Positions 1 through 64,000 of a stretch of DNA of 64,000 bases are shown piece by piece. The DNA comes from Fimbriimonadaceae bacterium (GTDB taxonomy: Bacteria; Armatimonadota; Fimbriimonadia; Fimbriimonadales; Fimbriimonadaceae): NCBI GenBank assembly GCA_019454145.1, contig CP075366.1, positions 1,901,564 to 1,965,563 of the forward strand, given 5' to 3'. A model generated the notes under the pieces. That model had not been told where the DNA came from. It did not search any database and saw only the letters and a program-made list of their open reading frames with translations. A program made the position numbers and the translations under genes. Numbering within the stretch: the stretch's first letter is position 1; each line of letters starts with the position of its first letter.

Positions 1-117
1 ACAGGTGGAATCCGCCGCCATACACCGGTTGTGGCGGATTTAACGAGAACCGGAGTACGTCGGTTAACAACGGATGAAGTAAAGGCCGTTGTAGACCAGA
101 TCCCAGTCAGAGTTTAG
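1..117 (+). CDS. 3' end of an unrecognised protein (cut by window start)
   Basis: Frame 1 is open from the first base to a TAG at 115-117 and encodes 38 residues ending in VVDQIPVRV. The composition is protein-like, and the stop falls exactly at the base of the strong hairpin at 117-154, as expected for a real gene end. The piece is too short to assign a family. It converges on the barrel gene at 171-677. Confidence 0.55.
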   Translation, partial: TGGIRRHTPVVADLTRTGVRRLTTDEVKAVVDQIPVRV

Positions 118-154
118 TGAGAGAACCCCACCTGGTAAGGTGGGGTTCTCTCAC
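117..154. terminator. 17-bp perfect hairpin between convergent genes
   Basis: Arms 117-133 and 138-154 are perfectly complementary around a 4-base loop (ggta). The stem begins at the stop codon of the truncated plus-strand gene and lies 17 bases beyond the stop of the minus-strand gene. Neither flank has a convincing T-run, so this may be a bidirectional or factor-assisted terminator rather than a classic intrinsic one. Confidence 0.6.
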
Positions 155-170
155 ACAATGTTCTATCTAA

Positions 171-677
171 TTAGAATCGGTAGCCAACGTAGAAGCCGAG
201 CGCGGTTGCGCGTGCTCCGTTAGCACCGTCTGTGTAGGTAAAGCTGATTTCGCCGAACAGCGCATCACCAAGTTCTTTACCAACGCCTGCGCGTGCGGCA
301 AGAACGGTTTTGGTTGAGGTGAGGTCAACGATAGCAACACCAGCACCAACAAAGAAGTATTGTCGGTTGACAGGGCTGTCAGAGGTGTACCAGCGTTGGG
401 TCAGTAAGATTGGGAAAGCATTCCCTTTCGCACCTGAACCAGACTTACCAAACCAGTCGAAGGAAACTGCGGTTTGCGCACCTTCAAGAAGTTTGAAGTC
501 AGTAAAGAAGTCGATGCCCAGACCGATGTAGCTCGGTGCAATGTCGCGCATTGCGGAATCAATCGGATAAACGTATCCGAGTCGAAACGCAACGTTTGAT
601 GGCGGGTCAAGATAGTTCACTTGGGCGGAGCCGATGGCGGCCAGGCCCATCGCGGCTAGCAGAGTCAGTTGCTTCAT
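171..677 (-). CDS. Small secreted beta-barrel-like protein
   Basis: The 168-residue protein opens with a signal peptide (MKQLTLLAAMGLAAIGSAQ, cleavage near residue 18). The rest shows alternating polar and hydrophobic strands with many Gly and aromatic residues (YFFVGAGVAIVDL, ATALGFYVGYRF), and it ends in an aromatic residue, as outer-membrane barrel proteins often do. It reads like a small 8-stranded barrel of the OmpA/OmpW type. No enzymatic motif is visible. It is transcribed divergently from glyS across a 116-bp spacer. Specific function unknown; the envelope location is inferred from the signal peptide and strand pattern. Confidence 0.7.
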   Translation of the reverse strand: MKQLTLLAAMGLAAIGSAQVNYLDPPSNVAFRLGYVYPIDSAMRDIAPSYIGLGIDFFTDFKLLEGAQTAVSFDWFGKSGSGAKGNAFPILLTQRWYTSDSPVNRQYFFVGAGVAIVDLTSTKTVLAARAGVGKELGDALFGEISFTYTDGANGARATALGFYVGYRF

Positions 678-793
678 GGTTTGCTCTTCCGTTAAGGCAG
701 AAGCCCAAGTTGATTGGGCGTCCCTATTCTACTGAACTTGACGGCTCAGGTCAAACCCTAGACGCAAATTTGTGGGCGGTAAACTAAAAATTC

Positions 794-2806
794 ATGCCAA
801 ATCTCCTTTTTGAGCTCGGTTGCGAAGAGATGCCAGCCTCGGCCGTGGCCCAAGCAGAAGCAGATTTGCGCGACGAAATTAACACTAGATTAGTTGATTC
901 AGGACTTGGTTTAGGTTCAATTCAGTCTTGTGCCACCCCTCGTCGCCTAATTATCGGGGTCGAAGGGATTGCCGATCATCAGGCAGATAGGAGCGAAGAA
1001 GCTCGGGGCCCACGCGCCGGGGCGGCTTTTGACGAAAGTGGCAATCCGACTAAGGCTTTAGAGGGCTTTTGTCGCGGTCAGGGCATTTCTGCTGCGGACG
1101 TTTTTACAAAAGATGACTATGTTTGGTTCAAAAAGAGCATTCCTGGTCGTGCAGCAATTGAAGTTTTGGCCGAAATTATTCCCGACGCAGTCAAGGCACT
1201 TAAGTTTGAAAAAACAATGCGCTGGGGCACCGAAAAAGCTCGATTTGTTCGCCCCATTCGCTGGATTCTCGCAAAGTTAGATGAGCAGGTTATTCCTTTT
1301 GAGATTTACGGAGTCTCGGCGGGAGCGCAGAGTTTTGGTCACCGATTTATGTCGCCCGGCTCATTTGAGCCAAAGAATTGGGACGACCACATTGAATTGC
1401 TTAAGAAGAACTTCGTTGAAGCTGATTCCGACGCTCGCCGAGAACGAATCCTAATCGGGGCAAAAACTGCTTCATCTGGAATTCCTGACCTCACTGACGA
1501 TTTGGTAGACGAGAACACATATCTCACCGAATGGCCCGTCGCTCACGAAGGAGCGTTTTCCCCTGAATTCATGAGCTTGCCGGAGCCAGTTTTGGTTACA
1601 GCGATGGCAAAACATGAACGGTTTTTCCCAGTTCGCGATAGTGCTGGAGCAATCACCAACAAATTCATCTCAATCCGCAACAATGGCGATGAAGATTTAG
1701 TGCGAAAAGGCAATGAATGGGTTCTTAACGCCCGCTTCAACGACGCACGATTTTTCTACCTTGAAGACCAGAAAAAGTCGCTGGATGATTTTCTTGCCGC
1801 TACTGAACAGATGCTGTACCAAGACAAGCTAGGGACGGTAAGACAGCGTGCAGATCGTCTCGCGAACCTTACTATTGTAGTGAATTCAGCTCTCGGTGCG
1901 CCTGAGATTGAAAATTCAGATGCCCATAAAGCTGGACTCTATGCTAAAGCTGATCTTTCCAGCGGACTAGTGAGTGAACTCTCTAGTCTTCAGGGAGTGA
2001 TCGGCGGCGAATATGCGCGACGGGAAGGGATGTCAGATCGGGTAGCGACCGCGATTGCTGGTCAATACAAATTGCCGAAAGAGGCAGCCGAGCAAAATAG
2101 ATTAGGAATTGCACTCTTGATTGCGGATCAACTGGACAAACTTGCCGGATTCCTTGGCTTAGGGCTGATTCCGAAAGGGAGCAGCGATCCGTTTGGCCTT
2201 CGCCGAGCCGCGACAATGCTGATTCAATCTGCCTGGTTGGTTGACACAAATGTAGATTTCGCACCGCTCTTGGATGAAGCTTTTACTGAATATGCGGCTC
2301 AAGGTGTTGAACTCGACTCATGTTCGGCCGTAAAAGCGCTGGCTGACCTGTTCATCGGACGATATGAAGCAACGATGGAAAACGTTGACCATGACGTCCA
2401 CGATGGAGCAGTGGGCAATGGCGATTGGAACCGGCTTTCCTCCCCAAATATCTATTCGGATCGGGTGAAGCGACTCGATGAGTTCAAAAAGCGACCTGAA
2501 ACAGTGCAAACGTTTACCCGCCCTCTGAACATTTTGAACTCGGCACGTCAGAAAAACCACATTGATTCGGCGGGAATTCTGGTGAGTAACGATCTTGGTT
2601 CGCCTCAAGCGAAAGAGTTGCTGAACGCAGCGCAGAATTCTTCAGATTTGAATCAGTTAGAAAAGCCAATTCACGAGTTTTTTGAATCCACGATGGTGAT
2701 GGATGAAGACCCGAAAGTACGAAATGCGAACCTGCAGTTGTTGGTTTTAGTGGAAGAAAAGTTGCTTGAGGTCGGAGACTTCACCAAACTTGTGTTTGAG
2801 GGCTAA
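794..2806 (+). CDS. glyS: Glycine--tRNA ligase beta subunit
   Basis: The 670-residue protein matches the beta chain of the bacterial alpha2beta2 glycyl-tRNA synthetase, which charges tRNA-Gly with glycine. The N-terminus LLFELGCEEMPASAV is the family signature, followed by ATPRRL, RPIRWI and the HERFFPV region. A helical C-terminal domain that recognises the anticodon follows from about residue 540. Length is close to the usual 680-700. The alpha subunit gene glyQ, often immediately upstream, is not here. The start ATG at 794 is the only one that preserves the signature. Its stop overlaps the stop of the convergent isochorismatase-like gene. Confidence 0.95.
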   Translation: MPNLLFELGCEEMPASAVAQAEADLRDEINTRLVDSGLGLGSIQSCATPRRLIIGVEGIADHQADRSEEARGPRAGAAFDESGNPTKALEGFCRGQGISAADVFTKDDYVWFKKSIPGRAAIEVLAEIIPDAVKALKFEKTMRWGTEKARFVRPIRWILAKLDEQVIPFEIYGVSAGAQSFGHRFMSPGSFEPKNWDDHIELLKKNFVEADSDARRERILIGAKTASSGIPDLTDDLVDENTYLTEWPVAHEGAFSPEFMSLPEPVLVTAMAKHERFFPVRDSAGAITNKFISIRNNGDEDLVRKGNEWVLNARFNDARFFYLEDQKKSLDDFLAATEQMLYQDKLGTVRQRADRLANLTIVVNSALGAPEIENSDAHKAGLYAKADLSSGLVSELSSLQGVIGGEYARREGMSDRVATAIAGQYKLPKEAAEQNRLGIALLIADQLDKLAGFLGLGLIPKGSSDPFGLRRAATMLIQSAWLVDTNVDFAPLLDEAFTEYAAQGVELDSCSAVKALADLFIGRYEATMENVDHDVHDGAVGNGDWNRLSSPNIYSDRVKRLDEFKKRPETVQTFTRPLNILNSARQKNHIDSAGILVSNDLGSPQAKELLNAAQNSSDLNQLEKPIHEFFESTMVMDEDPKVRNANLQLLVLVEEKLLEVGDFTKLVFEG

Positions 2807-3357
2807 GTAAGCGGATATCGCTTGACTATCTGCAGAACTTCCTTAAACGCAGGAGATTCTGCAGACTTCATCCACTCATAGACCACGCTTTCTGTGTGGC
2901 AAACCCAAGCCCCAGCGTCCCTAAGTCGTTTCAGACCGATTTTATTAGCCTCTGCAGATCTAGAACTGATCGCATCCATCGCCAAATACACTTCATAACC
3001 CTGCTCAAGCAGCTCTAGCGCAGTTTGAGTGATACAGATATGAGTTTCGATTCCAACTAGGATCACCTGCTGGCTACGAGTTGACTCCAAAACCGATTGA
3101 AAACCCTCACTACCGCAACAACTGAAAACCATTTTAGGGAAAGTCTCCCCTTGAATCATTGAGTGAAGTGATTCGTCAGTTCCGCCCATCCTATCGGGAT
3201 ATTGAACCGTGGCAACCGTTGGAACTTCCAATTTAGCGGCGCACTCAACTAAAAACTTGGCGCGATTCAAGATTTTTTCGTGATCAACGCAGCCGTTGAG
3301 AAAAGCTGGTTGCATATCCACAACCACAACAATCGAAGATTCAGGTTTGAGGAGCAT
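2803..3357 (-). CDS. Isochorismatase-family hydrolase
   Basis: A 184-residue cysteine hydrolase of the isochorismatase-like fold. The three catalytic positions are visible: Asp in VVVVDMQPAF near residue 14, Lys in the PKMVFSCCG segment, and the nucleophilic Cys in GIETHICITQTAL. The sequence is closest in style to the small ISOC1/ISOC2-like group, whose substrates are mostly unknown, so nicotinamidase or isochorismatase activity should not be assumed. The ATG at 3357 is preferred: it removes a non-homologous N-terminal extension and leaves a 4-base gap after the upstream fumarylacetoacetase-like gene. It is probably the last gene of a three-gene catabolic operon. Confidence 0.85.
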   Translation of the reverse strand: MLLKPESSIVVVVDMQPAFLNGCVDHEKILNRAKFLVECAAKLEVPTVATVQYPDRMGGTDESLHSMIQGETFPKMVFSCCGSEGFQSVLESTRSQQVILVGIETHICITQTALELLEQGYEVYLAMDAISSRSAEANKIGLKRLRDAGAWVCHTESVVYEWMKSAESPAFKEVLQIVKRYPLT

Positions 3358-3361
3358 GGCC

Positions 3362-4621
3362 TTATCCCTGCGCTGGCATGATCGTGCCAGCACATTCCCC
3401 GAAGCCAATTTTAAACCCATCACCTTGAGCAAATGCGGTGAGTGTGAGGGTGTCGCCGTCTTCTAAGAAAGTGCGGGTTTCACCAGTTTCGAGGCTTACT
3501 GGTTTCTGCCCACGCCAAGAAATCTCAAGCAACGAGCCGTAAGTGCCTTCTTCTGGGCCGCTGATGGTTCCACTAGCGTATAGATCACCAAATTCGATTG
3601 GCGTGCCGTTGGAAGTTTGATGGGCGACTTGTTGGCTTATTGACCAATAAAGGTGCTTTGTGTTGCTAGCTGCAATCTGCTGGGGAGCTTTCATCTTCGC
3701 GGTTTGCAGGAGAACTTCTAGTTGAATATCAAAATGTTGTTTGCCCTGCGACCGGAGATGCGGAAGCACTTCCGGATCTTGCTCCATACCATCAATGCGG
3801 AACGGCTCTAGCGCATCGAGAGTAACGAGCCAAGGAGAGACGGATGTGGCAAACGACTTGCTTAGAAATGGGCCAAGTGGCTGGTATTCCCATCGTTGGA
3901 TGTCTCGCGCACTCCAGTCATTCACGATCACCAAGCCAAGGATATGATCTTCAGCGGATTTGCAGGTGATGCGCTTGCCCATATCCTGCCCCTCGCTGAT
4001 ATAAAAGCCCATTTCAAGTTCAAAATCCATCTCTTTGGTTGGACCATATGCAGGCATTTCGTCGTTTGGGCCCTTGGTTTGACCTTTTGGTCGGATGATT
4101 TTTGTCCCGCTTGCAACGACCGAAGAAGCGCGGCCGTTGTAACCCACTGGCAGGTGGCGATAGTTTGGTAATAGCGGTGGCTGATCGGGTCGAAACATTT
4201 TGCCTACGTTACTGGCATGTTGGATACCGCTGTAAAAGTCAATGAACGCGGTTGGGGGAATCGGAACCGTTAATTGCAAATCTTTGCGGTTCAAAATCGC
4301 TTTTTTGCGGATTTTTGCATTATCCCGGAGCTCACTGTGCGATTCCTCAAGCAGTTCGTAAATGCGTTTGCGGAGCTTGGTGAGGAGTTCCTTGTCGAGT
4401 CCAAGAAAAGTATCAAGCCATGGGAATTCTTCCTCGCTGATCATGCCCGCTTCCATGAGTACTGGTAAATCCAAGGCATAGTCGCCGATAGCGCACACCA
4501 TTCCCTCGCCGCGATTTTTATGAACCGCAACCCCGAACGGAAGATTTTGAATTGGAAAGTGTGATTCGGGATCAACTTCAATCCAGCTTTTTGCGGAGGC
4601 AGGGACGATGAACGGTTTCAT
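3362..4621 (-). CDS. Fumarylacetoacetase (FAH) family protein
   Basis: The 419-residue protein has the organisation of fumarylacetoacetase, which hydrolyses fumarylacetoacetate to fumarate and acetoacetate in the last step of tyrosine/homogentisate breakdown. The N-terminal SH3-like part contains FPIQNLPFGV. The catalytic domain has DFYSGIQHASNVGKMFRP (catalytic His and metal region), the metal-binding acidic segment in MDFELEMGFYISEG, VNDWSARDIQRWEYQPLGPF and GTPIEFGDLYASGTISG. Length matches the mammalian enzyme (about 420). The ATG at 4621 (MKPFIVPASAKSWIEV) fits the family; a longer in-frame extension overlaps the upstream gene. No homogentisate dioxygenase or maleylacetoacetate isomerase gene lies nearby. 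Confidence 0.9.
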   Translation of the reverse strand: MKPFIVPASAKSWIEVDPESHFPIQNLPFGVAVHKNRGEGMVCAIGDYALDLPVLMEAGMISEEEFPWLDTFLGLDKELLTKLRKRIYELLEESHSELRDNAKIRKKAILNRKDLQLTVPIPPTAFIDFYSGIQHASNVGKMFRPDQPPLLPNYRHLPVGYNGRASSVVASGTKIIRPKGQTKGPNDEMPAYGPTKEMDFELEMGFYISEGQDMGKRITCKSAEDHILGLVIVNDWSARDIQRWEYQPLGPFLSKSFATSVSPWLVTLDALEPFRIDGMEQDPEVLPHLRSQGKQHFDIQLEVLLQTAKMKAPQQIAASNTKHLYWSISQQVAHQTSNGTPIEFGDLYASGTISGPEEGTYGSLLEISWRGQKPVSLETGETRTFLEDGDTLTLTAFAQGDGFKIGFGECAGTIMPAQG

Positions 4622-4623
4622 AC

Positions 4624-5580
4624 TCACCAGTATCCCAGCCTTTTCAGGCCGTCCACTGGTTCCTGTACGCTGCAACTGCCAAATCCACCGAACCAATCTT
4701 GATACAGCGCAATATTATCAAGTGAAAGTGTGTGCCCCGCGACTTGAATATTGTCATCGCTGACTTTAATCGCTGAGGCTTCGGTAATCATTAAAATTTC
4801 CTCAATTTCGCTGACCGAAAGATCTTCAGCCATGGCGAATGCCCCCGCAAGGCAGGCGTTTAAGAATCCGTGACGCCACACATCAAGTTCTTTATCGTGG
4901 TATCTGAGGGGTTCGTGCAATCCCGCGGTAAATTTGAACGGGATTTCAATACTGACAACCGTATGAATGAACTCGGCGACTTCTTCGATGGATGGGAAAA
5001 GATCGGCGGTTACACCGCCTGTTCTGGCTTTGGCTCCAAAATCTGGATTCACTGCCGCTAAGTTATGGAGGGATTCATCCAGATGGCTGCCCCAGCCGAA
5101 TTCAATGTAAACATCTTCAACCAGGTCAGCGACCCCGGATTTTTGAATAGAACGCACTGCCCGGTTGATCGCATCCGGTTGGGTCATTGCAATTCGAATT
5201 TCGTAAGCAACAGGTTCCACGTGAGTGCATGCTTCCATTCGCTGCATATCGCGTTCAATGCTGCTAAGGGCTTTATCCGGCTGGTCAAGCGGATTGCCGA
5301 TGATGGAACCGGGCAAAGTTCCCTTGCTACTTCCCTTTCGCAAGAGAGTTTCGAGCTCGGTGAGCTTATTACTCGCACAAACAAATAGATCAACCATCCA
5401 CGCCTGGTCTTCAGGGATAGATGAGAACTCATCAACCGCTACTTCCAATGAATGCTGTGCCGGAGGGAAAAGCCCAGCATAATCGATCATTCCTTCAAGC
5501 AACTGAGAAAGCGCCTGTTTCACACTGGGGAGTTTATCCTGAGAAGACCAGAAATTTTGGTATTCTTTTGCTTGCTCCAC
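4624..5580 (-). CDS. Conserved protein of unknown function linked to FAH
   Basis: The 318-residue protein has no signal peptide or membrane segment. Distinct blocks are GMIDYAGLFPPA near the N-terminus, KARTGGVTADLFPSIEEV near the middle and FKFTAGLHEPLRYHDKE followed by HGFLNACLAGAF. The alternating strand-helix pattern and the conserved RTGG and AGLH blocks suggest a TIM-barrel-like enzyme, but I cannot name the family. It ends 2 bp before the start of the fumarylacetoacetase-like gene, which implies co-transcription and a possible role in aromatic amino-acid breakdown. The start is a GTG at 5580; no ATG lies upstream of the first conserved block. Confidence 0.7.
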   Translation of the reverse strand: MEQAKEYQNFWSSQDKLPSVKQALSQLLEGMIDYAGLFPPAQHSLEVAVDEFSSIPEDQAWMVDLFVCASNKLTELETLLRKGSSKGTLPGSIIGNPLDQPDKALSSIERDMQRMEACTHVEPVAYEIRIAMTQPDAINRAVRSIQKSGVADLVEDVYIEFGWGSHLDESLHNLAAVNPDFGAKARTGGVTADLFPSIEEVAEFIHTVVSIEIPFKFTAGLHEPLRYHDKELDVWRHGFLNACLAGAFAMAEDLSVSEIEEILMITEASAIKVSDDNIQVAGHTLSLDNIALYQDWFGGFGSCSVQEPVDGLKRLGYW

Positions 5581-5627
5581 ACGTCACACCGCCGTGCCGT
5601 ACCCATAGCGGGCATTTGGTGAGAATC

Positions 5628-6194
5628 ATGCGTGTATTAATTGCGGACGACGATCCGATTATTCGATTGGACTTGCGGCAAATGTTAGAAACCTTGGGAT
5701 ACGAGGTGATTGCCGAAGCAGAGGACGGCCTTAAAGCGGTTGCATTAACTATCAGCGAAAAGCCTGATGCCTGCCTGCTAGACGTGAAAATGCCAGCTCT
5801 TGATGGCATTGATGCGGCAAATCAAATAGCCGAGCAAGGCTTTGCCCCGGTCGTGTTATTAACTGCGTATAGCGACCAAGAATTGATCGAACGGGCGAAG
5901 GAAGCAGGTGTGTTTGGTTACTTGGTCAAGCCGTTCAAGCCGAGTGACTTAAGTCCTGCAATTGAAGTAGCGCGTGGTCGTTTTGAATCTAACTTGGCGC
6001 TTTCTAAAGAAATAAGCGATATTTCCGAAAGGTTAGAAGCTCGTCGTTCCATTGAAAAAGCAAAAGGGATTTTGATGCGGGATCAAAAGCTGGATGAAAC
6101 AGAGGCTTATCGCCGGATTCAAACTCAATCCATGAACGCCAGAAAATCCATGAAAGAAGTCGCAGATGCGATTATTTTGGCGAGCGAAGTTTAA
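5628..6194 (+). CDS. Response regulator with RNA-binding ANTAR output domain
   Basis: A 188-residue two-domain protein. Residues 1-120 form a receiver domain with the acidic pocket (ADDD), phosphoacceptor Asp in CLLDVKMPALDG, conserved Thr in LLTAYS and Lys in YLVKPF. Residues 130-188 are an ANTAR domain (KAKGILMRDQKLDETEAYRRI, with the run ending in AIILA), which binds hairpin pairs in nascent RNA and acts by antitermination. It resembles PdtaR/AmiR-type regulators. The ATG at 5628 begins the receiver core directly; in-frame sequence upstream is non-homologous. No partner histidine kinase is adjacent. It is divergent from the FAH-linked operon with a 47-bp spacer. Confidence 0.92.
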   Translation: MRVLIADDDPIIRLDLRQMLETLGYEVIAEAEDGLKAVALTISEKPDACLLDVKMPALDGIDAANQIAEQGFAPVVLLTAYSDQELIERAKEAGVFGYLVKPFKPSDLSPAIEVARGRFESNLALSKEISDISERLEARRSIEKAKGILMRDQKLDETEAYRRIQTQSMNARKSMKEVADAIILASEV

Positions 6195-6235
6195 CAGTTC
6201 AGCTAACTATCTGCGCGATTAGCCAGAATAAAGAA

Positions 6236-6730
6236 ATGGCAGATCAACTCTGGGCGCCTTGGCGGTTTGATTACATCAAATCTGCTGATAAAACCAACTC
6301 CCAAGGGTGCATCTTTGTTGATCTTCCCGCGCAAAACAACGATAGAGAGAATTTGATACTTTTTCGTGGCGAACATGCCTTTGTGATTCTCAACCGCTTC
6401 CCGTACACCAGCGGGCACTTGATGGTGGCTCCATACAAGCACACGGCGGAAATGAGCGAGTTGGATGATGCCGAACTCCTAGAAATCAATCAACTTGTGC
6501 GTAATTGTCTCAAGTGGATTAAGGAGGCTTTTCAGCCCGATGGGTTCAATGTGGGGATCAATTTGGGTTCCGCGGGCGGAGCGGGGATACCGAGCCATAT
6601 TCACTGGCACATCGTTCCTAGATGGAACGGAGACACCAACTTTGTGACGTCCGTGGGTAACGTTCGAGTGATTCCGCAAAGCCTGGAAGCAAGTTACGAC
6701 CTTTTACGAAATGTGGTGGATGGCAAATAG
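6236..6730 (+). CDS. HIT-domain nucleotide hydrolase/phosphorylase
   Basis: The 164-residue protein has the N-terminal LWAPWRFDYI box typical of bacterial HIT/Ap4A-phosphorylase-like proteins and the catalytic triad HIHWHIVPRW near residue 120. HIT enzymes attack nucleoside phosphoramidates, ApnA or adenylylated substrates through a histidine nucleotidyl intermediate. The exact substrate cannot be read from sequence. The stop TAG is followed with no spacer by the ATG of the UDG gene, so the two are translationally linked. Confidence 0.9.
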   Translation: MADQLWAPWRFDYIKSADKTNSQGCIFVDLPAQNNDRENLILFRGEHAFVILNRFPYTSGHLMVAPYKHTAEMSELDDAELLEINQLVRNCLKWIKEAFQPDGFNVGINLGSAGGAGIPSHIHWHIVPRWNGDTNFVTSVGNVRVIPQSLEASYDLLRNVVDGK

Positions 6731-7339
6731 ATGTCACTGGAAGGATTGCGCGAATCGTGCCTCGGTTGTCTCGCCTGTGATTTAAGTCAGCGGCGCAGAA
6801 ATGTGGTGTTTGGTGAAGGAAATCCGAACAGCCCGCTTGTGTTAGTCGGCGAAGGTCCAGGCGATGAAGAAGATAAGACCGGTCGCCCGTTCGTAGGGCG
6901 GAGCGGGCAGATGCTTGATCGCGCGTTGGCTGATATCGGGCTAGATCGAACCAACGTCTACATCTGCAACACGGTCAAATGCCGAGCCGCGGATTGGTCG
7001 AGCGGAAAGCCGCAAAACCGCCCGCCGACCCCGCTTGAAGTTGAAACCTGTCGGCAGTGGCTGGTACCTCAGTTAGCAACCATCAAACCAATGCTGATTC
7101 TGTGCATAGGGGCGCCGAGCGCAAAGAATCTGATTCAAAAGAACTTTAAGATCACCGTCGAGAGAGGCAAGTTGTTCCCAAGTGAATACGCCCGTGCTTC
7201 TATGGCGACTCTACATCCCTCTTACATTCTGCGACAGCAAAACATCTCTGGCGATGGCGGATACAGCCTGCTTGTGGCAGACATCAAAAAAGCTTGGGAT
7301 ACAGCCGTTGCGTTGAGAGAAAAGTATGGATCAGGCTGA
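6731..7339 (+). CDS. Type-4 uracil-DNA glycosylase (4Fe-4S)
   Basis: This 202-residue protein removes uracil from DNA to start base-excision repair. It carries the family-4 signatures: paired Cys near the N-terminus (CLGCLAC), GEGPGDEEDKTGRPFVG with the catalytic/uracil-binding site, YICNTVKCRA, a further Cys in VETCRQWL, and the C-terminal HPSYILRQ motif. Four suitably placed Cys would ligate the iron-sulfur cluster. It starts directly after the HIT stop and overlaps the NanE-ROK start by 14 bp, so it sits in one transcription unit with HIT, NanE-ROK and photolyase. Confidence 0.93.
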   Translation: MSLEGLRESCLGCLACDLSQRRRNVVFGEGNPNSPLVLVGEGPGDEEDKTGRPFVGRSGQMLDRALADIGLDRTNVYICNTVKCRAADWSSGKPQNRPPTPLEVETCRQWLVPQLATIKPMLILCIGAPSAKNLIQKNFKITVERGKLFPSEYARASMATLHPSYILRQQNISGDGGYSLLVADIKKAWDTAVALREKYGSG

Positions 7340-8765
7340 ACTCCGTGCACTCTTAAAGCAATGCCCGGTGATCGCCAGCGTTCAAGCTGACACGGGAACG
7401 CCACTCAATAACCCGCAAACCCTGCTTGCTTGTGCTCAAGCCAGCATCCAACAAGGAGTAAAGGTTCTCCGCTTGCAGGGAGTCGAAAACATACAATCGA
7501 TCCGGTCGGCAGTAGAAACTCCTCTCATAGGTTTGATTAAAAAGAAGTATTCGGGCAGCGAAATCTACATCACTGCAACCGAAAACGAAGTAAAGGAACT
7601 TATTTCTACAAAATGCGAAATAATTGCAATTGATGCCACCGAACGCGCGCGACCCAATGGCGAACAGCTTTCCGATTTGTTGAAGCTGATCAAATCGGCT
7701 GGTCGGTTAGCGATGGCGGATTGCGATAGTTTTTCAAGTATTCAGAACGCCGAAGCACTTGGTTTTGACATTATCAGTACTACGCTCAATGGCTACACTC
7801 CCGACACTCGATCAAGTTCCCCCCAACCTAATCTCAACTTACTGAGAAATGCACGTGAGGCCACGAAGGCTATTCTGCTGGCAGAAGGGAGATTCGCTGA
7901 GCCTTGGCAGGTTCAAGCCGCATTGCAAATTGGCGCGGATGGGGTGGTGATCGGCGGAGCGATTAATGATCCGATCAAGCAAACCCGTCGATTTGTTTCT
8001 GCCGCTCCGAATGTGACTGAAAACATAGTCGGAATTGACCTCGGGGGAACGTGGCTCCGCGCCGGCTTGTTTTCTCCCAGTTTAGAACTACTTGAATTTG
8101 ATCAGATCGCGGCTCCCAAAACCCACAAGGAGCGACTAACATTCATTGAATCCTTTGCTAAGAAGCATGGTGCGATTCGAATTGGTGTTTCGGCCGGCGG
8201 GACGATAGATTATCAAACACATGCTGTCATAGAAACCAAGGGCTTTATTCCGGATTACCTTGGGAGGCAATTCAGAATCGAAAAGTTAAATATTCGGGTT
8301 ATTAACGACGGCCTTGCCACCGCTTGGGGTCACGCTTGCCATCCCCACTTTGCCGGGAAACGAGTAGCCACGCTAGCCTTGGGAACTGGAGTTGGCGCTG
8401 GGGTGGTAGATCGTGGACGAATTATCACCGACAGTAGCGGGAATTACCCGCGAATCAACGACGCCTATTTGCCGAGTGGGAAGACTATAGAAGAAACTCT
8501 GGGAGGCATCAATTTTGATGGTGAACCCAATACAGAACAAAAAACTGAGGCAATCCGGGCCGCTCAAATTGCCATTGACCAAATCAACAACCAGTTCCCA
8601 GACGGGATCGTTATTTGCGGTGGGGTTGGGCTGAGCGATTGGTTCCGGGCGGCGTTGCCTCAAATAAGCTCGCGTTGTCCCCTGGAAGTGTCTCCTTACG
8701 GCGAGCACGCGGGGCTGACTGGAGCGGCGGCCCTGCAAATCTATCCACCGGGAGGGTTGGATTGA
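7326..8765 (+). CDS. Fusion of ManNAc-6-phosphate 2-epimerase (NanE) and ROK-family sugar kinase
   Basis: Residues 1-225 match NanE, which converts N-acetylmannosamine-6-P to GlcNAc-6-P: PVIASVQADTGTPL, GLIKKKYSGSEIYITAT, IDATERARP and GADGVVIGGAI. Residues 235-479 form a ROK kinase with the phosphate loop GIDLGGTWLRAG, catalytic Asp in INDGLATAWGHA and adenosine site GTGVGAGVV. The fusion would couple ManNAc phosphorylation to epimerisation. The zinc-binding GH...CxCG cluster common in ROK proteins is absent; DSSGNYPRINDAYLP occupies that region. No sialic-acid lyase or transporter lies nearby. The 479-residue length equals the sum of both enzymes, so neither half is truncated. Confidence 0.87.
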   Translation: MDQAELRALLKQCPVIASVQADTGTPLNNPQTLLACAQASIQQGVKVLRLQGVENIQSIRSAVETPLIGLIKKKYSGSEIYITATENEVKELISTKCEIIAIDATERARPNGEQLSDLLKLIKSAGRLAMADCDSFSSIQNAEALGFDIISTTLNGYTPDTRSSSPQPNLNLLRNAREATKAILLAEGRFAEPWQVQAALQIGADGVVIGGAINDPIKQTRRFVSAAPNVTENIVGIDLGGTWLRAGLFSPSLELLEFDQIAAPKTHKERLTFIESFAKKHGAIRIGVSAGGTIDYQTHAVIETKGFIPDYLGRQFRIEKLNIRVINDGLATAWGHACHPHFAGKRVATLALGTGVGAGVVDRGRIITDSSGNYPRINDAYLPSGKTIEETLGGINFDGEPNTEQKTEAIRAAQIAIDQINNQFPDGIVICGGVGLSDWFRAALPQISSRCPLEVSPYGEHAGLTGAAALQIYPPGGLD

Positions 8766-10180
8766 ACTTCAACACTGGACTTGTGTGGCTTCGCCGCGAC
8801 CTGCGATTGAACGACCATGCCGCACTTTCCTTGGCAACTCACGAATGCGATGAGGTGTACGTTGTTTTTGTTTACGATACGGTGATTCTGGATGAGCTTC
8901 CTACCAAGAAGGATCGCCGTGTCGTGTTTATTCACGAATCGCTGACCGAATTGGATGAAGCATTGACCGAAAAAAACGCTAGATTGATCACCGCATTTGG
9001 TAATCCGCTTGAAATCATTTCTTCTCTGGCCTATGAACTAGGTGCGGAAATCGTAATCGCGGCTCATGACGACGATCCATACGCGCTAAAGCGGGATTCC
9101 CAAGTTAAAGAACAACTAAAAACGCGAAATATAGAGTTCAAAACAGTGCTTGATCACCTGGTCAAAGAACGCCAAGATGTGATGAAGCCTGATGGAACGC
9201 CATACCGAGTCTTTACACCTTATTCAAAGGCATGGCGAACGGCGGTTGAGCCAAAAGATTTGAGCGAGCATGCAATTCGATTTTCCTCGCTAAAAACTCC
9301 ATCGAAATTAAAACTACCAAACGCAAAGATTGCAAACTATTCACTGTCCGAGATAGGATTTGAGCCGGTTGATGTTTGCTTGACCCCAGGCCTAAAAGCG
9401 GCGGAAGGACGACTCAAAGAGTTCTTGACCAAAATTGACGACTACGGTCAGGCTCGCGATTTCCCCGCCATAGAAGGAACAAGCATGCTGAGTGTTGACC
9501 TGCGTTTTGGAACAATATCAGTGCGCGAATGCTTCCGGGCCGTGGCAAATTTGAATTCTAACGGGGGGCGCAAGTGGGAATCGGAACTTATTTGGCGGGA
9601 GTTCTATCATATGTTGCTCGCCAATTTCCCTGAGATTGGCGAGGGCAAATCGTTCCAACCTGACCTCAATAACCTCTCCTGGCCCGGTAGCAAAGAAGAT
9701 TTTGAGAAGTGGAAAGCCGGTCAAACGGGCTACCCACTGGTGGATGCGGCGATGCGGTGTTTTGCCGCGACCGGAACCATGCACAACCGCTTACGAATGG
9801 TTGTTGCTATGTTCTTAACCAAGGATTTGCTGGTGGACTGGCATTGGGGCGAGCAGTACTTCGCAGAAAATCTGCTCGACTTTGAATTTGCCAGTAACAA
9901 CGGCGGGTGGCAATGGTCGGCATCTACCGGAGCCGATGCCCAACCTTACTTTAGAATCTTCAACCCTATCCTGCAAAGTAAAAAATTCGATCCAGATGGC
10001 GAATTCATCCGCAAGTGGGTACCAGAATTGCGCGAATTAGATAATAAAGATATTCATTGGCCGTTTGAAGAAGACGGCACTCGCAGCCTGCTCACTCCAG
10101 CGGATTATCCTGATCCCATAGTGAACCATTTTGAGCAAAAATCCAAAGTTTTAGCTTTGTTTGATAAGCAAGCCCGGTAA
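8762..10180 (+). CDS. phrB: Class I deoxyribodipyrimidine photolyase / cryptochrome
   Basis: The 472-residue protein equals the length of E. coli PhrB. The N-terminal Rossmann domain starts LVWLRRDLRLNDHAAL. The C-terminal FAD domain has WESELIWREFYHMLL, GYPLVDAAMRCFAATGTMHN and NNGGWQWSASTGADAQPYF, which include the FAD-binding and Trp electron-transfer residues. It repairs UV-induced cyclobutane dimers using light. The proposed TTG start at 8762 overlaps the stop of the preceding gene and is preceded by GGGAGGG at 8749-8755. A longer in-frame ORF extends upstream but lies within the NanE-ROK gene and lacks homology. It lies in a plus-strand unit with a uracil-DNA glycosylase. Confidence 0.93.
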   Translation: MNFNTGLVWLRRDLRLNDHAALSLATHECDEVYVVFVYDTVILDELPTKKDRRVVFIHESLTELDEALTEKNARLITAFGNPLEIISSLAYELGAEIVIAAHDDDPYALKRDSQVKEQLKTRNIEFKTVLDHLVKERQDVMKPDGTPYRVFTPYSKAWRTAVEPKDLSEHAIRFSSLKTPSKLKLPNAKIANYSLSEIGFEPVDVCLTPGLKAAEGRLKEFLTKIDDYGQARDFPAIEGTSMLSVDLRFGTISVRECFRAVANLNSNGGRKWESELIWREFYHMLLANFPEIGEGKSFQPDLNNLSWPGSKEDFEKWKAGQTGYPLVDAAMRCFAATGTMHNRLRMVVAMFLTKDLLVDWHWGEQYFAENLLDFEFASNNGGWQWSASTGADAQPYFRIFNPILQSKKFDPDGEFIRKWVPELRELDNKDIHWPFEEDGTRSLLTPADYPDPIVNHFEQKSKVLALFDKQAR

Positions 10181-10206
10181 TCCCGGTCGGTTATACTTTC
10201 GGGGTC

Positions 10207-10854
10207 GTGAAGAGCACTGGCTGGTACAAATTTGCCGCATTTTTTGTGCGCCGAATTTATCTCGGAATCTTCGGAGGCTACGAACTCCGTGGGGTGGAAA
10301 ATGTACCTCTGACTGGCCCACTGTTGGTTGCGCCGATTCACCTAAGCCACATTGATCCGCCGCTTGTTGGTTCACTTTCCCCTCGGCAGCTCCAATTTAT
10401 GGCAAAAAAGGAGCTTTTCTTTTTCCCGCTTGGAGCACTCATTTCCAGTCTTGGAGCTTTCCCAGTCAGCCGTGGCGAGGGCGATAGTGCCGCAATTCGG
10501 CTCACCATCAGCGAACTTCAGGCGGGAAATGCGGTTCTTGTTTTTCCAGAAGGAACGCGGGGGGATGGCGAGACGCTCGGTTCAATTCAGACTGGCATCG
10601 CTGTTCTTGCTAAACGGAGTGGTGCAATGGTGATGCCGGTCGGCATTAATGGAACTCAGCGAATGATGCCTAAAGGAAGTTCATTTCCCAAGCGGGCAAA
10701 GATCATTGTTGCCTTTGGCAAACCGTTTACTTACGACGAAGTCGCGCTAGGCGAAAGCGAAAAGGAACGCCGCGAAGCATTCACAAAACACCTCCAAGAT
10801 CAGCTTGTTGAAGCTTGCCGCGAAGCTGGTTTAGAAGTTAGAACTTCCGGCTAA
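10207..10854 (+). CDS. plsC: 1-acyl-sn-glycerol-3-phosphate acyltransferase
   Basis: The 215-residue PlsC-type acyltransferase makes phosphatidic acid from lysophosphatidic acid at the inner membrane. It has the HX4D catalytic block (APIHLSHIDPPL), FPEGTRGDG and the MPVGINGTQRMMPKG substrate block. The hydrophobic N-terminus (FAAFFVRRIYLGIFGGYEL) suggests membrane association. The start is GTG at 10207. Its 3' end overlaps the convergent barrel gene by 17 bp. Confidence 0.92.
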   Translation: MKSTGWYKFAAFFVRRIYLGIFGGYELRGVENVPLTGPLLVAPIHLSHIDPPLVGSLSPRQLQFMAKKELFFFPLGALISSLGAFPVSRGEGDSAAIRLTISELQAGNAVLVFPEGTRGDGETLGSIQTGIAVLAKRSGAMVMPVGINGTQRMMPKGSSFPKRAKIIVAFGKPFTYDEVALGESEKERREAFTKHLQDQLVEACREAGLEVRTSG

Positions 10855-11458
10855 GGTTCATTCCGATCATCGGCGAGCCTTCTCGGAACAAGAATTTCAA
10901 ACTTGCATCCTCAAACGGACGAAATTCAACGCCGGCAGTAATTCTAAATGAATCGTGCTCACCAATAATCCTGAATTGTTCACTGAGTGGCAGGGCAAAG
11001 TTAAAGAACAAAAATCCTTGATCACGGGATGAAAGCCCAAGGGTGAAAATGGTCGGTTCGTTTTGATTCAATTCGCCCGTATTACCGAAGTGGTAGGTCA
11101 CGGCGAGGTATGCCGAGCGCCCATCTGCTGTGTTATTCGTTACATCCTGAAAGCCCAAGCTAATTCCTGGCGCAATATCGGTGATAGGCGAAATATAGTT
11201 AAACGACAGGTTGGCGCCCATATCAATTTTATCGGAATCAAAACTCTCACCTGTGAGCTCAAGTTCAAATTGATTAGTGACTCCAACGCCAATCCACCCA
11301 AACGCCACATCGCGGCTAGGAATAGAAAGCAGCTCGATTTTCGCTTTGTTTTGAGGGATTTTCTGACCGAGTGGTGTAAAAATCAACCGATCTGCTTGGG
11401 AAAGAAGGGGCACACAAACGAATGCGAGCGGGAGCGCGAGTCGGGAGAATTTCACCAT
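10838..11458 (-). CDS. Secreted beta-barrel-like protein of unknown function
   Basis: The 206-residue protein has a signal peptide (MVKFSRLALPLAFVCVPLLSQA) and then amphipathic strands rich in Gly and aromatic residues, ending in LSRKF with a C-terminal Phe. Motifs such as GWIGVGVTNQFELEL and AYLAVTYHFGNTGE look like barrel strands joined by short turns. No family is recognised with certainty. It lies 18 bp downstream of the acyl-CoA-dehydrogenase-like gene in the same direction and may be the last cistron of that operon. Confidence 0.65.
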   Translation of the reverse strand: MVKFSRLALPLAFVCVPLLSQADRLIFTPLGQKIPQNKAKIELLSIPSRDVAFGWIGVGVTNQFELELTGESFDSDKIDMGANLSFNYISPITDIAPGISLGFQDVTNNTADGRSAYLAVTYHFGNTGELNQNEPTIFTLGLSSRDQGFLFFNFALPLSEQFRIIGEHDSFRITAGVEFRPFEDASLKFLFREGSPMIGMNLSRKF

Positions 11459-11476
11459 TGCAAGATACCAGTTCAG

Positions 11477-12547
11477 CTACGATCCACGGGCCACGAGTCG
11501 CTTGAGAGTGGCTTCCATGATGTCCGACGTTTGAGCGCTGACAGTGTATACGAGGGCTTCCCGATAGACCCGCTGGGCATTATGGTGAATAGAATTCGCG
11601 GCTCCTGAGCTAGACGTTACTCCTGCATGAGCGCACCGCACAGCAAGGTCAATCGCCCATGCTCGGGCGGCAAGCCGTTCGTGAAGTTCAGTATGATTTT
11701 CTAGGATTCGCTCCCGGCACAGGGTGAGTTCCTCATCCAATTGCTTCCAGGCATCGAAAATGAAAGGTGCTTTTCGTTTTTCGTACGAAGCATGAACAAT
11801 ATCGAGTCCAGCGCGCGCACAGCCTAGCGCAAACCAGGCCTGGAGCGTGACATTGATCATGTCGTTATTGGTGATCCAATCTTTTGGGCGGATAAAAGCA
11901 GTGTTTTCACTTGTGAGTCGCCAGTTTTTGAGCTCGGCGGTCATGGTGCGGGGGCTTTCCATAGCGGCAAGTCTCATGGGGCCAGTAAAAGATATTGAGG
12001 AATTCTCAACCTCTTGGTCAGAAAACGGTACGACGCCAAAAACGGCTTCTCCGCTTGGCAATGATGCACCGATTAAGAATTCTCCGAAAAATGAATGCCC
12101 GGTAACCCAAGGCACTTGCCCGTTGAGGATGAAATCGTTTCCATCTGGAGTTGCCGCGAGCATGGGTGGGCCGGGTCTGCGCAACTGGGAGAAACCAATG
12201 CCAATTAATCGTTCGTCCGCCATTCGGGGAAGTAATTGTTGTTTGAGGGATTCATTTTCTCCCTTAGAAATCATGCTCACCGCGCTTTGGTGCTGAGTCT
12301 GTAAAAAGGCTAAAGAGCCGCTGGCCCGAGCGACGGATTCTTGAAACATGCGGAAAGAAATCTCATCTAGTCCTGGCCCGCCGTATTCCATTGGTCGGCG
12401 GAGTGCCATCAGTTTACGGTCGCATAGGCCTTGAAGGGCAACTCGCAAGGCTTCTTCTGAGCCATCGATTTCGTTCGCATTTGGAGCAACATACTCCGTT
12501 AAATAGTTATCTGCAATCGCGAGAATATCTTCCTTCAACTCTTCCAT
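11477..12547 (-). CDS. Acyl-CoA dehydrogenase-like flavoprotein
   Basis: This 356-residue protein has the N-terminal helical domain (EEYGGPGLDEISF-like segment seen as RPMEYGGPGLDEISFRMF), the middle beta domain (IGIGFSQLRRPGPPMLA, GQVPWVTGHSFFGEFL) and the C-terminal helical domain of acyl-CoA dehydrogenases. The YEGT-type segment that holds the catalytic Glu of classical short- and medium-chain enzymes is not visible; AQRVYREALVYTV stands there instead. This points to the DszC/HpaH-like or acyl-ACP side of the superfamily. Its start overlaps the end of the glcE-like gene by 13 bp. True substrate unknown. Confidence 0.78.
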   Translation of the reverse strand: MEELKEDILAIADNYLTEYVAPNANEIDGSEEALRVALQGLCDRKLMALRRPMEYGGPGLDEISFRMFQESVARASGSLAFLQTQHQSAVSMISKGENESLKQQLLPRMADERLIGIGFSQLRRPGPPMLAATPDGNDFILNGQVPWVTGHSFFGEFLIGASLPSGEAVFGVVPFSDQEVENSSISFTGPMRLAAMESPRTMTAELKNWRLTSENTAFIRPKDWITNNDMINVTLQAWFALGCARAGLDIVHASYEKRKAPFIFDAWKQLDEELTLCRERILENHTELHERLAARAWAIDLAVRCAHAGVTSSSGAANSIHHNAQRVYREALVYTVSAQTSDIMEATLKRLVARGS

Positions 12548-13329
12548 CCTTCTATGAGTACTCCATTAGGGTCGCAAAGCTTTTTGAGTTGGGACTGAAT
12601 CGCATGGACTTGTGGCAATGGCTGAGGAAGCCTTTCTCCCTTTGGCCCAATCGTATGGTAATTTGGGAGCGGTTGCTCAGTCCAAATTAATTGTTGACTT
12701 GCGTCAACCGCTAGGTGGAACCATTCAGGTTTGAACTGTGAGCGCAGACCGTGGTTGATACAGCACGGTTCTTTAATAGTACATTCTGGCGGCGCAGGGA
12801 GAAGCTTAATCGGAAACAACCGTAACGTGATCTCTGCTAGGATGAGCAATCCTCCCCGCGAGCCGACCAGCGCACGGTGAACGTCGAATCCAGCTACTGA
12901 TTTCACGACCTGAGCGCCAAATTCAAGTTCTTCGCCACTTGAAGAAATTGTCCGGGCCGCAATAATCCAATCTCGGATTGAACCAGTGGAACTTTGCCAG
13001 TAGTGCGGCAAGCCAAGTGCAAGCATCCCTCCGATTGTGGTTCCTGCATATCCCAGCCAACCGAACTCTGAGGAGGGGATTGGTAAGGTTAACCCACTTT
13101 TTTGGGCAACAGATTGAATTTCTTCAATCGTTGTCCCTGCTTGAGCGCGGATCACGAGGTCATCTGGCCTGAATTCCAAAACTTGATTCAACTTTTTGGT
13201 TGAAATATGTTTTCCAGTCCATTCTCGCAACCACGCTAAAGCAGAACCAGAGCCAATCACACGAATCTGTTCGCCTGATCGGCAAACCTCTTTGAGGTCG
13301 CTTATGTTGTCCGGTGTTTGTATGTTCAT
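12535..13329 (-). CDS. glcE: FAD-binding protein, GlcE-like
   Basis: The 264-residue protein is a PCMH-type FAD-binding subunit resembling glycolate oxidase GlcE: IRVIGSGSALAWLREW, VIRAQAGTTIEEIQSVA, GTTIGGMLALGLPHYWQ, GSIRDWIIAARTI and VKSVAGFDVHRALVGSRGG. In bacteria GlcDEF oxidises glycolate to glyoxylate. The ATG at 13329 (MNIQTPDNIS) overlaps the stop of glcD by 4 bp. It is shorter than E. coli GlcE (350), with a reduced C-terminal part. The GlcF iron-sulfur subunit is missing; an acyl-CoA-dehydrogenase-like gene follows instead. Confidence 0.82.
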   Translation of the reverse strand: MNIQTPDNISDLKEVCRSGEQIRVIGSGSALAWLREWTGKHISTKKLNQVLEFRPDDLVIRAQAGTTIEEIQSVAQKSGLTLPIPSSEFGWLGYAGTTIGGMLALGLPHYWQSSTGSIRDWIIAARTISSSGEELEFGAQVVKSVAGFDVHRALVGSRGGLLILAEITLRLFPIKLLPAPPECTIKEPCCINHGLRSQFKPEWFHLAVDASQQLIWTEQPLPNYHTIGPKGERLPQPLPQVHAIQSQLKKLCDPNGVLIEGWKS

Positions 13330-14783
13330 GTGGCGACTCCTCGCCACCGAACCTTGTGCTCAAGACATCCTTTCCCGCTCGGAATCACTTTGCAAGGATT
13401 GCAGGATTGCGGGCTTCCGAAAACGTCCCTTAATCTGGCCTGAAACGCAAGCGAATTGGCGGAATACATTTTTGCCAGGAGATCCGTTTTCTCAACTCCG
13501 ATTCCGTGCTCACCCGTTACCGAACCGCCCAGTTCCAAACACTTTTCGATAACCATTTCACCTGCTTTAACGACTCGGTCAATCGCTCCCGGCTCCCGCT
13601 CGTCGAAGTAAAAAATCGGGTGAAGATTGCCGTCGCCCGCATGAAAGATATTGGCTACGCCGATATTTTGCGACTGAACGACGGCATAAACCGCTTCCAG
13701 CATTTCTGGCAAGCGGCTGGGCGGAATCACCCCGTCATGGGTGACAACCGTCGGAGCGAGCCTCCCCAAGGCTCCTACGCCCTTCTTGCGGGCTGTCCAG
13801 AGCAATGTGCGTTCTGCTTGGTTCTTGGCAAGTGCTGTCTCAATTGAGTTGTGTTGCTCGGCAATGCTGATCAGCTCATCAATATCGGATTTGGCTGATT
13901 CAGGCTCTCCATCGGTTTCGATTAGGAGCATTGCAGCTGTTCCTTTAGGAACGTGGATCGGATATGCGGCGGCAACCGCCGCCAAAACGTAGTGATCCAT
14001 CATCTCCAGCGCGGCGGGCATCACGCCCGATCGAACCATCGCACCAACGCACTTGCTGGCATCTTCGATCGTAGAAAAGTAAGTACTAGCCGTACAGATA
14101 GCAGATGGGTTTTTCGTGAGTTTGACCCAAGCTTCTGTGACAATTCCGAGGGTGCCTTCGCTGCCAATCAACAGGCTTAGGAGGTCATAGCCGGGCTGTT
14201 GCCCAGCAGGGCCGCCAATAGTGATGATTTCCCCATTGCCGTTCACATAACGCAATCCAAGAATATGCTGAGCAGTGACTCCGTACTTCAAGGTGTGCGG
14301 GCCGCCTGAATTCATCGCGATGTTCCCGCCGAGCGTGCTAACCGACTGACTGCTCGGATCGGGAGCAAAATGATAACCAAATGGTTCAACCTTCTTGGTG
14401 ATTTTTAGATTTGCAATCCCACTCTGGGCATGCAGCCATTGATCCTCAATCGAAAAATCAAGAATAGCTGTGAGTTTTTTTGTCGAAATGACAGCTCCGC
14501 CTAAGGCGGGCATCGCGCCCCCGCTCAGGCCAGTTCCTGCTCCACGAGGTGTAAACGGCAAATCGTGCTCCCTGCAAAATCGAACGATCTCAGCGATATC
14601 TTCCGTGCTGGTGGGGAGTGCTACAACAGTAGGCGGGAATCGCTCCACCGTGTAAGCATCAGAACTATAAACTCGTTCAACGGCTGAACCGTGAAGAACC
14701 TTTTCTTCACCCACAATCCGCCCCAGATTACAGGCGATTTGCTCGGCGGTCTGGCTCACAAATTCATTGTATCCGAGTATCAT
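13326..14783 (-). CDS. glcD: FAD-linked oxidase, glycolate oxidase subunit GlcD-like
   Basis: The 485-residue protein matches GlcD/D-lactate dehydrogenase-type flavoproteins that oxidise 2-hydroxy acids. It has VVALPTSTEDIAEIVRFC, FTPRGAGTGLSGGAMPA for FAD binding, NIAMNSGGPHTLKYGVTAQ, GSEGTLGIVTEAWVKL, the NIFHAGDGNLHP metal/substrate region and the C-terminal GSVTGEHGIGVEK motif. The start at 14783 lies 6 bp from the divergent tmk start; a GTG eight codons downstream is an alternative. The C-terminal tail after GSPQSCNPCKVIPSG is longer than necessary and runs into glcE. Confidence 0.88.
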   Translation of the reverse strand: MILGYNEFVSQTAEQIACNLGRIVGEEKVLHGSAVERVYSSDAYTVERFPPTVVALPTSTEDIAEIVRFCREHDLPFTPRGAGTGLSGGAMPALGGAVISTKKLTAILDFSIEDQWLHAQSGIANLKITKKVEPFGYHFAPDPSSQSVSTLGGNIAMNSGGPHTLKYGVTAQHILGLRYVNGNGEIITIGGPAGQQPGYDLLSLLIGSEGTLGIVTEAWVKLTKNPSAICTASTYFSTIEDASKCVGAMVRSGVMPAALEMMDHYVLAAVAAAYPIHVPKGTAAMLLIETDGEPESAKSDIDELISIAEQHNSIETALAKNQAERTLLWTARKKGVGALGRLAPTVVTHDGVIPPSRLPEMLEAVYAVVQSQNIGVANIFHAGDGNLHPIFYFDEREPGAIDRVVKAGEMVIEKCLELGGSVTGEHGIGVEKTDLLAKMYSANSLAFQARLRDVFGSPQSCNPCKVIPSGKGCLEHKVRWRGVAT

Positions 14784-14789
14784 GCAAGC

Positions 14790-15389
14790 GTGTTTATCAC
14801 GCTCGAAGGGCCAGAGGGTGCGGGCAAATCAACTGTAATCGCGGGTTTGGCCGAACGATTTACTGAGCTTGGTCGTGAGGTTATAACCACCCGAGAACCA
14901 GGAGCAGGAGAATTTGGTCAGCGCATTCGCACGATCCTTTTAGAGGGCGAAGATATGCCGGCTGAGTCTGAGCTATTTTTGTTTCTCGCTGACCGCGCCA
15001 ACCACGTTGTTAACCTTATTCAGCCCAGCCTGAACGATGGCAAAGTCGTAATCTGTGATCGACACGCAGAATCAACATTGGTTTATCAGGGGTATGCGCG
15101 TGGATTAGATAAAGACTTTCTCCGCAAGGCGAATCTCACGGCAACAAGAGGGCTTCGTCCTGACCTCATCTTGCTTCTTGATCTTGATGTGGAGGTTGGT
15201 CTTTCCCGCCAAACATCAAAAGACAGGCTAGATTTAGAATCGCTCGAGTTCCACCAAAAGGTGAGGGCCGGATTCTTGAGCGAAGCCAGAAATGATCTAA
15301 AGCGCTGGGCAAAAATAGATGCCGCCCAGAATCCTGAGCAAGTGCTCGAAGATTGCTGGGCGGCAGTTCAGTCGCGGCTTCTTGTTTAG
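14790..15389 (+). CDS. tmk: Thymidylate kinase
   Basis: The 199-residue kinase converts dTMP to dTDP. Visible motifs are the P-loop EGPEGAGKSTV, TREPGAGEFGQRIR (dTMP-binding), ADRANHV and the CDRHAESTLVYQGYARGL segment with the DRH motif. The GTG at 14790 gives the standard N-terminus VFITLEGPEG; in-frame sequence upstream lies antisense to the start of glcD and is not homologous. Its TAG overlaps the stop of the convergent gdhA by 2 bp. Confidence 0.94.
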   Translation: MFITLEGPEGAGKSTVIAGLAERFTELGREVITTREPGAGEFGQRIRTILLEGEDMPAESELFLFLADRANHVVNLIQPSLNDGKVVICDRHAESTLVYQGYARGLDKDFLRKANLTATRGLRPDLILLLDLDVEVGLSRQTSKDRLDLESLEFHQKVRAGFLSEARNDLKRWAKIDAAQNPEQVLEDCWAAVQSRLLV

Positions 15390-16636
15390 GGGAAGATACC
15401 GCGCATAACGGTTGCTTCAGCAACACGCTTGACGCCGATAATCATCGCGGCAGTTCGCATATCGGTATTGTGCTCGCGCATAGTGTGCGCCACCGGACCG
15501 TATGCATTCTTCATTACGCGGCTGAGTCGGTCGTTGACCTGGTCTTCTTCCCAGAAGAAGTTTTGGAGGTCTTGCACCCACTCAAAGTATGAGCAGACAA
15601 CACCGCCCGCGTTAGCGAGGATGTCAGGAACAACCAGGATTCCCTTATCGTGCAGAATCTTGTCCGCCTCAAGAGTGGTTGGCCCGTTTGCCCCTTCAAC
15701 AACGATCTTGGCTTGTACGGCGTCAGCGTTTTTGTCGGTGATTTGAGCCTGAATCGCCGCAGGAATCAAAATATCGCACTTGAGTGCCAACAATTCTTCG
15801 TTAGAAATTTTGTCGCAATCCTTGTAATTTTGGATTCCACCTTCAACACCACTGTATTTGTCGTACAACTCTTGAATCGGCAACCCGTTTTTGTTGTAGA
15901 TCGCTCCGCTTGTATCGCTGATTGCAATAACTTTTGCGCCTTGTTGTTCAGCGAGGCGTGCAGCAACTGAACCGACGTTCCCAAAACCTTGGACAACAAT
16001 TTCTGAACCTTCAAAGTTCAGGTTAGCGTTATGGCAAGCTTCTTGAGCGCAAACGATGACTCCGCGACCAGTAGCTTCTACACGGCCTTCGGAACCGCCC
16101 AGTTCAATTGGTTTTCCAGTGACAACACCAGGAACCGTATAACCAGCTTGCATGGAATAGGTGTCCATGATCCAGCCCATGACTTTGGCGTTGGTGCCGA
16201 TGTCGGGAGCGGGAATATCGGCATGGTCCCCGATTACGATACCGATTTCAGTTGCAAACCGTCGAGTGAGCTTTTCCAGTTCGCGTTGACTGAGTTCCTT
16301 GACGTTGCACTTAACGCCACCTTTAGCCCCGCCGTACGGAATGTTCACAACCGCACACTTCCAGGTCATCCACATGGAAAGTGCTGTGGTTTCGCCTAAG
16401 TCCACATCTGGGTGGAATCGAATACCGCCTTTTGTAGGACCGCGGCTTTGGTTGTGTTGAACGCGATAACCTTCAAAGACCTCAACTTCACCGCTGTCCA
16501 TAAGAACAGGGAAATTGACCACGAGGGAGCGTTTTGGTCGGGCGAGGACTTCAATCAGTCCTTCGTCGAGGTCGAGATACTGGGCAGCCTCTCTCAGCTG
16601 CTTTTGTGCCATTAACTGAACGTCGTAATCGCTCAT
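15386..16636 (-). CDS. gdhA: Glu/Leu/Phe/Val dehydrogenase (glutamate dehydrogenase)
   Basis: The 416-residue protein is a hexameric-type glutamate dehydrogenase that interconverts glutamate and 2-oxoglutarate plus ammonium. Motifs: RVQHNQSRGPTKGGIRFHP, VVNIPYGGAKGGVKCN with the catalytic Lys, DIPAPDIGTNAKVMGWIMD, the Rossmann GFGNVGSVAA and ANAGGVVCSYFEWVQ near the C-terminus. The ATG at 16636 (MSDYDVQ) is favoured over an upstream TTG. It is 5 bp downstream of mreD, so it is probably carried on the mre transcript. Confidence 0.95.
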   Translation of the reverse strand: MSDYDVQLMAQKQLREAAQYLDLDEGLIEVLARPKRSLVVNFPVLMDSGEVEVFEGYRVQHNQSRGPTKGGIRFHPDVDLGETTALSMWMTWKCAVVNIPYGGAKGGVKCNVKELSQRELEKLTRRFATEIGIVIGDHADIPAPDIGTNAKVMGWIMDTYSMQAGYTVPGVVTGKPIELGGSEGRVEATGRGVIVCAQEACHNANLNFEGSEIVVQGFGNVGSVAARLAEQQGAKVIAISDTSGAIYNKNGLPIQELYDKYSGVEGGIQNYKDCDKISNEELLALKCDILIPAAIQAQITDKNADAVQAKIVVEGANGPTTLEADKILHDKGILVVPDILANAGGVVCSYFEWVQDLQNFFWEEDQVNDRLSRVMKNAYGPVAHTMREHNTDMRTAAMIIGVKRVAEATVMRGIFP

Positions 16637-16641
16637 TCTTT

Positions 16642-17118
16642 TCAAACCACCTTGGGTCGGAACAATCGTTGGATCAGGGCGAAAACTGGTATAGCCACTA
16701 CCCCGTTGTAGACTGCCGACAGAATTGTAGCCCCAAGAGCCGGCATAACGGCGGGAGGTGGGGCCAACAGAATCATGATTAACTTAGAAATTAATGTTCC
16801 AGCTGCAACCCACGCTGCTCCAGCCCGATAATCTGGCTCAGAATCTGCCCTTGTTCCTAGAAAATAACCGCCGACCACACGGCTCAATGCGTAGTAGGTC
16901 AGGGTCACGCCGGAAAGCCCTCCGGTTAGCACGCCTGAAAGCAATCCAAGCGCTCCTCCAGCGGCAGGACGTGAAATCAATGCGAAGCTAAGAACTACTA
17001 CTACGGGCAATTCCATCTGCGAACCAAATAAGAGATACCGTCCAAGAAAACCTTGTTGCAAAACCGTCGCAATAAGCAGCATGACTATTGCGCAAATAAT
17101 TGGTACGGGCTGTCTCAT
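16642..17118 (-). CDS. mreD: Rod-shape determining protein MreD
   Basis: The 158-residue integral membrane protein has about five hydrophobic segments and the MreD pattern (LPVVVVLSFALISRPAAGGALGLLSG as two adjoining pieces; LTYYALSRVVGGYFLGT). MreD works with MreB and MreC to position the elongasome. The start ATG overlaps the mreC stop as ATGA. Order mreB-mreC-mreD is the usual one. Confidence 0.88.
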   Translation of the reverse strand: MRQPVPIICAIVMLLIATVLQQGFLGRYLLFGSQMELPVVVVLSFALISRPAAGGALGLLSGVLTGGLSGVTLTYYALSRVVGGYFLGTRADSEPDYRAGAAWVAAGTLISKLIMILLAPPPAVMPALGATILSAVYNGVVAIPVFALIQRLFRPKVV

Positions 17119-18002
17119 TTGAGGATGACAACCTCCTTTGACATTCCAATCCGGCTACTCGGGAGAATAAAAGCTCGGCGGATTCCGTACTCTTGATCGT
17201 TGAAGTATTCAGAAACTATCCCTATGCGAATCCCACGTGGAATGAACTCAGAATAACCCGTAGTGATAATTTCAGTTCCAACTGGAATATCTACGTTGTC
17301 AAAAACATCCATAACCAGTCGGTCACTTTTTTCGCCCTTGACGAAACCTGCGACGGGAGTAGGGAGGGTCGCAACCCCGCCGACACTGACTCCACTCGAA
17401 GTCAGTAGCGAAGCCTGGCTAGTTGTTTCCGAGACAGTGCTAACAAGTGCAAGCAATCCTTCTGCAGTGATCACTGGATAATTGGGTTTGACACCATCAC
17501 GAGACCCGCGGTTGAGAGTGATGCGGTTGTCATAAGGGACATAGTTGATGATGTCGGCATTAACTCTTGCCCGACCAACTGTATTCAAATTCAGCATTCC
17601 ACGCAGTTTTTGAATTTGTTGTTCTTGAACCTCGGCCGTATCAAAATAGGCTTGGACAGCGTTCAGTTGTTGTCGAAGACCCTCGTTTTCAGCGCGAAGT
17701 TTGCGGGCATCTTTCACGCCTTGCCAAAACAGATCAGAGTTTTCAGAAAAATATCCTACTCGGGAGACGTGAGCCAGTAACAAACTTTGGACGGCTTTTG
17801 AGACAGGATCAAGTGAGCCTTGGCTCCTTGCTCGATTTTGCAGGGTACCAAGACCGATGCTTAGGGCGATCAGGATGATGAGCCATATCCAGTCGCGCCG
17901 TGGGCGCTCGTCTAACCTCTCGATGCGTTCTCCAACATCCGCCGGATGGCAGGATTTTCGTTCAGCATATCTAGCATACGCCCTGTACCAATAGCTACGC
18001 AA
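17115..18002 (-). CDS. mreC: Rod-shape determining protein MreC
   Basis: This 295-residue protein has a basic cytoplasmic N-terminus, one membrane helix ([18 protein letters not shown], about residues 37-54), a coiled coil ([20 protein letters not shown]) and the periplasmic beta-rich domain ([39 protein letters not shown]). MreC links cytoplasmic MreB to the cell-wall synthases. The only ATG, GTG or TTG before the membrane helix is the ATG at 18002, which forces a 91-bp overlap with the 3' end of mreB. Confidence 0.88.
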
Positions 18003-18940
18003 CTGAGCGGATCGGGCGCTATGTGTACAGGCATTCCCGTCTCTCGCGATAAAAGCTCGTCAAGCCCGCGAATCAAAGCTCCTCCCCCTGCAATCACGAT
18101 TCCGTGGTTCATACAGTCAGCGGCAAGCTCCGGAGGTGTAGCTTCCAGTGTGAGCTTGACGGCTTCTACAATTTCGTAAATTGGCTCGCTGATGGCATCT
18201 CGGATTTCAACGCTAGTGATTTCTGCACTTCTCGGTAGTCCGCTAATTAGGTCGCGGCCCTTGACCACCATGCTTCGTTCTTCTTCAAGCGGATATGCTG
18301 AACCGATATCAAGTTTGACTTGCTCGGCAGTTCTTTCCCCGATAAACAAATTGTAGGCTCGGCGGATGTAGGCGGAGATTGCCTCGTCGATTTCGTCTCC
18401 GGCGGTACGGATGCTGCGGCTATGAACAATGCCAGCGAGGGAAATAACGGCGACTTCGGTTGTTCCCCCACCAATGTCTACAATCATCGATCCAACAGGC
18501 TCGGCAATCGGTAAACCAGCACCAATCGCGGCAGCCATAGGTTCTTCAATAACATAGGCGGTATGCGCTCCAGATTTTCTGCAAGCATCCAGAACGGCGT
18601 CTCGCTCAACTTCTGTAACGCCACTAGGGATTCCAACAACAACTGTTGTGTGAAGGCTAAATCCGCGTTTTGATCGTTTGACAAAGTCGCGGATCATAGC
18701 AAGGGTTTGATCGTAGTCGGCGATTACACCATCGCGGAGGGGACGGGTCGCAACAATACTTGCGGGAGTTCGGCCCAACATTCGTTTTGCCTCTTCGCCG
18801 ACCGCGAGAACTTCGCGCGTGTCTTTATTGATGGCAACAACGCTTGGCTCACGAATGATAATGCCCCGCCCAGCAAGGTGGACGAGGGTATTAGCTGTGC
18901 CGAGATCAATGCCTATGTCCCTACGGAACCGAGAGGTCAT
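17912..18940 (-). CDS. mreB: Rod-shape determining actin homologue MreB
   Basis: The 342-residue MreB polymerises along the inner membrane and directs lateral wall synthesis. It has phosphate loop 1 ([18 protein letters not shown]), [29 protein letters not shown], loop 2 ([15 protein letters not shown]), [10 protein letters not shown] and the adenosine loop [16 protein letters not shown]. The ATG at 18940 ([15 protein letters not shown]) matches the family start; an upstream in-frame GTG at 18976 would add 12 residues. The last 30 codons overlap mreC. It implies a rod-shaped cell. Confidence 0.95.
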
Positions 18941-18998
18941 TGATCTCAGCCACTGAGGAGGCTGAGACTGGGACACTTCGTGCTATGAGTTCAGGAGT

Positions 18999-19310
18999 TT
19001 AGCGACCGTTGCCAGCAGCACTTTCTGCAGCACCGCCGCGACCACCACCAGCACCACGACCAGTGGGTGAGCCACCGCCGCCACGGCTAGCAGCACCGCC
19101 GCCGCCCCCGCCGGAGTTACCGCTTCCTGCATTCGGGAGGCCATTAGCCATTACAACTGCGCCTTCCGCTACTGCAACAGGAGTTGTGTTAACTACTGCT
19201 GGCGCAGGGAGAACTACTGGTTTTCGTTGGCCCAACGCAAATGCAAGGGCAAAGCCAATCATAAAAACGATGGCCACAATGATTACGATCAAATTCGTCT
19301 GGTCTTTCAA
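18999..19310 (-). CDS. Single-pass membrane protein with Gly/Ala/Arg-rich tail
   Basis: The 103-residue protein begins with a membrane helix (LIVIIVAIVFMIGFALAFAL, residues 7-26), then QRKP and a Pro/Val/Ala linker, and ends in a disordered tail from residue 60 rich in Gly, Ala, Ser and Arg with RGG-like steps. No domain is recognised. The start is a TTG at 19310 preceded by AGGAG six bases upstream. It sits between purH and mreB in the same direction, so co-transcription with mreBCD is likely. Possible roles in assembly or scaffolding are only speculation. Confidence 0.6.
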   Translation of the reverse strand: MKDQTNLIVIIVAIVFMIGFALAFALGQRKPVVLPAPAVVNTTPVAVAEGAVVMANGLPNAGSGNSGGGGGGAASRGGGGSPTGRGAGGGRGGAAESAAGNGR

Positions 19311-19397
19311 AGCCGGCTCCTGACAGTCAATTAGTTTAGCACGAACCTGTCATCTGCTTAGATGCAAATGCGGCCCATGATGGTACGCAATTTACAA

Positions 19398-20930
19398 CTA
19401 GTGTCGAAAATGACGAGTTCCGGTGAAAATCATCGTGACTCCAAGCTCGTTGGCTCTCTGGATGACATCCGGATCTTTTTTGCTTCCGCCTGGCTGAATA
19501 ACTGCCCTCACTCCAGCTGCAGCCAGAGTTTCGATGCTATCTGGAAATGGGAAAAATGCGTCGCTTGCCAGAGCGCAGTGAGGGGCATCCTCGCCCGCCT
19601 GCTCCAATGCGAGCCTTACTGACTGAACTCGGTTCATTTGCCCGGCACCGACACCTTTGAGCTGGGTTGAGTTCGCCAGCACGATAGCATTGCTTTTCAC
19701 ATGGGGGACGATCTGCCATGCCATTTTGAGGGCTTTCATTTGCTCTTCAGTTGGTTTGATATCTGTAACGACTTGCCATTCTGTGTTTGGGTGGTGATCT
19801 GAATCTTGAACCAGTACGCCACCTCCGACTGATCGAACCGTGAGTGTGGTTTTGCCATCCGAAATGGGAGCTGCTAAGAGACGGACATTTTGCCCCCATC
19901 CAGTTTTATTTTTGAAGATTTCAATTGCTTCGGCATCAAAGCCAGTTCCGATCACAACTTCAAGGAAGTTATTTGGCGCGGTCATTGCTTCGGCTGCCTC
20001 TGCGGTTATGTGTCCGTGAAACGCGGCGATCCCGCCGAAGGCGGAAATCGGATCGCTTTGCTTGGCAATGGAATAGCTCTCTCCTAGTGAACTTCCAACG
20101 GCGGCCCCGCAAGGATTTCCGTGCTTGATGATAGCGCAGGCACCTTGAGGTAGGTCGGTAACTAGTTCCCAGGCGGCATCGGAATCCAGGATGTTGTTGT
20201 AACTCAACTCCTTGCCCCACAGTTGCTTTGCCTGAGCTATTGCGGGCGTCGCAAGTGGATCGATGTAGAGGGCCGCATTTTGATGGGGGTTTTCACCGTA
20301 GCGCATCCCAAGATGTTTGCGATAACCAAAAGTGAGTGTTCCAGTGAACGCATCTTCACCTGCGGCTTCAGTTAAATAGCGAGCGATCATAGAATCGTAA
20401 AACGCTGTGTGGCGAAACGCTTTGGCACTGAGCTTTAATCGTAAATCGGAGATAGTTCCAGATTCAATCGCGTCCAAAACTTCTTCGTAATCGGCGGGAT
20501 CAACTACGATGGAAACATGCTTAAAGTTTTTCGCGGAAGCTCTGACCATCGTCGGCCCACCGATATCAATCGATTCCACCGCATCTTGAAGTTGGTGATC
20601 ACCAGTAACAGTTCTTTCAAAAGCGTATAGATTTACACAAACCAGGTCAATCGGCTCGATGCCTGCTTCTTCTAGCTGAGAAACATGAGATTCCTTACTG
20701 AGATCGGCGAGGATTCCCCCATGAACCATCGGATGCAGTGTTTTCACGCGCCCGTCGAGCATCTCGGGAAAACCCGTGACTTCGGCAACATCGGTCACGT
20801 GGAGTCCTGCGTCACGCAAGATTTTTGCCGTGCCACCTGTGCTTAATAACTCGTACCCGAGAGCGGCGAGTTGGGTAGCAAATTCGACGATTCCGGTTTT
20901 ATCGGTAACACTGAGTAAGGCTCGCGGCAT
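19398..20930 (-). CDS. purH: Bifunctional AICAR transformylase / IMP cyclohydrolase
   Basis: The 510-residue enzyme catalyses the last two steps of purine synthesis. The N-terminal IMP cyclohydrolase domain shows ALLSVTDKTGIVEFA, LLSTGGTAKILRDAG, GFPEMLDGRVKTLHP and HGGILAD. The C-terminal transformylase domain shows LRYGENPHQNAALY-like GMRYGENPHQNAALY, IIKHGNPCGAA, SDAFFPFPDSIE and VIQPGGSKKDPDVI, ending in GTRHFRH. Length agrees with the family (510-530). It lies in a minus-strand run just upstream of the Gly-rich membrane protein and mreB. Confidence 0.97.
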   Translation of the reverse strand: MPRALLSVTDKTGIVEFATQLAALGYELLSTGGTAKILRDAGLHVTDVAEVTGFPEMLDGRVKTLHPMVHGGILADLSKESHVSQLEEAGIEPIDLVCVNLYAFERTVTGDHQLQDAVESIDIGGPTMVRASAKNFKHVSIVVDPADYEEVLDAIESGTISDLRLKLSAKAFRHTAFYDSMIARYLTEAAGEDAFTGTLTFGYRKHLGMRYGENPHQNAALYIDPLATPAIAQAKQLWGKELSYNNILDSDAAWELVTDLPQGACAIIKHGNPCGAAVGSSLGESYSIAKQSDPISAFGGIAAFHGHITAEAAEAMTAPNNFLEVVIGTGFDAEAIEIFKNKTGWGQNVRLLAAPISDGKTTLTVRSVGGGVLVQDSDHHPNTEWQVVTDIKPTEEQMKALKMAWQIVPHVKSNAIVLANSTQLKGVGAGQMNRVQSVRLALEQAGEDAPHCALASDAFFPFPDSIETLAAAGVRAVIQPGGSKKDPDVIQRANELGVTMIFTGTRHFRH

Positions 20931-20956
20931 GATGAAGGGCTCCGCCCTTCATCCTA

Positions 20957-22597
20957 CTATCTCTGCCCGCCCGTTACGGGTCGGGTGGCTCCTCCGGTCG
21001 TACCGGTTGACCCATTCTGAGTTGTCCCGGTCGTGTTTCCTGGCGGATCTTGGGTTGGAGGATCTTCGTTTGGCTTTCGCAGTGTGACTTTGATCTTCTT
21101 TTGAGTATCCAATCCAGCTACATCATAGGCGACCAAAATGAACTCAGTGTCATCGGTGAGGATGAAATCACGTCGATCATCCATCGAGGTCAATTCATCA
21201 ATGCGATTCGAGTATTTGAGTTCAAGTTTCGCCGCACCAGTGACTTGCCACCGGATAGTAACACGCCCTGATAGTGGGTCAACTTCGAGCGGATCCGCAG
21301 AAAATTGCGAGATGATTGCTTTGGACTCCTTAATAAACTTGATCGTGATTTGCTCCCGGACTTCTACGTTCTTTTCGTTTCTAGCCCTTAGCGTGTAGGT
21401 CACGGTTTTCACACCTTTTCCAGGAAGGTCATCAGGTGGCGAAGGCACTTGGATAGAGCGTGCTTTCACTTCAATTTGCCCGATTGGCTCAAGGGTGGCA
21501 TAAGTCACGCTATCGCTGAGTTCGTAATTGAATAAGACAGATGAACCAAGAGGTACTTCAGTTTTTGTTGCCGAGAATTTGATAATTTTCGGTTCCGGAA
21601 CGACAGGCGGCGCGGTGACTGTCAGCTTGATCGTATCTACTTTGCTTTTCACCTGACCGGCTTGAGCGTAAATTTGAATTTCTAATTCGCCTGCTGTATC
21701 GGGGGCAATGTCGTACTCATCATCTGGCGCAAGTTTAGTAATCACCTGCGATCCAACCACCAAAGTTACGGAAGAGGCGTTGCTCGTCTGCCATTTCACC
21801 TTTGCTGTCTGACCAAGTTCAACAGATCGTGATTCCAAAGTAAACGAATCAATAACCGGTGGCTTTGGTATCGATAGAATCCAGCCGATTGTGAGGGCTA
21901 TAATCGCGATCACGGCAATCAGCGGCCCGGTGGCAATCAGCGGCCGTATTTCGATATGCAACTGCGAGTTCGCCGCAACTGCGAGGTTATCAACGCTTCG
22001 TGCGCTGACTGAAACAGGCGCGATGACCGTGCTTGCAAAAGCTTTAACCTTGGATGCAGTCGCTGTAAGCTCTAAAGTTCGGGTCTGACCAGGTTCGAGG
22101 GATGCTTGAGTCGTGGAAAATTCGTAAGCAAAAGCGTCGTCAACATCGCTGGCAAAAAACTGAACATTCTGATCCGTATTGCCGAGGTTCATTACTGTAA
22201 CCTCGAATGATGTTTCCCGCTTCAACACGTTTACACTGGACTTCTTCGGATTCACCTCCACGCTCAGATGGGCAAAGGAATTCACGGTCAGCGAACACTG
22301 AGCCGTTCGCGATTCACCCGACTCAAGAGATCGGATTTTGAGGACAAACGGATAAATTCCCGCATTACTTTCGCTTTGGCGAGGGGGTTTGATAAAAATA
22401 CGTTCGGTGTTCGATTGGCCTGGATCAACCCAAAGAGTTGGAACTGGGATCGCAACCCACTCAGGGTCTACACCTTCTACGGAAACTTCAAATTCATCGG
22501 CTTTCGCGCCAGTATTTTCTATTTCAAATGCAATCGGTGCGCTAGATCCTGGCTCAACAGAAACATCCTCGTTGGCCAATCGAACCGTGAAGCTCAT
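20957..22597 (-). CDS. Membrane protein with Ig-like domains on both sides of one helix
   Basis: The 546-residue protein starts with two Ig/NEW3-like beta domains (VEPGSSAPIAFEIENTGAK, AGIYPFVLKI; VNPKKSSVNVLKRETSFEV, LEPGQTRTLELTATASK) covering residues 1-215. A hydrophobic helix follows (GPLIAVIAIIALTIGWIL, about 224-244), then about three more Ig-like domains with 'K(V)xWxxSNASSVTL' and 'VTIRWQVTGAAKLEL' cores, and a Thr/Gly/Asn-rich tail. There is no signal peptide, so the first two domains may be cytoplasmic. The ATG at 22597 is preferred to a TTG two codons upstream. It precedes purH by 26 bp. Function unknown; a protein-interaction or gas-vesicle-free scaffold cannot be distinguished. 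Confidence 0.65.
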   Translation of the reverse strand: MSFTVRLANEDVSVEPGSSAPIAFEIENTGAKADEFEVSVEGVDPEWVAIPVPTLWVDPGQSNTERIFIKPPRQSESNAGIYPFVLKIRSLESGESRTAQCSLTVNSFAHLSVEVNPKKSSVNVLKRETSFEVTVMNLGNTDQNVQFFASDVDDAFAYEFSTTQASLEPGQTRTLELTATASKVKAFASTVIAPVSVSARSVDNLAVAANSQLHIEIRPLIATGPLIAVIAIIALTIGWILSIPKPPVIDSFTLESRSVELGQTAKVKWQTSNASSVTLVVGSQVITKLAPDDEYDIAPDTAGELEIQIYAQAGQVKSKVDTIKLTVTAPPVVPEPKIIKFSATKTEVPLGSSVLFNYELSDSVTYATLEPIGQIEVKARSIQVPSPPDDLPGKGVKTVTYTLRARNEKNVEVREQITIKFIKESKAIISQFSADPLEVDPLSGRVTIRWQVTGAAKLELKYSNRIDELTSMDDRRDFILTDDTEFILVAYDVAGLDTQKKIKVTLRKPNEDPPTQDPPGNTTGTTQNGSTGTTGGATRPVTGGQR

Positions 22598-22655
22598 ACT
22601 CAAATTGTAGCAGAGGCCAGTTAATTACTAAAGGAAGATCGTAAACTGATAGGAC

Positions 22656-23843
22656 ATGGTTCTGTCGGCGGTTTTTGGTTCGGTTATTATCTCGGGTCTG
22701 CAATTGCAGACTCATCGCCAGTTTTTGATTCCCGATGAACCGCTTACATTGGGAGGATATACGGAGAGAGGAGACAAAATTACGACGGGCGGCGACCCTT
22801 TATTTGCTCAGATTGCGATCCTCAATGACGGAAAAACTAAAGTTGCCTTAGTTGCTTTTGAAGGGTTGACTGTTCCGGAGAGCCTATACCGGGAGGTTTC
22901 CCGCCGACTGCCAGGTTTGCCGATCATGCTTGTCGCAACTCATACGCATTCGGCCCCGGATACACAGATGTTGAATGATCGCATGACATTCCGCATCCCT
23001 GGAATAGCCACATACAAAAAACGGTGGCTCGATTGGTACGCATTGCGAATCGCCGGAGGAATCTCAATCGCCCAACAATCTGTTCCGCAGAACATCAAGA
23101 ACCTCACCCTACAAGAATCTGTTTCAACCTTTGCGCGCTCACGGCGGAAGGAAACAACCGTTTCAAACCGCTTGATTCGCCTCAGTGGAGATAGTCACTC
23201 TATACTCACGGTATTTGGTGCTCACGGAACCTGTTTTGAAGCCGATAATCTCGAAACCAACGGCGATTGGCTCGGCGCATTGATGAGGTTAGACAGCGGT
23301 TTAGTCTGGCCGGGCGCTATTGGGAATGCATCGCCTAATGTGGGAGAAGGCACTGGTCAAGAGCGGAGCGAATGGATGGCGATGGGACTGAACCGCGAAC
23401 GAACCCCGGTAAGGCCACTCAAAGGCAACTTGCGATTTCTCACCGAGCCGATTGAATTAGACAAACCAACCCCTCACCCAGAATTTGCAAAGTCAAATGG
23501 ACTTAATGAGACGTTAGCGAATATTGTCGTTCTAAAATTCGCGCCACAAGAAGCGCATATCTCCGCACTGCAAGTAGGTGACTGTCTCTTTATCGGAGTT
23601 CCTGGCGAGCCAAGCGAAGAATTAGAACGCATGATCGTAGCATCAGCGAAAAAGCAAGGATTTTCAAGCGCTGTCATCAGTCACTGCAACGGATGGATGG
23701 GATATTTGCTTTCACCGATTGATTACGACCGGGGCGGATACGAAGCGACTCTCATGCTTTACGGGCGGGAATCCGGATTACGCGTTGTTCAAGCCGCCGA
23801 ACGAGTGATCAGGCGGTTTAGCTCAAAGTCACTGGCGGAATAG
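22656..23843 (+). CDS. Neutral/alkaline ceramidase-like protein
   Basis: The 395-residue protein shows the neutral ceramidase N-terminal-domain pattern: ITTGGDPLFAQIAIL, a metal-binding VATHTHSAPDTQML, FGAHGTCFEADN, IGNASPNVGEG and LFIGVPGEPSEELERMI with SHCNGWMGYLLSP near the C-terminus. These correspond to the zinc-site and active-site blocks of the family. It lacks the full C-terminal Ig domain of ceramidases (about 650 residues), so true ceramide hydrolysis is unproven. A hydrophobic N-terminus may be a weak signal peptide. It converges on the M48 gene with a 15-bp overlap. Confidence 0.8.
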   Translation: MVLSAVFGSVIISGLQLQTHRQFLIPDEPLTLGGYTERGDKITTGGDPLFAQIAILNDGKTKVALVAFEGLTVPESLYREVSRRLPGLPIMLVATHTHSAPDTQMLNDRMTFRIPGIATYKKRWLDWYALRIAGGISIAQQSVPQNIKNLTLQESVSTFARSRRKETTVSNRLIRLSGDSHSILTVFGAHGTCFEADNLETNGDWLGALMRLDSGLVWPGAIGNASPNVGEGTGQERSEWMAMGLNRERTPVRPLKGNLRFLTEPIELDKPTPHPEFAKSNGLNETLANIVVLKFAPQEAHISALQVGDCLFIGVPGEPSEELERMIVASAKKQGFSSAVISHCNGWMGYLLSPIDYDRGGYEATLMLYGRESGLRVVQAAERVIRRFSSKSLAE

Positions 23844-25037
23844 GCGGAAACTGAGTTCGCCAATAATGCGCTTTAAGCCGACAACGACTTTGTCTCTCGC
23901 ATCGGCAACTGATTTGCCTTCTTCTAAATCACCAGCTTCAACGGCAATCATTGTCCGACCATTACCAAGAACCTCGTTACCGTTGGTAGTCAACTGGAAC
24001 ATTTGCGGAACTGTATCCAAGAAAGCATTGGTTCGGATGACTGCTTGCGCGGCTCTGGCTTTTGCCGATTCACCCTTGAACGTATAGAGCAAGCTATCGC
24101 CAAACCAAAGATCAAATGATCCATCTGGTTTCAATAGCGATCTTGCCGAGAGTGAAGTCGTAGTTTGACTTCGCTTCAACGGAATCCCCGCTTCGTTGAG
24201 CGATTTGATCAAAAACTTTGCCCGGTCAGATGAAGGAGGGTGGGTTCGGTAGATTCCCCAGTCAAGTTGTGGGCTGAGGACTTCTTTGTAAGCTAGCCGC
24301 TCCATGAAGGTGAGCATGCCAACTGGGTTGTAGCGGCTCTTTTTCATGTACTGGAGCCCGCCGTAATCAGAAGCTGTTTCTGCTTGAGTACTCCAACCGC
24401 TAACCAACCCTTGGGTCGCAAGGTCAACTGCCATAACCGAGTGCATTGCTTCTGGGCTTCGGCTAAGGGCCGCCGCAATAATGAGTGGAATCCGCAGAAT
24501 ATCGAACTTAGACTGCTCTTTACGCAGGGTTTCGACATGCCGGAAGGATGCATGGGCGATTTCGTGCGCCACGACAGCGGCGAGTTCATCATCGCTTTCG
24601 GCAAAGTTGAGAAGTCCTTCGTAAAAATAGATATATCCGCCGGGCAGCGAAAAAGCGTTGACATCATCGCCTTGCACTAATTTGAATGTGTAATCGAATT
24701 TGTTGAGTCGCCGATCACCCCATAGGACTGCAACTGCCTCTGAATTGGCGATTTCGGCCATTTCTGCGCCGATTGCTTGTAGCCTTGCTGTGGCATCGGC
24801 ATTAGTGCTGAGCTTGAGTTCCTTTTCAACTTCAACAGAATATTCCTTGCCCAGTTGGCGATCCTTTTCAAGATCCTTCTGATGCTTTTCTTCATCCGGA
24901 TCATGTTTCGTCGGTTTAGCTGGAGGAGGCTCCTGGCCTTGCTGCGTTTGTTGCTGATCGGCAAACAAATCGGCTCCGCCCAACTCTATTTGTTGGGGCG
25001 TTGAACTTAAGATCAATGCAAGAAGCAGGCTATTCAT
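23829..25037 (-). CDS. M48-family metalloprotease, secreted
   Basis: The 402-residue protein has an N-terminal signal sequence (MNSLLLALILSSTPQQ), a charged linker (residues 30-65) and an M48 peptidase domain with zinc motif VVAHEIAHASFRH and the third ligand region TASDYGGLQYMKK downstream. FSLPGGYIYFYEGLLNF precedes the HEIAH helix as in BepA-type proteins. The C-terminal 120 residues may be a partner or inhibitory domain. A periplasmic quality-control role like BepA is an inference. Its start overlaps the cupin stop by 8 bp. Confidence 0.88.
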   Translation of the reverse strand: MNSLLLALILSSTPQQIELGGADLFADQQQTQQGQEPPPAKPTKHDPDEEKHQKDLEKDRQLGKEYSVEVEKELKLSTNADATARLQAIGAEMAEIANSEAVAVLWGDRRLNKFDYTFKLVQGDDVNAFSLPGGYIYFYEGLLNFAESDDELAAVVAHEIAHASFRHVETLRKEQSKFDILRIPLIIAAALSRSPEAMHSVMAVDLATQGLVSGWSTQAETASDYGGLQYMKKSRYNPVGMLTFMERLAYKEVLSPQLDWGIYRTHPPSSDRAKFLIKSLNEAGIPLKRSQTTTSLSARSLLKPDGSFDLWFGDSLLYTFKGESAKARAAQAVIRTNAFLDTVPQMFQLTTNGNEVLGNGRTMIAVEAGDLEEGKSVADARDKVVVGLKRIIGELSFRLFRQ

Positions 25038-25452
25038 TTTCGGAGCTACGTGGTATTGACGTATTGGCGGCTTGCTGGTTCCCTAAGTGTTGGGGAACGT
25101 CCCGTTCACGATCCACAATGCACAAGATACCGAATGGTTCGCTCGATGAGTTCCTAAATTGGTGCGGCTGATGAGGTGAAACGTGAACGACATCGCCCTC
25201 TGAGATCGTATGCCAGTCGTTATCCAGCAGCACTTCCCCTTCACCGCGCAAAACAACGACGCAGTGTTCGTGCTGGTGTTGTTCATGCGATGAATATCCC
25301 TCAGGAGAGAGTTCAAAGTAACGGGTTTCAAACTTGCTGTCGGAACTGGAAAACAAGACTCGACGGCTGACATCTTGCCAAGTACCAGGCTCATTTTTGT
25401 AGGTGGTGAGGTCAACCGTTGGCCACGTTTTGTTGTTTGATTTATGAATCAC
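25030..25452 (-). CDS. Single-domain cupin protein
   Basis: The 140-residue protein has the two cupin motifs: HEQHQHEHCVVVLRGEGEVLL (metal-binding His and Glu) and GDVVHVSPHQPHQFRNSS (second His). It is a small metal-dependent cupin of unknown reaction; family members include isomerases, dioxygenases and sensors. It overlaps the upstream alcohol dehydrogenase by 4 bp and the downstream M48 gene by 8 bp, so it is part of a tight operon with two dehydrogenases. Confidence 0.82.
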   Translation of the reverse strand: MIHKSNNKTWPTVDLTTYKNEPGTWQDVSRRVLFSSSDSKFETRYFELSPEGYSSHEQHQHEHCVVVLRGEGEVLLDNDWHTISEGDVVHVSPHQPHQFRNSSSEPFGILCIVDRERDVPQHLGNQQAANTSIPRSSENE

Positions 25453-26411
25453 GGAAAGATCACCATCGGCTTCAGGATTCTGCCAGATTTCATATCTTGA
25501 TACGCTTGTGGGAGTTCAGAAAGTTCGATTTTGCTGGTCACGACATGATTTGCGGAGATGCGTCCTTCCTTTATCCACTCAAGGGCTGTTTGAGTGTCTT
25601 TCGGGCCGCACGAATAGCTGTTGATCAGCGAAATATCGCGCATGTAGAGCGATTCAAAGTTCAAGGCGACTGGTTCCGGCGGTAAAGGCGAAAATAGTCC
25701 GATTCGCGATTCAAAATCCGCAATCTCAAGAGCGAAGTCCAGAGCTGGCTTGGTTCCGGGGCAAAGGATGACGCAACTGAATTTTTGCGATGAATCCGGC
25801 TCACGGGCATCAACGCCTTGTCGAATCGCCCATTCTCGGCGAGTGGGATTTGTTTCAAAGGCCACACATCCCGGCATCATCAGAGCATGAAGTAGCCCCA
25901 TCACGCCCAGGCCAATCACTGCGGCTGGTTCTCCTGGCTGATAGTTGAGTTTACGCAGTTGCTTTGCAACGCAAGCGATGGGTTCCATGAGTGCGGCGTC
26001 TTCAGGAAGCAAGTTATCAACTATATGGCAGTCGTTCAGGTTTTCTGTGGAAACCGCGAAATATTCCGCCATCCCGCCGGGGTCAAGCCGCGTGGATTTC
26101 CACAGCGTGCAATGAACGTAAGCACCGCGACGACAATATTCACAATTCAGACAAGGCGCGTGGTGGTGGGGTGCAACCAGTGAGCCAACCGGAAAGGCCT
26201 CGTTTTCAGACTTAACCACGGTTCCGCAGACTTCATGCCCCAACACATGGGGAGCTTTTTCCGCTTTGCGATCCATGTACCAAGTCATGAGCTCGCCGCT
26301 GCACAATCCACTAGCGATAGTTTTTATCAGCAATCCGCCCGGCGGACAGCTGGGAGTCGGCAACTCCTCAATCTTGATTTCCCCGCCCAAGTGGTAACGA
26401 GCGGCGAGCAT
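25449..26411 (-). CDS. Zinc-dependent medium-chain dehydrogenase
   Basis: The 320-residue protein is an MDR-type alcohol/polyol dehydrogenase. It has the catalytic Cys in GLCSGELM, VLGHEVCGTV with His-Glu, the structural zinc Cys cluster PCLNCEYCRRGAYVHC, the catalytic Glu in MEPIACVAKQL and the Rossmann GLGVMGLLHA. The C-terminus (ISANHVVTSKIELSELPQAY) is typical of sorbitol or threonine dehydrogenase-like enzymes. The substrate is unknown. The ATG at 26411 fits other family starts; one at 26432 would overlap the preceding gene by 17 bp. It lies next to a second MDR gene. Confidence 0.85.
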   Translation of the reverse strand: MLAARYHLGGEIKIEELPTPSCPPGGLLIKTIASGLCSGELMTWYMDRKAEKAPHVLGHEVCGTVVKSENEAFPVGSLVAPHHHAPCLNCEYCRRGAYVHCTLWKSTRLDPGGMAEYFAVSTENLNDCHIVDNLLPEDAALMEPIACVAKQLRKLNYQPGEPAAVIGLGVMGLLHALMMPGCVAFETNPTRREWAIRQGVDAREPDSSQKFSCVILCPGTKPALDFALEIADFESRIGLFSPLPPEPVALNFESLYMRDISLINSYSCGPKDTQTALEWIKEGRISANHVVTSKIELSELPQAYQDMKSGRILKPMVIFP

Positions 26412-26415
26412 CACT

Positions 26416-27405
26416 TTAGGGATGGAAGACATATTTGATGCCTTTCCCTTGCTCTAAGTCGCGGAAAACGGTCGTACCATCAGCGAGATCGCGGTCGCCG
26501 CTAAAAAGTGAACTCAAATCAAAATCTGGATGCAAGAGCCAGTTGCGAGCGGTGCGAACGGCTTTAGTGCCGAAGTGGAACGGCGAAAGAATCGAAATAT
26601 CGTCGTAATGCAGGCGGTGGGTATCGAATCGAACTTGTGAACCAGCCTTGCATCCGCCAAAGAGAACCAACTTTCCACCTCGCCGGACGAAATTGATGCT
26701 CTGCTCCCAGATTTCCAAGTTGCCTGTGCACTCGATGACCATATCGTACTGACCGGTAGCCTCATTCAGGTGAGTTGGTCTGGCACCCAATGCTTCTCCA
26801 ACTGCGAGCCTCTGCGGATTGCGACCAGCCAGGGTGACATCCTTCACTCCCAGATGCTTGAGCGCGGCAACAAACATCAATCCGATAGCTCCCGGCCCGA
26901 TGACGAGTACATCTCCGTTGGGATTGGGAACGGCACGTTCAATACCTTGCGCAACACAAGCGAGAGGCTCAAGCAGAGCCGCATGCTCAAAACTGAGTCG
27001 GTTTGGTTTAGGGAATACGTTTGTTCGGGCTATACGTTCGGGGATGAGCAAGTACTCTGCATAGGTGCCCAAAACCTTTGTCGCCATGATCGAGTCACAT
27101 AGATTTTCCTGATCGTTCAGGCACCAGCGGCACTGCTGGCATGGCGCGGAATGAACGCCCATGATCTCGTCGCCCGGTGCAAATGGGGCTCCGGCTCCGA
27201 CGGCAACAACCGTTCCACTGTATTCGTGGCCGAACACTCCCGGCATTGGGATTTGGGGGTGTCCTCTGAGAAACGCTTTCAGGTCAGTCCCGCAAGTAAG
27301 AGCCGCTTCAACCCTGATGAGAACGTCGCCCGGCCCAGGTGTGGGGATAGGAACCGATGTGTAATCCAAGTTCCCAGGTGCCCTCAGGATCAGGGCTTTC
27401 ATCAT
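26416..27405 (-). CDS. Zinc-dependent medium-chain dehydrogenase (second copy type)
   Basis: This 329-residue MDR protein has MMKALILRAPGNLDYTSVP at its start, catalytic Cys in LTCGTDLKAFLRGHP, GVFGHEYSGTVV, zinc cluster PCQQCRWCLNDQENLC, the ligand block LLEPLACVAQGIERA and the nucleotide motif VIGPGAIGLMFVAAL. It diverges from its downstream neighbour (different residues around the substrate pocket), so it is not a recent duplicate. The pair with a cupin suggests a pathway for a sugar or polyol, but no substrate is evident. First gene of the operon; ATG at 27402 is an equal alternative start. Confidence 0.85.
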   Translation of the reverse strand: MMKALILRAPGNLDYTSVPIPTPGPGDVLIRVEAALTCGTDLKAFLRGHPQIPMPGVFGHEYSGTVVAVGAGAPFAPGDEIMGVHSAPCQQCRWCLNDQENLCDSIMATKVLGTYAEYLLIPERIARTNVFPKPNRLSFEHAALLEPLACVAQGIERAVPNPNGDVLVIGPGAIGLMFVAALKHLGVKDVTLAGRNPQRLAVGEALGARPTHLNEATGQYDMVIECTGNLEIWEQSINFVRRGGKLVLFGGCKAGSQVRFDTHRLHYDDISILSPFHFGTKAVRTARNWLLHPDFDLSSLFSGDRDLADGTTVFRDLEQGKGIKYVFHP

Positions 27406-27496
27406 CTCGTTTGTACCGAATCGACTGCTCAATGTGCCTCGTGAGTGTGGCAGGTAAACTGCCCCCGTTTCCGACTAGTGCGGATGCAGAGTTGAT

Positions 27497-27943
27497 ATGC
27501 CCACCGTTAACACGTCCGTTTGGATCAACGCTCCGCTCGATAGAGTCTACGCGATTGCACGCGATAACCGCTCGTTTCCCGAATTTATGGAGGACGTTGA
27601 GTCCTTGGAAATCGTGAGTGAAGAAGGCGACACGGTTGTATCTGATTGGGTTGGACGAGTCCCTGCATTTGGACTCAAAGTACGTTGGACGCAAGAAGAT
27701 GTGTGGGATCACGACGCTCACAGCTGCGAGTTCACGCAGGTGAAGGGCGACTACGACAAGATGGTCGGTTCTTGGAAATTCGCAGAAGAGAACGGCGGAA
27801 CCAGATTCGATTCTGTTTTGGAATATGAATACGTTGTGCCTGGCCTGGGGACACTTGTCGGCAAAGTGATTTACGGTCTCGTGGTCAAGAACATGGAAGG
27901 TGTTCTTGGCGCAATCAAATCGCGCGCTGAGGCGCCAGAGTAG
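27497..27943 (+). CDS. SRPBCC-fold protein (START/polyketide-cyclase type)
   Basis: The 148-residue protein shows the SRPBCC pattern: VNTSVWINAPLDRVYAIARD (first strand and helix), FPEFMEDVESLEIVSEEGDT, WTQEDVWDHDAHSCEF, and a C-terminal helix (GTLVGKVIYGLVVKNMEGVL). These proteins enclose hydrophobic ligands such as quinone precursors or lipids; the exact ligand is not visible. It is the first gene in a plus-strand run and lies 7 bp before the CBS-DUF1385 gene if the TTG start of the latter is used. Confidence 0.85.
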   Translation: MPTVNTSVWINAPLDRVYAIARDNRSFPEFMEDVESLEIVSEEGDTVVSDWVGRVPAFGLKVRWTQEDVWDHDAHSCEFTQVKGDYDKMVGSWKFAEENGGTRFDSVLEYEYVVPGLGTLVGKVIYGLVVKNMEGVLGAIKSRAEAPE

Positions 27944-27950
27944 CTCACCT

Positions 27951-29075
27951 TTGGCACTTAACGACCGTTGGACTGCCCCTGTTGGGCATTTTATTGTGGG
28001 CGTAGAGCCAGCTGATTCTGGCAACAGCTTGACTGCAGCCGCAACCATGCTCATTGACTATGGCGTGCCAGGGATTCCAGTCGTTAAAGATGGTGTTTAT
28101 TGCGGCATCGTATTTGAAGAAGATCTACTGAAAGCAGCTTCTGAAAACGAAAAACTTGCGGTTGATCAATTCATGCGGGCAATTCCTGCGCTGAGCAATC
28201 GAACTCCGGCTGCCGAAGCACTGCGCCAGCTAGAGTCAAACCACGTTTCCACTCTAGCAGTGACCGATGACCGAGGGTCAGTGCTAGGCGTGATTACGGT
28301 CAGCCGGTTGCTAGCGACTACCGACCGTGATGCACGACCAAAGCTAGTTGGTGGCCTCGCAACTCCTGTTGGTGTGAGGCTACTCGGTGGTGGCGTGACG
28401 GGTGGAGTAGGAGCGGTAGCGGTTCTCGGAACCGGCGCGACGATGTTCCTGACCTATTTAGCAGGTGATTACGTCGCCCGAATCGTAGCGGTTCTCAGTC
28501 CACCTGCAATTCAAAACACGTTCTGGTTTAGCACGGCGTTGAATGGAATCGCACTATTTTGCTTTCTGATTTTCCTTCGTTCTATGCCTCTTTCCGGTTA
28601 CCACGCAGCGGAACACATGGTGGTGCACGCCATTGAGCAAGGAGAGCCGTTGGAACTGGACACGGTTGCCCGAATGCCCCGCGTCCACCCTCGTTGCGGA
28701 ACAAACATCGCAGTTGCTCTCGGGCTTTTTCTTGGAATTTCCTATATTCCTTGGTTTTTGGATCCCGAGTCGAGAGCGGTGATCGGAATGCTTGCCGCGC
28801 TATTCTTATTCCGACCTTTGGGTGCTTTTGTTCAGCAGAACTTTACTACTCGACCACCAACGGAAAAGCAGTTATTAGCCGGAATTCAGGCGGGTAAAGA
28901 TTTACTGAAGAATTACCAAACTGCGTCCCGCATTACTCCTCCCGTTTACTTGAGAATGTGGCAAAGCGGCCTACTTCACGCGATTCTCGGAAGTATGTTG
29001 GTTGCCTTTCTGCTCGGCCTAATTACGGCAGTCCTTCCGATTCCTGATTACTGGCAGGTAATCTCTGGAATCTGA
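27951..29075 (+). CDS. CBS-pair protein fused to a DUF1385-type membrane domain
   Basis: The 374-residue protein has a CBS pair at residues 10-125 (LTAAATMLIDYGVPGIPVVKDG, MRAIPALSNRTPAAEALRQL). A membrane domain follows that matches the DUF1385/YqhQ pattern: LVGGLATPVGVRLLGGGVTG, YHAAEHMVVHAIEQGEPL, RVHPRCGTNIAVAL, then further hydrophobic segments. DUF1385 function is unknown; the His/Glu/Cys motifs look metal-binding. CBS domains usually sense adenosine nucleotides, so ligand control is inferred. The start is uncertain: TTG at 27951 (7 bp after the SRPBCC stop) or GTG at 27900 inside it. Confidence 0.82.
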   Translation: MALNDRWTAPVGHFIVGVEPADSGNSLTAAATMLIDYGVPGIPVVKDGVYCGIVFEEDLLKAASENEKLAVDQFMRAIPALSNRTPAAEALRQLESNHVSTLAVTDDRGSVLGVITVSRLLATTDRDARPKLVGGLATPVGVRLLGGGVTGGVGAVAVLGTGATMFLTYLAGDYVARIVAVLSPPAIQNTFWFSTALNGIALFCFLIFLRSMPLSGYHAAEHMVVHAIEQGEPLELDTVARMPRVHPRCGTNIAVALGLFLGISYIPWFLDPESRAVIGMLAALFLFRPLGAFVQQNFTTRPPTEKQLLAGIQAGKDLLKNYQTASRITPPVYLRMWQSGLLHAILGSMLVAFLLGLITAVLPIPDYWQVISGI

Positions 29076-29093
29076 CTTGAGGTTATTGGACTC

Positions 29094-29339
29094 GTGAAAA
29101 CGCTTTACTACGTTCTGCTCGGCATCTCCGTATTCGTTGCCGTTGTCTTCACCGGACTGGTCTTTTTGACCGGTAAGGGTGATGCGATGTCGGGTGGCGG
29201 CGGTTCTGTTCGAACTACATTTAAGGGTAAAGCGAGTTTTGACGACCAAATGTTCAAGTTCACCGTTGGCCTTGCTGGCGTGTTTATGACATTGATGGTT
29301 GTCCTCGACGTGATCGCCAACCAAGCGTTTACCAACTAA
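29094..29339 (+). CDS. secG: Protein-export membrane protein SecG-like
   Basis: The 81-residue protein has two membrane helices (YYVLLGISVFVAVVFTGLVFL and FTVGLAGVFMTLMVVLDVIA) separated by a loop with Gly/Ser repeats and the FKGKASFDD segment, an arrangement matching SecG of the SecYEG translocon. A GTG start at 29094 follows the preceding gene by 18 bp. Assignment rests on topology and the Gly-rich loop, since SecG is poorly conserved. Confidence 0.72.
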   Translation: MKTLYYVLLGISVFVAVVFTGLVFLTGKGDAMSGGGGSVRTTFKGKASFDDQMFKFTVGLAGVFMTLMVVLDVIANQAFTN

Positions 29340-29352
29340 CTGAGAGTTGCGG

Positions 29353-30075
29353 ATGGCGAGTATCCGCTTTCTCCACACAAACGACCTCCACGGCAAACTC
29401 AGCCAAGCCCGAATGCCTGCATTGCTCGCCGAGCGTGCGCAAGCTGATATTTACTTTGATACGGGCGACTGCATCACCGCGGGCAATTTAGCAATTCCCC
29501 TTGCTCCTGACCCTGTTTGGGGCTTTCTAGCTGAAGCTAGTTGCACGGCTTCTGTTCCAGGAAACCGAGAATCCCACGTTCTTGAGCGGGTTGTCCAGAC
29601 CAAAATCGCAGGGGCTCAGCATCCGATCCTGTGTGCCAACTGGAGAAATAAAGATGGCTCTGCTCGATTCCAAGAATCGCTTGTACTTGAAATGAACGGA
29701 TTGAAAGTAGGCGTATTTGGCGTGATGGTTCCGATGGTGACTGATCGTATGGCAAGCCGCCACGCTAGTCAGTTTATTTGGGAACAGCCGATTCCAACCG
29801 TTCGCCGAATTGTTGACGAACTACGAAGTCAGGTGGACTTGCTCATAGTCCTTACTCATATCGGCTATTCACAAGATCAGAAGTTAGCAGAATCTTTTCC
29901 TGAGATTAATATTATTTTCGGCGGACACTCACACACTGTTCTTGACCATCCGGTTAAAGTTGAAAAAACTTGGATTGCCCAAGGAGGTTCCCATGGACGG
30001 TACTTAGGAGCTTACGAATGGAGTAACGGGACTCTCTCGGGTGAGCTTAAACCGTGGGAGATCGCCGATGCTTAA
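29353..30075 (+). CDS. 5'-nucleotidase-like calcineurin metallophosphoesterase
   Basis: The 240-residue protein holds the metal-binding motifs of the UshA/5'-nucleotidase group: LHTNDLHGKL, FDTGDCITAG, VPGNRESHV (a variant GNxE in place of the usual GNHE), LLIVLTHIGYSQD and FGGHSHTVLDH. It lacks the C-terminal nucleotide-binding domain and any signal peptide, so it is probably cytoplasmic and of unknown substrate. The ATG at 29353 is favoured over a TTG two codons upstream. It overlaps the next gene ccmA by 8 bp, in one operon. Confidence 0.85.
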   Translation: MASIRFLHTNDLHGKLSQARMPALLAERAQADIYFDTGDCITAGNLAIPLAPDPVWGFLAEASCTASVPGNRESHVLERVVQTKIAGAQHPILCANWRNKDGSARFQESLVLEMNGLKVGVFGVMVPMVTDRMASRHASQFIWEQPIPTVRRIVDELRSQVDLLIVLTHIGYSQDQKLAESFPEINIIFGGHSHTVLDHPVKVEKTWIAQGGSHGRYLGAYEWSNGTLSGELKPWEIADA

Positions 30076-30622
30076 AATCGAAAACTTAGGGCATCGGTTT
30101 GACCAAGGCTGGTTGTTTCGGCATGTGAGTGCCGAGGTAGAGCCTGGTGGAAGGCTTCTGATTTCCGGCCGAAATGGAAGCGGGAAATCAACGTTTTTGC
30201 GAACGATTGCCGGACTTCTTATCCCACGCGAAGGCGAAATCATCGCTCCCGAGCGAGTCGGCTATAGTGCACTTGACCTCAACGTCTATCCACACCTCAC
30301 TGCGAGCGAGCATCTGGAATTCTCGGCAATGCTCCGTGGTGTAAAGCCTGAGCCGACCAAATGGTTGAGCCAAGTTGGTTTGGAAAATGTCAATGGAAAA
30401 CTGTGCAATGCGTTCAGCACTGGAATGCGGGCGAGGCTAAAAATTGCCTTAGCTTTGCAGTGCAAACCCGAATTACTCATTTTGGATGAACCTACCGCAT
30501 CGCTGGATGATGCAGGTCGCGAACTAATTGATTCGATCATGACTAACTTTGGTGGAGCGGTAGTTTACGCCTCCAACGACGAACACGACCGGAGGTGGGC
30601 CACCCATGAGCTCGTTCTTTAG
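30068..30622 (+). CDS. ccmA: Heme exporter ATP-binding subunit CcmA
   Basis: The 184-residue ABC ATPase has Walker A GRNGSGKSTFLR, signature FSTGMRARLKIALAL, Walker B LLILDEPTASLDD and a switch His near the end. Small size and location directly before ccmB and ccmC identify it as CcmA, which with CcmB drives heme delivery for cytochrome c maturation. It starts 8 bp inside the preceding gene. Upstream in-frame extension is not homologous. Confidence 0.9.
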   Translation: MLKIENLGHRFDQGWLFRHVSAEVEPGGRLLISGRNGSGKSTFLRTIAGLLIPREGEIIAPERVGYSALDLNVYPHLTASEHLEFSAMLRGVKPEPTKWLSQVGLENVNGKLCNAFSTGMRARLKIALALQCKPELLILDEPTASLDDAGRELIDSIMTNFGGAVVYASNDEHDRRWATHELVL

Positions 30623-31331
30623 CCCGCAGGTCAAGGCTTGCTTAATCAAAGAATGGCGAGTCGAAGCTCGCTCCCGACAAGGATTGTTTGTATCCGCATT
30701 GTTCGGCTTTATGGCACTCGCCGCAGTTAATTTTTCAACTATGATCTCGGTTCCGTTGCCAGGACTGGCGGCTGGCCTTCTCGCGGTCATTCTGATTTTT
30801 GTTGCCACCGTTGCAGTGCCGCGGATATTCCTGGCTGAAGATGAACAAGGCACCTTTGATCTTGTCCGCCAATGGGGAGCAAGTGGCCCAGTATTCTTAG
30901 GCAAGGCGTTGTTCGGAGCCATTTTCCAAGGCGCAGCAGGATTCATCCTTGGGTTGTTTTACAGCGGAATGATCGGTGTGCCAGTGGTGAACTGGCCACT
31001 ATTTTTGGTGATGTCAACGCTCCTTGGGATTGCATCTAGTAATGTTCTTTGTCTCACATCGACTATGGTGATGACCGCCTCAAACCGTTGGGTTTTGGCT
31101 TCTGTAGTGGGATTGCCCTTGCTGTTTCCACTCATTTTTCTAGGAATCGGCGGGTTAAAAGTTTCGTTCGGCGATGGAGGAATGGAAGGCGCGTATCAGT
31201 CCATTGCCGCCTTGGTCGGATATGCGGTGGTTCCGCTTGGGCTTGGCCCGATGGTCGCGCAATCCTTATGGACTGAGCGCAGGGACCCTGGGCAGAAACC
31301 AGGCCTGCCCCAGAATAAGGACAGGTTATGA
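30606..31331 (+). CDS. ccmB: Heme exporter membrane subunit CcmB
   Basis: The 241-residue polytopic protein has six predicted membrane segments and the CcmB opening (LIKEWRVEARSRQGLFVSALF). The block FLAEDEQGTFDLVRQWGASGPVFLGKA (in two pieces) matches the cytoplasmic loop of CcmB. It overlaps ccmA by 17 bp and ccmC by 4 bp. It forms the membrane channel of the CcmAB complex. Confidence 0.9.
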   Translation: MSSFFSPQVKACLIKEWRVEARSRQGLFVSALFGFMALAAVNFSTMISVPLPGLAAGLLAVILIFVATVAVPRIFLAEDEQGTFDLVRQWGASGPVFLGKALFGAIFQGAAGFILGLFYSGMIGVPVVNWPLFLVMSTLLGIASSNVLCLTSTMVMTASNRWVLASVVGLPLLFPLIFLGIGGLKVSFGDGGMEGAYQSIAALVGYAVVPLGLGPMVAQSLWTERRDPGQKPGLPQNKDRL

Positions 31332-32065
31332 AACAGATTTCTCACCTGCTTTTGGGCGTAGCGGTGGCGGGAATGCTGATTTTTACTTTTCTTGTTCCAG
31401 ATGCCCAACTATTCATGGAGCCCAGCCTTGCGCGTATTTTGTTCACCCACGTTCCGTGTGCATTTCTATCTTCCATTTTCATTGTGAGTTCGGCATTTTT
31501 TGCCGGAAGCTTTGTGCGGAAAGGCACGGATGTTGCCGCCGCAAAGATGCACGCATCAATTGAGCTAGGGACGATTTTTGCTGCCCTCACGATGGCAACA
31601 GGAATCCTTTTTAGCAAAATTCAGTGGGGAGCTTGGTGGCATAACGATCCTCGGCAAATTTCCTTTTTGATCGTTCTCTTTTTCTATGCGGCACTGATGG
31701 CGTTGCGAGGTGCCTATAACGATCGCGGTCGAATGGATCGGAGCACCGCGTGGTTATCTATTTCGCTTGTCCTACCAGCTATTTTTTTGATGTTCGTGTT
31801 TCCCCGGCTCAAGTTTGTTGAACAAAAATCGTTTCACCCCACGCGCACTATTCCGGAAGGTCAACTCGACTTTGCTTACAGTTTTGGTTTGTGGGGAACG
31901 TTAGTAGTATTGGGCTGGTTAGCCCTCGTGATTTTTAGCCTGCGTAAGCGGGTCGAACTGGCCGAACGGGCCTTGGATGACAACTATGGACATGATGAAA
32001 CTGGTAGCCGCGGTTCCACCGCTGATGGTGTGGTTCGGCCTGTGGCTGTATCTAAAAAAGATTAA
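31328..32065 (+). CDS. ccmC: Cytochrome c maturation protein CcmC
   Basis: The 245-residue protein has six membrane segments, the conserved FTHVPCAFL His site, the tryptophan-rich motif here written GAWWHNDPRQIS and a second His in SFHPTRTIP. The WWxWD core found in most CcmC proteins has lost its second Trp (WWHND). CcmC hands heme to CcmE; ccmE is not visible in this window. The C-terminal 40 residues beyond the last helix overlap a 38-codon ccmD-like ORF. Confidence 0.88.
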   Translation: MKQISHLLLGVAVAGMLIFTFLVPDAQLFMEPSLARILFTHVPCAFLSSIFIVSSAFFAGSFVRKGTDVAAAKMHASIELGTIFAALTMATGILFSKIQWGAWWHNDPRQISFLIVLFFYAALMALRGAYNDRGRMDRSTAWLSISLVLPAIFLMFVFPRLKFVEQKSFHPTRTIPEGQLDFAYSFGLWGTLVVLGWLALVIFSLRKRVELAERALDDNYGHDETGSRGSTADGVVRPVAVSKKD

Positions 32066-32108
32066 CGCGCAACAAGCTGAAATAGAACGACGACATAATG
32101 AGCGTTAG
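31992..32108 (+). CDS. ccmD: CcmD-like 38-residue membrane protein
   Basis: A 38-codon ORF (MMKLVAAVPPLMVWFGLWLYL...) begins 74 bp before the ccmC stop in another frame and ends at a TAG at 32106-32108. It has one membrane helix at residues 4-21 followed by a basic, charged tail (KKINAQQAEIERRHNER), the architecture of CcmD, the small partner that stabilises CcmABC. Location immediately after ccmC is the normal place for ccmD. Its stop overlaps the convergent PGI/PMI stop by 4 bp. It is too short for standard gene calling. Confidence 0.65.
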   Translation: MMKLVAAVPPLMVWFGLWLYLKKINAQQAEIERRHNER

Positions 32109-33115
32109 TTGATTCGGCTGAGTTCTTCTTTCAGGCGATCAATGGCGATCATTTGTCCAGGGTCGCGCCCGGCGAGAGCCGCGAGATAAAGCGATAGCCA
32201 GTCGCCGAAGTGAGCTAGGCTCAGCATTTTAGCAAGGGTGCCTTTTCCATGAGCAGTAACTGTGTGGAACGCGGTTGCATCACCGATCAGTTGGCAAGTG
32301 ATATCTATGCGTTTTTTGATGCGCTCAGGTTCGCTTCCACCTGCTAGCAGCACTGAAACCCACTTTTCCACGCCTTGTTTATCAGAACCTTCCCAACCTA
32401 GAATTTCGTTGTGGCAGAGTTCAGGAAAAACGTGAGTAAGAACCATTTCCTTCGCGTTTTCATTGATCTGCCCGCGCCAGCGTTGAGTGATTGCAAACTG
32501 CCACGATCCTTCGCCGTACAGAGTTGCGAATTTGCCAGTCATGACCTGGGCAAGTTGCTTCGCAGGGTTGGATTCTTCAACAGAATCGAAACCGCATTCT
32601 TGGGCAACTGATTCTAAGGCACTGAAAGCATCGTCATAATCTTGTCTCGGAATCAAGCCAAGTTGCTCGCTAGCGACGACAAGCGGCATGAACATATAAC
32701 CCATCGCGGTTCGCGGTGGTTGCCCGCCCGGAACGGTAACGACCGGGAACCCATCGGCCTTGGCCCGGGCGGTGATTTCTCCGCCACTACTCACAACAAT
32801 GATGTTCGCTCCGCGCTTTTTGGCGTCTGCGTAAGCCGATAACGTCTCTTCAGTGTTGCCGCTATAGCTCGTGGCGAAAACCAGCGATTCTGGGCCGACA
32901 AAATTCGGCATTGTGTAATCGCGGTTGACTAAGCAGGGAACGCGCCCCTGATCAGCGTATAACGCGCTCAGGAGGTCTCCTCCCGCCGCCGAGCCACCTA
33001 AACCAGTGATCACCACATGATTTGGCGTAGCCGGGGTTTTAGGGAGAGGTGCGGCTCGTGCGATTTCTACGGCTTGTCTGCACTGTTTAGCAAATCCTGC
33101 CGTTAGCGAATGCAT
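32105..33115 (-). CDS. Bifunctional phosphoglucose/phosphomannose isomerase
   Basis: The 336-residue SIS-domain protein has GLGGSAAGGDLLSALY, the sugar-phosphate loop ATSYSGNTEETLSA and IVVSSGGEI in the first SIS half and GWEGSDKQGVEKWV plus HFGDWLSLYLAAL in the second. It interconverts fructose-6-P with glucose-6-P and mannose-6-P, feeding GDP-mannose synthesis encoded at 36.7-39.3 kb. The ATG at 33115 is the first usable start, but in-frame codons upstream (NLDQLEFLTRNDPTG) read like the missing N-terminus of the family and stay open to an ATC at 33166. Confidence 0.9.
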   Translation of the reverse strand: MHSLTAGFAKQCRQAVEIARAAPLPKTPATPNHVVITGLGGSAAGGDLLSALYADQGRVPCLVNRDYTMPNFVGPESLVFATSYSGNTEETLSAYADAKKRGANIIVVSSGGEITARAKADGFPVVTVPGGQPPRTAMGYMFMPLVVASEQLGLIPRQDYDDAFSALESVAQECGFDSVEESNPAKQLAQVMTGKFATLYGEGSWQFAITQRWRGQINENAKEMVLTHVFPELCHNEILGWEGSDKQGVEKWVSVLLAGGSEPERIKKRIDITCQLIGDATAFHTVTAHGKGTLAKMLSLAHFGDWLSLYLAALAGRDPGQMIAIDRLKEELSRIN

Positions 33116-33152
33116 CCCTGTGGGATCGTTACGAGTGAGAAATTCGAGCTGA

Positions 33153-33179
33153 TCGAGGTTAGAGATTGTCTAACCTCGA
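33153..33179 (-). promoter_or_regulatory. 11-bp hairpin at the PGI/PMI start
   Basis: Perfect arms 33153-33163 and 33169-33179 flank a 5-base loop. On the minus strand the loop reads CAATC, and the GAGG ribosome-binding sequence lies in the 5' arm. The hairpin lies between the ssb stop and the PGI/PMI coding region. It may be an attenuator, a processing site or a translation-control element. Confidence 0.5.
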
Positions 33180-33180
33180 A

Positions 33181-33591
33181 TTAGTCAGCAAATGGATCGT
33201 ATTCTTCTTCCGAAGCGACAGGTGATTGCTCTGGGCGGGAACCGCCTCCGCCACCTTGGCCTTGTTCGTCACGAGGACGATCCAGCCCCTGCACGTTTTC
33301 CGCGACGACTTCAACCACTTCTCGAGCGGCTCCATCTTGTGTGGTGTACTTGCGGGATTGCAGGCGTCCTTCAACCGCGACTAGCCGACCTTTGCCAAGG
33401 TAGTTGGCGACGAAGTCTGCGGTATTGCCCCAGGCAGAAATGTTAAAAAAGTCCGCATCTTGACCATCTTGGCCCTTGTAACGACGCGAAACGGCGAGCG
33501 AGAAATTAGCTACTTGCTTGCCAGTCTGAGTAGTGCGGACTTCCGGATCACGGGTAAGCCGACCAATGAGTACGACGCTATTGACGCTCAT
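33181..33591 (-). CDS. ssb: Single-stranded DNA-binding protein
   Basis: The 136-residue OB-fold protein starts SVNSVVLIGRLTRDPEVR and contains FSLAVSRRYKGQDGQD, ADFFNISAWGNTADF and YLGKGRLVAVEGRLQSRKY. A Gly-rich linker leads to the acidic tip EEEYDPFAD that recruits replication and repair partners. It follows rpsF in the common rpsF-ssb order; rpsR, usually third, is absent here and replaced by the PGI/PMI gene. Confidence 0.96.
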   Translation of the reverse strand: MSVNSVVLIGRLTRDPEVRTTQTGKQVANFSLAVSRRYKGQDGQDADFFNISAWGNTADFVANYLGKGRLVAVEGRLQSRKYTTQDGAAREVVEVVAENVQGLDRPRDEQGQGGGGGSRPEQSPVASEEEYDPFAD

Positions 33592-33605
33592 GGTGCTAGA
33601 TTACT

Positions 33606-33899
33606 TTACTTTCCGATTTTATCTATGCGGTGGCGAACAATTGAATCGTTAATCCGCATGAGACGATTGAGTTCGTTTGGCAAAGGTGCTGGCCCTTCAA
33701 ACTTCATCAATACGTAGTTGCCTTCGCGATGGCCTTTGATTTCGTAAGCGAGCTTGCGCTTCTCCCACTTTTCTGCAGATTCAACGGTTCCACCGTTCTT
33801 TTCAACAACTTCTTTGAAGTGATTTGCAACGCCTTGAACTTCTTCATCGTTCAGGCTTGGCGGCACGATATAAAATGCCTCGTACTTTCGATTGTCCAT
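33606..33899 (-). CDS. rpsF: 30S ribosomal protein S6
   Basis: The 97-residue protein matches S6: YEAFYIVPPSLNDEEVQG, VEKNGGTVESAEKWEKRKLAYEI (in two pieces) and the RLMRINDSIVRHRIDKI C-terminus. S6 binds the central domain of 16S rRNA with S18. It is the first gene of the rpsF-ssb operon; its upstream 200-bp region also serves the divergent gene at 34101. Confidence 0.95.
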   Translation of the reverse strand: MDNRKYEAFYIVPPSLNDEEVQGVANHFKEVVEKNGGTVESAEKWEKRKLAYEIKGHREGNYVLMKFEGPAPLPNELNRLMRINDSIVRHRIDKIGK

Positions 33900-34036
33900 G
33901 ATTTGAATTAGGCTCCCTGTGGTCTTTGTAAGCTTTGGGCGCGGTTAATTGCGCAGAGAGTCAAAGCAGAGTGGGATGATACCTCTGGGCTTTTTTGGCC
34001 CTAAGGGACAGATTTTTGAAAAAAGTTTGAAAAATT

Positions 34037-34064
34037 GGAACCAAGAACACTCGTGCCCTTGTAA
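34037..34064 (+). promoter_or_regulatory. Possible ECF-type promoter for the STN/LTxxQ gene
   Basis: GGAACC (34037-34042) resembles an ECF sigma -35 element; TTGTAA lies after a 16-base spacer (34059-34064). A transcript from here would have about a 30-base leader before the ATG at 34101. The -10 match is poor, so this is tentative. Confidence 0.3.
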
Positions 34065-34100
34065 TGCAGTTTAACCCAGGGATTAAAGAGGGAAAAAGAA

Positions 34101-35075
34101 ATGAACCGAAGACTCGTATCAACTATTGCTGGAACCATCGTAATTGGTTCTGCGATTGGCCTTGCCGTCGCACAAGTGAAATCGGTCGCAGATGCAAACG
34201 CTCCGGAAACTGAGCTTGTTGCTCAGGAAATGACCGCCGGGGAAATGATCAACTATCTCAAGGAGCAAGGGGCGCCGTTTATTATCGAAACCACTGACTT
34301 GCCGAGGGATCGAAAGTTTGAAGTGCATCTGAAAGGTTCCTCGCCGGAAGATTCCATCAAAGCGGTTGCAGAGGCACTTAACCTCAACGTGAAGAAGAAA
34401 GGCAATACGTTTGTTATGGAAGATCCGAAGCGCGATATGGATTTCGATTTTGAGTTCATGCACCCAGGTCAAGACCATCCGATGTTTATGTTCAAAGGCG
34501 AAGGTTTTGAAGGCTTTGGCGAATCCATGGGCAAGCTTTTCGACGATCCTGAATTCTGGAAAGAACTGAAAGGCAAAGACGAAAAAGACTGGACTCCTGA
34601 GCAAAAAGCAAAGTTTGAAGCAAAGATGAAGGAGTTTGAAAAGCGAATGGAATCATTCGGCGAGAACTTCAAATTTGAATTCGATGAAGGCAAAATGAAA
34701 GCCTTTACTGAAAAGATGGAAAAACTCGGCAAGGATTTTGAATTCAAATTCGACGAAAATCATCTGCGGGAAATGGAAGAGCACGCAAAAGCTTTCAAAT
34801 TCGATTCCAAGAAGATGGAAGAGCGAATGAAGGAAATGGAAGAACGCATGAAGAAGAATTCGGAAGGTCTTCGCGTTCGTATCATGGATACCGAAAAGTT
34901 GCTGGATTCCATCACTGATGCTCAATGGAAGTTGATGAAAGAACGCGGTCACCTGAAGATCAGCGACCTGACTCCTGCTCAAAAGGAAATGCTGGGCGGC
35001 CTGAAGGGCGATCATACCGATCTCAACATCACGATCACCAATAATGGCAAAACCCTGAAAATCCAAGGTAATTAA
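34101..35075 (+). CDS. Secreted protein with STN-like domain and LTxxQ motifs
   Basis: The 324-residue protein has a signal peptide (residues 1-24, cleavage in AVAQV). Residues 40-108 look like a short secretin/TonB N-terminal domain (MTAGEMINYLKEQGAPFII, FEVHLKGSSPEDSIKAVA, LNLNVKKKGNTFVM). From residue 113 it is rich in Lys, Glu, Phe and Met with about three repeats of a FxFxFDE strand followed by a charged helix (starts near 190, 213, 232). Three LTxxQ-type motifs occur: WTPEQ 164-168, ITDAQ 271-275 and LTPAQ 290-294, reminiscent of Spy/CpxP periplasmic chaperones. I cannot assign a known family. Followed by a strong terminator, so it is monocistronic. Confidence 0.75.
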   Translation: MNRRLVSTIAGTIVIGSAIGLAVAQVKSVADANAPETELVAQEMTAGEMINYLKEQGAPFIIETTDLPRDRKFEVHLKGSSPEDSIKAVAEALNLNVKKKGNTFVMEDPKRDMDFDFEFMHPGQDHPMFMFKGEGFEGFGESMGKLFDDPEFWKELKGKDEKDWTPEQKAKFEAKMKEFEKRMESFGENFKFEFDEGKMKAFTEKMEKLGKDFEFKFDENHLREMEEHAKAFKFDSKKMEERMKEMEERMKKNSEGLRVRIMDTEKLLDSITDAQWKLMKERGHLKISDLTPAQKEMLGGLKGDHTDLNITITNNGKTLKIQGN

Positions 35076-35091
35076 TCCTCTTTCAAAACAA

Positions 35092-35123
35092 AATCGGGGT
35101 TCTTGTTAACAAGAACCCCGATT
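35092..35123. terminator. Bidirectional intrinsic terminator (32-bp perfect palindrome)
   Basis: A perfect palindrome centred on GTTAAC, with a T-rich run on the plus side (ctttta) and on the minus side (tttgttttg). It ends the plus gene stopping at 35075 and the minus gene stopping at 35127. Confidence 0.9.
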
Positions 35124-35126
35124 CTT

Positions 35127-35816
35127 TTATTCTAGGCTCGTGCCGTTTGCTTCTAAGCTGAATCGGTAGCCAAACAGAGCCGAGGCTTTTCGGCACATCA
35201 CCATACGGCTAAGGAATATCTCGAAGTACTCCATGACGGTGGCAAAGCTTGTATCGATTTCTAAAATTAACTTTATGACCTTGGTTTCTTTATCCATCAC
35301 AACTCTGGATTTTTCGACGGCGTAGTTCACACGGTCATGGATATCAAAAGTTTCCATCAAGGGGTTCTGAACTCGTGAGCGGTGGACATCGCTTTTATCC
35401 GCTACGATGAGAGCGGCTGACATGACGCTGACGGGAGTTCCGGCCAGTTCTTCGTGATTACCGATGGCGCCTAGAATTGGTGCGATTTCAACGGGAGGCA
35501 TTCCCATTTCGTTGAGCAAAACAAACGCCATATTCGCCCCGGTGAGGGGGTGGTCATTGCGATTGATGACGTTGCCAATATCATGAAGATAACCAGCTAT
35601 TTGACCGAGTTCGATTTCTCGCTCTGGCATACCCAGGTGCTCCATAATGTGCTTTGTAATGCCGCTGACGATTCCGACGTGGCGGTGCCCATGCTCTGTG
35701 TAGCCCATGCTGTTGAGAAGCTCGTTAGCTCCATCAATCAGGGTCATTACCTTGGGGTTTGCTTTTACATCTTTGAGTGTGATTGGTCTGTTGGTGGAGG
35801 TGGTTGGTTCAATCAT
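35127..35816 (-). CDS. HD-domain phosphohydrolase
   Basis: The 229-residue protein has the HD motif set: GHRHVGIVSGIT (first His), GYLHDIGNVINRNDHPLTG (HD pair), GAIGNHEEL and ALIVADKSDVHRSR (final Asp). This indicates a metal-dependent phosphohydrolase of unknown substrate; a nucleotide or cyclic-dinucleotide substrate is possible but not shown. It is the last gene of the 13-gene minus-strand run, overlapping the upstream deacetylase by 4 bp. Confidence 0.88.
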   Translation of the reverse strand: MIEPTTSTNRPITLKDVKANPKVMTLIDGANELLNSMGYTEHGHRHVGIVSGITKHIMEHLGMPEREIELGQIAGYLHDIGNVINRNDHPLTGANMAFVLLNEMGMPPVEIAPILGAIGNHEELAGTPVSVMSAALIVADKSDVHRSRVQNPLMETFDIHDRVNYAVEKSRVVMDKETKVIKLILEIDTSFATVMEYFEIFLSRMVMCRKASALFGYRFSLEANGTSLE

Positions 35817-36724
35817 GGTTGCACGTAAGGTTTGCTCGGATGCTTCTTATTTTCGTCGAGCCAAAATTTGATTCCGTAAATGCCGTCATAAGCTTGGACG
35901 CGTGGAATCCGGGTTCGGTTGAAATTTTTTGCTAGCGGGGATGGTGCTGGTTCTGATCCAGCTAAGCATACATTGATGTAGCTGTATTCACTATGCTCGT
36001 ATTCAAATTCTACGGTTAATTCTCGGTTAGTCGGCAATCCGCCATAGGGTAAAGCGAGTGAGGTTGGCTGAAACCCAAGTTTTTGAACATAAAGGTAGGA
36101 ATCGCCGAGTTCTTTTTTGACTTCCTGGTCGGTGAGTTTTCCAAGCAACCGGTGAGTCATTGTGTGGGAACCGATTTCACAGCCCCATTTTTTGAGCATT
36201 CCAAGTTTGGTGCCAGATAACTTTTTTTGACCAAATGGTCCGTTTGGAAGCACGAAGAACGTTCCACGGATCGGAAAATCGGGGTGTTTTTTCGCGAATT
36301 CTTGCCAGATGCCGATCATACAGTTGGGATCAATCGTGCCATCGGGCAAAAGGGCAAACTGAGAAGGATGCGAATCGTCGAATGTCATCACGACAGGTGA
36401 AGCTCCCCGAGGCAATGGCATTTTATTGAGCGAATATTCAGCAAGGGTTACCGGGCGATAACCGAGTCGGTAGAGACGTTCTAAATCTTCGCGGAATCGT
36501 TTGTGGGATCGCACCATGAACTTCTCGTCTGGCCCAGTGCGGTGGTACATCAGCACGAGTACAGTTCCTAGCCGATTCCCTGGCCGATTAGTGACTCGCG
36601 GGGTGGTCGCTTGCTTCGGTTGGACGACTGTAGGATGAGATTGATCTGTGATGGGCAACTTAGAATTTTGACCAAGGATCAAACTCCCCATCAAAAGTAA
36701 GACAAATAAGGAGAGGTATTTCAC
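35813..36724 (-). CDS. Secreted polysaccharide deacetylase (NodB fold)
   Basis: The 303-residue protein has a signal peptide (MKYLSLFVLLLMGSLILG) and a NodB domain: VLMYHRTGPDEKF, VVMTFDDSHPSQF (motif 1, catalytic Asp and metal Asp), GTFFVLPNGPFG and CEIGSHTMTHRLL (motif 2 His pair), with ALPYGG near the end. It probably removes acetyl groups from a cell-wall or capsule polymer in the periplasm. It starts with GTG at 36724 overlapping the preceding gene as GTGA. Confidence 0.88.
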   Translation of the reverse strand: MKYLSLFVLLLMGSLILGQNSKLPITDQSHPTVVQPKQATTPRVTNRPGNRLGTVLVLMYHRTGPDEKFMVRSHKRFREDLERLYRLGYRPVTLAEYSLNKMPLPRGASPVVMTFDDSHPSQFALLPDGTIDPNCMIGIWQEFAKKHPDFPIRGTFFVLPNGPFGQKKLSGTKLGMLKKWGCEIGSHTMTHRLLGKLTDQEVKKELGDSYLYVQKLGFQPTSLALPYGGLPTNRELTVEFEYEHSEYSYINVCLAGSEPAPSPLAKNFNRTRIPRVQAYDGIYGIKFWLDENKKHPSKPYVQP

Positions 36725-39267
36725 GATGATTCGGCCTGGAGTTGAGTTATTTTCTCTGAGTATTCACGAACCAGCGCTTGGCTGTCTACCAGAGACGGGC
36801 TTTCGGCGACTATATGGAAGATCGGTTCGAACGAATCTGGCAATACGAGAACCCATGAATCATCGTCGTAAAATCGCAGACCGTCTAAATACTCAACCTT
36901 TCGGTTAATCGTCTTATCTTCCGCTAACTTGCGCATCGCGGCCCCTTTCGATTCCCAAGGACACGAGATTGTGTCTGAAGCAAGATGGAACTCTGGCAGT
37001 TGAGCGACGAGCTCGCTCATTTTAAGTCCCTCCATTTGCAATAGCTTGACGAGCATGGTGATGCTAAAAAGTCCGTCGAAGCCCGAGTGGAGCCGAGGAA
37101 AGATGAAGCCTCCGTTTTCGTTTCCGGCAAACGCAACATCCGCGTTCTGCGCACCCTGGATGAGTTCACGAACTCCCGATCGGCAACGCTCGACGGATAT
37201 TCCCTGCTTTTTGAGCAAGTCTTCCAATCGGGTTGGGGCGGTGATGCCCATGACGATGCTTCCCGAAGGCTGGGTTTGAGCAACCAACTGGCACATCGCG
37301 GCGAAAAGCGTATTGCCGGAAAGAGCAATACCTTGATCGTCAACAATGGCGATGTTTTCGCCTTCGTTCAGAATCAAAACCCCAAGGTCGCATCCCACAC
37401 TCGCAACAATTTGTTGGAGATTAGTTGTGTGATCTTGGATTTCACTCGGCCTTCTTGGTGCAGACCGGGCATCGTTAAAGCTATTGATGCTGATCGCGTC
37501 AATTCCAACCCGGCCCAAAATCGCGGGAAGGATGCCACTTACCGAGCTATAGCCGTAGTCAACAACAATCCTTGGCCTGCGCTCCATGTTGAACTTGGGC
37601 AAGTTCGCCATAAAGTCTCGTGTGTATGCCTCAACCACTTGGTTGGCTTCTTGAATGATTCCAAGGCTTTCCGGGTCAGCACGGTGGAAGTCTTCACGGA
37701 AAAATGCCGCTTCAACTTTGCGCTCTGTATTGCGCGGCAAGTAACCGCCATTCTCATCGTAAAATTCGATCAAGCTCAAGCGGTTGTTGCCGGGGAATTT
37801 ACGAACATTAATCGCGGATACTGCTTCGCTGTTTTTGAGAGCGTGGCGCAGAACTGGAACCGCTTGCCCGTGCATATCAACGACTTGGCATCCGGCACTG
37901 AGGAGAGCCGCCATCAAGCTTCGTTTGATCATCCTGCTACTGCGAGAGCTATCACGGCAGGCGAGAACCAAACTGTTTTCCGGCAGCATAGAACCAAATG
38001 CCAGCCCAAGTCGAGTCGCAAACTCGGGAGTGATTTCGATGTTGCTGAGGCCAGCAACCCCGAGTTCACGGAAGAGAGCTCCGCGCCATCGGTTGCCAGT
38101 CACCAGCGACATCGTTACCGTCGAACCTCGGTCAATCGATTTATCCGGCCAGATTTTCACTCGGGGGCGGATGGTGCTGCCGACATCAACCAAGCACCGA
38201 TCCCCTACAACAGAGCCATCTTGTAAGCGGCAATCCCTTTTCAGAGTTACGCGGGAGCCAACAATCGCTCCGTGAATGTGAACGTCGTTACCAACATAAC
38301 ACCGATCCCAAATCACGCTTCGTTCAACGTGTGCGCCTTCTTCGATCAGGCAACTATCGCCAATCACGGTTCCTGGGCCGATGGTTGCGCCACGCTTAAT
38401 ACGAACGTTACTGCCGATGCAAACGGGAGATTCAATCGTTACGGTTTCATCAATAATTGTGTTGTCGCCCACCCACACTCCGGGTGAAGTGAGTTCCCCA
38501 GGAACGCTGAGGGTGGTTTTGCCAGCTAGGAAGTCTTCTTGTGCTTCGCGGTATTGCTCCAAGGTGCCGACATCGCACCAATACTTCTGCATGATAAAGC
38601 CGTACATCGGCTTGCCTTCTTCTAGCAGTCGTGGAAAAACATCTTTGCTCCAATCCGTGTTGGTGTGAGGCTCGATATAGTTGAAAATCTCTGGTTCGAG
38701 GATATAAATCCCAGTGTTGACAGTATCCGAAAAAACTTCGCCCCAGCCTGGCTTTTCCAGAAATCGCTCGACTCGACCATCTGGTTGAGTCATAACGATT
38801 CCAAATTCAAGCGGATTTGGCACTCGCGAGAGAACGAGAGTGGCAAGACTGCCCTTTTCACGGTGAAACTTCAGCGCGTTCGTTAAATTACAATCTGTCA
38901 GTGCGTCGCCACTGATAATCACAAAAGTGCCGTCTTTTAGCAGAGCTTCGGCTTGCTTAACCGCGCCCGCCGTGCCAAGAGGAGTGTCTTCGAGCGAATG
39001 GGTGATCGAAACTCCGTATTCGCACCCATCTCCAAACACGTTTTGAATCTCATCCGCTAAGTAGTGGAGCGTGGTAACGATTTCGGTGATCCCGTGCTCC
39101 TTGAGCAGGTTGATAATATGCCCCATAATCGGGCGATTAGCGATAGGAACGAGGGGCTTGGGAAGATTCAGAGTGATGGGTCGCAGGCGGCTTCCTTCGC
39201 CTCCCGCCATGACGACGGCTTTCACTGCGTTTTGTGAAAGTTGCTCCGCACTAACATGATCTCCCAT
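36721..39267 (-). CDS. Mannose-1-phosphate guanylyltransferase with C-terminal phosphomannomutase-like domain
   Basis: The 848-residue protein has a nucleotidyltransferase domain (VVMAGGEGSRLRPITLNLPKPLVPIANRP, in two pieces; GDALTDCNLTNAL; EKPGWGEVFSDTVNTGIY) at residues 12-250. A left-handed beta-helix of hexapeptide repeats (VCIGSNVRIKRGATIGPGTV) covers 260-380. A phosphohexomutase-like domain fills 390-848. The mutase part lacks the TASHNP phosphoserine loop; SAINVRKFPGNNRLSL stands there, so it is probably a regulatory pseudo-mutase. It would make GDP-mannose for the envelope glycan genes around it. The same fusion is known in actinobacteria. Confidence 0.88.
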   Translation of the reverse strand: MGDHVSAEQLSQNAVKAVVMAGGEGSRLRPITLNLPKPLVPIANRPIMGHIINLLKEHGITEIVTTLHYLADEIQNVFGDGCEYGVSITHSLEDTPLGTAGAVKQAEALLKDGTFVIISGDALTDCNLTNALKFHREKGSLATLVLSRVPNPLEFGIVMTQPDGRVERFLEKPGWGEVFSDTVNTGIYILEPEIFNYIEPHTNTDWSKDVFPRLLEEGKPMYGFIMQKYWCDVGTLEQYREAQEDFLAGKTTLSVPGELTSPGVWVGDNTIIDETVTIESPVCIGSNVRIKRGATIGPGTVIGDSCLIEEGAHVERSVIWDRCYVGNDVHIHGAIVGSRVTLKRDCRLQDGSVVGDRCLVDVGSTIRPRVKIWPDKSIDRGSTVTMSLVTGNRWRGALFRELGVAGLSNIEITPEFATRLGLAFGSMLPENSLVLACRDSSRSSRMIKRSLMAALLSAGCQVVDMHGQAVPVLRHALKNSEAVSAINVRKFPGNNRLSLIEFYDENGGYLPRNTERKVEAAFFREDFHRADPESLGIIQEANQVVEAYTRDFMANLPKFNMERRPRIVVDYGYSSVSGILPAILGRVGIDAISINSFNDARSAPRRPSEIQDHTTNLQQIVASVGCDLGVLILNEGENIAIVDDQGIALSGNTLFAAMCQLVAQTQPSGSIVMGITAPTRLEDLLKKQGISVERCRSGVRELIQGAQNADVAFAGNENGGFIFPRLHSGFDGLFSITMLVKLLQMEGLKMSELVAQLPEFHLASDTISCPWESKGAAMRKLAEDKTINRKVEYLDGLRFYDDDSWVLVLPDSFEPIFHIVAESPSLVDSQALVREYSEKITQLQAESS

Positions 39268-39306
39268 ACCCGCATATTATCTGGGGTCACTCTCGCGGCA
39301 ATAGGT

Positions 39307-40215
39307 TCAATCAGACTTTTGGGATTGGTGCAGTTCTTGTTCGGCCTGACGCACGGCTTTGATTTCTTCAAGAAGGTGGCCAATCGTTTCCTGGCCGAGG
39401 TTAAGTTGAGACTGCGGCAACTCGGTTTTTGCGATTTGAGTTGCTTGCTCCATTTCGTCGGCAAGTTGTTTAAGCCGCTCGGCGATTTGCCTTGCAGGTT
39501 CAAAGATTTCCTTAGTTTGGGGGCTTTGGAAGCGGTATTCCTTGGGGTGGGTAGCTGTGACCTTGGCGAGACCGCGCAAAGCGTCCTCGATATCCAAATC
39601 AACTAAATCCTCGAAAACGGACTGGAAATCATCTTTGCGGGTTTTTGTCGGTTCACCCGTACAGCCAGCACACAGAATCACCATCTCCGCCATCGCGAGG
39701 TTCGCGGCGGAGTGCGCTTTTTGTTTTAAACCAACCCAGTGTTCAGGAAGTTGACTGACATTCCAACGGCTGTCATCAAATGTTTGGCGAATCCTTGACC
39801 AATGGTAGGAACCTGCTTCCAGTAACTGAATTGCGACCGGATCCATCCATTTATGAAGTTTGCGCTCCCGATCCAGCTTTTTGAAATGATCAATAGCTTG
39901 TGCGGCTTGCGACATCAATTTGTCTTCGACGGTTGCCTCTTTTGCCGCTTTTTCTGAGTGTCGCTTGCCAAAACTGAATAGTAAAACGCCACTCGTGACC
40001 GCCATTCCCAAGGCGAAAAGTGAACCCCCAATCGGGCCGATGAACCGATCAGAGATCATAAAACTGAGAATTGCTACCATGGGGGCACCACCCATTGCGG
40101 CGAGACACCCAAAATTAGAAAGCGACGCAAGGCGTTCTACCAGCGGGTTTGGATGAGGAGCATCCAAATATGCACTGAGGTAAGGGTAATCGCGAATCAG
40201 CCTTTTCGACGCCAT
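39307..40215 (-). CDS. Membrane protein with C-terminal coiled-coil, unknown function
   Basis: The 302-residue protein has two adjacent membrane helices (GCLAAMGGAPMVAILSFMI near 33-52 and IGGSLFALGMAVTSGVLLFSF near 62-82). A helical, mostly soluble part follows with coiled-coil stretches at the end (RQIAERLKQLADEMEQATQI, EIKAVRQAEQELHQSQ). No family is recognised. It sits between the OstA-like gene and the GDP-mannose gene in the envelope run. Confidence 0.65.
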   Translation of the reverse strand: MASKRLIRDYPYLSAYLDAPHPNPLVERLASLSNFGCLAAMGGAPMVAILSFMISDRFIGPIGGSLFALGMAVTSGVLLFSFGKRHSEKAAKEATVEDKLMSQAAQAIDHFKKLDRERKLHKWMDPVAIQLLEAGSYHWSRIRQTFDDSRWNVSQLPEHWVGLKQKAHSAANLAMAEMVILCAGCTGEPTKTRKDDFQSVFEDLVDLDIEDALRGLAKVTATHPKEYRFQSPQTKEIFEPARQIAERLKQLADEMEQATQIAKTELPQSQLNLGQETIGHLLEEIKAVRQAEQELHQSQKSD

Positions 40216-40276
40216 GATCTAAGGAATCTGTTCCAGATTACATGACGGCCTGAGGTGGCTCTGGGTTGGATATGAC

Positions 40277-41704
40277 CTAGCGACCAATAGGGCCGTTGAG
40301 GCTACCGCCACCTGTGCCGCCAGTTGTCCCACCGGATGAGCCTGAGCCATCACCCTTCTTGGGCAATTCGTTGTCATCAATCATTACGGTTCCGTTAATA
40401 ACACCTGTCTCCATCGCATTATCATCTTTTTTGGTTGAAATAATTGCAAATGGTGTCGTTATATCGTCGCCTATTGAGTTTCTGGCCCTAACGATTTGGG
40501 CTGGTGAGGCAGTTAGCTTAAGTTCTTCTTTCTCACCGTCATATTCTGCTTTGGCTGCATAAAGTTCTCGCCACCTCATCCTTAAGCCACTAAATTCTTG
40601 GCGGGCAAAAGGGTTTCCGGTAAGAATCGCTTTTCGCTCACCTTTCTTGTACCAATATTCAATTTGTCCAGCCGTAAGCGCAATTGGGTAGTGGCGAATG
40701 TTATCCGCTGAGCGAACCTCTTCATCTTCCTTCTTTTGTTGATCTTGGGTTGGGTTGGAATCGGCCTTTGGGCGATTGCCAGCGACTGAATCAGGCACCA
40801 TTGGCACAACGGGCGGAATCTTGGTTTCTTTAGGTGCGCTGTCTTCTGGCTTAATCAGCATCCGCACGATTTTTCCCGTCAGCGTAGCTTTGTTGATTTT
40901 TCGTTCGATGACGACTTTATCGCAGGCGACGTTGGCATCCACGCCAAAGTATTCGACATTTCCCTCGGCGGTTACAATGTCATTCGCCCGGTCGTAAATC
41001 ATTTTGTCCGCTTTGACGATCGTGTCTTTATCTTCGCCGCGGGCTTCAGTGTAAGTTGTGATATCGTTGCGGAGCTTTGAACTTTTTGCGGTGATCTTCC
41101 AAGGTGTTTTTTGAGGATTATCCACCTGCAGTGGCCCTGTCCAGGAGAGTTCTCCGGTCAGGATTTCCTTGTTTTTCAGGTCAATGAAAACAGATTTAGT
41201 GACTAAATCACCGCCACCAAGCTTGCCTGTTATGTCGCCCAGAAATGTGACTCGACGAATCGGGTGCTCGTAGGTAAATCCTGGTGCTTTGAGGTCAGCC
41301 GTATCGTTGAATACACGAATTCCTTTGTTCGCATGGATAGACTTTGAGTAGGTACCGTAGGTAGCAGCCTCTGCGACAAAGTTGTATTTCTTGCCCGCAT
41401 CGTCGTAGAAAACTCCGTCGTGGATTCCTGCTAACTCGATGGTCGAGCGGTCATTTTTGATTGTCGCGTTGTTAACACGGGCTTCCGTAACGAGCTTTTT
41501 ACCGATGTACGATTTGAGACCGAAGTTTTTAATCACCACGCCTTCGCCATCTTTGAAAGGGCTGTTGACAGCGCGGTAATCCGCCAGCGCATCGTTGAAA
41601 ACCACCGCCTCAACAAACTTGTAGGTGCCCAATGAAGCGGCACCTAAAGCGAGTACTCCGCTTAGGTTAGCGATTGCGGCTCTAGTTGAGGGTGATTTGA
41701 ACAT
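40277..41704 (-). CDS. LptC/OstA-like envelope protein
   Basis: The 475-residue protein has an N-terminal membrane anchor (ANLSGVLALGAASLGTYKFV) and then repeated beta strands of the OstA/LptA type: VTEARVNNATIKNDRSTIELAGI, ITGKLGGGDLVTKSVFIDL, ADKMIYDRANDIVTAEGNVEY and NKATLTGKIVRML (quoted in part). These build the beta-jellyroll bridge that carries lipopolysaccharide across the periplasm. The C-terminus is Gly/Ser/Thr-rich. It is far longer than LptC (about 190) and may combine LptC and LptA-like parts. It overlaps the upstream lipoprotein gene by 23 bp. Confidence 0.75.
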   Translation of the reverse strand: MFKSPSTRAAIANLSGVLALGAASLGTYKFVEAVVFNDALADYRAVNSPFKDGEGVVIKNFGLKSYIGKKLVTEARVNNATIKNDRSTIELAGIHDGVFYDDAGKKYNFVAEAATYGTYSKSIHANKGIRVFNDTADLKAPGFTYEHPIRRVTFLGDITGKLGGGDLVTKSVFIDLKNKEILTGELSWTGPLQVDNPQKTPWKITAKSSKLRNDITTYTEARGEDKDTIVKADKMIYDRANDIVTAEGNVEYFGVDANVACDKVVIERKINKATLTGKIVRMLIKPEDSAPKETKIPPVVPMVPDSVAGNRPKADSNPTQDQQKKEDEEVRSADNIRHYPIALTAGQIEYWYKKGERKAILTGNPFARQEFSGLRMRWRELYAAKAEYDGEKEELKLTASPAQIVRARNSIGDDITTPFAIISTKKDDNAMETGVINGTVMIDDNELPKKGDGSGSSGGTTGGTGGGSLNGPIGR

Positions 41705-42554
41705 TCGTTACTGTATTGACGCTTGTGACGGTGAGATTGGATGTACCAGACCTAACTCCAGAGGTTGCGTTCACTGTGTATGTTCCAACAGGGAGCCACA
41801 AAGTGAAGTTACCAAATGCATCCGCAGTGACGTTGCGAATCGGCGTTACTCCGGAAAGAACTTCGATTTCTGCAAATCCTCCCGTCGGAGTAGCTAAACC
41901 GTTGACATTAAACGGTAGAGGCGGTGGGTTTGAAGAACCTTCGGGAGTCAGAGTGAGCGTACCGATATCCAAAATGCCGGAAGTCGGCGGCCCCGGCGGA
42001 CTGAAAAACGTGGTGAAGTAACCCGTTTTTGTCGCTTGTCCCTGAATTCCAAAGAAAACGCTTTGGGTTGCCGATGAATAGGCAACGTTCGTCATTGTAA
42101 ATCGCCCATCCGATCCCGTGATAGCTTTTCGTCCGGCAAACTTGACCGTTGCCTGGTTAACCGGGTTTGACGTCGTCGAATCAACGATTTGGCCAGTAAG
42201 AACAATTTCTTCTGGACCAACATAGATTTCACCGAGATCAATATCTCCAGTCACTAATCCTAATGGAAATGTTCGGACGATTGGGGTCGGGCTACCAGTA
42301 GGAGTGAAGGTAACGGTTAGGGTCAAATTTCCAGGCGGGACATCGAGTGAAACGAACCCGTCAATCTGATCCGTCAAAGTCGAAACATCGCCAATCCTTA
42401 CCGTAGCCTGAGGGCTTGTGGCCGAACCAGTTTCAACCCAAAGTACGTTTGCAACAACGTTGACTGTGCCAGTAGAAACGCCTCCACCACCACCGCCGCA
42501 ACCGAGAATTACGGCCCCAAAAACAACGACTAGGAAAAGAAGCCAGCGTTTCAT
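41682..42554 (-). CDS. Lipoprotein with carboxypeptidase-regulatory-like domains
   Basis: The 290-residue protein has a lipoprotein signal peptide (lipobox ILGC, Cys19) followed by a poly-Gly spacer. Beta-sandwich domains follow: VRIGDVSTLTDQIDGFVSLDVPPG, LTGQIVDSTTSNPVNQATVKFAG with SDGRFTMTNV, and a C-terminal TPIRNVTADAFGNFTLWLPVG. These are CarboxypepD_reg-type folds common in surface adhesion or assembly proteins. Starts with 1-bp overlap (TAATG) after the 913-residue gene. Confidence 0.75.
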   Translation of the reverse strand: MKRWLLFLVVVFGAVILGCGGGGGGVSTGTVNVVANVLWVETGSATSPQATVRIGDVSTLTDQIDGFVSLDVPPGNLTLTVTFTPTGSPTPIVRTFPLGLVTGDIDLGEIYVGPEEIVLTGQIVDSTTSNPVNQATVKFAGRKAITGSDGRFTMTNVAYSSATQSVFFGIQGQATKTGYFTTFFSPPGPPTSGILDIGTLTLTPEGSSNPPPLPFNVNGLATPTGGFAEIEVLSGVTPIRNVTADAFGNFTLWLPVGTYTVNATSGVRSGTSNLTVTSVNTVTNVQITLN

Positions 42555-45295
42555 TATTGATTCTCCACCCAGAAGGTCATGGTTGTGTTTGTAGCGACAA
42601 AGCTTGCAGTGCCTCCGGAGCCCAGCCAGTATCGACTGAACTGGATTCCGCTAAGCGCCAAGCTTTGCGAACCAGCCAATGCATTATTTCGCAAAGTGTA
42701 GGTCATGCCGGGTTTAAGGTTTGTGATTTTGATTTCAAACCTGTCTCTGTATCTTCGATCACGTAGATCACGGTAGAGGCCTGACTTTTGGTTCTCAATC
42801 GTCATTTGGAATCCACCCGGCCCGATTGGCAAGAGTAAATCTTCTTGAGCGTAGGCGCGGGAAGCAGTAGAGGATTGACCAAGTTCGACCTGGCAATAGT
42901 GGCCCACATTGCTCCTCAATTCAAGCTGGTTGAGCCACCCGCTGAATGAAGAAGATCCACCTCCATGATTTTGGGAAGGGCCATTACCTCCAGACGTATT
43001 TTGAAGGTTCTGGAAGCTAGTCGAAGGAGCTACTGATCCATTGAGGAAAACAAGAACTGCCCCATCCGAAAGCAGAGAGCGCACGTAATAGGCTTCGCCC
43101 CGTACAAAGGTGGTTGCAGGAACCAGGGTTCCAAGGTCAGGATTCAGCGGGTCGGGAGTGAACTTGAAGACTGTATCTGAAATGATCGTTCCCTGAGCCT
43201 GCGCCCAAGTCGAAACCGCTTGAGTTGAAGTCGTCACTAAAATGTCGTTCTTAGTTGCATTTGAATCAGCCGGAACAGAAATCAAGTTCCAGCCAGGCTT
43301 AAGGCTGACCGCGAGAGGAGTTTTTTCACTTGTGAGGCCAGGAATTGAAATCGATTGTGCCGCTGGCATTCGAGTGAAGAATCCGAGTCCTTGCCGAACT
43401 TCCCCTTCATCGGGATAGAAGTTGTATTTGCCAGTGAATGGATCGAATCGAGCAAAAAGAGTTTGGTTATCGGCAAGGCCCAAGATATCGGGCGGGTTTG
43501 GCCGATACGGCTCTAGCGGTAGGCTGAACGTATTCAGTTTTGCGAGGAGATTCGCGTTAAAAGTTGTGTCGCTTGCTGGCGACCTCAAATCCAAAGCGAG
43601 GTCGCCTCTCGCTTTGTTGACGATCACGGTTTGCAGAACATTGTTTGCTGGGGTCGTTCGCACCTGAACAGTAATCCGTTGGGCAGTTGTGAAGTTTGAA
43701 TCAGCGATGAAGTTGCTAAACGCACCGTTCACTACTGGAATACTGACTTCTCCGTTGTTCCAAACTACTCGGATATTGATTCCAGTCGCACTTTGGTCAT
43801 ATCCGACCAGGGTTCCGTAGACATTTTTTGGAATGCTGCTGGCTCCAGTGGAATAGGCTCCCGCCGGCAAATAGAGCCGCACATTTTTGCCCTGGAACGG
43901 CAAATCAACCGCGGTTCGATAAATCAGATTTGCTCCACCATCGGCTGGGAAGTTCGGCGCAACCGCTCCATAGGCTCCGGCGACTGGAATGATGTCGTCT
44001 TGAACCGAAGTGAAAAAGCGAGTGAAGTCGTTTCGCCAGTAGATCGGATAACTTGTGCCGTTCAGAAGGATTTCATTTCCGTTTGGCAAAGTTTTGAATG
44101 CGTTAAGCACAATTCCAAACACTCCGAAATCGCTAGATGCGGGTGTTGCTTCAAACGGGAACGCCTCCGGCACTAATTTGATGCCGGGATTGAGTCGGAC
44201 ATCCAAAATAGATTGTCGCAGTGCCCAGTCGGCAAACGATTTTCCTTCAATTGTTGCGCCGGGTGATCCTTGGAGAAAATTAATGGTTTGCTGTCCCAGA
44301 GTTAAGAGGTCGGCCTCGGTTGTATAGCTGGCTGGACTTGCCGTGTAACTACCGTTAAATTGGGCGATAAACCCTGGATATTCCACTAGCACTTTGCTCC
44401 ATGCTGTACCCGCCATTTTGTAGCGCAGAAGATAGATTCCGCCCGTGCTTCCGCCCGCTGGGAGAGGGTCATTGAGCAGATTAGGCGCAATGAACACAGG
44501 TGCACCAAGGCCAGGATAATTGCTCCAATGATAAACCGCGCTTGAATCGTAGAGGCTTTCTATGGTTTGGGCAATCTCTATGCCGGTGCTGTTGGGAATC
44601 GTCGCTGGAACGCGGGCAACGGTCATCGTCGCCGCCCGGACAAACCCTTCGTTGTAAGCATCAAATGGATAGCTTTTGTCTGCCAAATAAGCGAGGAGAA
44701 GACAATGAATGAAGTTGATACTTGCGCTGACTGGACTGTTGTAGATTGGGAATCTAATTTCCGGGCCGCTGGGTGCGTTAGGTATGTAGATTCCGCCTGA
44801 AACAGCTTGCCGATCAGGAATGTCGGCGTCGTAGTTGACAACATTAACCGTGCCGCCAGTTACGGCCTGACCGAACACTGCGTCCATTGCGGATTTTGCG
44901 GCGGAGTAAGTGCTTTCGAGTTGGGTTCGGTAGTCACCGGGAAAAGCAGTTGGGCCGCTTGATGCGAACGCGAGCGTGATTGTTGGAAGAGATCGGGATT
45001 TCAGCATTCCCGAATACATAGGAAGTGGTATCCCGCTGCGAGTGAGAATGACTCTGGTCGGCAGAGTGAATTCAACGTTGCTTGGCTGAAGGTCGCGTCG
45101 TGCTTGAGTGAGTCGAGCCATACGGCTAGTTGCGTTCTTTACAGCTTGTTCGACGGCAAAACCGTAGTCGCTTGGGCCATTAGCCGAGCGACCAGAAGGC
45201 ATTTCAACATATAAATCGCTCGCGAACGCATATGTAGCCGCGACTCCAAAAACGAGGGCGGCTGTCGCCGCCCTAAACCACTCATTAACTTTCAT
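42554..45295 (-). CDS. Large secreted protein with degenerate metalloprotease-like site
   Basis: The 913-residue protein begins with a signal peptide (FRAATAALVFGVAATYAFA). At residues 193-216 the segment INFIH-x18-E has the spacing of the HExxH-x18-E zinc site of gluzincin peptidases, but the first His and Glu are replaced (I, N); the C-terminal part of that segment reads FDAYNEGFVRAAT as in M1-like families. Later parts are Ig/beta-rich, with KPGWNLISVPADSN and FVENQ-like C-terminal strands. No family is recognised. It lies in an operon between two lipoproteins. The ATG at 45295 avoids overlap with the upstream gene. Confidence 0.65.
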   Translation of the reverse strand: MKVNEWFRAATAALVFGVAATYAFASDLYVEMPSGRSANGPSDYGFAVEQAVKNATSRMARLTQARRDLQPSNVEFTLPTRVILTRSGIPLPMYSGMLKSRSLPTITLAFASSGPTAFPGDYRTQLESTYSAAKSAMDAVFGQAVTGGTVNVVNYDADIPDRQAVSGGIYIPNAPSGPEIRFPIYNSPVSASINFIHCLLLAYLADKSYPFDAYNEGFVRAATMTVARVPATIPNSTGIEIAQTIESLYDSSAVYHWSNYPGLGAPVFIAPNLLNDPLPAGGSTGGIYLLRYKMAGTAWSKVLVEYPGFIAQFNGSYTASPASYTTEADLLTLGQQTINFLQGSPGATIEGKSFADWALRQSILDVRLNPGIKLVPEAFPFEATPASSDFGVFGIVLNAFKTLPNGNEILLNGTSYPIYWRNDFTRFFTSVQDDIIPVAGAYGAVAPNFPADGGANLIYRTAVDLPFQGKNVRLYLPAGAYSTGASSIPKNVYGTLVGYDQSATGINIRVVWNNGEVSIPVVNGAFSNFIADSNFTTAQRITVQVRTTPANNVLQTVIVNKARGDLALDLRSPASDTTFNANLLAKLNTFSLPLEPYRPNPPDILGLADNQTLFARFDPFTGKYNFYPDEGEVRQGLGFFTRMPAAQSISIPGLTSEKTPLAVSLKPGWNLISVPADSNATKNDILVTTSTQAVSTWAQAQGTIISDTVFKFTPDPLNPDLGTLVPATTFVRGEAYYVRSLLSDGAVLVFLNGSVAPSTSFQNLQNTSGGNGPSQNHGGGSSSFSGWLNQLELRSNVGHYCQVELGQSSTASRAYAQEDLLLPIGPGGFQMTIENQKSGLYRDLRDRRYRDRFEIKITNLKPGMTYTLRNNALAGSQSLALSGIQFSRYWLGSGGTASFVATNTTMTFWVENQ

Positions 45296-45302
45296 GCAAC
45301 CT

Positions 45303-46610
45303 CTATGGTACGAACGTTCCAACCTGGCTAATCGTTCGACTCGAAAGGCCGTTAGCTGTTCCCACTATTAAGTAGTAGTATGTCCTGCCTGATTGCAACA
45401 CTGGGCCAGAGTATGTCCAGCTTGTGCCGCCAACTGCATTGCTGGAGTACACAAGATGGTTCACATTTGCCGAGCCAGTGGGATACTCATCGAATACGTA
45501 GATGTAGAAATCTACGGCTCCAGAACCGCTTTGCCAGTTGAAGGTTGGCCCGAAAGTGACATTATTGAGGTTGAGCAGGTTCAATGTTTGAACCACAACG
45601 CGTGAACTCAGCGTACTTTCAGTATTGTTGTAGTCTGGATAGAGCGTTGCGACGGTACTGACGGCGTAGCTGTAAGTACTTTGCGGATTCAAGCCGATGT
45701 CTACGTAATAGTTTGAAAGTGGATCGAACGAAAGGTCGAGGGGTGATACTGAACCAGTAGAACCTACACCTCGGTATATGTTGAATCCAAGCAGGTCAGG
45801 AAATTGAACCAGATCCCAATAGAGCTCTGTTTCTACCGACATATCGGTGCGGATAACTCTAGTTGTGTTCGTCGCTTTTTTATGCTTTGGATCAAAAAGT
45901 GCTTTGACAGTTTCGTAAGCTGCCTCTTCTTCCGGGCCACGGTTAGCAGTCGGGTGGGTTACCCAAGTGACTGCGTTGATATTGCTCGGTGGGTTCAAAC
46001 CAGGAAGGCCTGGATTATCAAGAATGAAGTCAAGCGTTCGTGTTTGATTGACGCTTAAGGTCACTCCGGTTTGATCACTGCGATAACCGCGACCAGTTGC
46101 GCTGACATCAAGGCCAGTATTGGCGGGTAGGTCTCGCATGGTGTACCGACCATTCTCGTCAGTAACAGCACGAGTACTGCTTCCCACTCCCGACCAAGCA
46201 AACACGCTTGCTCCTTGGAGTAAGTAGCCCTCGCGATCTCGGACGGTGCCAGTCAGCGTAGCGCGCTGATTTTCAGGTGCAACCAAAATGTTGACGTTAT
46301 TTTGTTGCGTGTTTTCAATATTGAAAATGGTCGTGCGACCGTAGTATCTAGTCCCGTTCACAGTTGCTTCAGCAAGAACTTCAACGTCGCCGTCTGGAAG
46401 ATCCTCAAGTGTGTAGGAACCAGTGGAAGTCGTGTAAGTGGTTTTTCCTGCGGCGGTAACCCGCGCGTCTCGCATAGGATTAAAATCCCAATCGATAACC
46501 GTTCCGGTGACAGTAGACGTGCGCGGGCCAGTCAACCCACCACATCCAGCGAGCAAAATAGCCGAAATTGTAGCTAGTCCGGCTCCAAATAAAGCAAAGC
46601 AACGTTTCAT
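45303..46610 (-). CDS. Lipoprotein with carboxypeptidase-regulatory-like and FN3-like domains
   Basis: The 435-residue protein has a perfect lipobox (LLAGC, Cys23). Two CarboxypepD_reg-like domains follow (TVTGTVIDWDFNPMRDARV with STGSYTLEDLPDG; LTGTVRDREGYLLQGASVFA with DENGRYTMRDLPA). Then come FN3-like strands (YWDLVQFPDLLGFNIYRG, WTYSGPVLQSGRTYYYLIVG). It is probably anchored in the outer membrane. Seven bp precede the 913-residue gene, so co-expression is expected. Confidence 0.75.
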   Translation of the reverse strand: MKRCFALFGAGLATISAILLAGCGGLTGPRTSTVTGTVIDWDFNPMRDARVTAAGKTTYTTSTGSYTLEDLPDGDVEVLAEATVNGTRYYGRTTIFNIENTQQNNVNILVAPENQRATLTGTVRDREGYLLQGASVFAWSGVGSSTRAVTDENGRYTMRDLPANTGLDVSATGRGYRSDQTGVTLSVNQTRTLDFILDNPGLPGLNPPSNINAVTWVTHPTANRGPEEEAAYETVKALFDPKHKKATNTTRVIRTDMSVETELYWDLVQFPDLLGFNIYRGVGSTGSVSPLDLSFDPLSNYYVDIGLNPQSTYSYAVSTVATLYPDYNNTESTLSSRVVVQTLNLLNLNNVTFGPTFNWQSGSGAVDFYIYVFDEYPTGSANVNHLVYSSNAVGGTSWTYSGPVLQSGRTYYYLIVGTANGLSSRTISQVGTFVP

Positions 46611-46649
46611 GGTTTTCTCTGGTTATTTAACGTTTTTCCGAACCGTACG

Positions 46650-49169
46650 TTACCGTCCGAAATTAAACGAGAATTCAAAATCAAGGGTGTTAGAGCGGTA
46701 TGCCCCGCTCTGAACAAATGGATCCTTATTGGCGATATCACTGAAGCGATATCGAACATTCAGTGCCAGGTTCTGCCAAATCTGATACTGATAGATCAGA
46801 CTGACATCAAACTGGTTCTGCGGGAGATATCCGGTAATCCGTCCATAAGAAGTTGATAGAACGAGGTTCTGGCGCTGCGAGAGGCGGTAGTCGAAAGCAA
46901 GGTCAAACGCAATGTTGTCTTGCGCAAACTGGCTACTTCCACCAGAAAGAAGAACACTGCCCGAGCCTCGGTAGCCTAACTTCCCAAATTGACCGTTGAT
47001 GAACCCGGTCATCGTGGTCGCGGTGCTTTTATTGTTGGAAGTCGAAAACTCGGTTGTACTAAGATCAATATCTCCACCTAGGAAGTGCCCTCCGCCTAAG
47101 TCGTAGTCCATGCCCAACCCGATCGCCCTGGTGCGAGCATTGGAACTCACACTTCCGGAGGACCTGTAAAGTGATCCGTTTGCTCGCAAGGCAAGCCGTT
47201 CACTCGGTTGCCATCGGAAGAGCAGAGATGTAATGCTTCCATTAGTGGCACCTGTGATAAACGAGTTTCCTGATCCTGAGGAGAATCCGTTTCCGTTGTA
47301 GCCAGCCCCGTAGCCTGTGTTTAAGCCAGGAATACTGGTGATTCCGCCCGAATTGCTCTCCGTGTGGTTGAGTCGGACGAACAGATCATCATTTGGCGTG
47401 TACCTGGCTGAAAGTTGGATATCGGTTCCTTGACCAGTCTCTCCATTGCTCCGAATGTGGTTGATGCCTGTACCCAGCCCAAAATTCCAGACTTTACTTG
47501 GATCGTAATTCGTTTGGAGCCGCAGGCTTTGCACTTCCGCTTTTTGAGAGCCCGTTACGGTTTGCTGTTCCGCCGAAAGTGATGTGACGAATTTTCCGAA
47601 TACTTTATTCGTGGAAAGTGAATAGGCATCAATTTGGTTGTTTGTCGTTCCGTTATTATCTGTGTTTGTCCGAGAAACGGCGAACTGAAGCGGGAAGCCG
47701 ATTCGAGGGTCTTTGACAACATCGTAGTTTGCATAAGATCGCGTGAATCTGGTTCGGGTTGGCGGATTCGTCCCATTAAAGTTAAGGATGCTTGTGTTCA
47801 TGTTCCCAACCGCTACGGTCGAAGACTTGTCCACTCGGTAATTCAGTCGCCAGTCATTTGCCCGTTCGTTGCGGCTAAATGAAGTTGCTTGAATGCTCAC
47901 ATAGTCCGCTGGCACATCGCGGTAGTTGGCAAGAAAATCCCATGCTCCGATGCCATACCGGACAGAGGCACCAGTAGCTGTTCCAGAGGACGGAGTTGGC
48001 GTGTTCGTTGAGCGTCCCGTTGCTTGCTGTAGTCGGATTTCACCACGTTTGCCAAAAGGCAAAGTGTAATCAACACCTACAACTTCTCGGTCGCCTTGAA
48101 TCGTGCCCGTTGGTTTAGGGGTGTAAAGAACGTCAATATTAGATGACGCGGGCATAAACCGGTTGAAATAGAAAATGCTTGGGTTTTCGGGATCAAGCCG
48201 ATAGTCAACGCCTTCCACTTGGAGCACACCGTCAACCCGGACGACAAATGGTTCAGTGAGCAATGGTTGAAATTGCAGGAAATAAGGAGTGCTGGCCGGG
48301 CCGAATCCTTGGAATTTTTCGAGACGCGTCGAAAGTTGACCGCCTCCACCTGTGACCTGGCGTGCTCCGGTAACTCCGACCCTTCCGAAGTTGCCAAAGT
48401 CATAAGAAAGCGAAGCTCCTTCGATCCGCCCAGCGGAGCCAGAGAAATTAAACGATTCGTAAGTCGCAACGATTGTGCTTGTGGGCGGGATGATTTTGCT
48501 TTCTAGCGTCAGCCGGTTAAGAAATGTGATCGAGCCGATGTCGTAATCTATCGTGTAATCACGGCCGAACACTTGGAGGACTCCATCTACTTCGATTCGC
48601 TCCGAGCCACGAATGATTTGGTTACTTTGCAGATAATAGGGGCCAGCCGAGTTCGTTCCGGGGATGGAAATCGTGCGAGCTTCCCCTCGTGCTTCTGTAC
48701 GGACAAGCCCGACCCGCAAAGGGCCTTTTTTGTAGCCCAGGTTCAATCCCGTGACATTACTAGACACTTGGACAAAGCGATTTTCTGATGGGAGAGTCGC
48801 CCGGATGTCCCCGTATTCGGCGGAGAATCCATTTTTGTTAGCCCACAGACGGTATCGCTGAGCTTGCGGATCAATAAACCGAGCATCCTGAATGTTTGCA
48901 TCGAAGTTCAACCAACCTAGAACTTCTCGGCCCTCTAATCGCAAATATCCTAAGTCGGTAACGCGTTGGTCGCCGAGTCCGCCGTCGGTGGTGACATTGT
49001 AAGCCTCTCGGTCGCCTTGGACATCGCGGAAGTGAAATGTTATTCTGCGTTCACCGAATGCTTTGATTCGGCTAGTGACATTTTCTTTCGCCCATTTGAT
49101 GACACTGGATTGAGCCGAAGCTGATCCAGCGAGAAGAACGGTAAATGCGAGGCAGAGGCTCTTAGACAC
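46650..49169 (-). CDS. Outer-membrane beta-barrel protein with 'VDGVLQVxGxDY' repeats
   Basis: With a GTG start at 49169 the 839-residue protein begins with the signal peptide VSKSLCLAFTVLLAGSASAQ. AGGGA sits eight bases upstream; an in-frame ATG 18 codons earlier lies in csaB. The N-terminal third has plug-like beta repeats: VDGVLQVFGRDYTIDYD and VDGVLQVEGVDYRLDPE, each followed by a SITFLNR/SIFYFNR type strand. The rest is a long run of alternating barrel strands with NYRVDKSSTVAVGNMN and YRFSDIANKDPFV. It resembles SprA-like or TonB-free barrels of other phyla. Function unknown; envelope location is well supported. Confidence 0.75.
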   Translation of the reverse strand: MSKSLCLAFTVLLAGSASAQSSVIKWAKENVTSRIKAFGERRITFHFRDVQGDREAYNVTTDGGLGDQRVTDLGYLRLEGREVLGWLNFDANIQDARFIDPQAQRYRLWANKNGFSAEYGDIRATLPSENRFVQVSSNVTGLNLGYKKGPLRVGLVRTEARGEARTISIPGTNSAGPYYLQSNQIIRGSERIEVDGVLQVFGRDYTIDYDIGSITFLNRLTLESKIIPPTSTIVATYESFNFSGSAGRIEGASLSYDFGNFGRVGVTGARQVTGGGGQLSTRLEKFQGFGPASTPYFLQFQPLLTEPFVVRVDGVLQVEGVDYRLDPENPSIFYFNRFMPASSNIDVLYTPKPTGTIQGDREVVGVDYTLPFGKRGEIRLQQATGRSTNTPTPSSGTATGASVRYGIGAWDFLANYRDVPADYVSIQATSFSRNERANDWRLNYRVDKSSTVAVGNMNTSILNFNGTNPPTRTRFTRSYANYDVVKDPRIGFPLQFAVSRTNTDNNGTTNNQIDAYSLSTNKVFGKFVTSLSAEQQTVTGSQKAEVQSLRLQTNYDPSKVWNFGLGTGINHIRSNGETGQGTDIQLSARYTPNDDLFVRLNHTESNSGGITSIPGLNTGYGAGYNGNGFSSGSGNSFITGATNGSITSLLFRWQPSERLALRANGSLYRSSGSVSSNARTRAIGLGMDYDLGGGHFLGGDIDLSTTEFSTSNNKSTATTMTGFINGQFGKLGYRGSGSVLLSGGSSQFAQDNIAFDLAFDYRLSQRQNLVLSTSYGRITGYLPQNQFDVSLIYQYQIWQNLALNVRYRFSDIANKDPFVQSGAYRSNTLDFEFSFNFGR

Positions 49170-50238
49170 CCATGCAGTCCCTAAGTGCTTGGATATTGCC
49201 TTGGGCGGCTTTGATCTGCTCATCGCGTTTCCGCACAATGGTTGCGGCGATTTGGTCACGGTCTTTGATGAACGATTGGAACTGTCCGAAGATTCGGTCT
49301 CCGGTAGCTCCCTGGATTGTAGGAGGGGTTGGGAGCCCCATGACGTTCGCAAAAGCAGTAACTTTGGGATCGTAGCTGACCATTAACGGCGGAATACCCA
49401 TGGTTGTCGCGAGGATTCCTGCGTGGAGACGCATGGCAATGACCGCTTCCATTCGACCAACGCGTTGCTGAAACTGCATTGGAGTGGTTAACCCTTTTAG
49501 CTCAGGAACTTTGCCACCGTGAAGTTTTGCAATGGCTTCTCCAAGGGGTGTGTCCTCTGCAGAGTCCATGGGCATCATCACCGGCACATAACCGTTTTGA
49601 GTGAGGAGCTTAATCAAATCACCGAAAACTGAGACCACCGTCTTATTCTTATCTTTGCCCCACGGTCGTGCGGAAAGACCAATGGTTTTCATTCCCGCTA
49701 CTCCGAACTGAGTTGATGACTCATCTCGTTCAACAGGCGGCGGAAGTAAGAATGCTGAATCAGCGGTTACACGGGGAACCTGAGAAACACCCAAGGCTTT
49801 CAGCGCACTCACACTCATCGGATCGCGCACGGTTAAAACATCTGCGGCGTTGAATGCTCCGGCTCCCATCCGTTTGCCAGACCAGCTAGTGAGTGGGCCA
49901 ACCCCTTGGCCGAGCATGATCACGCGCTTTTTCGCTTTTTTGGCCTCAGAAACAAGCTTTGAGTAGTAGGCGACACTTTTAACGCTGGTGACATCCTGGA
50001 AAATACTTCCGCCGGGGAAAACAAGGGCATCACATTCCTGGATCGCGTTTTTGACGCCACCGAAATCTTTTTTGCTGATTCCTTGGAGGCCGAGGTTACG
50101 CATTAAGAGTTCGGGTGAGCCACACAATACACGAAACTGAAAGTCGAGACCATCAATTCCGTGGACGAATCCTTTTAGAATTGCGTCGTCTCCCAAATTG
50201 CCGGCACCAAAGTATCCGGCAAGCAACAGTTTTGCCAT
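49162..50238 (-). CDS. csaB: Polysaccharide pyruvyl transferase CsaB
   Basis: The 358-residue protein has the CsaB pattern: LLLAGYFGAGNLGDDAILKG, CDALVFPGGSIFQDVTSVKS, VIMLGQGVGPL, LTVRDPMSVSALK, MRLHAGILATTMGIPPL. It transfers pyruvate from PEP to a cell-wall polysaccharide, allowing SLH-domain proteins to attach. The ATG at 50238 is right; an upstream in-frame extension overlaps the DUF5693 gene. It lies 1 bp after that gene, a frequent neighbour pair. Confidence 0.88.
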   Translation of the reverse strand: MAKLLLAGYFGAGNLGDDAILKGFVHGIDGLDFQFRVLCGSPELLMRNLGLQGISKKDFGGVKNAIQECDALVFPGGSIFQDVTSVKSVAYYSKLVSEAKKAKKRVIMLGQGVGPLTSWSGKRMGAGAFNAADVLTVRDPMSVSALKALGVSQVPRVTADSAFLLPPPVERDESSTQFGVAGMKTIGLSARPWGKDKNKTVVSVFGDLIKLLTQNGYVPVMMPMDSAEDTPLGEAIAKLHGGKVPELKGLTTPMQFQQRVGRMEAVIAMRLHAGILATTMGIPPLMVSYDPKVTAFANVMGLPTPPTIQGATGDRIFGQFQSFIKDRDQIAATIVRKRDEQIKAAQGNIQALRDCMGV

Positions 50239-50239
50239 C

Positions 50240-52099
50240 TTAGTTAATATCTTCCCCGGTTGCCTTCGGCACAAATCTGTGCAAAACAACCCAACCCAGG
50301 GCTCCGATTATACACCCGGCTATGTGTCCGGTAATGACTCGCCCAATGCTTAAATCAATTGGTGTGTGGATATGGCAAAACGTATTGACGACGCTGGTTT
50401 GACCGATGGCCCCTAAGGCGATGAGCAGCGCCGCAACCGTGTACCATTTTGAACCTTTCGGTGCTCTTGCCCACGTAAGCAACCCAAACAAAAGCATCGG
50501 ATGCCCGATCATGAACTCCTTGGTTCGGGGCCTGGCGAAGAGGAGTTGATCCAGAATATTTCTGAATTGAAGTTCTAGCCCGCTTACACCCGCCGGGTTG
50601 TCGTTTCCGGTTCGGGAATTCATAAACGCCAGCATCCCGAGCCCGAATATCGCGGCGAACAGCGTTCCCCAAACCACTGGTTGATTTAAAGTTTTCTTAA
50701 CTGGCGCGAGGTGGTTCATCATCAAGAACCCTGCGATAAAAATAGGAAGGAACACGGATAACTTGACGCCTGTAAATAGGTTCAAATGGAGCATATAAGG
50801 TAGAGCCGTGAGTAGCCCTGCGATCTGCAACCCGCCTACTAATGAAATTGCAGAGATGCCCGCGTAACTTAAAACTGCATTCCGATTTGGCTTGGCGAGG
50901 AACCAGAAATAAGCCAGAACTGGAAAGAGAATGCTTCCTGCGAGTGCAGAATACTCGCGCAGGCTAGATGAGTAGGTGGCAAGCCCGACTCCGCCTGCGA
51001 TTAGCCAAGCGGCTGGTTTAGTTAATTTTGGATTCCAATTGCCAGCAAGCGAAAGCAGACAAAATCCGAGCGCAGGAATCATGGCGATTCCGAGTGCCAG
51101 CTTTAAGAAAGTGTTTGATTGGGGTTCAGTGAATGGTCGAGAGGGCTTAACTGCCATTCCGTCTTTGGCAATCCCGTCACGAATAGCGCGGATTAGATTG
51201 CTAAATTCGTTAAGCGGAGTTTCAGAGGCGGTTCCCGCCGGGCGAACGAGGAGTAATCGGATGTTCCGTTCACGAGCCGCTTTGACGTATCGTTCAACGA
51301 TGGCGGATTGAGACATCCGAATCAACTCCGCAGATTGAGCCGCATGGAGTCGAACGGCGTTCTCCGGTTCCAACCCGGTAATCGTTGAATCACCCGCGAT
51401 TTTCACGAACTCGGCGGTGACGTAGACCATTCCGTTCGCTTTCAAAGCTTCGGAAGTATCTTTGATAAGGGCCTGGTTACCTAGAACCTGTTCGCCGAGC
51501 GGAAGAAAATACTTAGCGCCTTGTTTCGCCGCTTTTTGAATCGTAAAGTGGACGTAATTGGGAAGTACTCCAGTCGGGTTTCCTAACCGCGCAACGATTG
51601 GTAATTGGTTTTGCCTAATGACTTCAACATCTCGCGGATTAAGGCCAATCGTGAGTAATCGTAGTCGTTGGGGATCGCTGATGAGTAACCCGGCATCAGT
51701 TCTTCGGACTGTGCCGAATCGCGCCGCGTAGGCTTCAGCAATGGATTCGATATCCATCTCCGAGCCTGTCAGTTCATAGCTTCCATCGGGTTGAGTGGAA
51801 AGGTTGACTAAACCATTTGAAAGCAGTTCGCCCGCAGTTCGCTCATTGCAAGCGACGGCTCCTACTCCGTAATCTTTGAGGAAGTTCAACCCTTCAGCAA
51901 ACGTCATCCGTTGAGTTGCTGATAACTCATCCACGACATCCGCTTCGACAACGATCGTAACGGCTTTATTCCCCTGCTCAACCTGGAATCGCGGCCAAAT
52001 ATTGACAAAGCTAAGGATAGCGGTCAGCAGGATAGAAATCCACACGTAAACAGGAAACTTAGTCGTCGTCAAAATCTTTGTCCTCCTCAAAATCCCCAT
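50240..52099 (-). CDS. DUF5693-family membrane protein
   Basis: The 619-residue protein has one N-terminal membrane helix (YVWISILLTAILSFVNIW). A soluble periplasmic domain follows (MTFAEGLNFLKDYGVGAVACNE, LLVRPAGTASETPLNEF) of about 290 residues, then a C-terminal block of about eight membrane segments. This matches the DUF5693 layout, which is often found next to csaB in other bacteria. Its role is unknown; a part in making or exporting the pyruvylated polymer is inferred. It overlaps rhomboid by 41 bp from its ATG; a TTG at 52075 shortens the overlap. Confidence 0.75.
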   Translation of the reverse strand: MGILRRTKILTTTKFPVYVWISILLTAILSFVNIWPRFQVEQGNKAVTIVVEADVVDELSATQRMTFAEGLNFLKDYGVGAVACNERTAGELLSNGLVNLSTQPDGSYELTGSEMDIESIAEAYAARFGTVRRTDAGLLISDPQRLRLLTIGLNPRDVEVIRQNQLPIVARLGNPTGVLPNYVHFTIQKAAKQGAKYFLPLGEQVLGNQALIKDTSEALKANGMVYVTAEFVKIAGDSTITGLEPENAVRLHAAQSAELIRMSQSAIVERYVKAARERNIRLLLVRPAGTASETPLNEFSNLIRAIRDGIAKDGMAVKPSRPFTEPQSNTFLKLALGIAMIPALGFCLLSLAGNWNPKLTKPAAWLIAGGVGLATYSSSLREYSALAGSILFPVLAYFWFLAKPNRNAVLSYAGISAISLVGGLQIAGLLTALPYMLHLNLFTGVKLSVFLPIFIAGFLMMNHLAPVKKTLNQPVVWGTLFAAIFGLGMLAFMNSRTGNDNPAGVSGLELQFRNILDQLLFARPRTKEFMIGHPMLLFGLLTWARAPKGSKWYTVAALLIALGAIGQTSVVNTFCHIHTPIDLSIGRVITGHIAGCIIGALGWVVLHRFVPKATGEDIN

Positions 52100-52748
52100 C
52101 TTGCAAGATCGCCTTGCGTCCGCCCATCACGAGAATTGTGACCATCCCCGCCAAAAAGCCACCCGCATGTGCCCAGTTCGCTACTCCCGGCTGAGGGAAT
52201 ACCACTTGCCAAACAAACCATAAGCCCAGCAGAACCCAACTTGTCACGTTAAATGGCAGAAAGAAAAATGGAGGAATCACCACCCTGACCTGTGTGCCAG
52301 GAAAGAGCAAAAAGTACGCGCCAAGCACTCCACCAATCGCGCCAGATGCACCAACGGTTGGGGCTTCACTTCCCGGGTTCACAAAGATGTGTGCACCGGC
52401 CGCAACAATCCCCCAGAAGATGTAATACAGGGCAAAACGCGGCCCTCGAATCGCGGCCTCTACCGCCGGGCCGAATGCGGCGAGGAACAGCACGTTTCCG
52501 ATAATGTGCATGAGATTCCCATGCAAGAACATGCTGGTGAACAATTTAGCGATCTCAAGCGGATCGCCGTTTGCGCGGAATGCAAGCAAAACCTGTCTTG
52601 GGCGCATCGCCAAGTCGGCAAAAGCGATGTTGGAGCTGAAAAGGCCAAAATTTCTATCCCAAAGATAAATGATGATGTTGAGCCCTACAAGTGTCCAAAC
52701 AAGGACGGCGGGCTCTTTCCGCAACAGGTTATCGCGGATAGGAATCAT
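52059..52748 (-). CDS. Rhomboid intramembrane serine protease
   Basis: The 229-residue protein has six membrane helices and the catalytic dyad: Ser in VGASGAIGGVLGAYF and His in WAHAGGFLAGMV, with HGNLMHIIGN for the second helix. Rhomboids cut membrane-anchored substrates within the bilayer. It sits 28 bp downstream of the repeat protein and overlaps the DUF5693 gene, so a substrate among its neighbours is plausible but unproven. Confidence 0.92.
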   Translation of the reverse strand: MIPIRDNLLRKEPAVLVWTLVGLNIIIYLWDRNFGLFSSNIAFADLAMRPRQVLLAFRANGDPLEIAKLFTSMFLHGNLMHIIGNVLFLAAFGPAVEAAIRGPRFALYYIFWGIVAAGAHIFVNPGSEAPTVGASGAIGGVLGAYFLLFPGTQVRVVIPPFFFLPFNVTSWVLLGLWFVWQVVFPQPGVANWAHAGGFLAGMVTILVMGGRKAILQDGDFEEDKDFDDD

Positions 52749-52776
52749 ATTTTGCCAATCTTACACGCCGGAGCAC

Positions 52777-54771
52777 TCACTGATCCCAAAAAACACCAAT
52801 CGTGCCTTGAGTTGATCCCGGTGCCCCCGAGTTTTGGGCGGTTCGGCCTCCATTTTTGGCGTGAGGGGCTTGGGTCACATATTGATCGTTGCCTTGTTGG
52901 TCGAAAAACAAGCCTAAGCAAAGCGAGAGCTTTCTGAGAGAGCCTTCGGGGGATTCGTTAGCTTGCCCCAGAACTGCATTCCCGCTTGCCTTGTACTGAT
53001 CATTTCCCGCGAGGTCAAGAAAGGCCCCGATTCCGTTGGCGTTTCCGGCTCCAAGAGCAAGGCTTGCGCCGCTATATTTGTCGTCACCCAATGAGTCAAC
53101 CAGCATCCCGAATGAAAAGTCGTGCCCCGCTCCTTGGCTCATATTGATCAAAGCTGTATACGTGTCGTCACCGTCATCATCCTGTAGATAGCCAGTCGCA
53201 AAATGAGCCGCCGAACCTTGAACGTACCAAACGCCGGAATAACTGTCTTTGCCCGCACGATCCCAGAGTGCGCCTAAGCCCATCCAATAACCGACTCCTT
53301 GAGCAAATACTCCTGCAGAGTAAGTGTCAACTCCTTCAAGGTCAAACAACATTCCAAATCCCCCGGCAAGGCTATGACCGTTTAAGTAATCCAATCGAAT
53401 TCCGTATCCCGCACCTTGGCTCATGCTCACGTTGTGCTCGGCAGTTTGTGGAGATGGAAAATCAAGAATTGAATCCTCAGCCGTGTAGGTGTCATTTCCG
53501 CGGCGATCAATGAGCCAGCCGATTCCCGCCGGGAGTCCGCACCCCTGACTTTGTTGGAATGTGGTGTAAGTGTCGTTGCCTTTTTCGTCTTCCAGAATTC
53601 CCATGCCGAACAGGCCGAACCCTTGGCTGTTAGTGTATGAATCGTAGGTGTCGTCGCCATCACTATCCAGCAAGTAACTTGAACCGAATGTTGCCGAGCC
53701 GAATGCTTGTGCGGCTGAGCGGTAGAGGTCTTTGCCCTGGTTATCCAAAATCAGGCTAATACCAAACATCCCGCAGCCCGGGCCAGGGAGGGTTCGTTGT
53801 TGACTGCGTGAAGTACCTTCCCGAACAGGTTTGTTTTTGTATCCTGCGTCGCTCAGATATGAGTCGTTCCCGCCTAGATCAATAACGATAGAAAGCCATT
53901 GATTCGCCGTTTTCTGAGTAGGGCAGTTAATGTATGTGTCGTTTCCGCCAAGGTCAATTGCCAGCAACAGCGGGGTGTTGTTGTGGGTCGTTTCCAGTCC
54001 ATCGCACAGTACGACGTCGCCCCATTTAGTCGATACGGACCAGGTAAAGCCTCCAAGAGCTTGGCTGTTCACGGCGATATTTTTTGCCGCATTTGCTACC
54101 GCAGTCAAATCTTGGCTAGCCGCGATTAGATATGCCATGTCCGTACCTTGGGTCAGTTTTAGCCAGCGGTCAAATTTGACCGGATCGGCCCCGTTATAGG
54201 CTTCTTCTAAGGTGAGGGTGCGTAGTTCTTCCAAATTGCTTTGGTTAGGAAAAGTGGATTTGAAGAGAGAGTAATTATCCAGAGCCGCATCAAGGACAAT
54301 CGCCGCCGCCCGCTTGATATCATCCGGAACCAAGCCTCCCAATTTGGGTTCGCTGCTAAGGAGTCCTTTGCTTCGGTATTTACCGATTACCGTATCTAAG
54401 CTGAGTCCGTTTGGGTTTCGCGTAACATACGGCTGAGATGGATCGCCGAGCAAATCCCGCCGCGATCCGAAATTAGTGAGCCGAGAAGCGGTTGCGATCA
54501 ATGCGTGCGGTTTTCCAGTGACCAAAATCGCGTCTCGCTGAATCACGCTCATCAAGGCGGGAGTTTTCCAAACGTCTTTGGAAAGTTCGTCCAGTACCGG
54601 CTGACTGAACAATCCTTTGCGATAAAAACTTAAGGCAACTGGATCAAATTTCGCAGTTTGTGTTTGTAATCCCGCTACGCCAAGCGAAAGAGACACTGCA
54701 TTGTCTAAACTCTCAAATTGGGTGGTAACAAGCGACGTGGTGCATAAAATGGCGGCTAGGCTGGTGATCAT
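52777..54771 (-). CDS. Secreted repeat protein with 12 D-x-x-G-x-D-x-Y units
   Basis: The 664-residue protein has a signal sequence at its start (MITSLAAILCTTSLVTTQ) and an unassigned N-terminal domain to about residue 265. From residue 271 to the end come twelve repeats of the form hhD-x-x-G-x-D-x-Y (for example IDLGGNDTY, LDSDGDDTY, LEDEKGNDTY, LFDLEGVDTY, LVDSLGDDKY), linked by QGxGxGxG-type turns. Asp/Gly spacing suggests Ca2+ sites in a beta-roll or beta-helix, though it is not a standard RTX nonapeptide. It is the first gene of the 13-gene minus-strand run. Function unknown. Confidence 0.75.
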   Translation of the reverse strand: MITSLAAILCTTSLVTTQFESLDNAVSLSLGVAGLQTQTAKFDPVALSFYRKGLFSQPVLDELSKDVWKTPALMSVIQRDAILVTGKPHALIATASRLTNFGSRRDLLGDPSQPYVTRNPNGLSLDTVIGKYRSKGLLSSEPKLGGLVPDDIKRAAAIVLDAALDNYSLFKSTFPNQSNLEELRTLTLEEAYNGADPVKFDRWLKLTQGTDMAYLIAASQDLTAVANAAKNIAVNSQALGGFTWSVSTKWGDVVLCDGLETTHNNTPLLLAIDLGGNDTYINCPTQKTANQWLSIVIDLGGNDSYLSDAGYKNKPVREGTSRSQQRTLPGPGCGMFGISLILDNQGKDLYRSAAQAFGSATFGSSYLLDSDGDDTYDSYTNSQGFGLFGMGILEDEKGNDTYTTFQQSQGCGLPAGIGWLIDRRGNDTYTAEDSILDFPSPQTAEHNVSMSQGAGYGIRLDYLNGHSLAGGFGMLFDLEGVDTYSAGVFAQGVGYWMGLGALWDRAGKDSYSGVWYVQGSAAHFATGYLQDDDGDDTYTALINMSQGAGHDFSFGMLVDSLGDDKYSGASLALGAGNANGIGAFLDLAGNDQYKASGNAVLGQANESPEGSLRKLSLCLGLFFDQQGNDQYVTQAPHAKNGGRTAQNSGAPGSTQGTIGVFWDQ

Positions 54772-55948
54772 GGTCGGCTTGATAGTGTGTTGGCTCGGTG
54801 CTTACGCTCAGGTTTCAGACGTTTTAACCGCGCCAGAAAAAATCACGTTCCCAAACTGGGATCAGGTTGGCAGAACTGAGGATTATTCGGAGTTTCGCGT
54901 GGCGTTTCCCTCTCCGCTCGTCACCGAATACCCTGAGAACAATACCGTCAGTTTACAAGTGTTTATGCCAGCTTCGCCGATCGGCAAGCCTCCAGTTGTG
55001 CTTCTTCTGCATTTTTGGGGAGCAACTGATAGTGAACTAGAGCGGGAAATGGCTCAAGAATTAGCACTCAGAGGTATTGCTTCGGTGATTATGCCGATGC
55101 CGTACCATTTAAGCCGTACGCCCGCTGGTAAACGAAGTGGTGAACTTGCAATCGTTCCAGATCCAAAAGCATTGCGCCAAACCATGATTCAATCTATTGC
55201 CGATATTCGGCGTACATTGGATTGGGTTCAGTCGCGCCCGGAAATAGATTCCAATTCTATTGGAATAACTGGCACTAGCTTGGGAGCAATAGTTTCCGCC
55301 CTCGCTTTTGGAGTTGAACCGAGAATCAAGTCTGCTGGCTTCATGCTTGGCGGTGCCGATCTTGCTTATCTGATGATGAACTCTTCTCGAACGACTTCAG
55401 CACGGGCTGGTCTACGAGCAGATGGTTGGACGGAAGAAAAACTTCGAGAAGAATTGGTTGATATTGAGCCATTGAACTATCTGTCACTGGACGACAAACG
55501 CCCGAGCTATCTCATTTCCGCTCGCTACGATACGGTGGTTCCGCCGGAATCTGGTGATCGCCTAAGGGAGAAATTGAGCAACGTCCAAACCTTGATGCTC
55601 GACACGGGCCATTACGGTGGTTTCTTGGTGAAGTCTCGGCTTTCCCGCTCGATGGCGGCGTTTTTTGATGCGACATTGCGGGGGCGCCAGTTTAACGCAC
55701 CAACTAAGTTCTATTCGCCGACGGTGCGCTTTAGCTTGCTTGCTGATCTTCAGTCAGGAGTTCAGGTGGGAGCTGGTTTAGATTTGTGGAGATCAAACAC
55801 CAACGCGGACACTTTTGCCGCGATTTACATCACTCCGCGCGGACCGCAAGGTTATTTTGGATTCCGATTAGGAAAAGGTGTATCTTTAGGTGCGATGTTT
55901 TCCCGTTCTGGAACGTCTCCTGGTTTGGTATGGAGCACGGTCTTTTAA
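54749..55948 (+). CDS. Secreted alpha/beta-hydrolase
   Basis: The 399-residue protein has a signal peptide (MAARLVIMVGLIVCWLGAYAQ) and an alpha/beta-hydrolase core: VVLLLHFWGATDSELE (oxyanion region), GITGTSLGAIVSALA (nucleophile Ser), SARYDTVVPPESGD (Asp) and DTGHYGGFLV (His). It resembles dienelactone hydrolase or acyl-peptide-type hydrolases. The substrate is unknown. The C-terminal 80 residues after the His add barrel-like strands (FAAIYITPRGPQGYFGF). The start overlaps the divergent repeat-protein start by 23 bp. Confidence 0.82.
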   Translation: MAARLVIMVGLIVCWLGAYAQVSDVLTAPEKITFPNWDQVGRTEDYSEFRVAFPSPLVTEYPENNTVSLQVFMPASPIGKPPVVLLLHFWGATDSELEREMAQELALRGIASVIMPMPYHLSRTPAGKRSGELAIVPDPKALRQTMIQSIADIRRTLDWVQSRPEIDSNSIGITGTSLGAIVSALAFGVEPRIKSAGFMLGGADLAYLMMNSSRTTSARAGLRADGWTEEKLREELVDIEPLNYLSLDDKRPSYLISARYDTVVPPESGDRLREKLSNVQTLMLDTGHYGGFLVKSRLSRSMAAFFDATLRGRQFNAPTKFYSPTVRFSLLADLQSGVQVGAGLDLWRSNTNADTFAAIYITPRGPQGYFGFRLGKGVSLGAMFSRSGTSPGLVWSTVF

Positions 55949-56712
55949 CTGACCTCGGTCATGTCGCACGCGAAAACGTGCTTCATACGTACCTTGACCT
56001 CGCTTTAGGGTTGCCAGAAACTCATGTGAGAGAAGATCAAGGTTATGTCCGCGTGAAAGGTATGTGGCCCTTGTCGTTTTGCCACTACGCGGCAAATTTT
56101 CGTTCTGACCGAACCGCGACTGATATAGCTGCCGAACTCAAACTGGAATCTAAAACCAAGGATGGACTCTGGGTTTTTGTATTACAAGGCGATGAACCTT
56201 ATGGTCTTTCGGGTGCGTTGCTTGAGCAAGGATTCCATATGCGCCAGTGCCTTTCGCAAATGGCAACTCGTGCGATAGGTGAATTTGATATTGAGCTATG
56301 CGAAGCTACCGAAGCTGATGAAAGGCTGAGAATCGGCAGTTTTATGGCTGAACAATTTTTCCCATTTTCTCCGGCTGAGGCAAGACATCTCGTAGCGCGA
56401 AGCACGGCTGCCTCGCTCGCTCGCCTATTTTATGTCGGCCCGCTAACCGCTCCTCATGCAGCGATGATGCTCTCTCGATCTGAAGGAGCAGTCGGGCTAT
56501 ATAACTTATGTGTTGAATTTTCTCGGCGAAGTGCGGGGATCGGTGGCTCCATGGTGCGAGCGGCTCAAGCGATGGCACACAAAGCGGGTGTTCCTGTAAC
56601 TTTGCAGTGCCACGCAAGTCTAAGAAAGTGGTATCAGGCACTTGGATTTTCTCAAGTCGGAAACTTAAATGCATTCTTTTCCCATGAAACGGGTAGAACG
56701 GATATAATATAG
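55930..56712 (+). CDS. GNAT-family N-acetyltransferase
   Basis: The 260-residue protein has a C-terminal GNAT fold: ELCEATEADERLRIGSFMAE, AVGLYNLCVEFSRRSAGIGGSMVRAAQ (acetyl-CoA loop with RxxGxG-like pattern) and LQCHASLRKWYQALGFSQVG. The N-terminal 110 residues are a second, degenerate acetyltransferase-like half. It starts at 55930, 19 bp inside the hydrolase gene, so it is co-transcribed. Acceptor unknown. Confidence 0.8.
   Translation: MEHGLLTDLGHVARENVLHTYLDLALGLPETHVREDQGYVRVKGMWPLSFCHYAANFRSDRTATDIAAELKLESKTKDGLWVFVLQGDEPYGLSGALLEQGFHMRQCLSQMATRAIGEFDIELCEATEADERLRIGSFMAEQFFPFSPAEARHLVARSTAASLARLFYVGPLTAPHAAMMLSRSEGAVGLYNLCVEFSRRSAGIGGSMVRAAQAMAHKAGVPVTLQCHASLRKWYQALGFSQVGNLNAFFSHETGRTDII
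56679..56708 (+). promoter_or_regulatory. Possible sigma-70 promoter for the prepilin-like gene
   Basis: TATAAT at 56703-56708 is an exact -10 element. TTCCCA at 56679-56684 is a weak -35 (four of six) with an 18-bp spacer. The ATG at 56744 is 35 bases downstream. Confidence 0.45.
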
Positions 56713-56743
56713 ATTGGATTCTGAATCTTATTCAGGTAGTTGG

Positions 56744-57616
56744 ATGGACAGGAATAAAGGATTTACGCTCACAGAGCTCCTTGTCACGATTGCTATTATC
56801 GCAATCGTGTCCGCCATATTGTTACCAGTTTTTGCAAGTGCTAAGAGAAATGCTCAGCACATTGCTTGGCTGGACAACTCCAAGCAGGTCGCGATAGGCA
56901 CGCAACTATACTTGCAAGATTACGACGATACATTTATGATTCCCCAGCATCACTACGATTTGGGAGCAGATCAAGTAAATGATCGGACATGGGTGCAATC
57001 AATGTTGCCCTACGTGCGGAACTTCGACTTATTTCTGTGCCCCGCCGATTCAACCAGATCGCAAAGTACCAGTATTTTCGATCCCGATCTCAGCCCATCC
57101 GATCCTAGCTCCAAGTATTACGAAGCCAGCAAACGATCAAATCTCGGATACAACTACACTTACCTTTCTCCGGTAGTCAAAGAGCGCGACTGGACACCTT
57201 ATCCCCGCACAACCTCCATGGTTGATTCCGTAAGTGCAACTTTGATGTTTGGTGATTCAGCTTGGGAGATCATTAACGGAAAGCCAAGAGGAGGAGGAAA
57301 CTACTTGATTCTTCCGCCTTGCCGATATCAGTTAACAGACGGTCGAGTTACAGATTCTTTTGATCTCAGAAATCGACCGAATTCTCAAGTATTTACTGGT
57401 GGCTTAATTTGGGTGGAAGAACCAACACCAGCCAAACCGTGGACGAGTGAGGCTGGCGGACTCTATCCTTGGTTTAAGACTTCTATAACTCTCGTATTTG
57501 TGGATGGACACGTTGAAAGAAAGCCGATTGATTCTGTTACGGCCGGATGCAGTGTGAAACCTAATTGGAGCGGCTACATTTATGACACCGGTGCTTACGT
57601 TTGGGATTTGCGCTGA
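56744..57616 (+). CDS. Prepilin-type secreted protein (type II secretion / H-X9-DG family)
   Basis: The 290-residue protein begins with a type IV prepilin leader: cleavage at KG|FTLTELLVTIAIIAIV with Glu at +5. The C-terminal part contains VFVDGHVERKP, the H-X9-DG-type motif found in large families of secreted proteins in Planctomycetes and Armatimonadota. It probably forms a pseudopilus-like or surface structure. The ATG at 56744 gives the ideal leader; a TTG at 56714 is unlikely. Its presence is part of the reason for the organism guess. Confidence 0.85.
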   Translation: MDRNKGFTLTELLVTIAIIAIVSAILLPVFASAKRNAQHIAWLDNSKQVAIGTQLYLQDYDDTFMIPQHHYDLGADQVNDRTWVQSMLPYVRNFDLFLCPADSTRSQSTSIFDPDLSPSDPSSKYYEASKRSNLGYNYTYLSPVVKERDWTPYPRTTSMVDSVSATLMFGDSAWEIINGKPRGGGNYLILPPCRYQLTDGRVTDSFDLRNRPNSQVFTGGLIWVEEPTPAKPWTSEAGGLYPWFKTSITLVFVDGHVERKPIDSVTAGCSVKPNWSGYIYDTGAYVWDLR

Positions 57617-57682
57617 TTAGGCCCCCTGCTCTAAATGTCCCGACAAAGCTTAGCCATGCCTGCATATAATTCGGCTAAGGCT

Positions 57683-58609
57683 ATGAAGGTAAGCATTATT
57701 GGTGGAGGCGGTCGCGTTGGTTCTGACGCTGCATTTGCCCTGCAACTAGGTGGAATTGTCAACGAGATCGCTCTCAACGATGTCAACGAAGATATGGCGG
57801 CAGGTGAAGCCCTCGACCTTCGACATGGTGCGAGCCTGCTCAATAACCAAGTTTTTACAAGCGGCGACTATGGAGTAGTTGATGGAAGCGATTGTGTGGT
57901 CATCACCGCTGGACTCCGACGCAAGCCAGATGAAAGCCGACTTGACTTGATTAACCGAAACGTTGGTTTGTTCAATGGCATTCTGGATAACCTCAAGAAC
58001 GTCAAGCTTGCCGACGGCGCAACGATCTTGGTTGTTAGCAACCCAGTTGACATCCTTACCCACCTTACAGTTCAAAGCGGATTGGTGCCTGCCAGCCAAG
58101 TTCTTGGTCTCGGAACTGTTCTCGACACAGCTCGATTCCGAAGTTTGCTTGCAGACCACTTCAAAGTGGGTGCTTACGATGTAAAGGCCCTGATCTTAGG
58201 TGAGCATGGCGATTCGATGGTTCCTATCTGGAGTTCTGCCACCATTAACGGCGTAAGCATGCATAGCATTCCAGGATTTACTTCCGAACTCGGTGCTTCA
58301 ATCTTCGATGCAACCAAGAAATCCGGCGCAACGGTTATCGCTCAAAAGGGTGGCGCAGGTCGAGCCGTTGGCGTTTCGATCAAAGAAGTAGTTGAAGCGA
58401 TTGCATTGGATAGTGGAAAGCTACTTCCTGTATCTGCTGCCCAAAATGGCAAGCTCGGAATAAAGGACATTTCGCTCTCCCTTCCAACTATTGTTGGTCG
58501 AAAGGGTGCGGTAGAAATCTACGAACCAGCGGTGAGCGATAATGAGCGAGAACTGCTTCTCAAGAGCGCAGCTGCTCTTAAAGAAACCTTTGCGCTCGTT
58601 CAAGGTTAA
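57683..58609 (+). CDS. mdh: Malate dehydrogenase (LDH/MDH superfamily)
   Basis: The 308-residue protein shows the NAD-binding GGGGRVGSDAAFAL, the Asp for NAD in IALNDVNEDMAAGEALDL, the substrate loop AGLRRKPDESR with the malate-specific Arg (not the Gln of LDH), LGLGTVLDTARFRSLLA and the catalytic His in LGEHGDSMVPIWS. It interconverts malate and oxaloacetate. The ATG at 57683 begins the Rossmann fold directly. A clear terminator follows. Confidence 0.92.
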   Translation: MKVSIIGGGGRVGSDAAFALQLGGIVNEIALNDVNEDMAAGEALDLRHGASLLNNQVFTSGDYGVVDGSDCVVITAGLRRKPDESRLDLINRNVGLFNGILDNLKNVKLADGATILVVSNPVDILTHLTVQSGLVPASQVLGLGTVLDTARFRSLLADHFKVGAYDVKALILGEHGDSMVPIWSSATINGVSMHSIPGFTSELGASIFDATKKSGATVIAQKGGAGRAVGVSIKEVVEAIALDSGKLLPVSAAQNGKLGIKDISLSLPTIVGRKGAVEIYEPAVSDNERELLLKSAAALKETFALVQG

Positions 58610-58630
58610 ATCAGATTCGTTCTAATACAA

Positions 58631-58668
58631 AGCGGGGCTATCCAGTCGATAGCCCCGCTTCTTTTTTT
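58631..58668 (+). terminator. Intrinsic terminator after mdh
   Basis: Arms agcggggctat (58631-58641) and atagccccgct (58649-58659) form a perfect 11-bp stem with a 7-base loop, followed by TCTTTTTTT. Confidence 0.95.
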
Positions 58669-58699
58669 GCGGGAACTTTCAAGTTCAAATCCTAATGTA

Positions 58700-59053
58700 A
58701 TGAATTGGAGTATGCGACTAGGACACGTCGAGTTATTTTGCCGAGATTGTTCGGTAACGCGTGACTTCTATGTCGAGGTTTTGGGGTTCGAAGAAACGGA
58801 GGTTCAGGGGGGTAAATTTATATGGCTGCGTTCCGATGTTTTTGAACTGTTGCTTCGACCAGGAAGTCCAAATGGCGCAGTGAAGAACTATGCAGGTTCT
58901 TCACTAGCGACCGTTATTTATTGTGACGATTTAGGGGAAATCGTTGAGCGATTAGAGCTTGCCGGTGTAGAGCAAGGTCCACCAGATGGTTCACCAGACT
59001 GCATAACTTTCCGTGATCCCGATGGTCGGTGGTTACAGGCGGTTGAAAACTAG
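58700..59053 (+). CDS. Glyoxalase/VOC-family protein
   Basis: The 117-residue protein has a single VOC repeat pair: MRLGHVELFCRDCSVTRDFYVEVLGFEE, with metal-ligand His and Glu positions, and TFRDPDGRWLQAVEN at the end. The family includes dioxygenases, lyases and resistance proteins; the reaction cannot be read from this. The ATG at 58700 is used; a second at 58712 is equally possible. It follows the mdh terminator. Confidence 0.85.
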   Translation: MNWSMRLGHVELFCRDCSVTRDFYVEVLGFEETEVQGGKFIWLRSDVFELLLRPGSPNGAVKNYAGSSLATVIYCDDLGEIVERLELAGVEQGPPDGSPDCITFRDPDGRWLQAVEN

Positions 59054-59124
59054 GTTTATCGGGACCTTTTGAACCAAGGAACTCCTTGCACGTCATTTCA
59101 AGTAGAAAGGGTGAGGGTGACCAG

Positions 59125-59355
59125 ATGGACATTCGGGATTACGAATCAGGGCGTAGCTTAAATGATGTTGATATCGTGCTTACTCGTGACGAAGCCGAGG
59201 AGCTATCCGCCTACCTTGGTCGTCTGCTCACCAATCCCGGTCTCAAAACGGTTCAACTCACTCGGCTAGAAGGCATGACGATTGCCTCTGAGTTATCGGT
59301 AACGCTTAATCAAGATTCCTTACAGCCAACCCCATCACGGCTTTTAAGGTTTTAA
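59125..59355 (+). CDS. Small conserved-looking protein of unknown function
   Basis: The 76-residue protein (MDIRDYESGRSLNDVDIVLT...) has a good ribosome-binding site (GAGGG, 9 bases before the ATG) and a helix-rich, soluble sequence with EAEELSAYLGRLL. No motif is recognised. Its last 50 bp overlap the end of the convergent DUF5107 gene. Confidence 0.6.
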   Translation: MDIRDYESGRSLNDVDIVLTRDEAEELSAYLGRLLTNPGLKTVQLTRLEGMTIASELSVTLNQDSLQPTPSRLLRF

Positions 59356-61027
59356 GCCTTTGATCGTTAGTAAACTTTTTAGCCAACTGGTTAATGGTTG
59401 TTAGTTCCACCAATCGGTTAGGAAACGGTGGTTCGATTGGCAATTTGCTAGCGAGCATTACCTGCTCGCTAGCCGCTGTTTCATTTCTGGCAAATTCTAG
59501 CAGAGCGTAAGCGAGCAAGTAACGAACCATAGCGTTGTCGCGATGCCTCAGCAATTCATCCGCCAATCGAGCCATTCCTTGAATGAGGTGGCACTCCAGA
59601 TACATGCCGACTACGCCAACAGCATGTTCTGGGTTGGCCGCAAGTGGCGCGAGGAGCGGATTCGGCTCTTTCCCTTCTGCAATGGGGGTGTTCAAGAAGG
59701 CTTCTGCTCGCAAAATTGGTTCTAGCGGAGCTAAATAGTGAGCGTTAGGAAGTTCACGGGCATCTTCATCTTTTGATTTGCCCGATTCTCGACGGATCGA
59801 CGCCTTAAACCACCATCCAAGGGCATCTTCAGCATTGAATCCAAGATATTTATCCATTGATTCTTCAGCGCCTAAAAAATCATCGGATTTAATTGCTTCT
59901 ACTGCTTCCATCCAGTAACAAAACGGCTCTAGACCAGGATTGCGGAGATAGGCCCGGAATGGTGATTCTGCACTATCAATGATCTTATCAAACATACTGG
60001 CGGTTGAGCCAGTGGTGGTTTGCGGGTGATATTGCGAAGAACTTGGCCAACTGACTAAAGTTTCTCGATGCTCGCCTCGAATTGAAATCGCATCAATTTT
60101 TCCTGGCAACGAATTCAAAGACGTTGTTGATACCCCACCAAGAATTGCAGAGAGAGGAGCCTCAAGAGTCTGGCCACTAACACTCAAGAACACCTTCGCA
60201 TTCGCGATTTCTTGATGCGGCTGAATAGTTAACTGGGCATCATCCAAAAATACGGCGGCGGCGTGTGTGCAGGCGACCACAGGTGCTTCGCTTGAAAAAA
60301 CAGAACATTCGATTCTAATGGAATCAGTACGATGCCCTCCTAAAGCGATTTTTGGTTCACCGGTAACTAACCCCTCATCAGTCAGAGTTAAGTCTCCTGG
60401 CGTCCAACTCATGAATAAGCCTCCTGATGCGGATGGTTGTGCAATTAAACACGAATCAGGTGAAACATAATCTTGAATTAGCTCGGGAAAGTCAATTCCA
60501 CCTCGACCAGGAACTGAAAGCCATCGTCGGTTGAATAAATTCTGTTCAATCAAAAATGCAGCTCTATCCAGAAAGAGAGTGACCGCCGCGTGCCACGATA
60601 CATCGCCCGTCCATTCAAATAAAAAAACCGCTCCTTTGTCTTCAGGTGACCCTGCCTCCTTGACTCGGAAATCAACAGGGCCTAGCGAGTTAGTTCGATT
60701 TTTTCCGGCAAGAAACTCAATCCCGTGGTTCCACCGCGCACCACGAAAATCATCTTGGACAAGATTAATTTCTGTAGGAAAAGAAATGACATCCAGGCCT
60801 GTGCGTAGATCAGTTATCGCAACGATTCGACCACCCAAACTAGGTGCAATTCCAAGCCTAATGAACTCATTTTCCATCCAAAGAATGGGAATCGTCTGCT
60901 CGACCGTTTCAGGGGTGATCTCTAAGCGAACCTGCGGATAACATGCCGGAATATCGTCCCCGATCGGCACGGGAACAACTTGCTTTGTGGTGAATGAGGC
61001 GGAGTCCTCATATATTTTTACTGGCAT
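59306..61027 (-). CDS. DUF5107-domain protein with TPR-like C-terminus
   Basis: The 573-residue protein shows the DUF5107 galactose-mutarotase-like pattern: ILWMENEFIRLGIAPSLGGRIVAITDLRTGLDV, FRGARWNHGIEF and AVTLFLDRAAFLIEQNLFNRR (in pieces), which probably binds carbohydrate. C-terminal half has TPR-like helical pairs (AEESMDKYLGFNAEDALGWWF, YLLAYALLEFARNETAA). The ATG at 61027 fits; more upstream in-frame sequence is spacer. No catalytic claim is made. Confidence 0.75.
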   Translation of the reverse strand: MPVKIYEDSASFTTKQVVPVPIGDDIPACYPQVRLEITPETVEQTIPILWMENEFIRLGIAPSLGGRIVAITDLRTGLDVISFPTEINLVQDDFRGARWNHGIEFLAGKNRTNSLGPVDFRVKEAGSPEDKGAVFLFEWTGDVSWHAAVTLFLDRAAFLIEQNLFNRRWLSVPGRGGIDFPELIQDYVSPDSCLIAQPSASGGLFMSWTPGDLTLTDEGLVTGEPKIALGGHRTDSIRIECSVFSSEAPVVACTHAAAVFLDDAQLTIQPHQEIANAKVFLSVSGQTLEAPLSAILGGVSTTSLNSLPGKIDAISIRGEHRETLVSWPSSSQYHPQTTTGSTASMFDKIIDSAESPFRAYLRNPGLEPFCYWMEAVEAIKSDDFLGAEESMDKYLGFNAEDALGWWFKASIRRESGKSKDEDARELPNAHYLAPLEPILRAEAFLNTPIAEGKEPNPLLAPLAANPEHAVGVVGMYLECHLIQGMARLADELLRHRDNAMVRYLLAYALLEFARNETAASEQVMLASKLPIEPPFPNRLVELTTINQLAKKFTNDQRLKTLKAVMGLAVRNLD

Positions 61028-61112
61028 GGAATCCTCTAGTTTTGCGGCGCGTTTGTCAAAATAGCAGTTGTAGGCGTTACAATGCACTGATACCTACGAA
61101 CAGGAGCAATCT

Positions 61113-61529
61113 GTGACAGCATCTAAAGTAATGGCATTTTTGGTGAAATGGGTCGTGGTTCCGGCGATTATGGTCGGGGTCGGGTTCTTTTTCCTCGGGC
61201 CGCAAATTGGCGGAGCGCCGATTCTTGCTAATACCGCTGAGCAGGTGAAAACTATTGCTCAGACTGGTGGTTCAACAGAGCCGATTGATGTACCCGAAGA
61301 AAAAGGCCGTTTTTCTGATGTCAAGCTGGATGTTGACCTGACCAGCGACAGCAAGAAAAAACCTGCTTCCAACAGCGAAACCAAAGAAAAGAAATATTTC
61401 TCTTCAGATGCTGGTTTGCCAGAAACTCCAAATCGCGGGTCTGAAGAAGATACAGCGATGAAACCAGGTGAAGAAACCACCTTGGGCAATGATCCGGCGA
61501 AAGCGAGCGGCGATACTGGCGGCTGGTAA
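61113..61529 (+). CDS. Membrane-anchored protein with acidic/charged tail, unknown
   Basis: The 138-residue protein has a membrane helix (FLVKWVVVPAIMVGVGFFFLG, residues 9-29) and a disordered, charged tail rich in Lys, Glu, Thr and Pro. The start is GTG at 61113 with AGGAG seven bases upstream. No domain is recognised. A terminator at 61550-61581 follows it inside the tatD gene on the other strand. Confidence 0.6.
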   Translation: MTASKVMAFLVKWVVVPAIMVGVGFFFLGPQIGGAPILANTAEQVKTIAQTGGSTEPIDVPEEKGRFSDVKLDVDLTSDSKKKPASNSETKEKKYFSSDAGLPETPNRGSEEDTAMKPGEETTLGNDPAKASGDTGGW

Positions 61530-61534
61530 CCGCG

Positions 61535-62296
61535 CTACGGCAATCTATAAAAACGACGGGCGTTGTCCGTCGTTTTTTTTGCGACTTCTTCTTGGCTTAA
61601 GTTGAGACACGCGGCTAACCCATCACGGATGTGACCCAAGTAAGCCGGGTGGTTCGGTTTGCCGCGATACGGTACCGGAGAAAGCCAAGGGGCATCCGTT
61701 TCCAAAACGAGGCGGTCGATGCCGATGAACCGCATACATTCGCGCAAATCATCAGCTTTTTTGTAAGTCACTGGTCCGTCGACTCCAAAAGTGCAGTCAA
61801 GGTCAATTGCCCTTTTAGCATCGTCAAGATTTCCCGCAAAGCAGTGCAGAAGATAAGGACGGATTGGTCGCTTTTCTAGTACGTCAAGCAATGCTGGGTA
61901 CGCCTCTCGGCAGTGAAATACAACGGGCAGATCAAGTTCTTCGGCAAGATCAAGTTGATCGTAAAGGCAAACAGTTTGCTGTTCAAGCGTTGAGTAATCC
62001 CAATAAAAGTCGAATCCGATCTCGCCAATGGCAACTATTTTTGGATGAGCGGCGAGATCACGGATGATGGCTAATTCTTCGCGGTTATATTTCGCCGCTG
62101 AGGTTGGGTGCCAACCGACCACGGCATAAACTTCTGCGTGCGCTTCTGCAAGGGCTACCGCTTTTTCGCTCCAATCTCGATCAATACCAACGACGACGAT
62201 CTTCTCTACTCCTGCTTCCACCGCTCGCCTAATGGCGATGGCTGGATCAGGAAATCCTTTGCGGTCATTTAAGTGGCAATGAGTGTCGATCATCAT
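61535..62296 (-). CDS. tatD: TatD-family metal-dependent deoxyribonuclease
   Basis: The 253-residue TIM-barrel hydrolase has IDTHCHLND (metal His pair), AIGEIGFDFYWDYS (Glu), VVFHCREAYPALLDV (His), HCFAGNLDDAKRAI (His) and VLETDAPWLSPVPYRGKPN (Asp). It is a 3'-5' exonuclease or a DNA repair/quality-control enzyme. The first of two tandem ATGs is used. Confidence 0.92.
   Translation of the reverse strand: MMIDTHCHLNDRKGFPDPAIAIRRAVEAGVEKIVVVGIDRDWSEKAVALAEAHAEVYAVVGWHPTSAAKYNREELAIIRDLAAHPKIVAIGEIGFDFYWDYSTLEQQTVCLYDQLDLAEELDLPVVFHCREAYPALLDVLEKRPIRPYLLHCFAGNLDDAKRAIDLDCTFGVDGPVTYKKADDLRECMRFIGIDRLVLETDAPWLSPVPYRGKPNHPAYLGHIRDGLAACLNLSQEEVAKKTTDNARRFYRLP
61550..61581 (+). terminator. Intrinsic terminator embedded in tatD
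   Basis: Arms 61550-61560 and 61568-61578 form a perfect 11-bp stem with a 7-base loop, followed by a T-run to 61581. It lies within the last codons of the convergent tatD (its stop is at 61535-61537). Confidence 0.9.
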
Positions 62297-62342
62297 GACG
62301 TTAATGCGTTAGACTGATGATGGTTCTTTTGGAGGATATTGG

Positions 62343-62390
62343 ATGAGACCAATCTCAACCCAAATTCACAAAGATCCGTATCAGTTGTAG
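62343..62390 (+). CDS. Possible 15-codon leader peptide
   Basis: A short ORF (MRPISTQIHKDPYQL) has a near-perfect Shine-Dalgarno sequence (GGAGG) 9 bases before its ATG. It ends 12 bases before the nfeD-like start. Coding by chance is possible, but the strength of the ribosome-binding site for such a short frame suggests translation or translational control. Confidence 0.35.
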   Translation: MRPISTQIHKDPYQL

Positions 62391-62402
62391 GAACGATCAG
62401 AC

Positions 62403-63020
62403 ATGCTTGCGCTTTATGTTGTCACGGGGATTATTGGCCTGGGGCTCATTATTGTTTCGGCGATAGGCGGCCTAGGTCACGATTTAGATGTTGACCACAA
62501 CATTGACATTGACCACAGTGTGGATATTGATCACGATGTAGACGTAGATCACGGTTTTGATGCCGACCACGCGCATGAAATTGCCCACTCGGTCTCTGAT
62601 GTATGGCTTCCGTTCTTTAGCCTTCGATTTTGGACTTACCTGTTAGGTGGTTTCGGAGGATTTGGAGTTCTTCTCACCCTGCTAGGAGCGGGGCAAGAAC
62701 CGACCCGCATGATCGCTTCTTCCGTCGTCGGCTTGATCGTTGGCACGGGTGCGGCATCCCTTTACCGTTGGATGAACCGCAATCAACTCAACAGTTCGGT
62801 AGGAGAACGCGACTTCGTTGGTCTCGTAGCAAAAGTTTTGGTGGCGCCGCAAGGCAATGACCCGGGCAAAGTCCGGGTTGAAGTCAAGGGCGACATCATC
62901 GACATGCACGCTTTTCCGTTGGAAGGGCATGCAATCTCTCAAGGTGACGAGGTGGTCGTCGTGTCTATTGATGGCACACGCCTCACCGTCGCTGAATCCG
63001 AGAGATATCTCAATTCATAA
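62403..63020 (+). CDS. NfeD-like membrane protein with Asp/His repeat loop
   Basis: The 205-residue protein has three membrane segments (residues 3-23, 71-91, 100-118) and a C-terminal OB-fold domain (GLVAKVLVAPQGNDPGKVRVEV, ISQGDEVVVVSIDGTRLTV), as in the NfeD/YqiJ group that partners flotillins. Between the first two helices, residues 29-58 carry five Asp-h-Asp-His-x-h hexapeptides, a likely divalent-metal-binding loop on the outside. It is followed by the flotillin gene after a 5-bp gap. Confidence 0.8.
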   Translation: MLALYVVTGIIGLGLIIVSAIGGLGHDLDVDHNIDIDHSVDIDHDVDVDHGFDADHAHEIAHSVSDVWLPFFSLRFWTYLLGGFGGFGVLLTLLGAGQEPTRMIASSVVGLIVGTGAASLYRWMNRNQLNSSVGERDFVGLVAKVLVAPQGNDPGKVRVEVKGDIIDMHAFPLEGHAISQGDEVVVVSIDGTRLTVAESERYLNS

Positions 63021-63025
63021 AAGCA

Positions 63026-64000
63026 ATGGAACAATTCTCAAGTGCAGTAGTTGGCATGGGGATAGGAGCGGGAGCATTACTGTTCCTTCTGATCTTCCTC
63101 GCCTGGCTTGTGCGGTCTTTTCTCCGCATCGCCCCACCAAATGAAGTTTTGGTGATTACCGGTAAAGGCAAAGGCTATCAAGCCTTCTTTGGCGGTAAAG
63201 CGTGGTCGGTGCCTATTTTTCAAGATGTTAGAAAAATGAGCCTCAACACAATGGAGGTGCCGATTGCAGTAAGAAACGCTTACTCGCAAGGTGGCATCGC
63301 CATGAACGTTGATGCCATCGCGAACGTGAAAATCAGCAGTGATCAAAAACACATCACTAACGCGATCGAACGATTTCTTGACCGGGATATTAACGAAATC
63401 CGACGCGTAAGCAAGGAAACGCTAGAAGGTCATCTCCGTGGCGTTGTTGCAACCCTCACTCCGGAGCAGGTCAACGAAGACCGACTCACCTTCGCTGACA
63501 AGCTAACCCAAGAAACCGAGCACGATTTGGTCAAGCTCGGGTTGCATCTGGATACCTTCAAAATCCTACATGTCAGCGACGAAGTGGGCTACTTAGACGC
63601 AACTGGCCGCAAGGCAATTGCGAATATCGTGCGATCAGCCGAAATTTCGGAATCGGACGCCCGTCGCGCGGCGGAACAATCCGAAGCAGAAAACAAGGGT
63701 CGAGCCAAAGTTGTTCAGGCGAACGTTGATTCCAAACTCGTGCGCCTCACCAACGATTTGCGAAAGATTCAAGCTGATCTTGACGCAAAAGTCAAGGCGG
63801 AAGAAGAACGCACACAAGCCGCGGCACGAGAAGCCCGCGCCAAGGCAGAAGTCGAACTCCAAACGATCCGGGCTGAACTGGAGGGAATCCGCTTGATGGC
63901 GGATACAGTTCTTCCTGCTGAAGCCGCCCGAACCCGCGACGAATACAAGGCACGTGGCGAAGCGGCAATCATCCGCGAACGAGGTGTGGCGGTTAGCCGT
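63026..64000 (+). CDS. Flotillin/SPFH-domain protein (cut by window end)
   Basis: At least 325 residues are visible. An N-terminal membrane segment (GMGIGAGALLFLLIFLAWLV) precedes an SPFH domain (PPNEVLVITGKGKGYQAFFGG, MNVDAIANVKISSD, RVSKETLEGHLRGVVATLTPEQV, LGLHLDTFKI) and then a long Glu/Ala/Arg-rich coiled coil (RRAAEQSEAENKGRAKVVQA). Flotillins organise membrane microdomains and pair with NfeD-like proteins. The 3' end lies outside the window. The ATG at 63026 follows the nfeD-like gene by 5 bp. Confidence 0.9.
   Translation, partial: MEQFSSAVVGMGIGAGALLFLLIFLAWLVRSFLRIAPPNEVLVITGKGKGYQAFFGGKAWSVPIFQDVRKMSLNTMEVPIAVRNAYSQGGIAMNVDAIANVKISSDQKHITNAIERFLDRDINEIRRVSKETLEGHLRGVVATLTPEQVNEDRLTFADKLTQETEHDLVKLGLHLDTFKILHVSDEVGYLDATGRKAIANIVRSAEISESDARRAAEQSEAENKGRAKVVQANVDSKLVRLTNDLRKIQADLDAKVKAEEERTQAAAREARAKAEVELQTIRAELEGIRLMADTVLPAEAARTRDEYKARGEAAIIRERGVAVSR

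Follow-up and report, generated by a model that had tools for sequence, protein, structure and literature searches.

What is the function of a secreted protein that joins an STN-like domain to a Lys/Glu/Phe/Met-rich region and LTxxQ motifs, and is it related to the Spy/CpxP stress chaperones, of which LTxxQ is the hallmark? The question is raised by a gene in a 64,000-nucleotide stretch of Fimbriimonadaceae DNA (hereafter the window), which a first-pass annotation, made from the letters alone, had suggested to be a stand-alone, stress-regulated gene with a possible promoter and a strong terminator of its own. The features of the locus are listed in Table 1. The reading frame starts with an ATG preceded by AGAGGGA, and the terminator was found as described. 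Within the window's genus the gene is flanked by ssb/rpsF on one side and an HD-domain gene on the other, and comparison of the gene neighbourhoods of the family loci showed no conserved neighbour across genera. Since the neighbours change between genera, the gene has no fixed operon partner and does stand alone. The N-termini of most homologues are hydrophobic, like the signal peptide region of the window protein, and the family protein is probably periplasmic, judging from the signal peptide as read by eye.

Table 1. Features of the locus and of the ECF sigma operon (positions are those of the window unless a locus is named)
Feature	Position	Strand	Basis
CDS, secreted protein of 324 aa	34101..35075	+	ORF; homologues in many Fimbriimonadales
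ECF-type promoter: -35 GGAACC (34037-34042), N18, -10 GTAA (34061-34064)	34037..34064	+	sequence; recurrence in family and sigma orthologues
Signal peptide, residues 1-24 (AVA/Q25), without lipobox Cys	34101..34172	+	read from sequence by eye
STN / secretin N-domain-like domain, residues 40-110 (about)	34218..34430	+	Pfam matches in family, alignment, model, fold matches
Variable K/E/F/M-rich region, residues 111-256; low-confidence helices, weak internal repeats	34431..34868	+	
WTPEQ (164-168), starts helix in variable region, not conserved in family	34590..34604	+	alignment and model
Conserved C-terminal module, residues 257-324 (about 66 residues); three helices and beta-hairpin	34869..35072	+	A1 alignment, model, fixed motif spacing
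ITDAQ (271-275), first conserved LTxxQ; T272 directly before helix 273-282	34911..34925	+	models
LTPAQ (290-294), second conserved LTxxQ; T291 directly before helix 292-297	34968..34982	+	models
Intrinsic terminator, 14-bp stem, between the gene and convergent gene 35127-35816 (-)	35092..35123	+	
Operon: ECF sigma, zf-HC2 anti-sigma, 320-aa secreted protein, HtrA	L202:945-4553 = G000:C1:1609444-1613052	- (L202)	

A protein search was run on the window's genome and on 60 relatives, 61 genomes in all, and 28 of these proved to have homologues. The profile A1, an alignment of the C-terminal module, was used on 291 genomes of the phylum and matched 86, nearly always with one copy per genome; only Fimbriimonadales, the window's own order, gave strong matches, with E below 1e-11. 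A contig scan returned six loci, five of them in records named Fimbriimonadaceae, Fimbriimonadia or Armatimonadetes, and 'Armatimonadetes bacterium Uphvl-Ar1' was among the records with such loci. By homology, the gene is a member of a Fimbriimonadales (Armatimonadota) family that is mostly single copy. No homologue of known function was found for this family, the NCBIfam and PHROGs searches gave no credible match, and the literature on LTxxQ with Spy/CpxP and on Fimbriimonadaceae with STN domains held nothing on it. The remark in the first-pass annotation that no family with such a combination was known still holds, as no searched library describes it.

Conservation in the family protein is highest in the C-terminal module, which all members keep, and Q275, G283, L285, L290 and Q294 are invariant in the A1 alignment. 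All three LTxxQ-like motifs that had been reported (WTPEQ, ITDAQ and LTPAQ) are present in the window protein, and shuffling its mature sequence 20,000 times never gave three, but only the last two are conserved in the family. The spacing of these two is exactly 19 residues in all 55 of 55 members having both, the sole exception, L133, being a fragment at a contig edge; WTPEQ, in the variable middle, shows no such conservation across the family. In the models all three motifs lie at helix starts. The module modelled alone gave an alpha-alpha-alpha-beta-beta arrangement with a mean pLDDT of 82. A PDB sequence search with the module profile and with the whole protein gave no credible match, and Foldseek/VIA on the module returned no structure above Z 3.5, which is not proof of a new fold. 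The small C-terminal domain is apparently undescribed, having no detectable Pfam, NCBIfam or PDB relative.

The module was also observed outside the family. A BlaR1-type M56 peptidase of G024, a genome from the window's taxonomic family (L142:5379-7499, minus strand), carries it in the C-terminal, extracytoplasmic part, and the peptidase gene is adjoined just upstream by a gene for a 131-aa BlaI-like protein. Judging from this architecture, the LTxxQ-hairpin module seems to be mobile, and it may sense something. Proteins of various kinds in the phylum, many of them large and apparently secreted, contain a weaker version of the hairpin, LTxxQ-N14-LTxxQ around a Gly/Leu core (L061-L075; about 150 to 1000 residues long, E 1e-3 to 1e-8). 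An STN-like region was clear in four of those examined, namely L071, L072 and L073, which belong to genomes of the window's taxonomic family, and L062 from elsewhere in the phylum; the hints were weak in L070 and L074, and nothing significant was found in the remaining weaker-hairpin proteins examined. These weaker hairpins possibly represent a phylum-wide helical hairpin, by homology or convergence.

The strongest new result is a putative promoter common to the family genes and the orthologues of one ECF sigma factor. The ECF-type promoter proposed for the window gene, GGAACC-N18-GTAA, is exactly where it had been placed. In its strict form (GGAAC[CT], 15-17 bases, [CTG]GTA[ATC], at most 250 bases upstream; summarised as GGAAC[CT]-N17/18-GTA), the site was found at 25 of 52 family genes, compared with 1 of 466 neighbouring genes of at least 150 aa and 0.16 per shuffled set, the family scored for the strict motif being the one in which upstream regions had been inspected beforehand; the comparison with the sigma operon is independent of the family. 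The strict match is absent in about half of the family genes, much of this in one genus (g20), and near-matches are visible by eye in about a dozen further members. A looser form, GGAAC-N16/19-GTA, lies shortly upstream of the best orthologues of one ECF sigma in 24 of 24 genomes and of none of six paralogues; these 24 orthologues are not independent events because they are related by descent, and the site is kept down to 50-60% protein identity of the sigma orthologues. The sigma gene of the window's genome, at G000:C1:1612444-1613034, has GGAACT-N18-GTAG and therefore matches the looser pattern but not the strict one.

An ORF with a zf-HC2-like HxxxCxxC pattern comes after the sigma orthologue in all 24 cases. 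In the operon (Table 1), Sigma70_r2/r4 domains were found in the sigma factor, zf-HC2 in the anti-sigma factor and Trypsin_2 and PDZ in the HtrA protease, and no Pfam match was found for the 320-aa secreted protein in the RseB position. From the promoter type common to this operon and the family gene, we conclude that the secreted protein very probably belongs to an RpoE-like regulon of the envelope-stress response. The genome carries about 20 ECF-like genes, and another sigma factor with similar specificity is therefore conceivable. The genome-wide count of the promoter pattern was not above that of the reversed control; the motif alone therefore defines no regulon, implying that the regulon is small or the motif too loose.

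Sites of this type were also seen at other genes. A PDZ/abhydrolase protein and a YncE-like beta-propeller protein have the promoter site in three genomes each and are possible further targets. In the window's genome (G000), GGAAC[CT]-N17/18-GTA[AT] was found 8-11 bases before the ATG, as if leaderless, at L174, L198, L234, L240, L241, L242, L248 and L252; such leaderless-like sites are in excess in this genome, and most of the genes concerned encode secreted-looking proteins (thioredoxin-like, beta-propeller, metallopeptidase-like). In the window, GGAACT-N18-GTAT lies at 25127-25154 on the minus strand, about 90 bases before the ORF 23829-25037 on the same strand.

Matches to Pfam STN (PF07660) with E <= 0.1 were obtained for 25 of 46 family members, the best of them at 5.9e-10. 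The window protein itself gave no Pfam STN match and was assigned by alignment with the family, with which it aligns throughout. Its model from residue ~40 to 110 showed a beta-alpha-beta-beta-alpha-beta-beta order (E42 H46 E60 E72 H82 E96 E103) and fitted PupR STN, XcpQ N0, FecA and FpvA with Z 5.2-6.4 and rmsd 2.6-3.1, PupR STN being among the closest fold matches (Z 6.4); some phage baseplate domains matched the model at similar Z. The family matches, the order of strands and helices and the fold matches all agree with the STN-like domain claimed for the protein.

The middle region of the window protein contains 14% F, 9% M, 18% K and 20% E and lacks I, V and Y (counted on residues 116-256), which confirms the Lys/Glu/Phe/Met bias noted earlier. 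Across the family, this region is enriched over background 3.3x in K, 2.7x in M, 1.9x in E and 1.8x in F and depleted in R, V, I, T and Y (V and I to about half of background), and Cys is almost absent. The region evolves fast, and its length varies from about 45 to 480 residues among family members with the composition bias kept throughout. Constant composition over varying length is what a flexible binding region, and not an enzyme, would be expected to show. Model confidence is low in this region of the window protein. Clear short repeats occur in some members; in L146:6079-7464 (minus strand) tandem copies of a 12-residue unit (FGPEFQKKMQEQ-like) make up the middle region.

We tentatively read the protein as an RpoE-like-sigma-controlled secreted protein acting as an ATP-independent holdase in envelope stress, and we hold this whole reading to be possible, with a probability somewhat short of even. 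Upon envelope stress, the RpoE-like ECF sigma would transcribe the gene and the product would be secreted, probably to the periplasm. There its flexible, charged, Phe/Met-studded helices could capture unfolded envelope proteins by their exposed hydrophobic segments, and the STN and C-terminal domains might serve for docking, whether onto a partner, the outer membrane or the protein itself. In its mode of action it would resemble Spy or Skp while being a member of neither family. The ATP-independent chaperone role is our best guess, its basis being composition and regulation. The chaperone reading is supported by the promoter, the operon content, the signal peptides without lipobox, the STN domain, the composition of the middle region with its near-absence of Cys, the conserved C-terminal module and the changing neighbours, and it is weakened by the net charge, which varies from -40 to +24, unlike Spy's basic surface (PMC8144458). 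That the protein represents a new class of periplasmic stress chaperone, with a Phe/Met-studded, Lys/Glu-rich client region between an STN domain and an LTxxQ-hairpin, under RpoE-like control, specific to Armatimonadota and with a mobile hairpin that would recur in a BlaR1-type sensor and in further secreted proteins of that phylum, is a more detailed proposal that we regard as doubtful.

The main rival of the holdase reading is a feedback role comparable to that of CpxP, which damps or tunes the CpxA response. With its STN or C-terminal domain the secreted protein would bind the tail of the anti-sigma factor, HtrA or the protein in the RseB position, and so damp or tune the response. The promoter type common with the sigma/anti-sigma operon and the place of PupR STN among the closest folds are consistent with such a role, as is the known part of STN domains in cell-surface signalling, where they act together with anti-sigma factors such as PupR (PMC7186176). 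However, the anti-sigma factor here has 150 aa with a short tail after the membrane segment and matches zf-HC2 alone, without a FecR-type domain, and the family gene lies beside the sigma operon in none of the loci examined. We rate the feedback role as unlikely.

Similarly unlikely is a structural or repair factor of the envelope, in which the STN domain would sit on an outer-membrane or peptidoglycan machine and the charged region would span the periplasm as a rod to the C-terminal domain. STN/N0 domains form the periplasmic end of secretins and TonB-dependent receptors, both represented among the fold matches, and the middle region varies in length, as a spacer might. Nevertheless, the Pfam search of the 46 members found no conserved membrane anchor or peptidoglycan-binding domain, and the protein of G012 (L134) has kept the C-terminal module but has no recognisable STN region.

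The Spy/CpxP profile (LTXXQ, PF07813) scored 9.8 bits on the window protein against a cut-off of 24.3 (E 1.8) and matched 2 of 46 family members, weakly (best E 0.0075). Spy (PMC8144458), taken as the functional model, is a 16-kDa four-helix dimer whose cradle is basic; the C-terminal module of the family, modelled as a single chain, is alpha-alpha-alpha-beta-beta, a comparison that concerns this module and not the low-confidence middle region. Separate LTXXQ-type proteins with several motifs, wider spacing and Gly/Gln-rich linkers occur in the window's genus (L293-L297) and are candidates for true Spy-like proteins; those of G001 and G005 are above the PF07813 cut-off, whereas that in the window's genome is below (E 0.017), and the GGAAC-type promoter was absent at the candidate genes examined. 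A link by descent to Spy/CpxP was consequently rejected: that the protein is a true but divergent Spy/CpxP protein with an STN domain attached is highly improbable. The two conserved motifs at helix starts and the stress-type promoter speak for such membership; the profile score, the 19-residue spacing, the terminal beta-hairpin and the better LTXXQ candidates elsewhere in these genomes speak against it.

These results offer a first view of an envelope-stress response in Armatimonadota, with a conserved ECF promoter, a likely sigma operon and one conserved secreted target, and the C-terminal module is small enough for direct study. If the middle region does bind unfolded proteins, it would represent a chaperone design in which composition is constant and sequence and length drift. 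With its promoter type in common with the sigma/zf-HC2/320-aa/HtrA operon, the family gene resembles a member of an RpoE-type regulon (rpoE-rseA-rseB-degP), the likeness of the 320-aa protein to RseB resting on position only, and we know of no counterpart of the family protein in that regulon. The STN domains of FecA, FpvA and PupB, of the PupR C-terminus and of secretin N0 resemble the family domain in sequence, in strand and helix order and in fold; unlike in these proteins, the family domain belongs to a small secreted protein that has no beta-barrel, no secretin part and no anti-sigma part, and a K/E/F/M-rich region follows it. Compared with Spy and CpxP, the family has no significant PF07813 match, its two motifs lie in an alpha-alpha-alpha-beta-beta module, its promoter is of the ECF type and not under Cpx/Bae control, and its charge is variable and often acidic, in contrast to the basic binding surface of Spy (PMC8144458); it is nevertheless like them in having LTxxQ at helix starts, in being secreted, in its stress-type regulation and in its richness in Met and charged residues.
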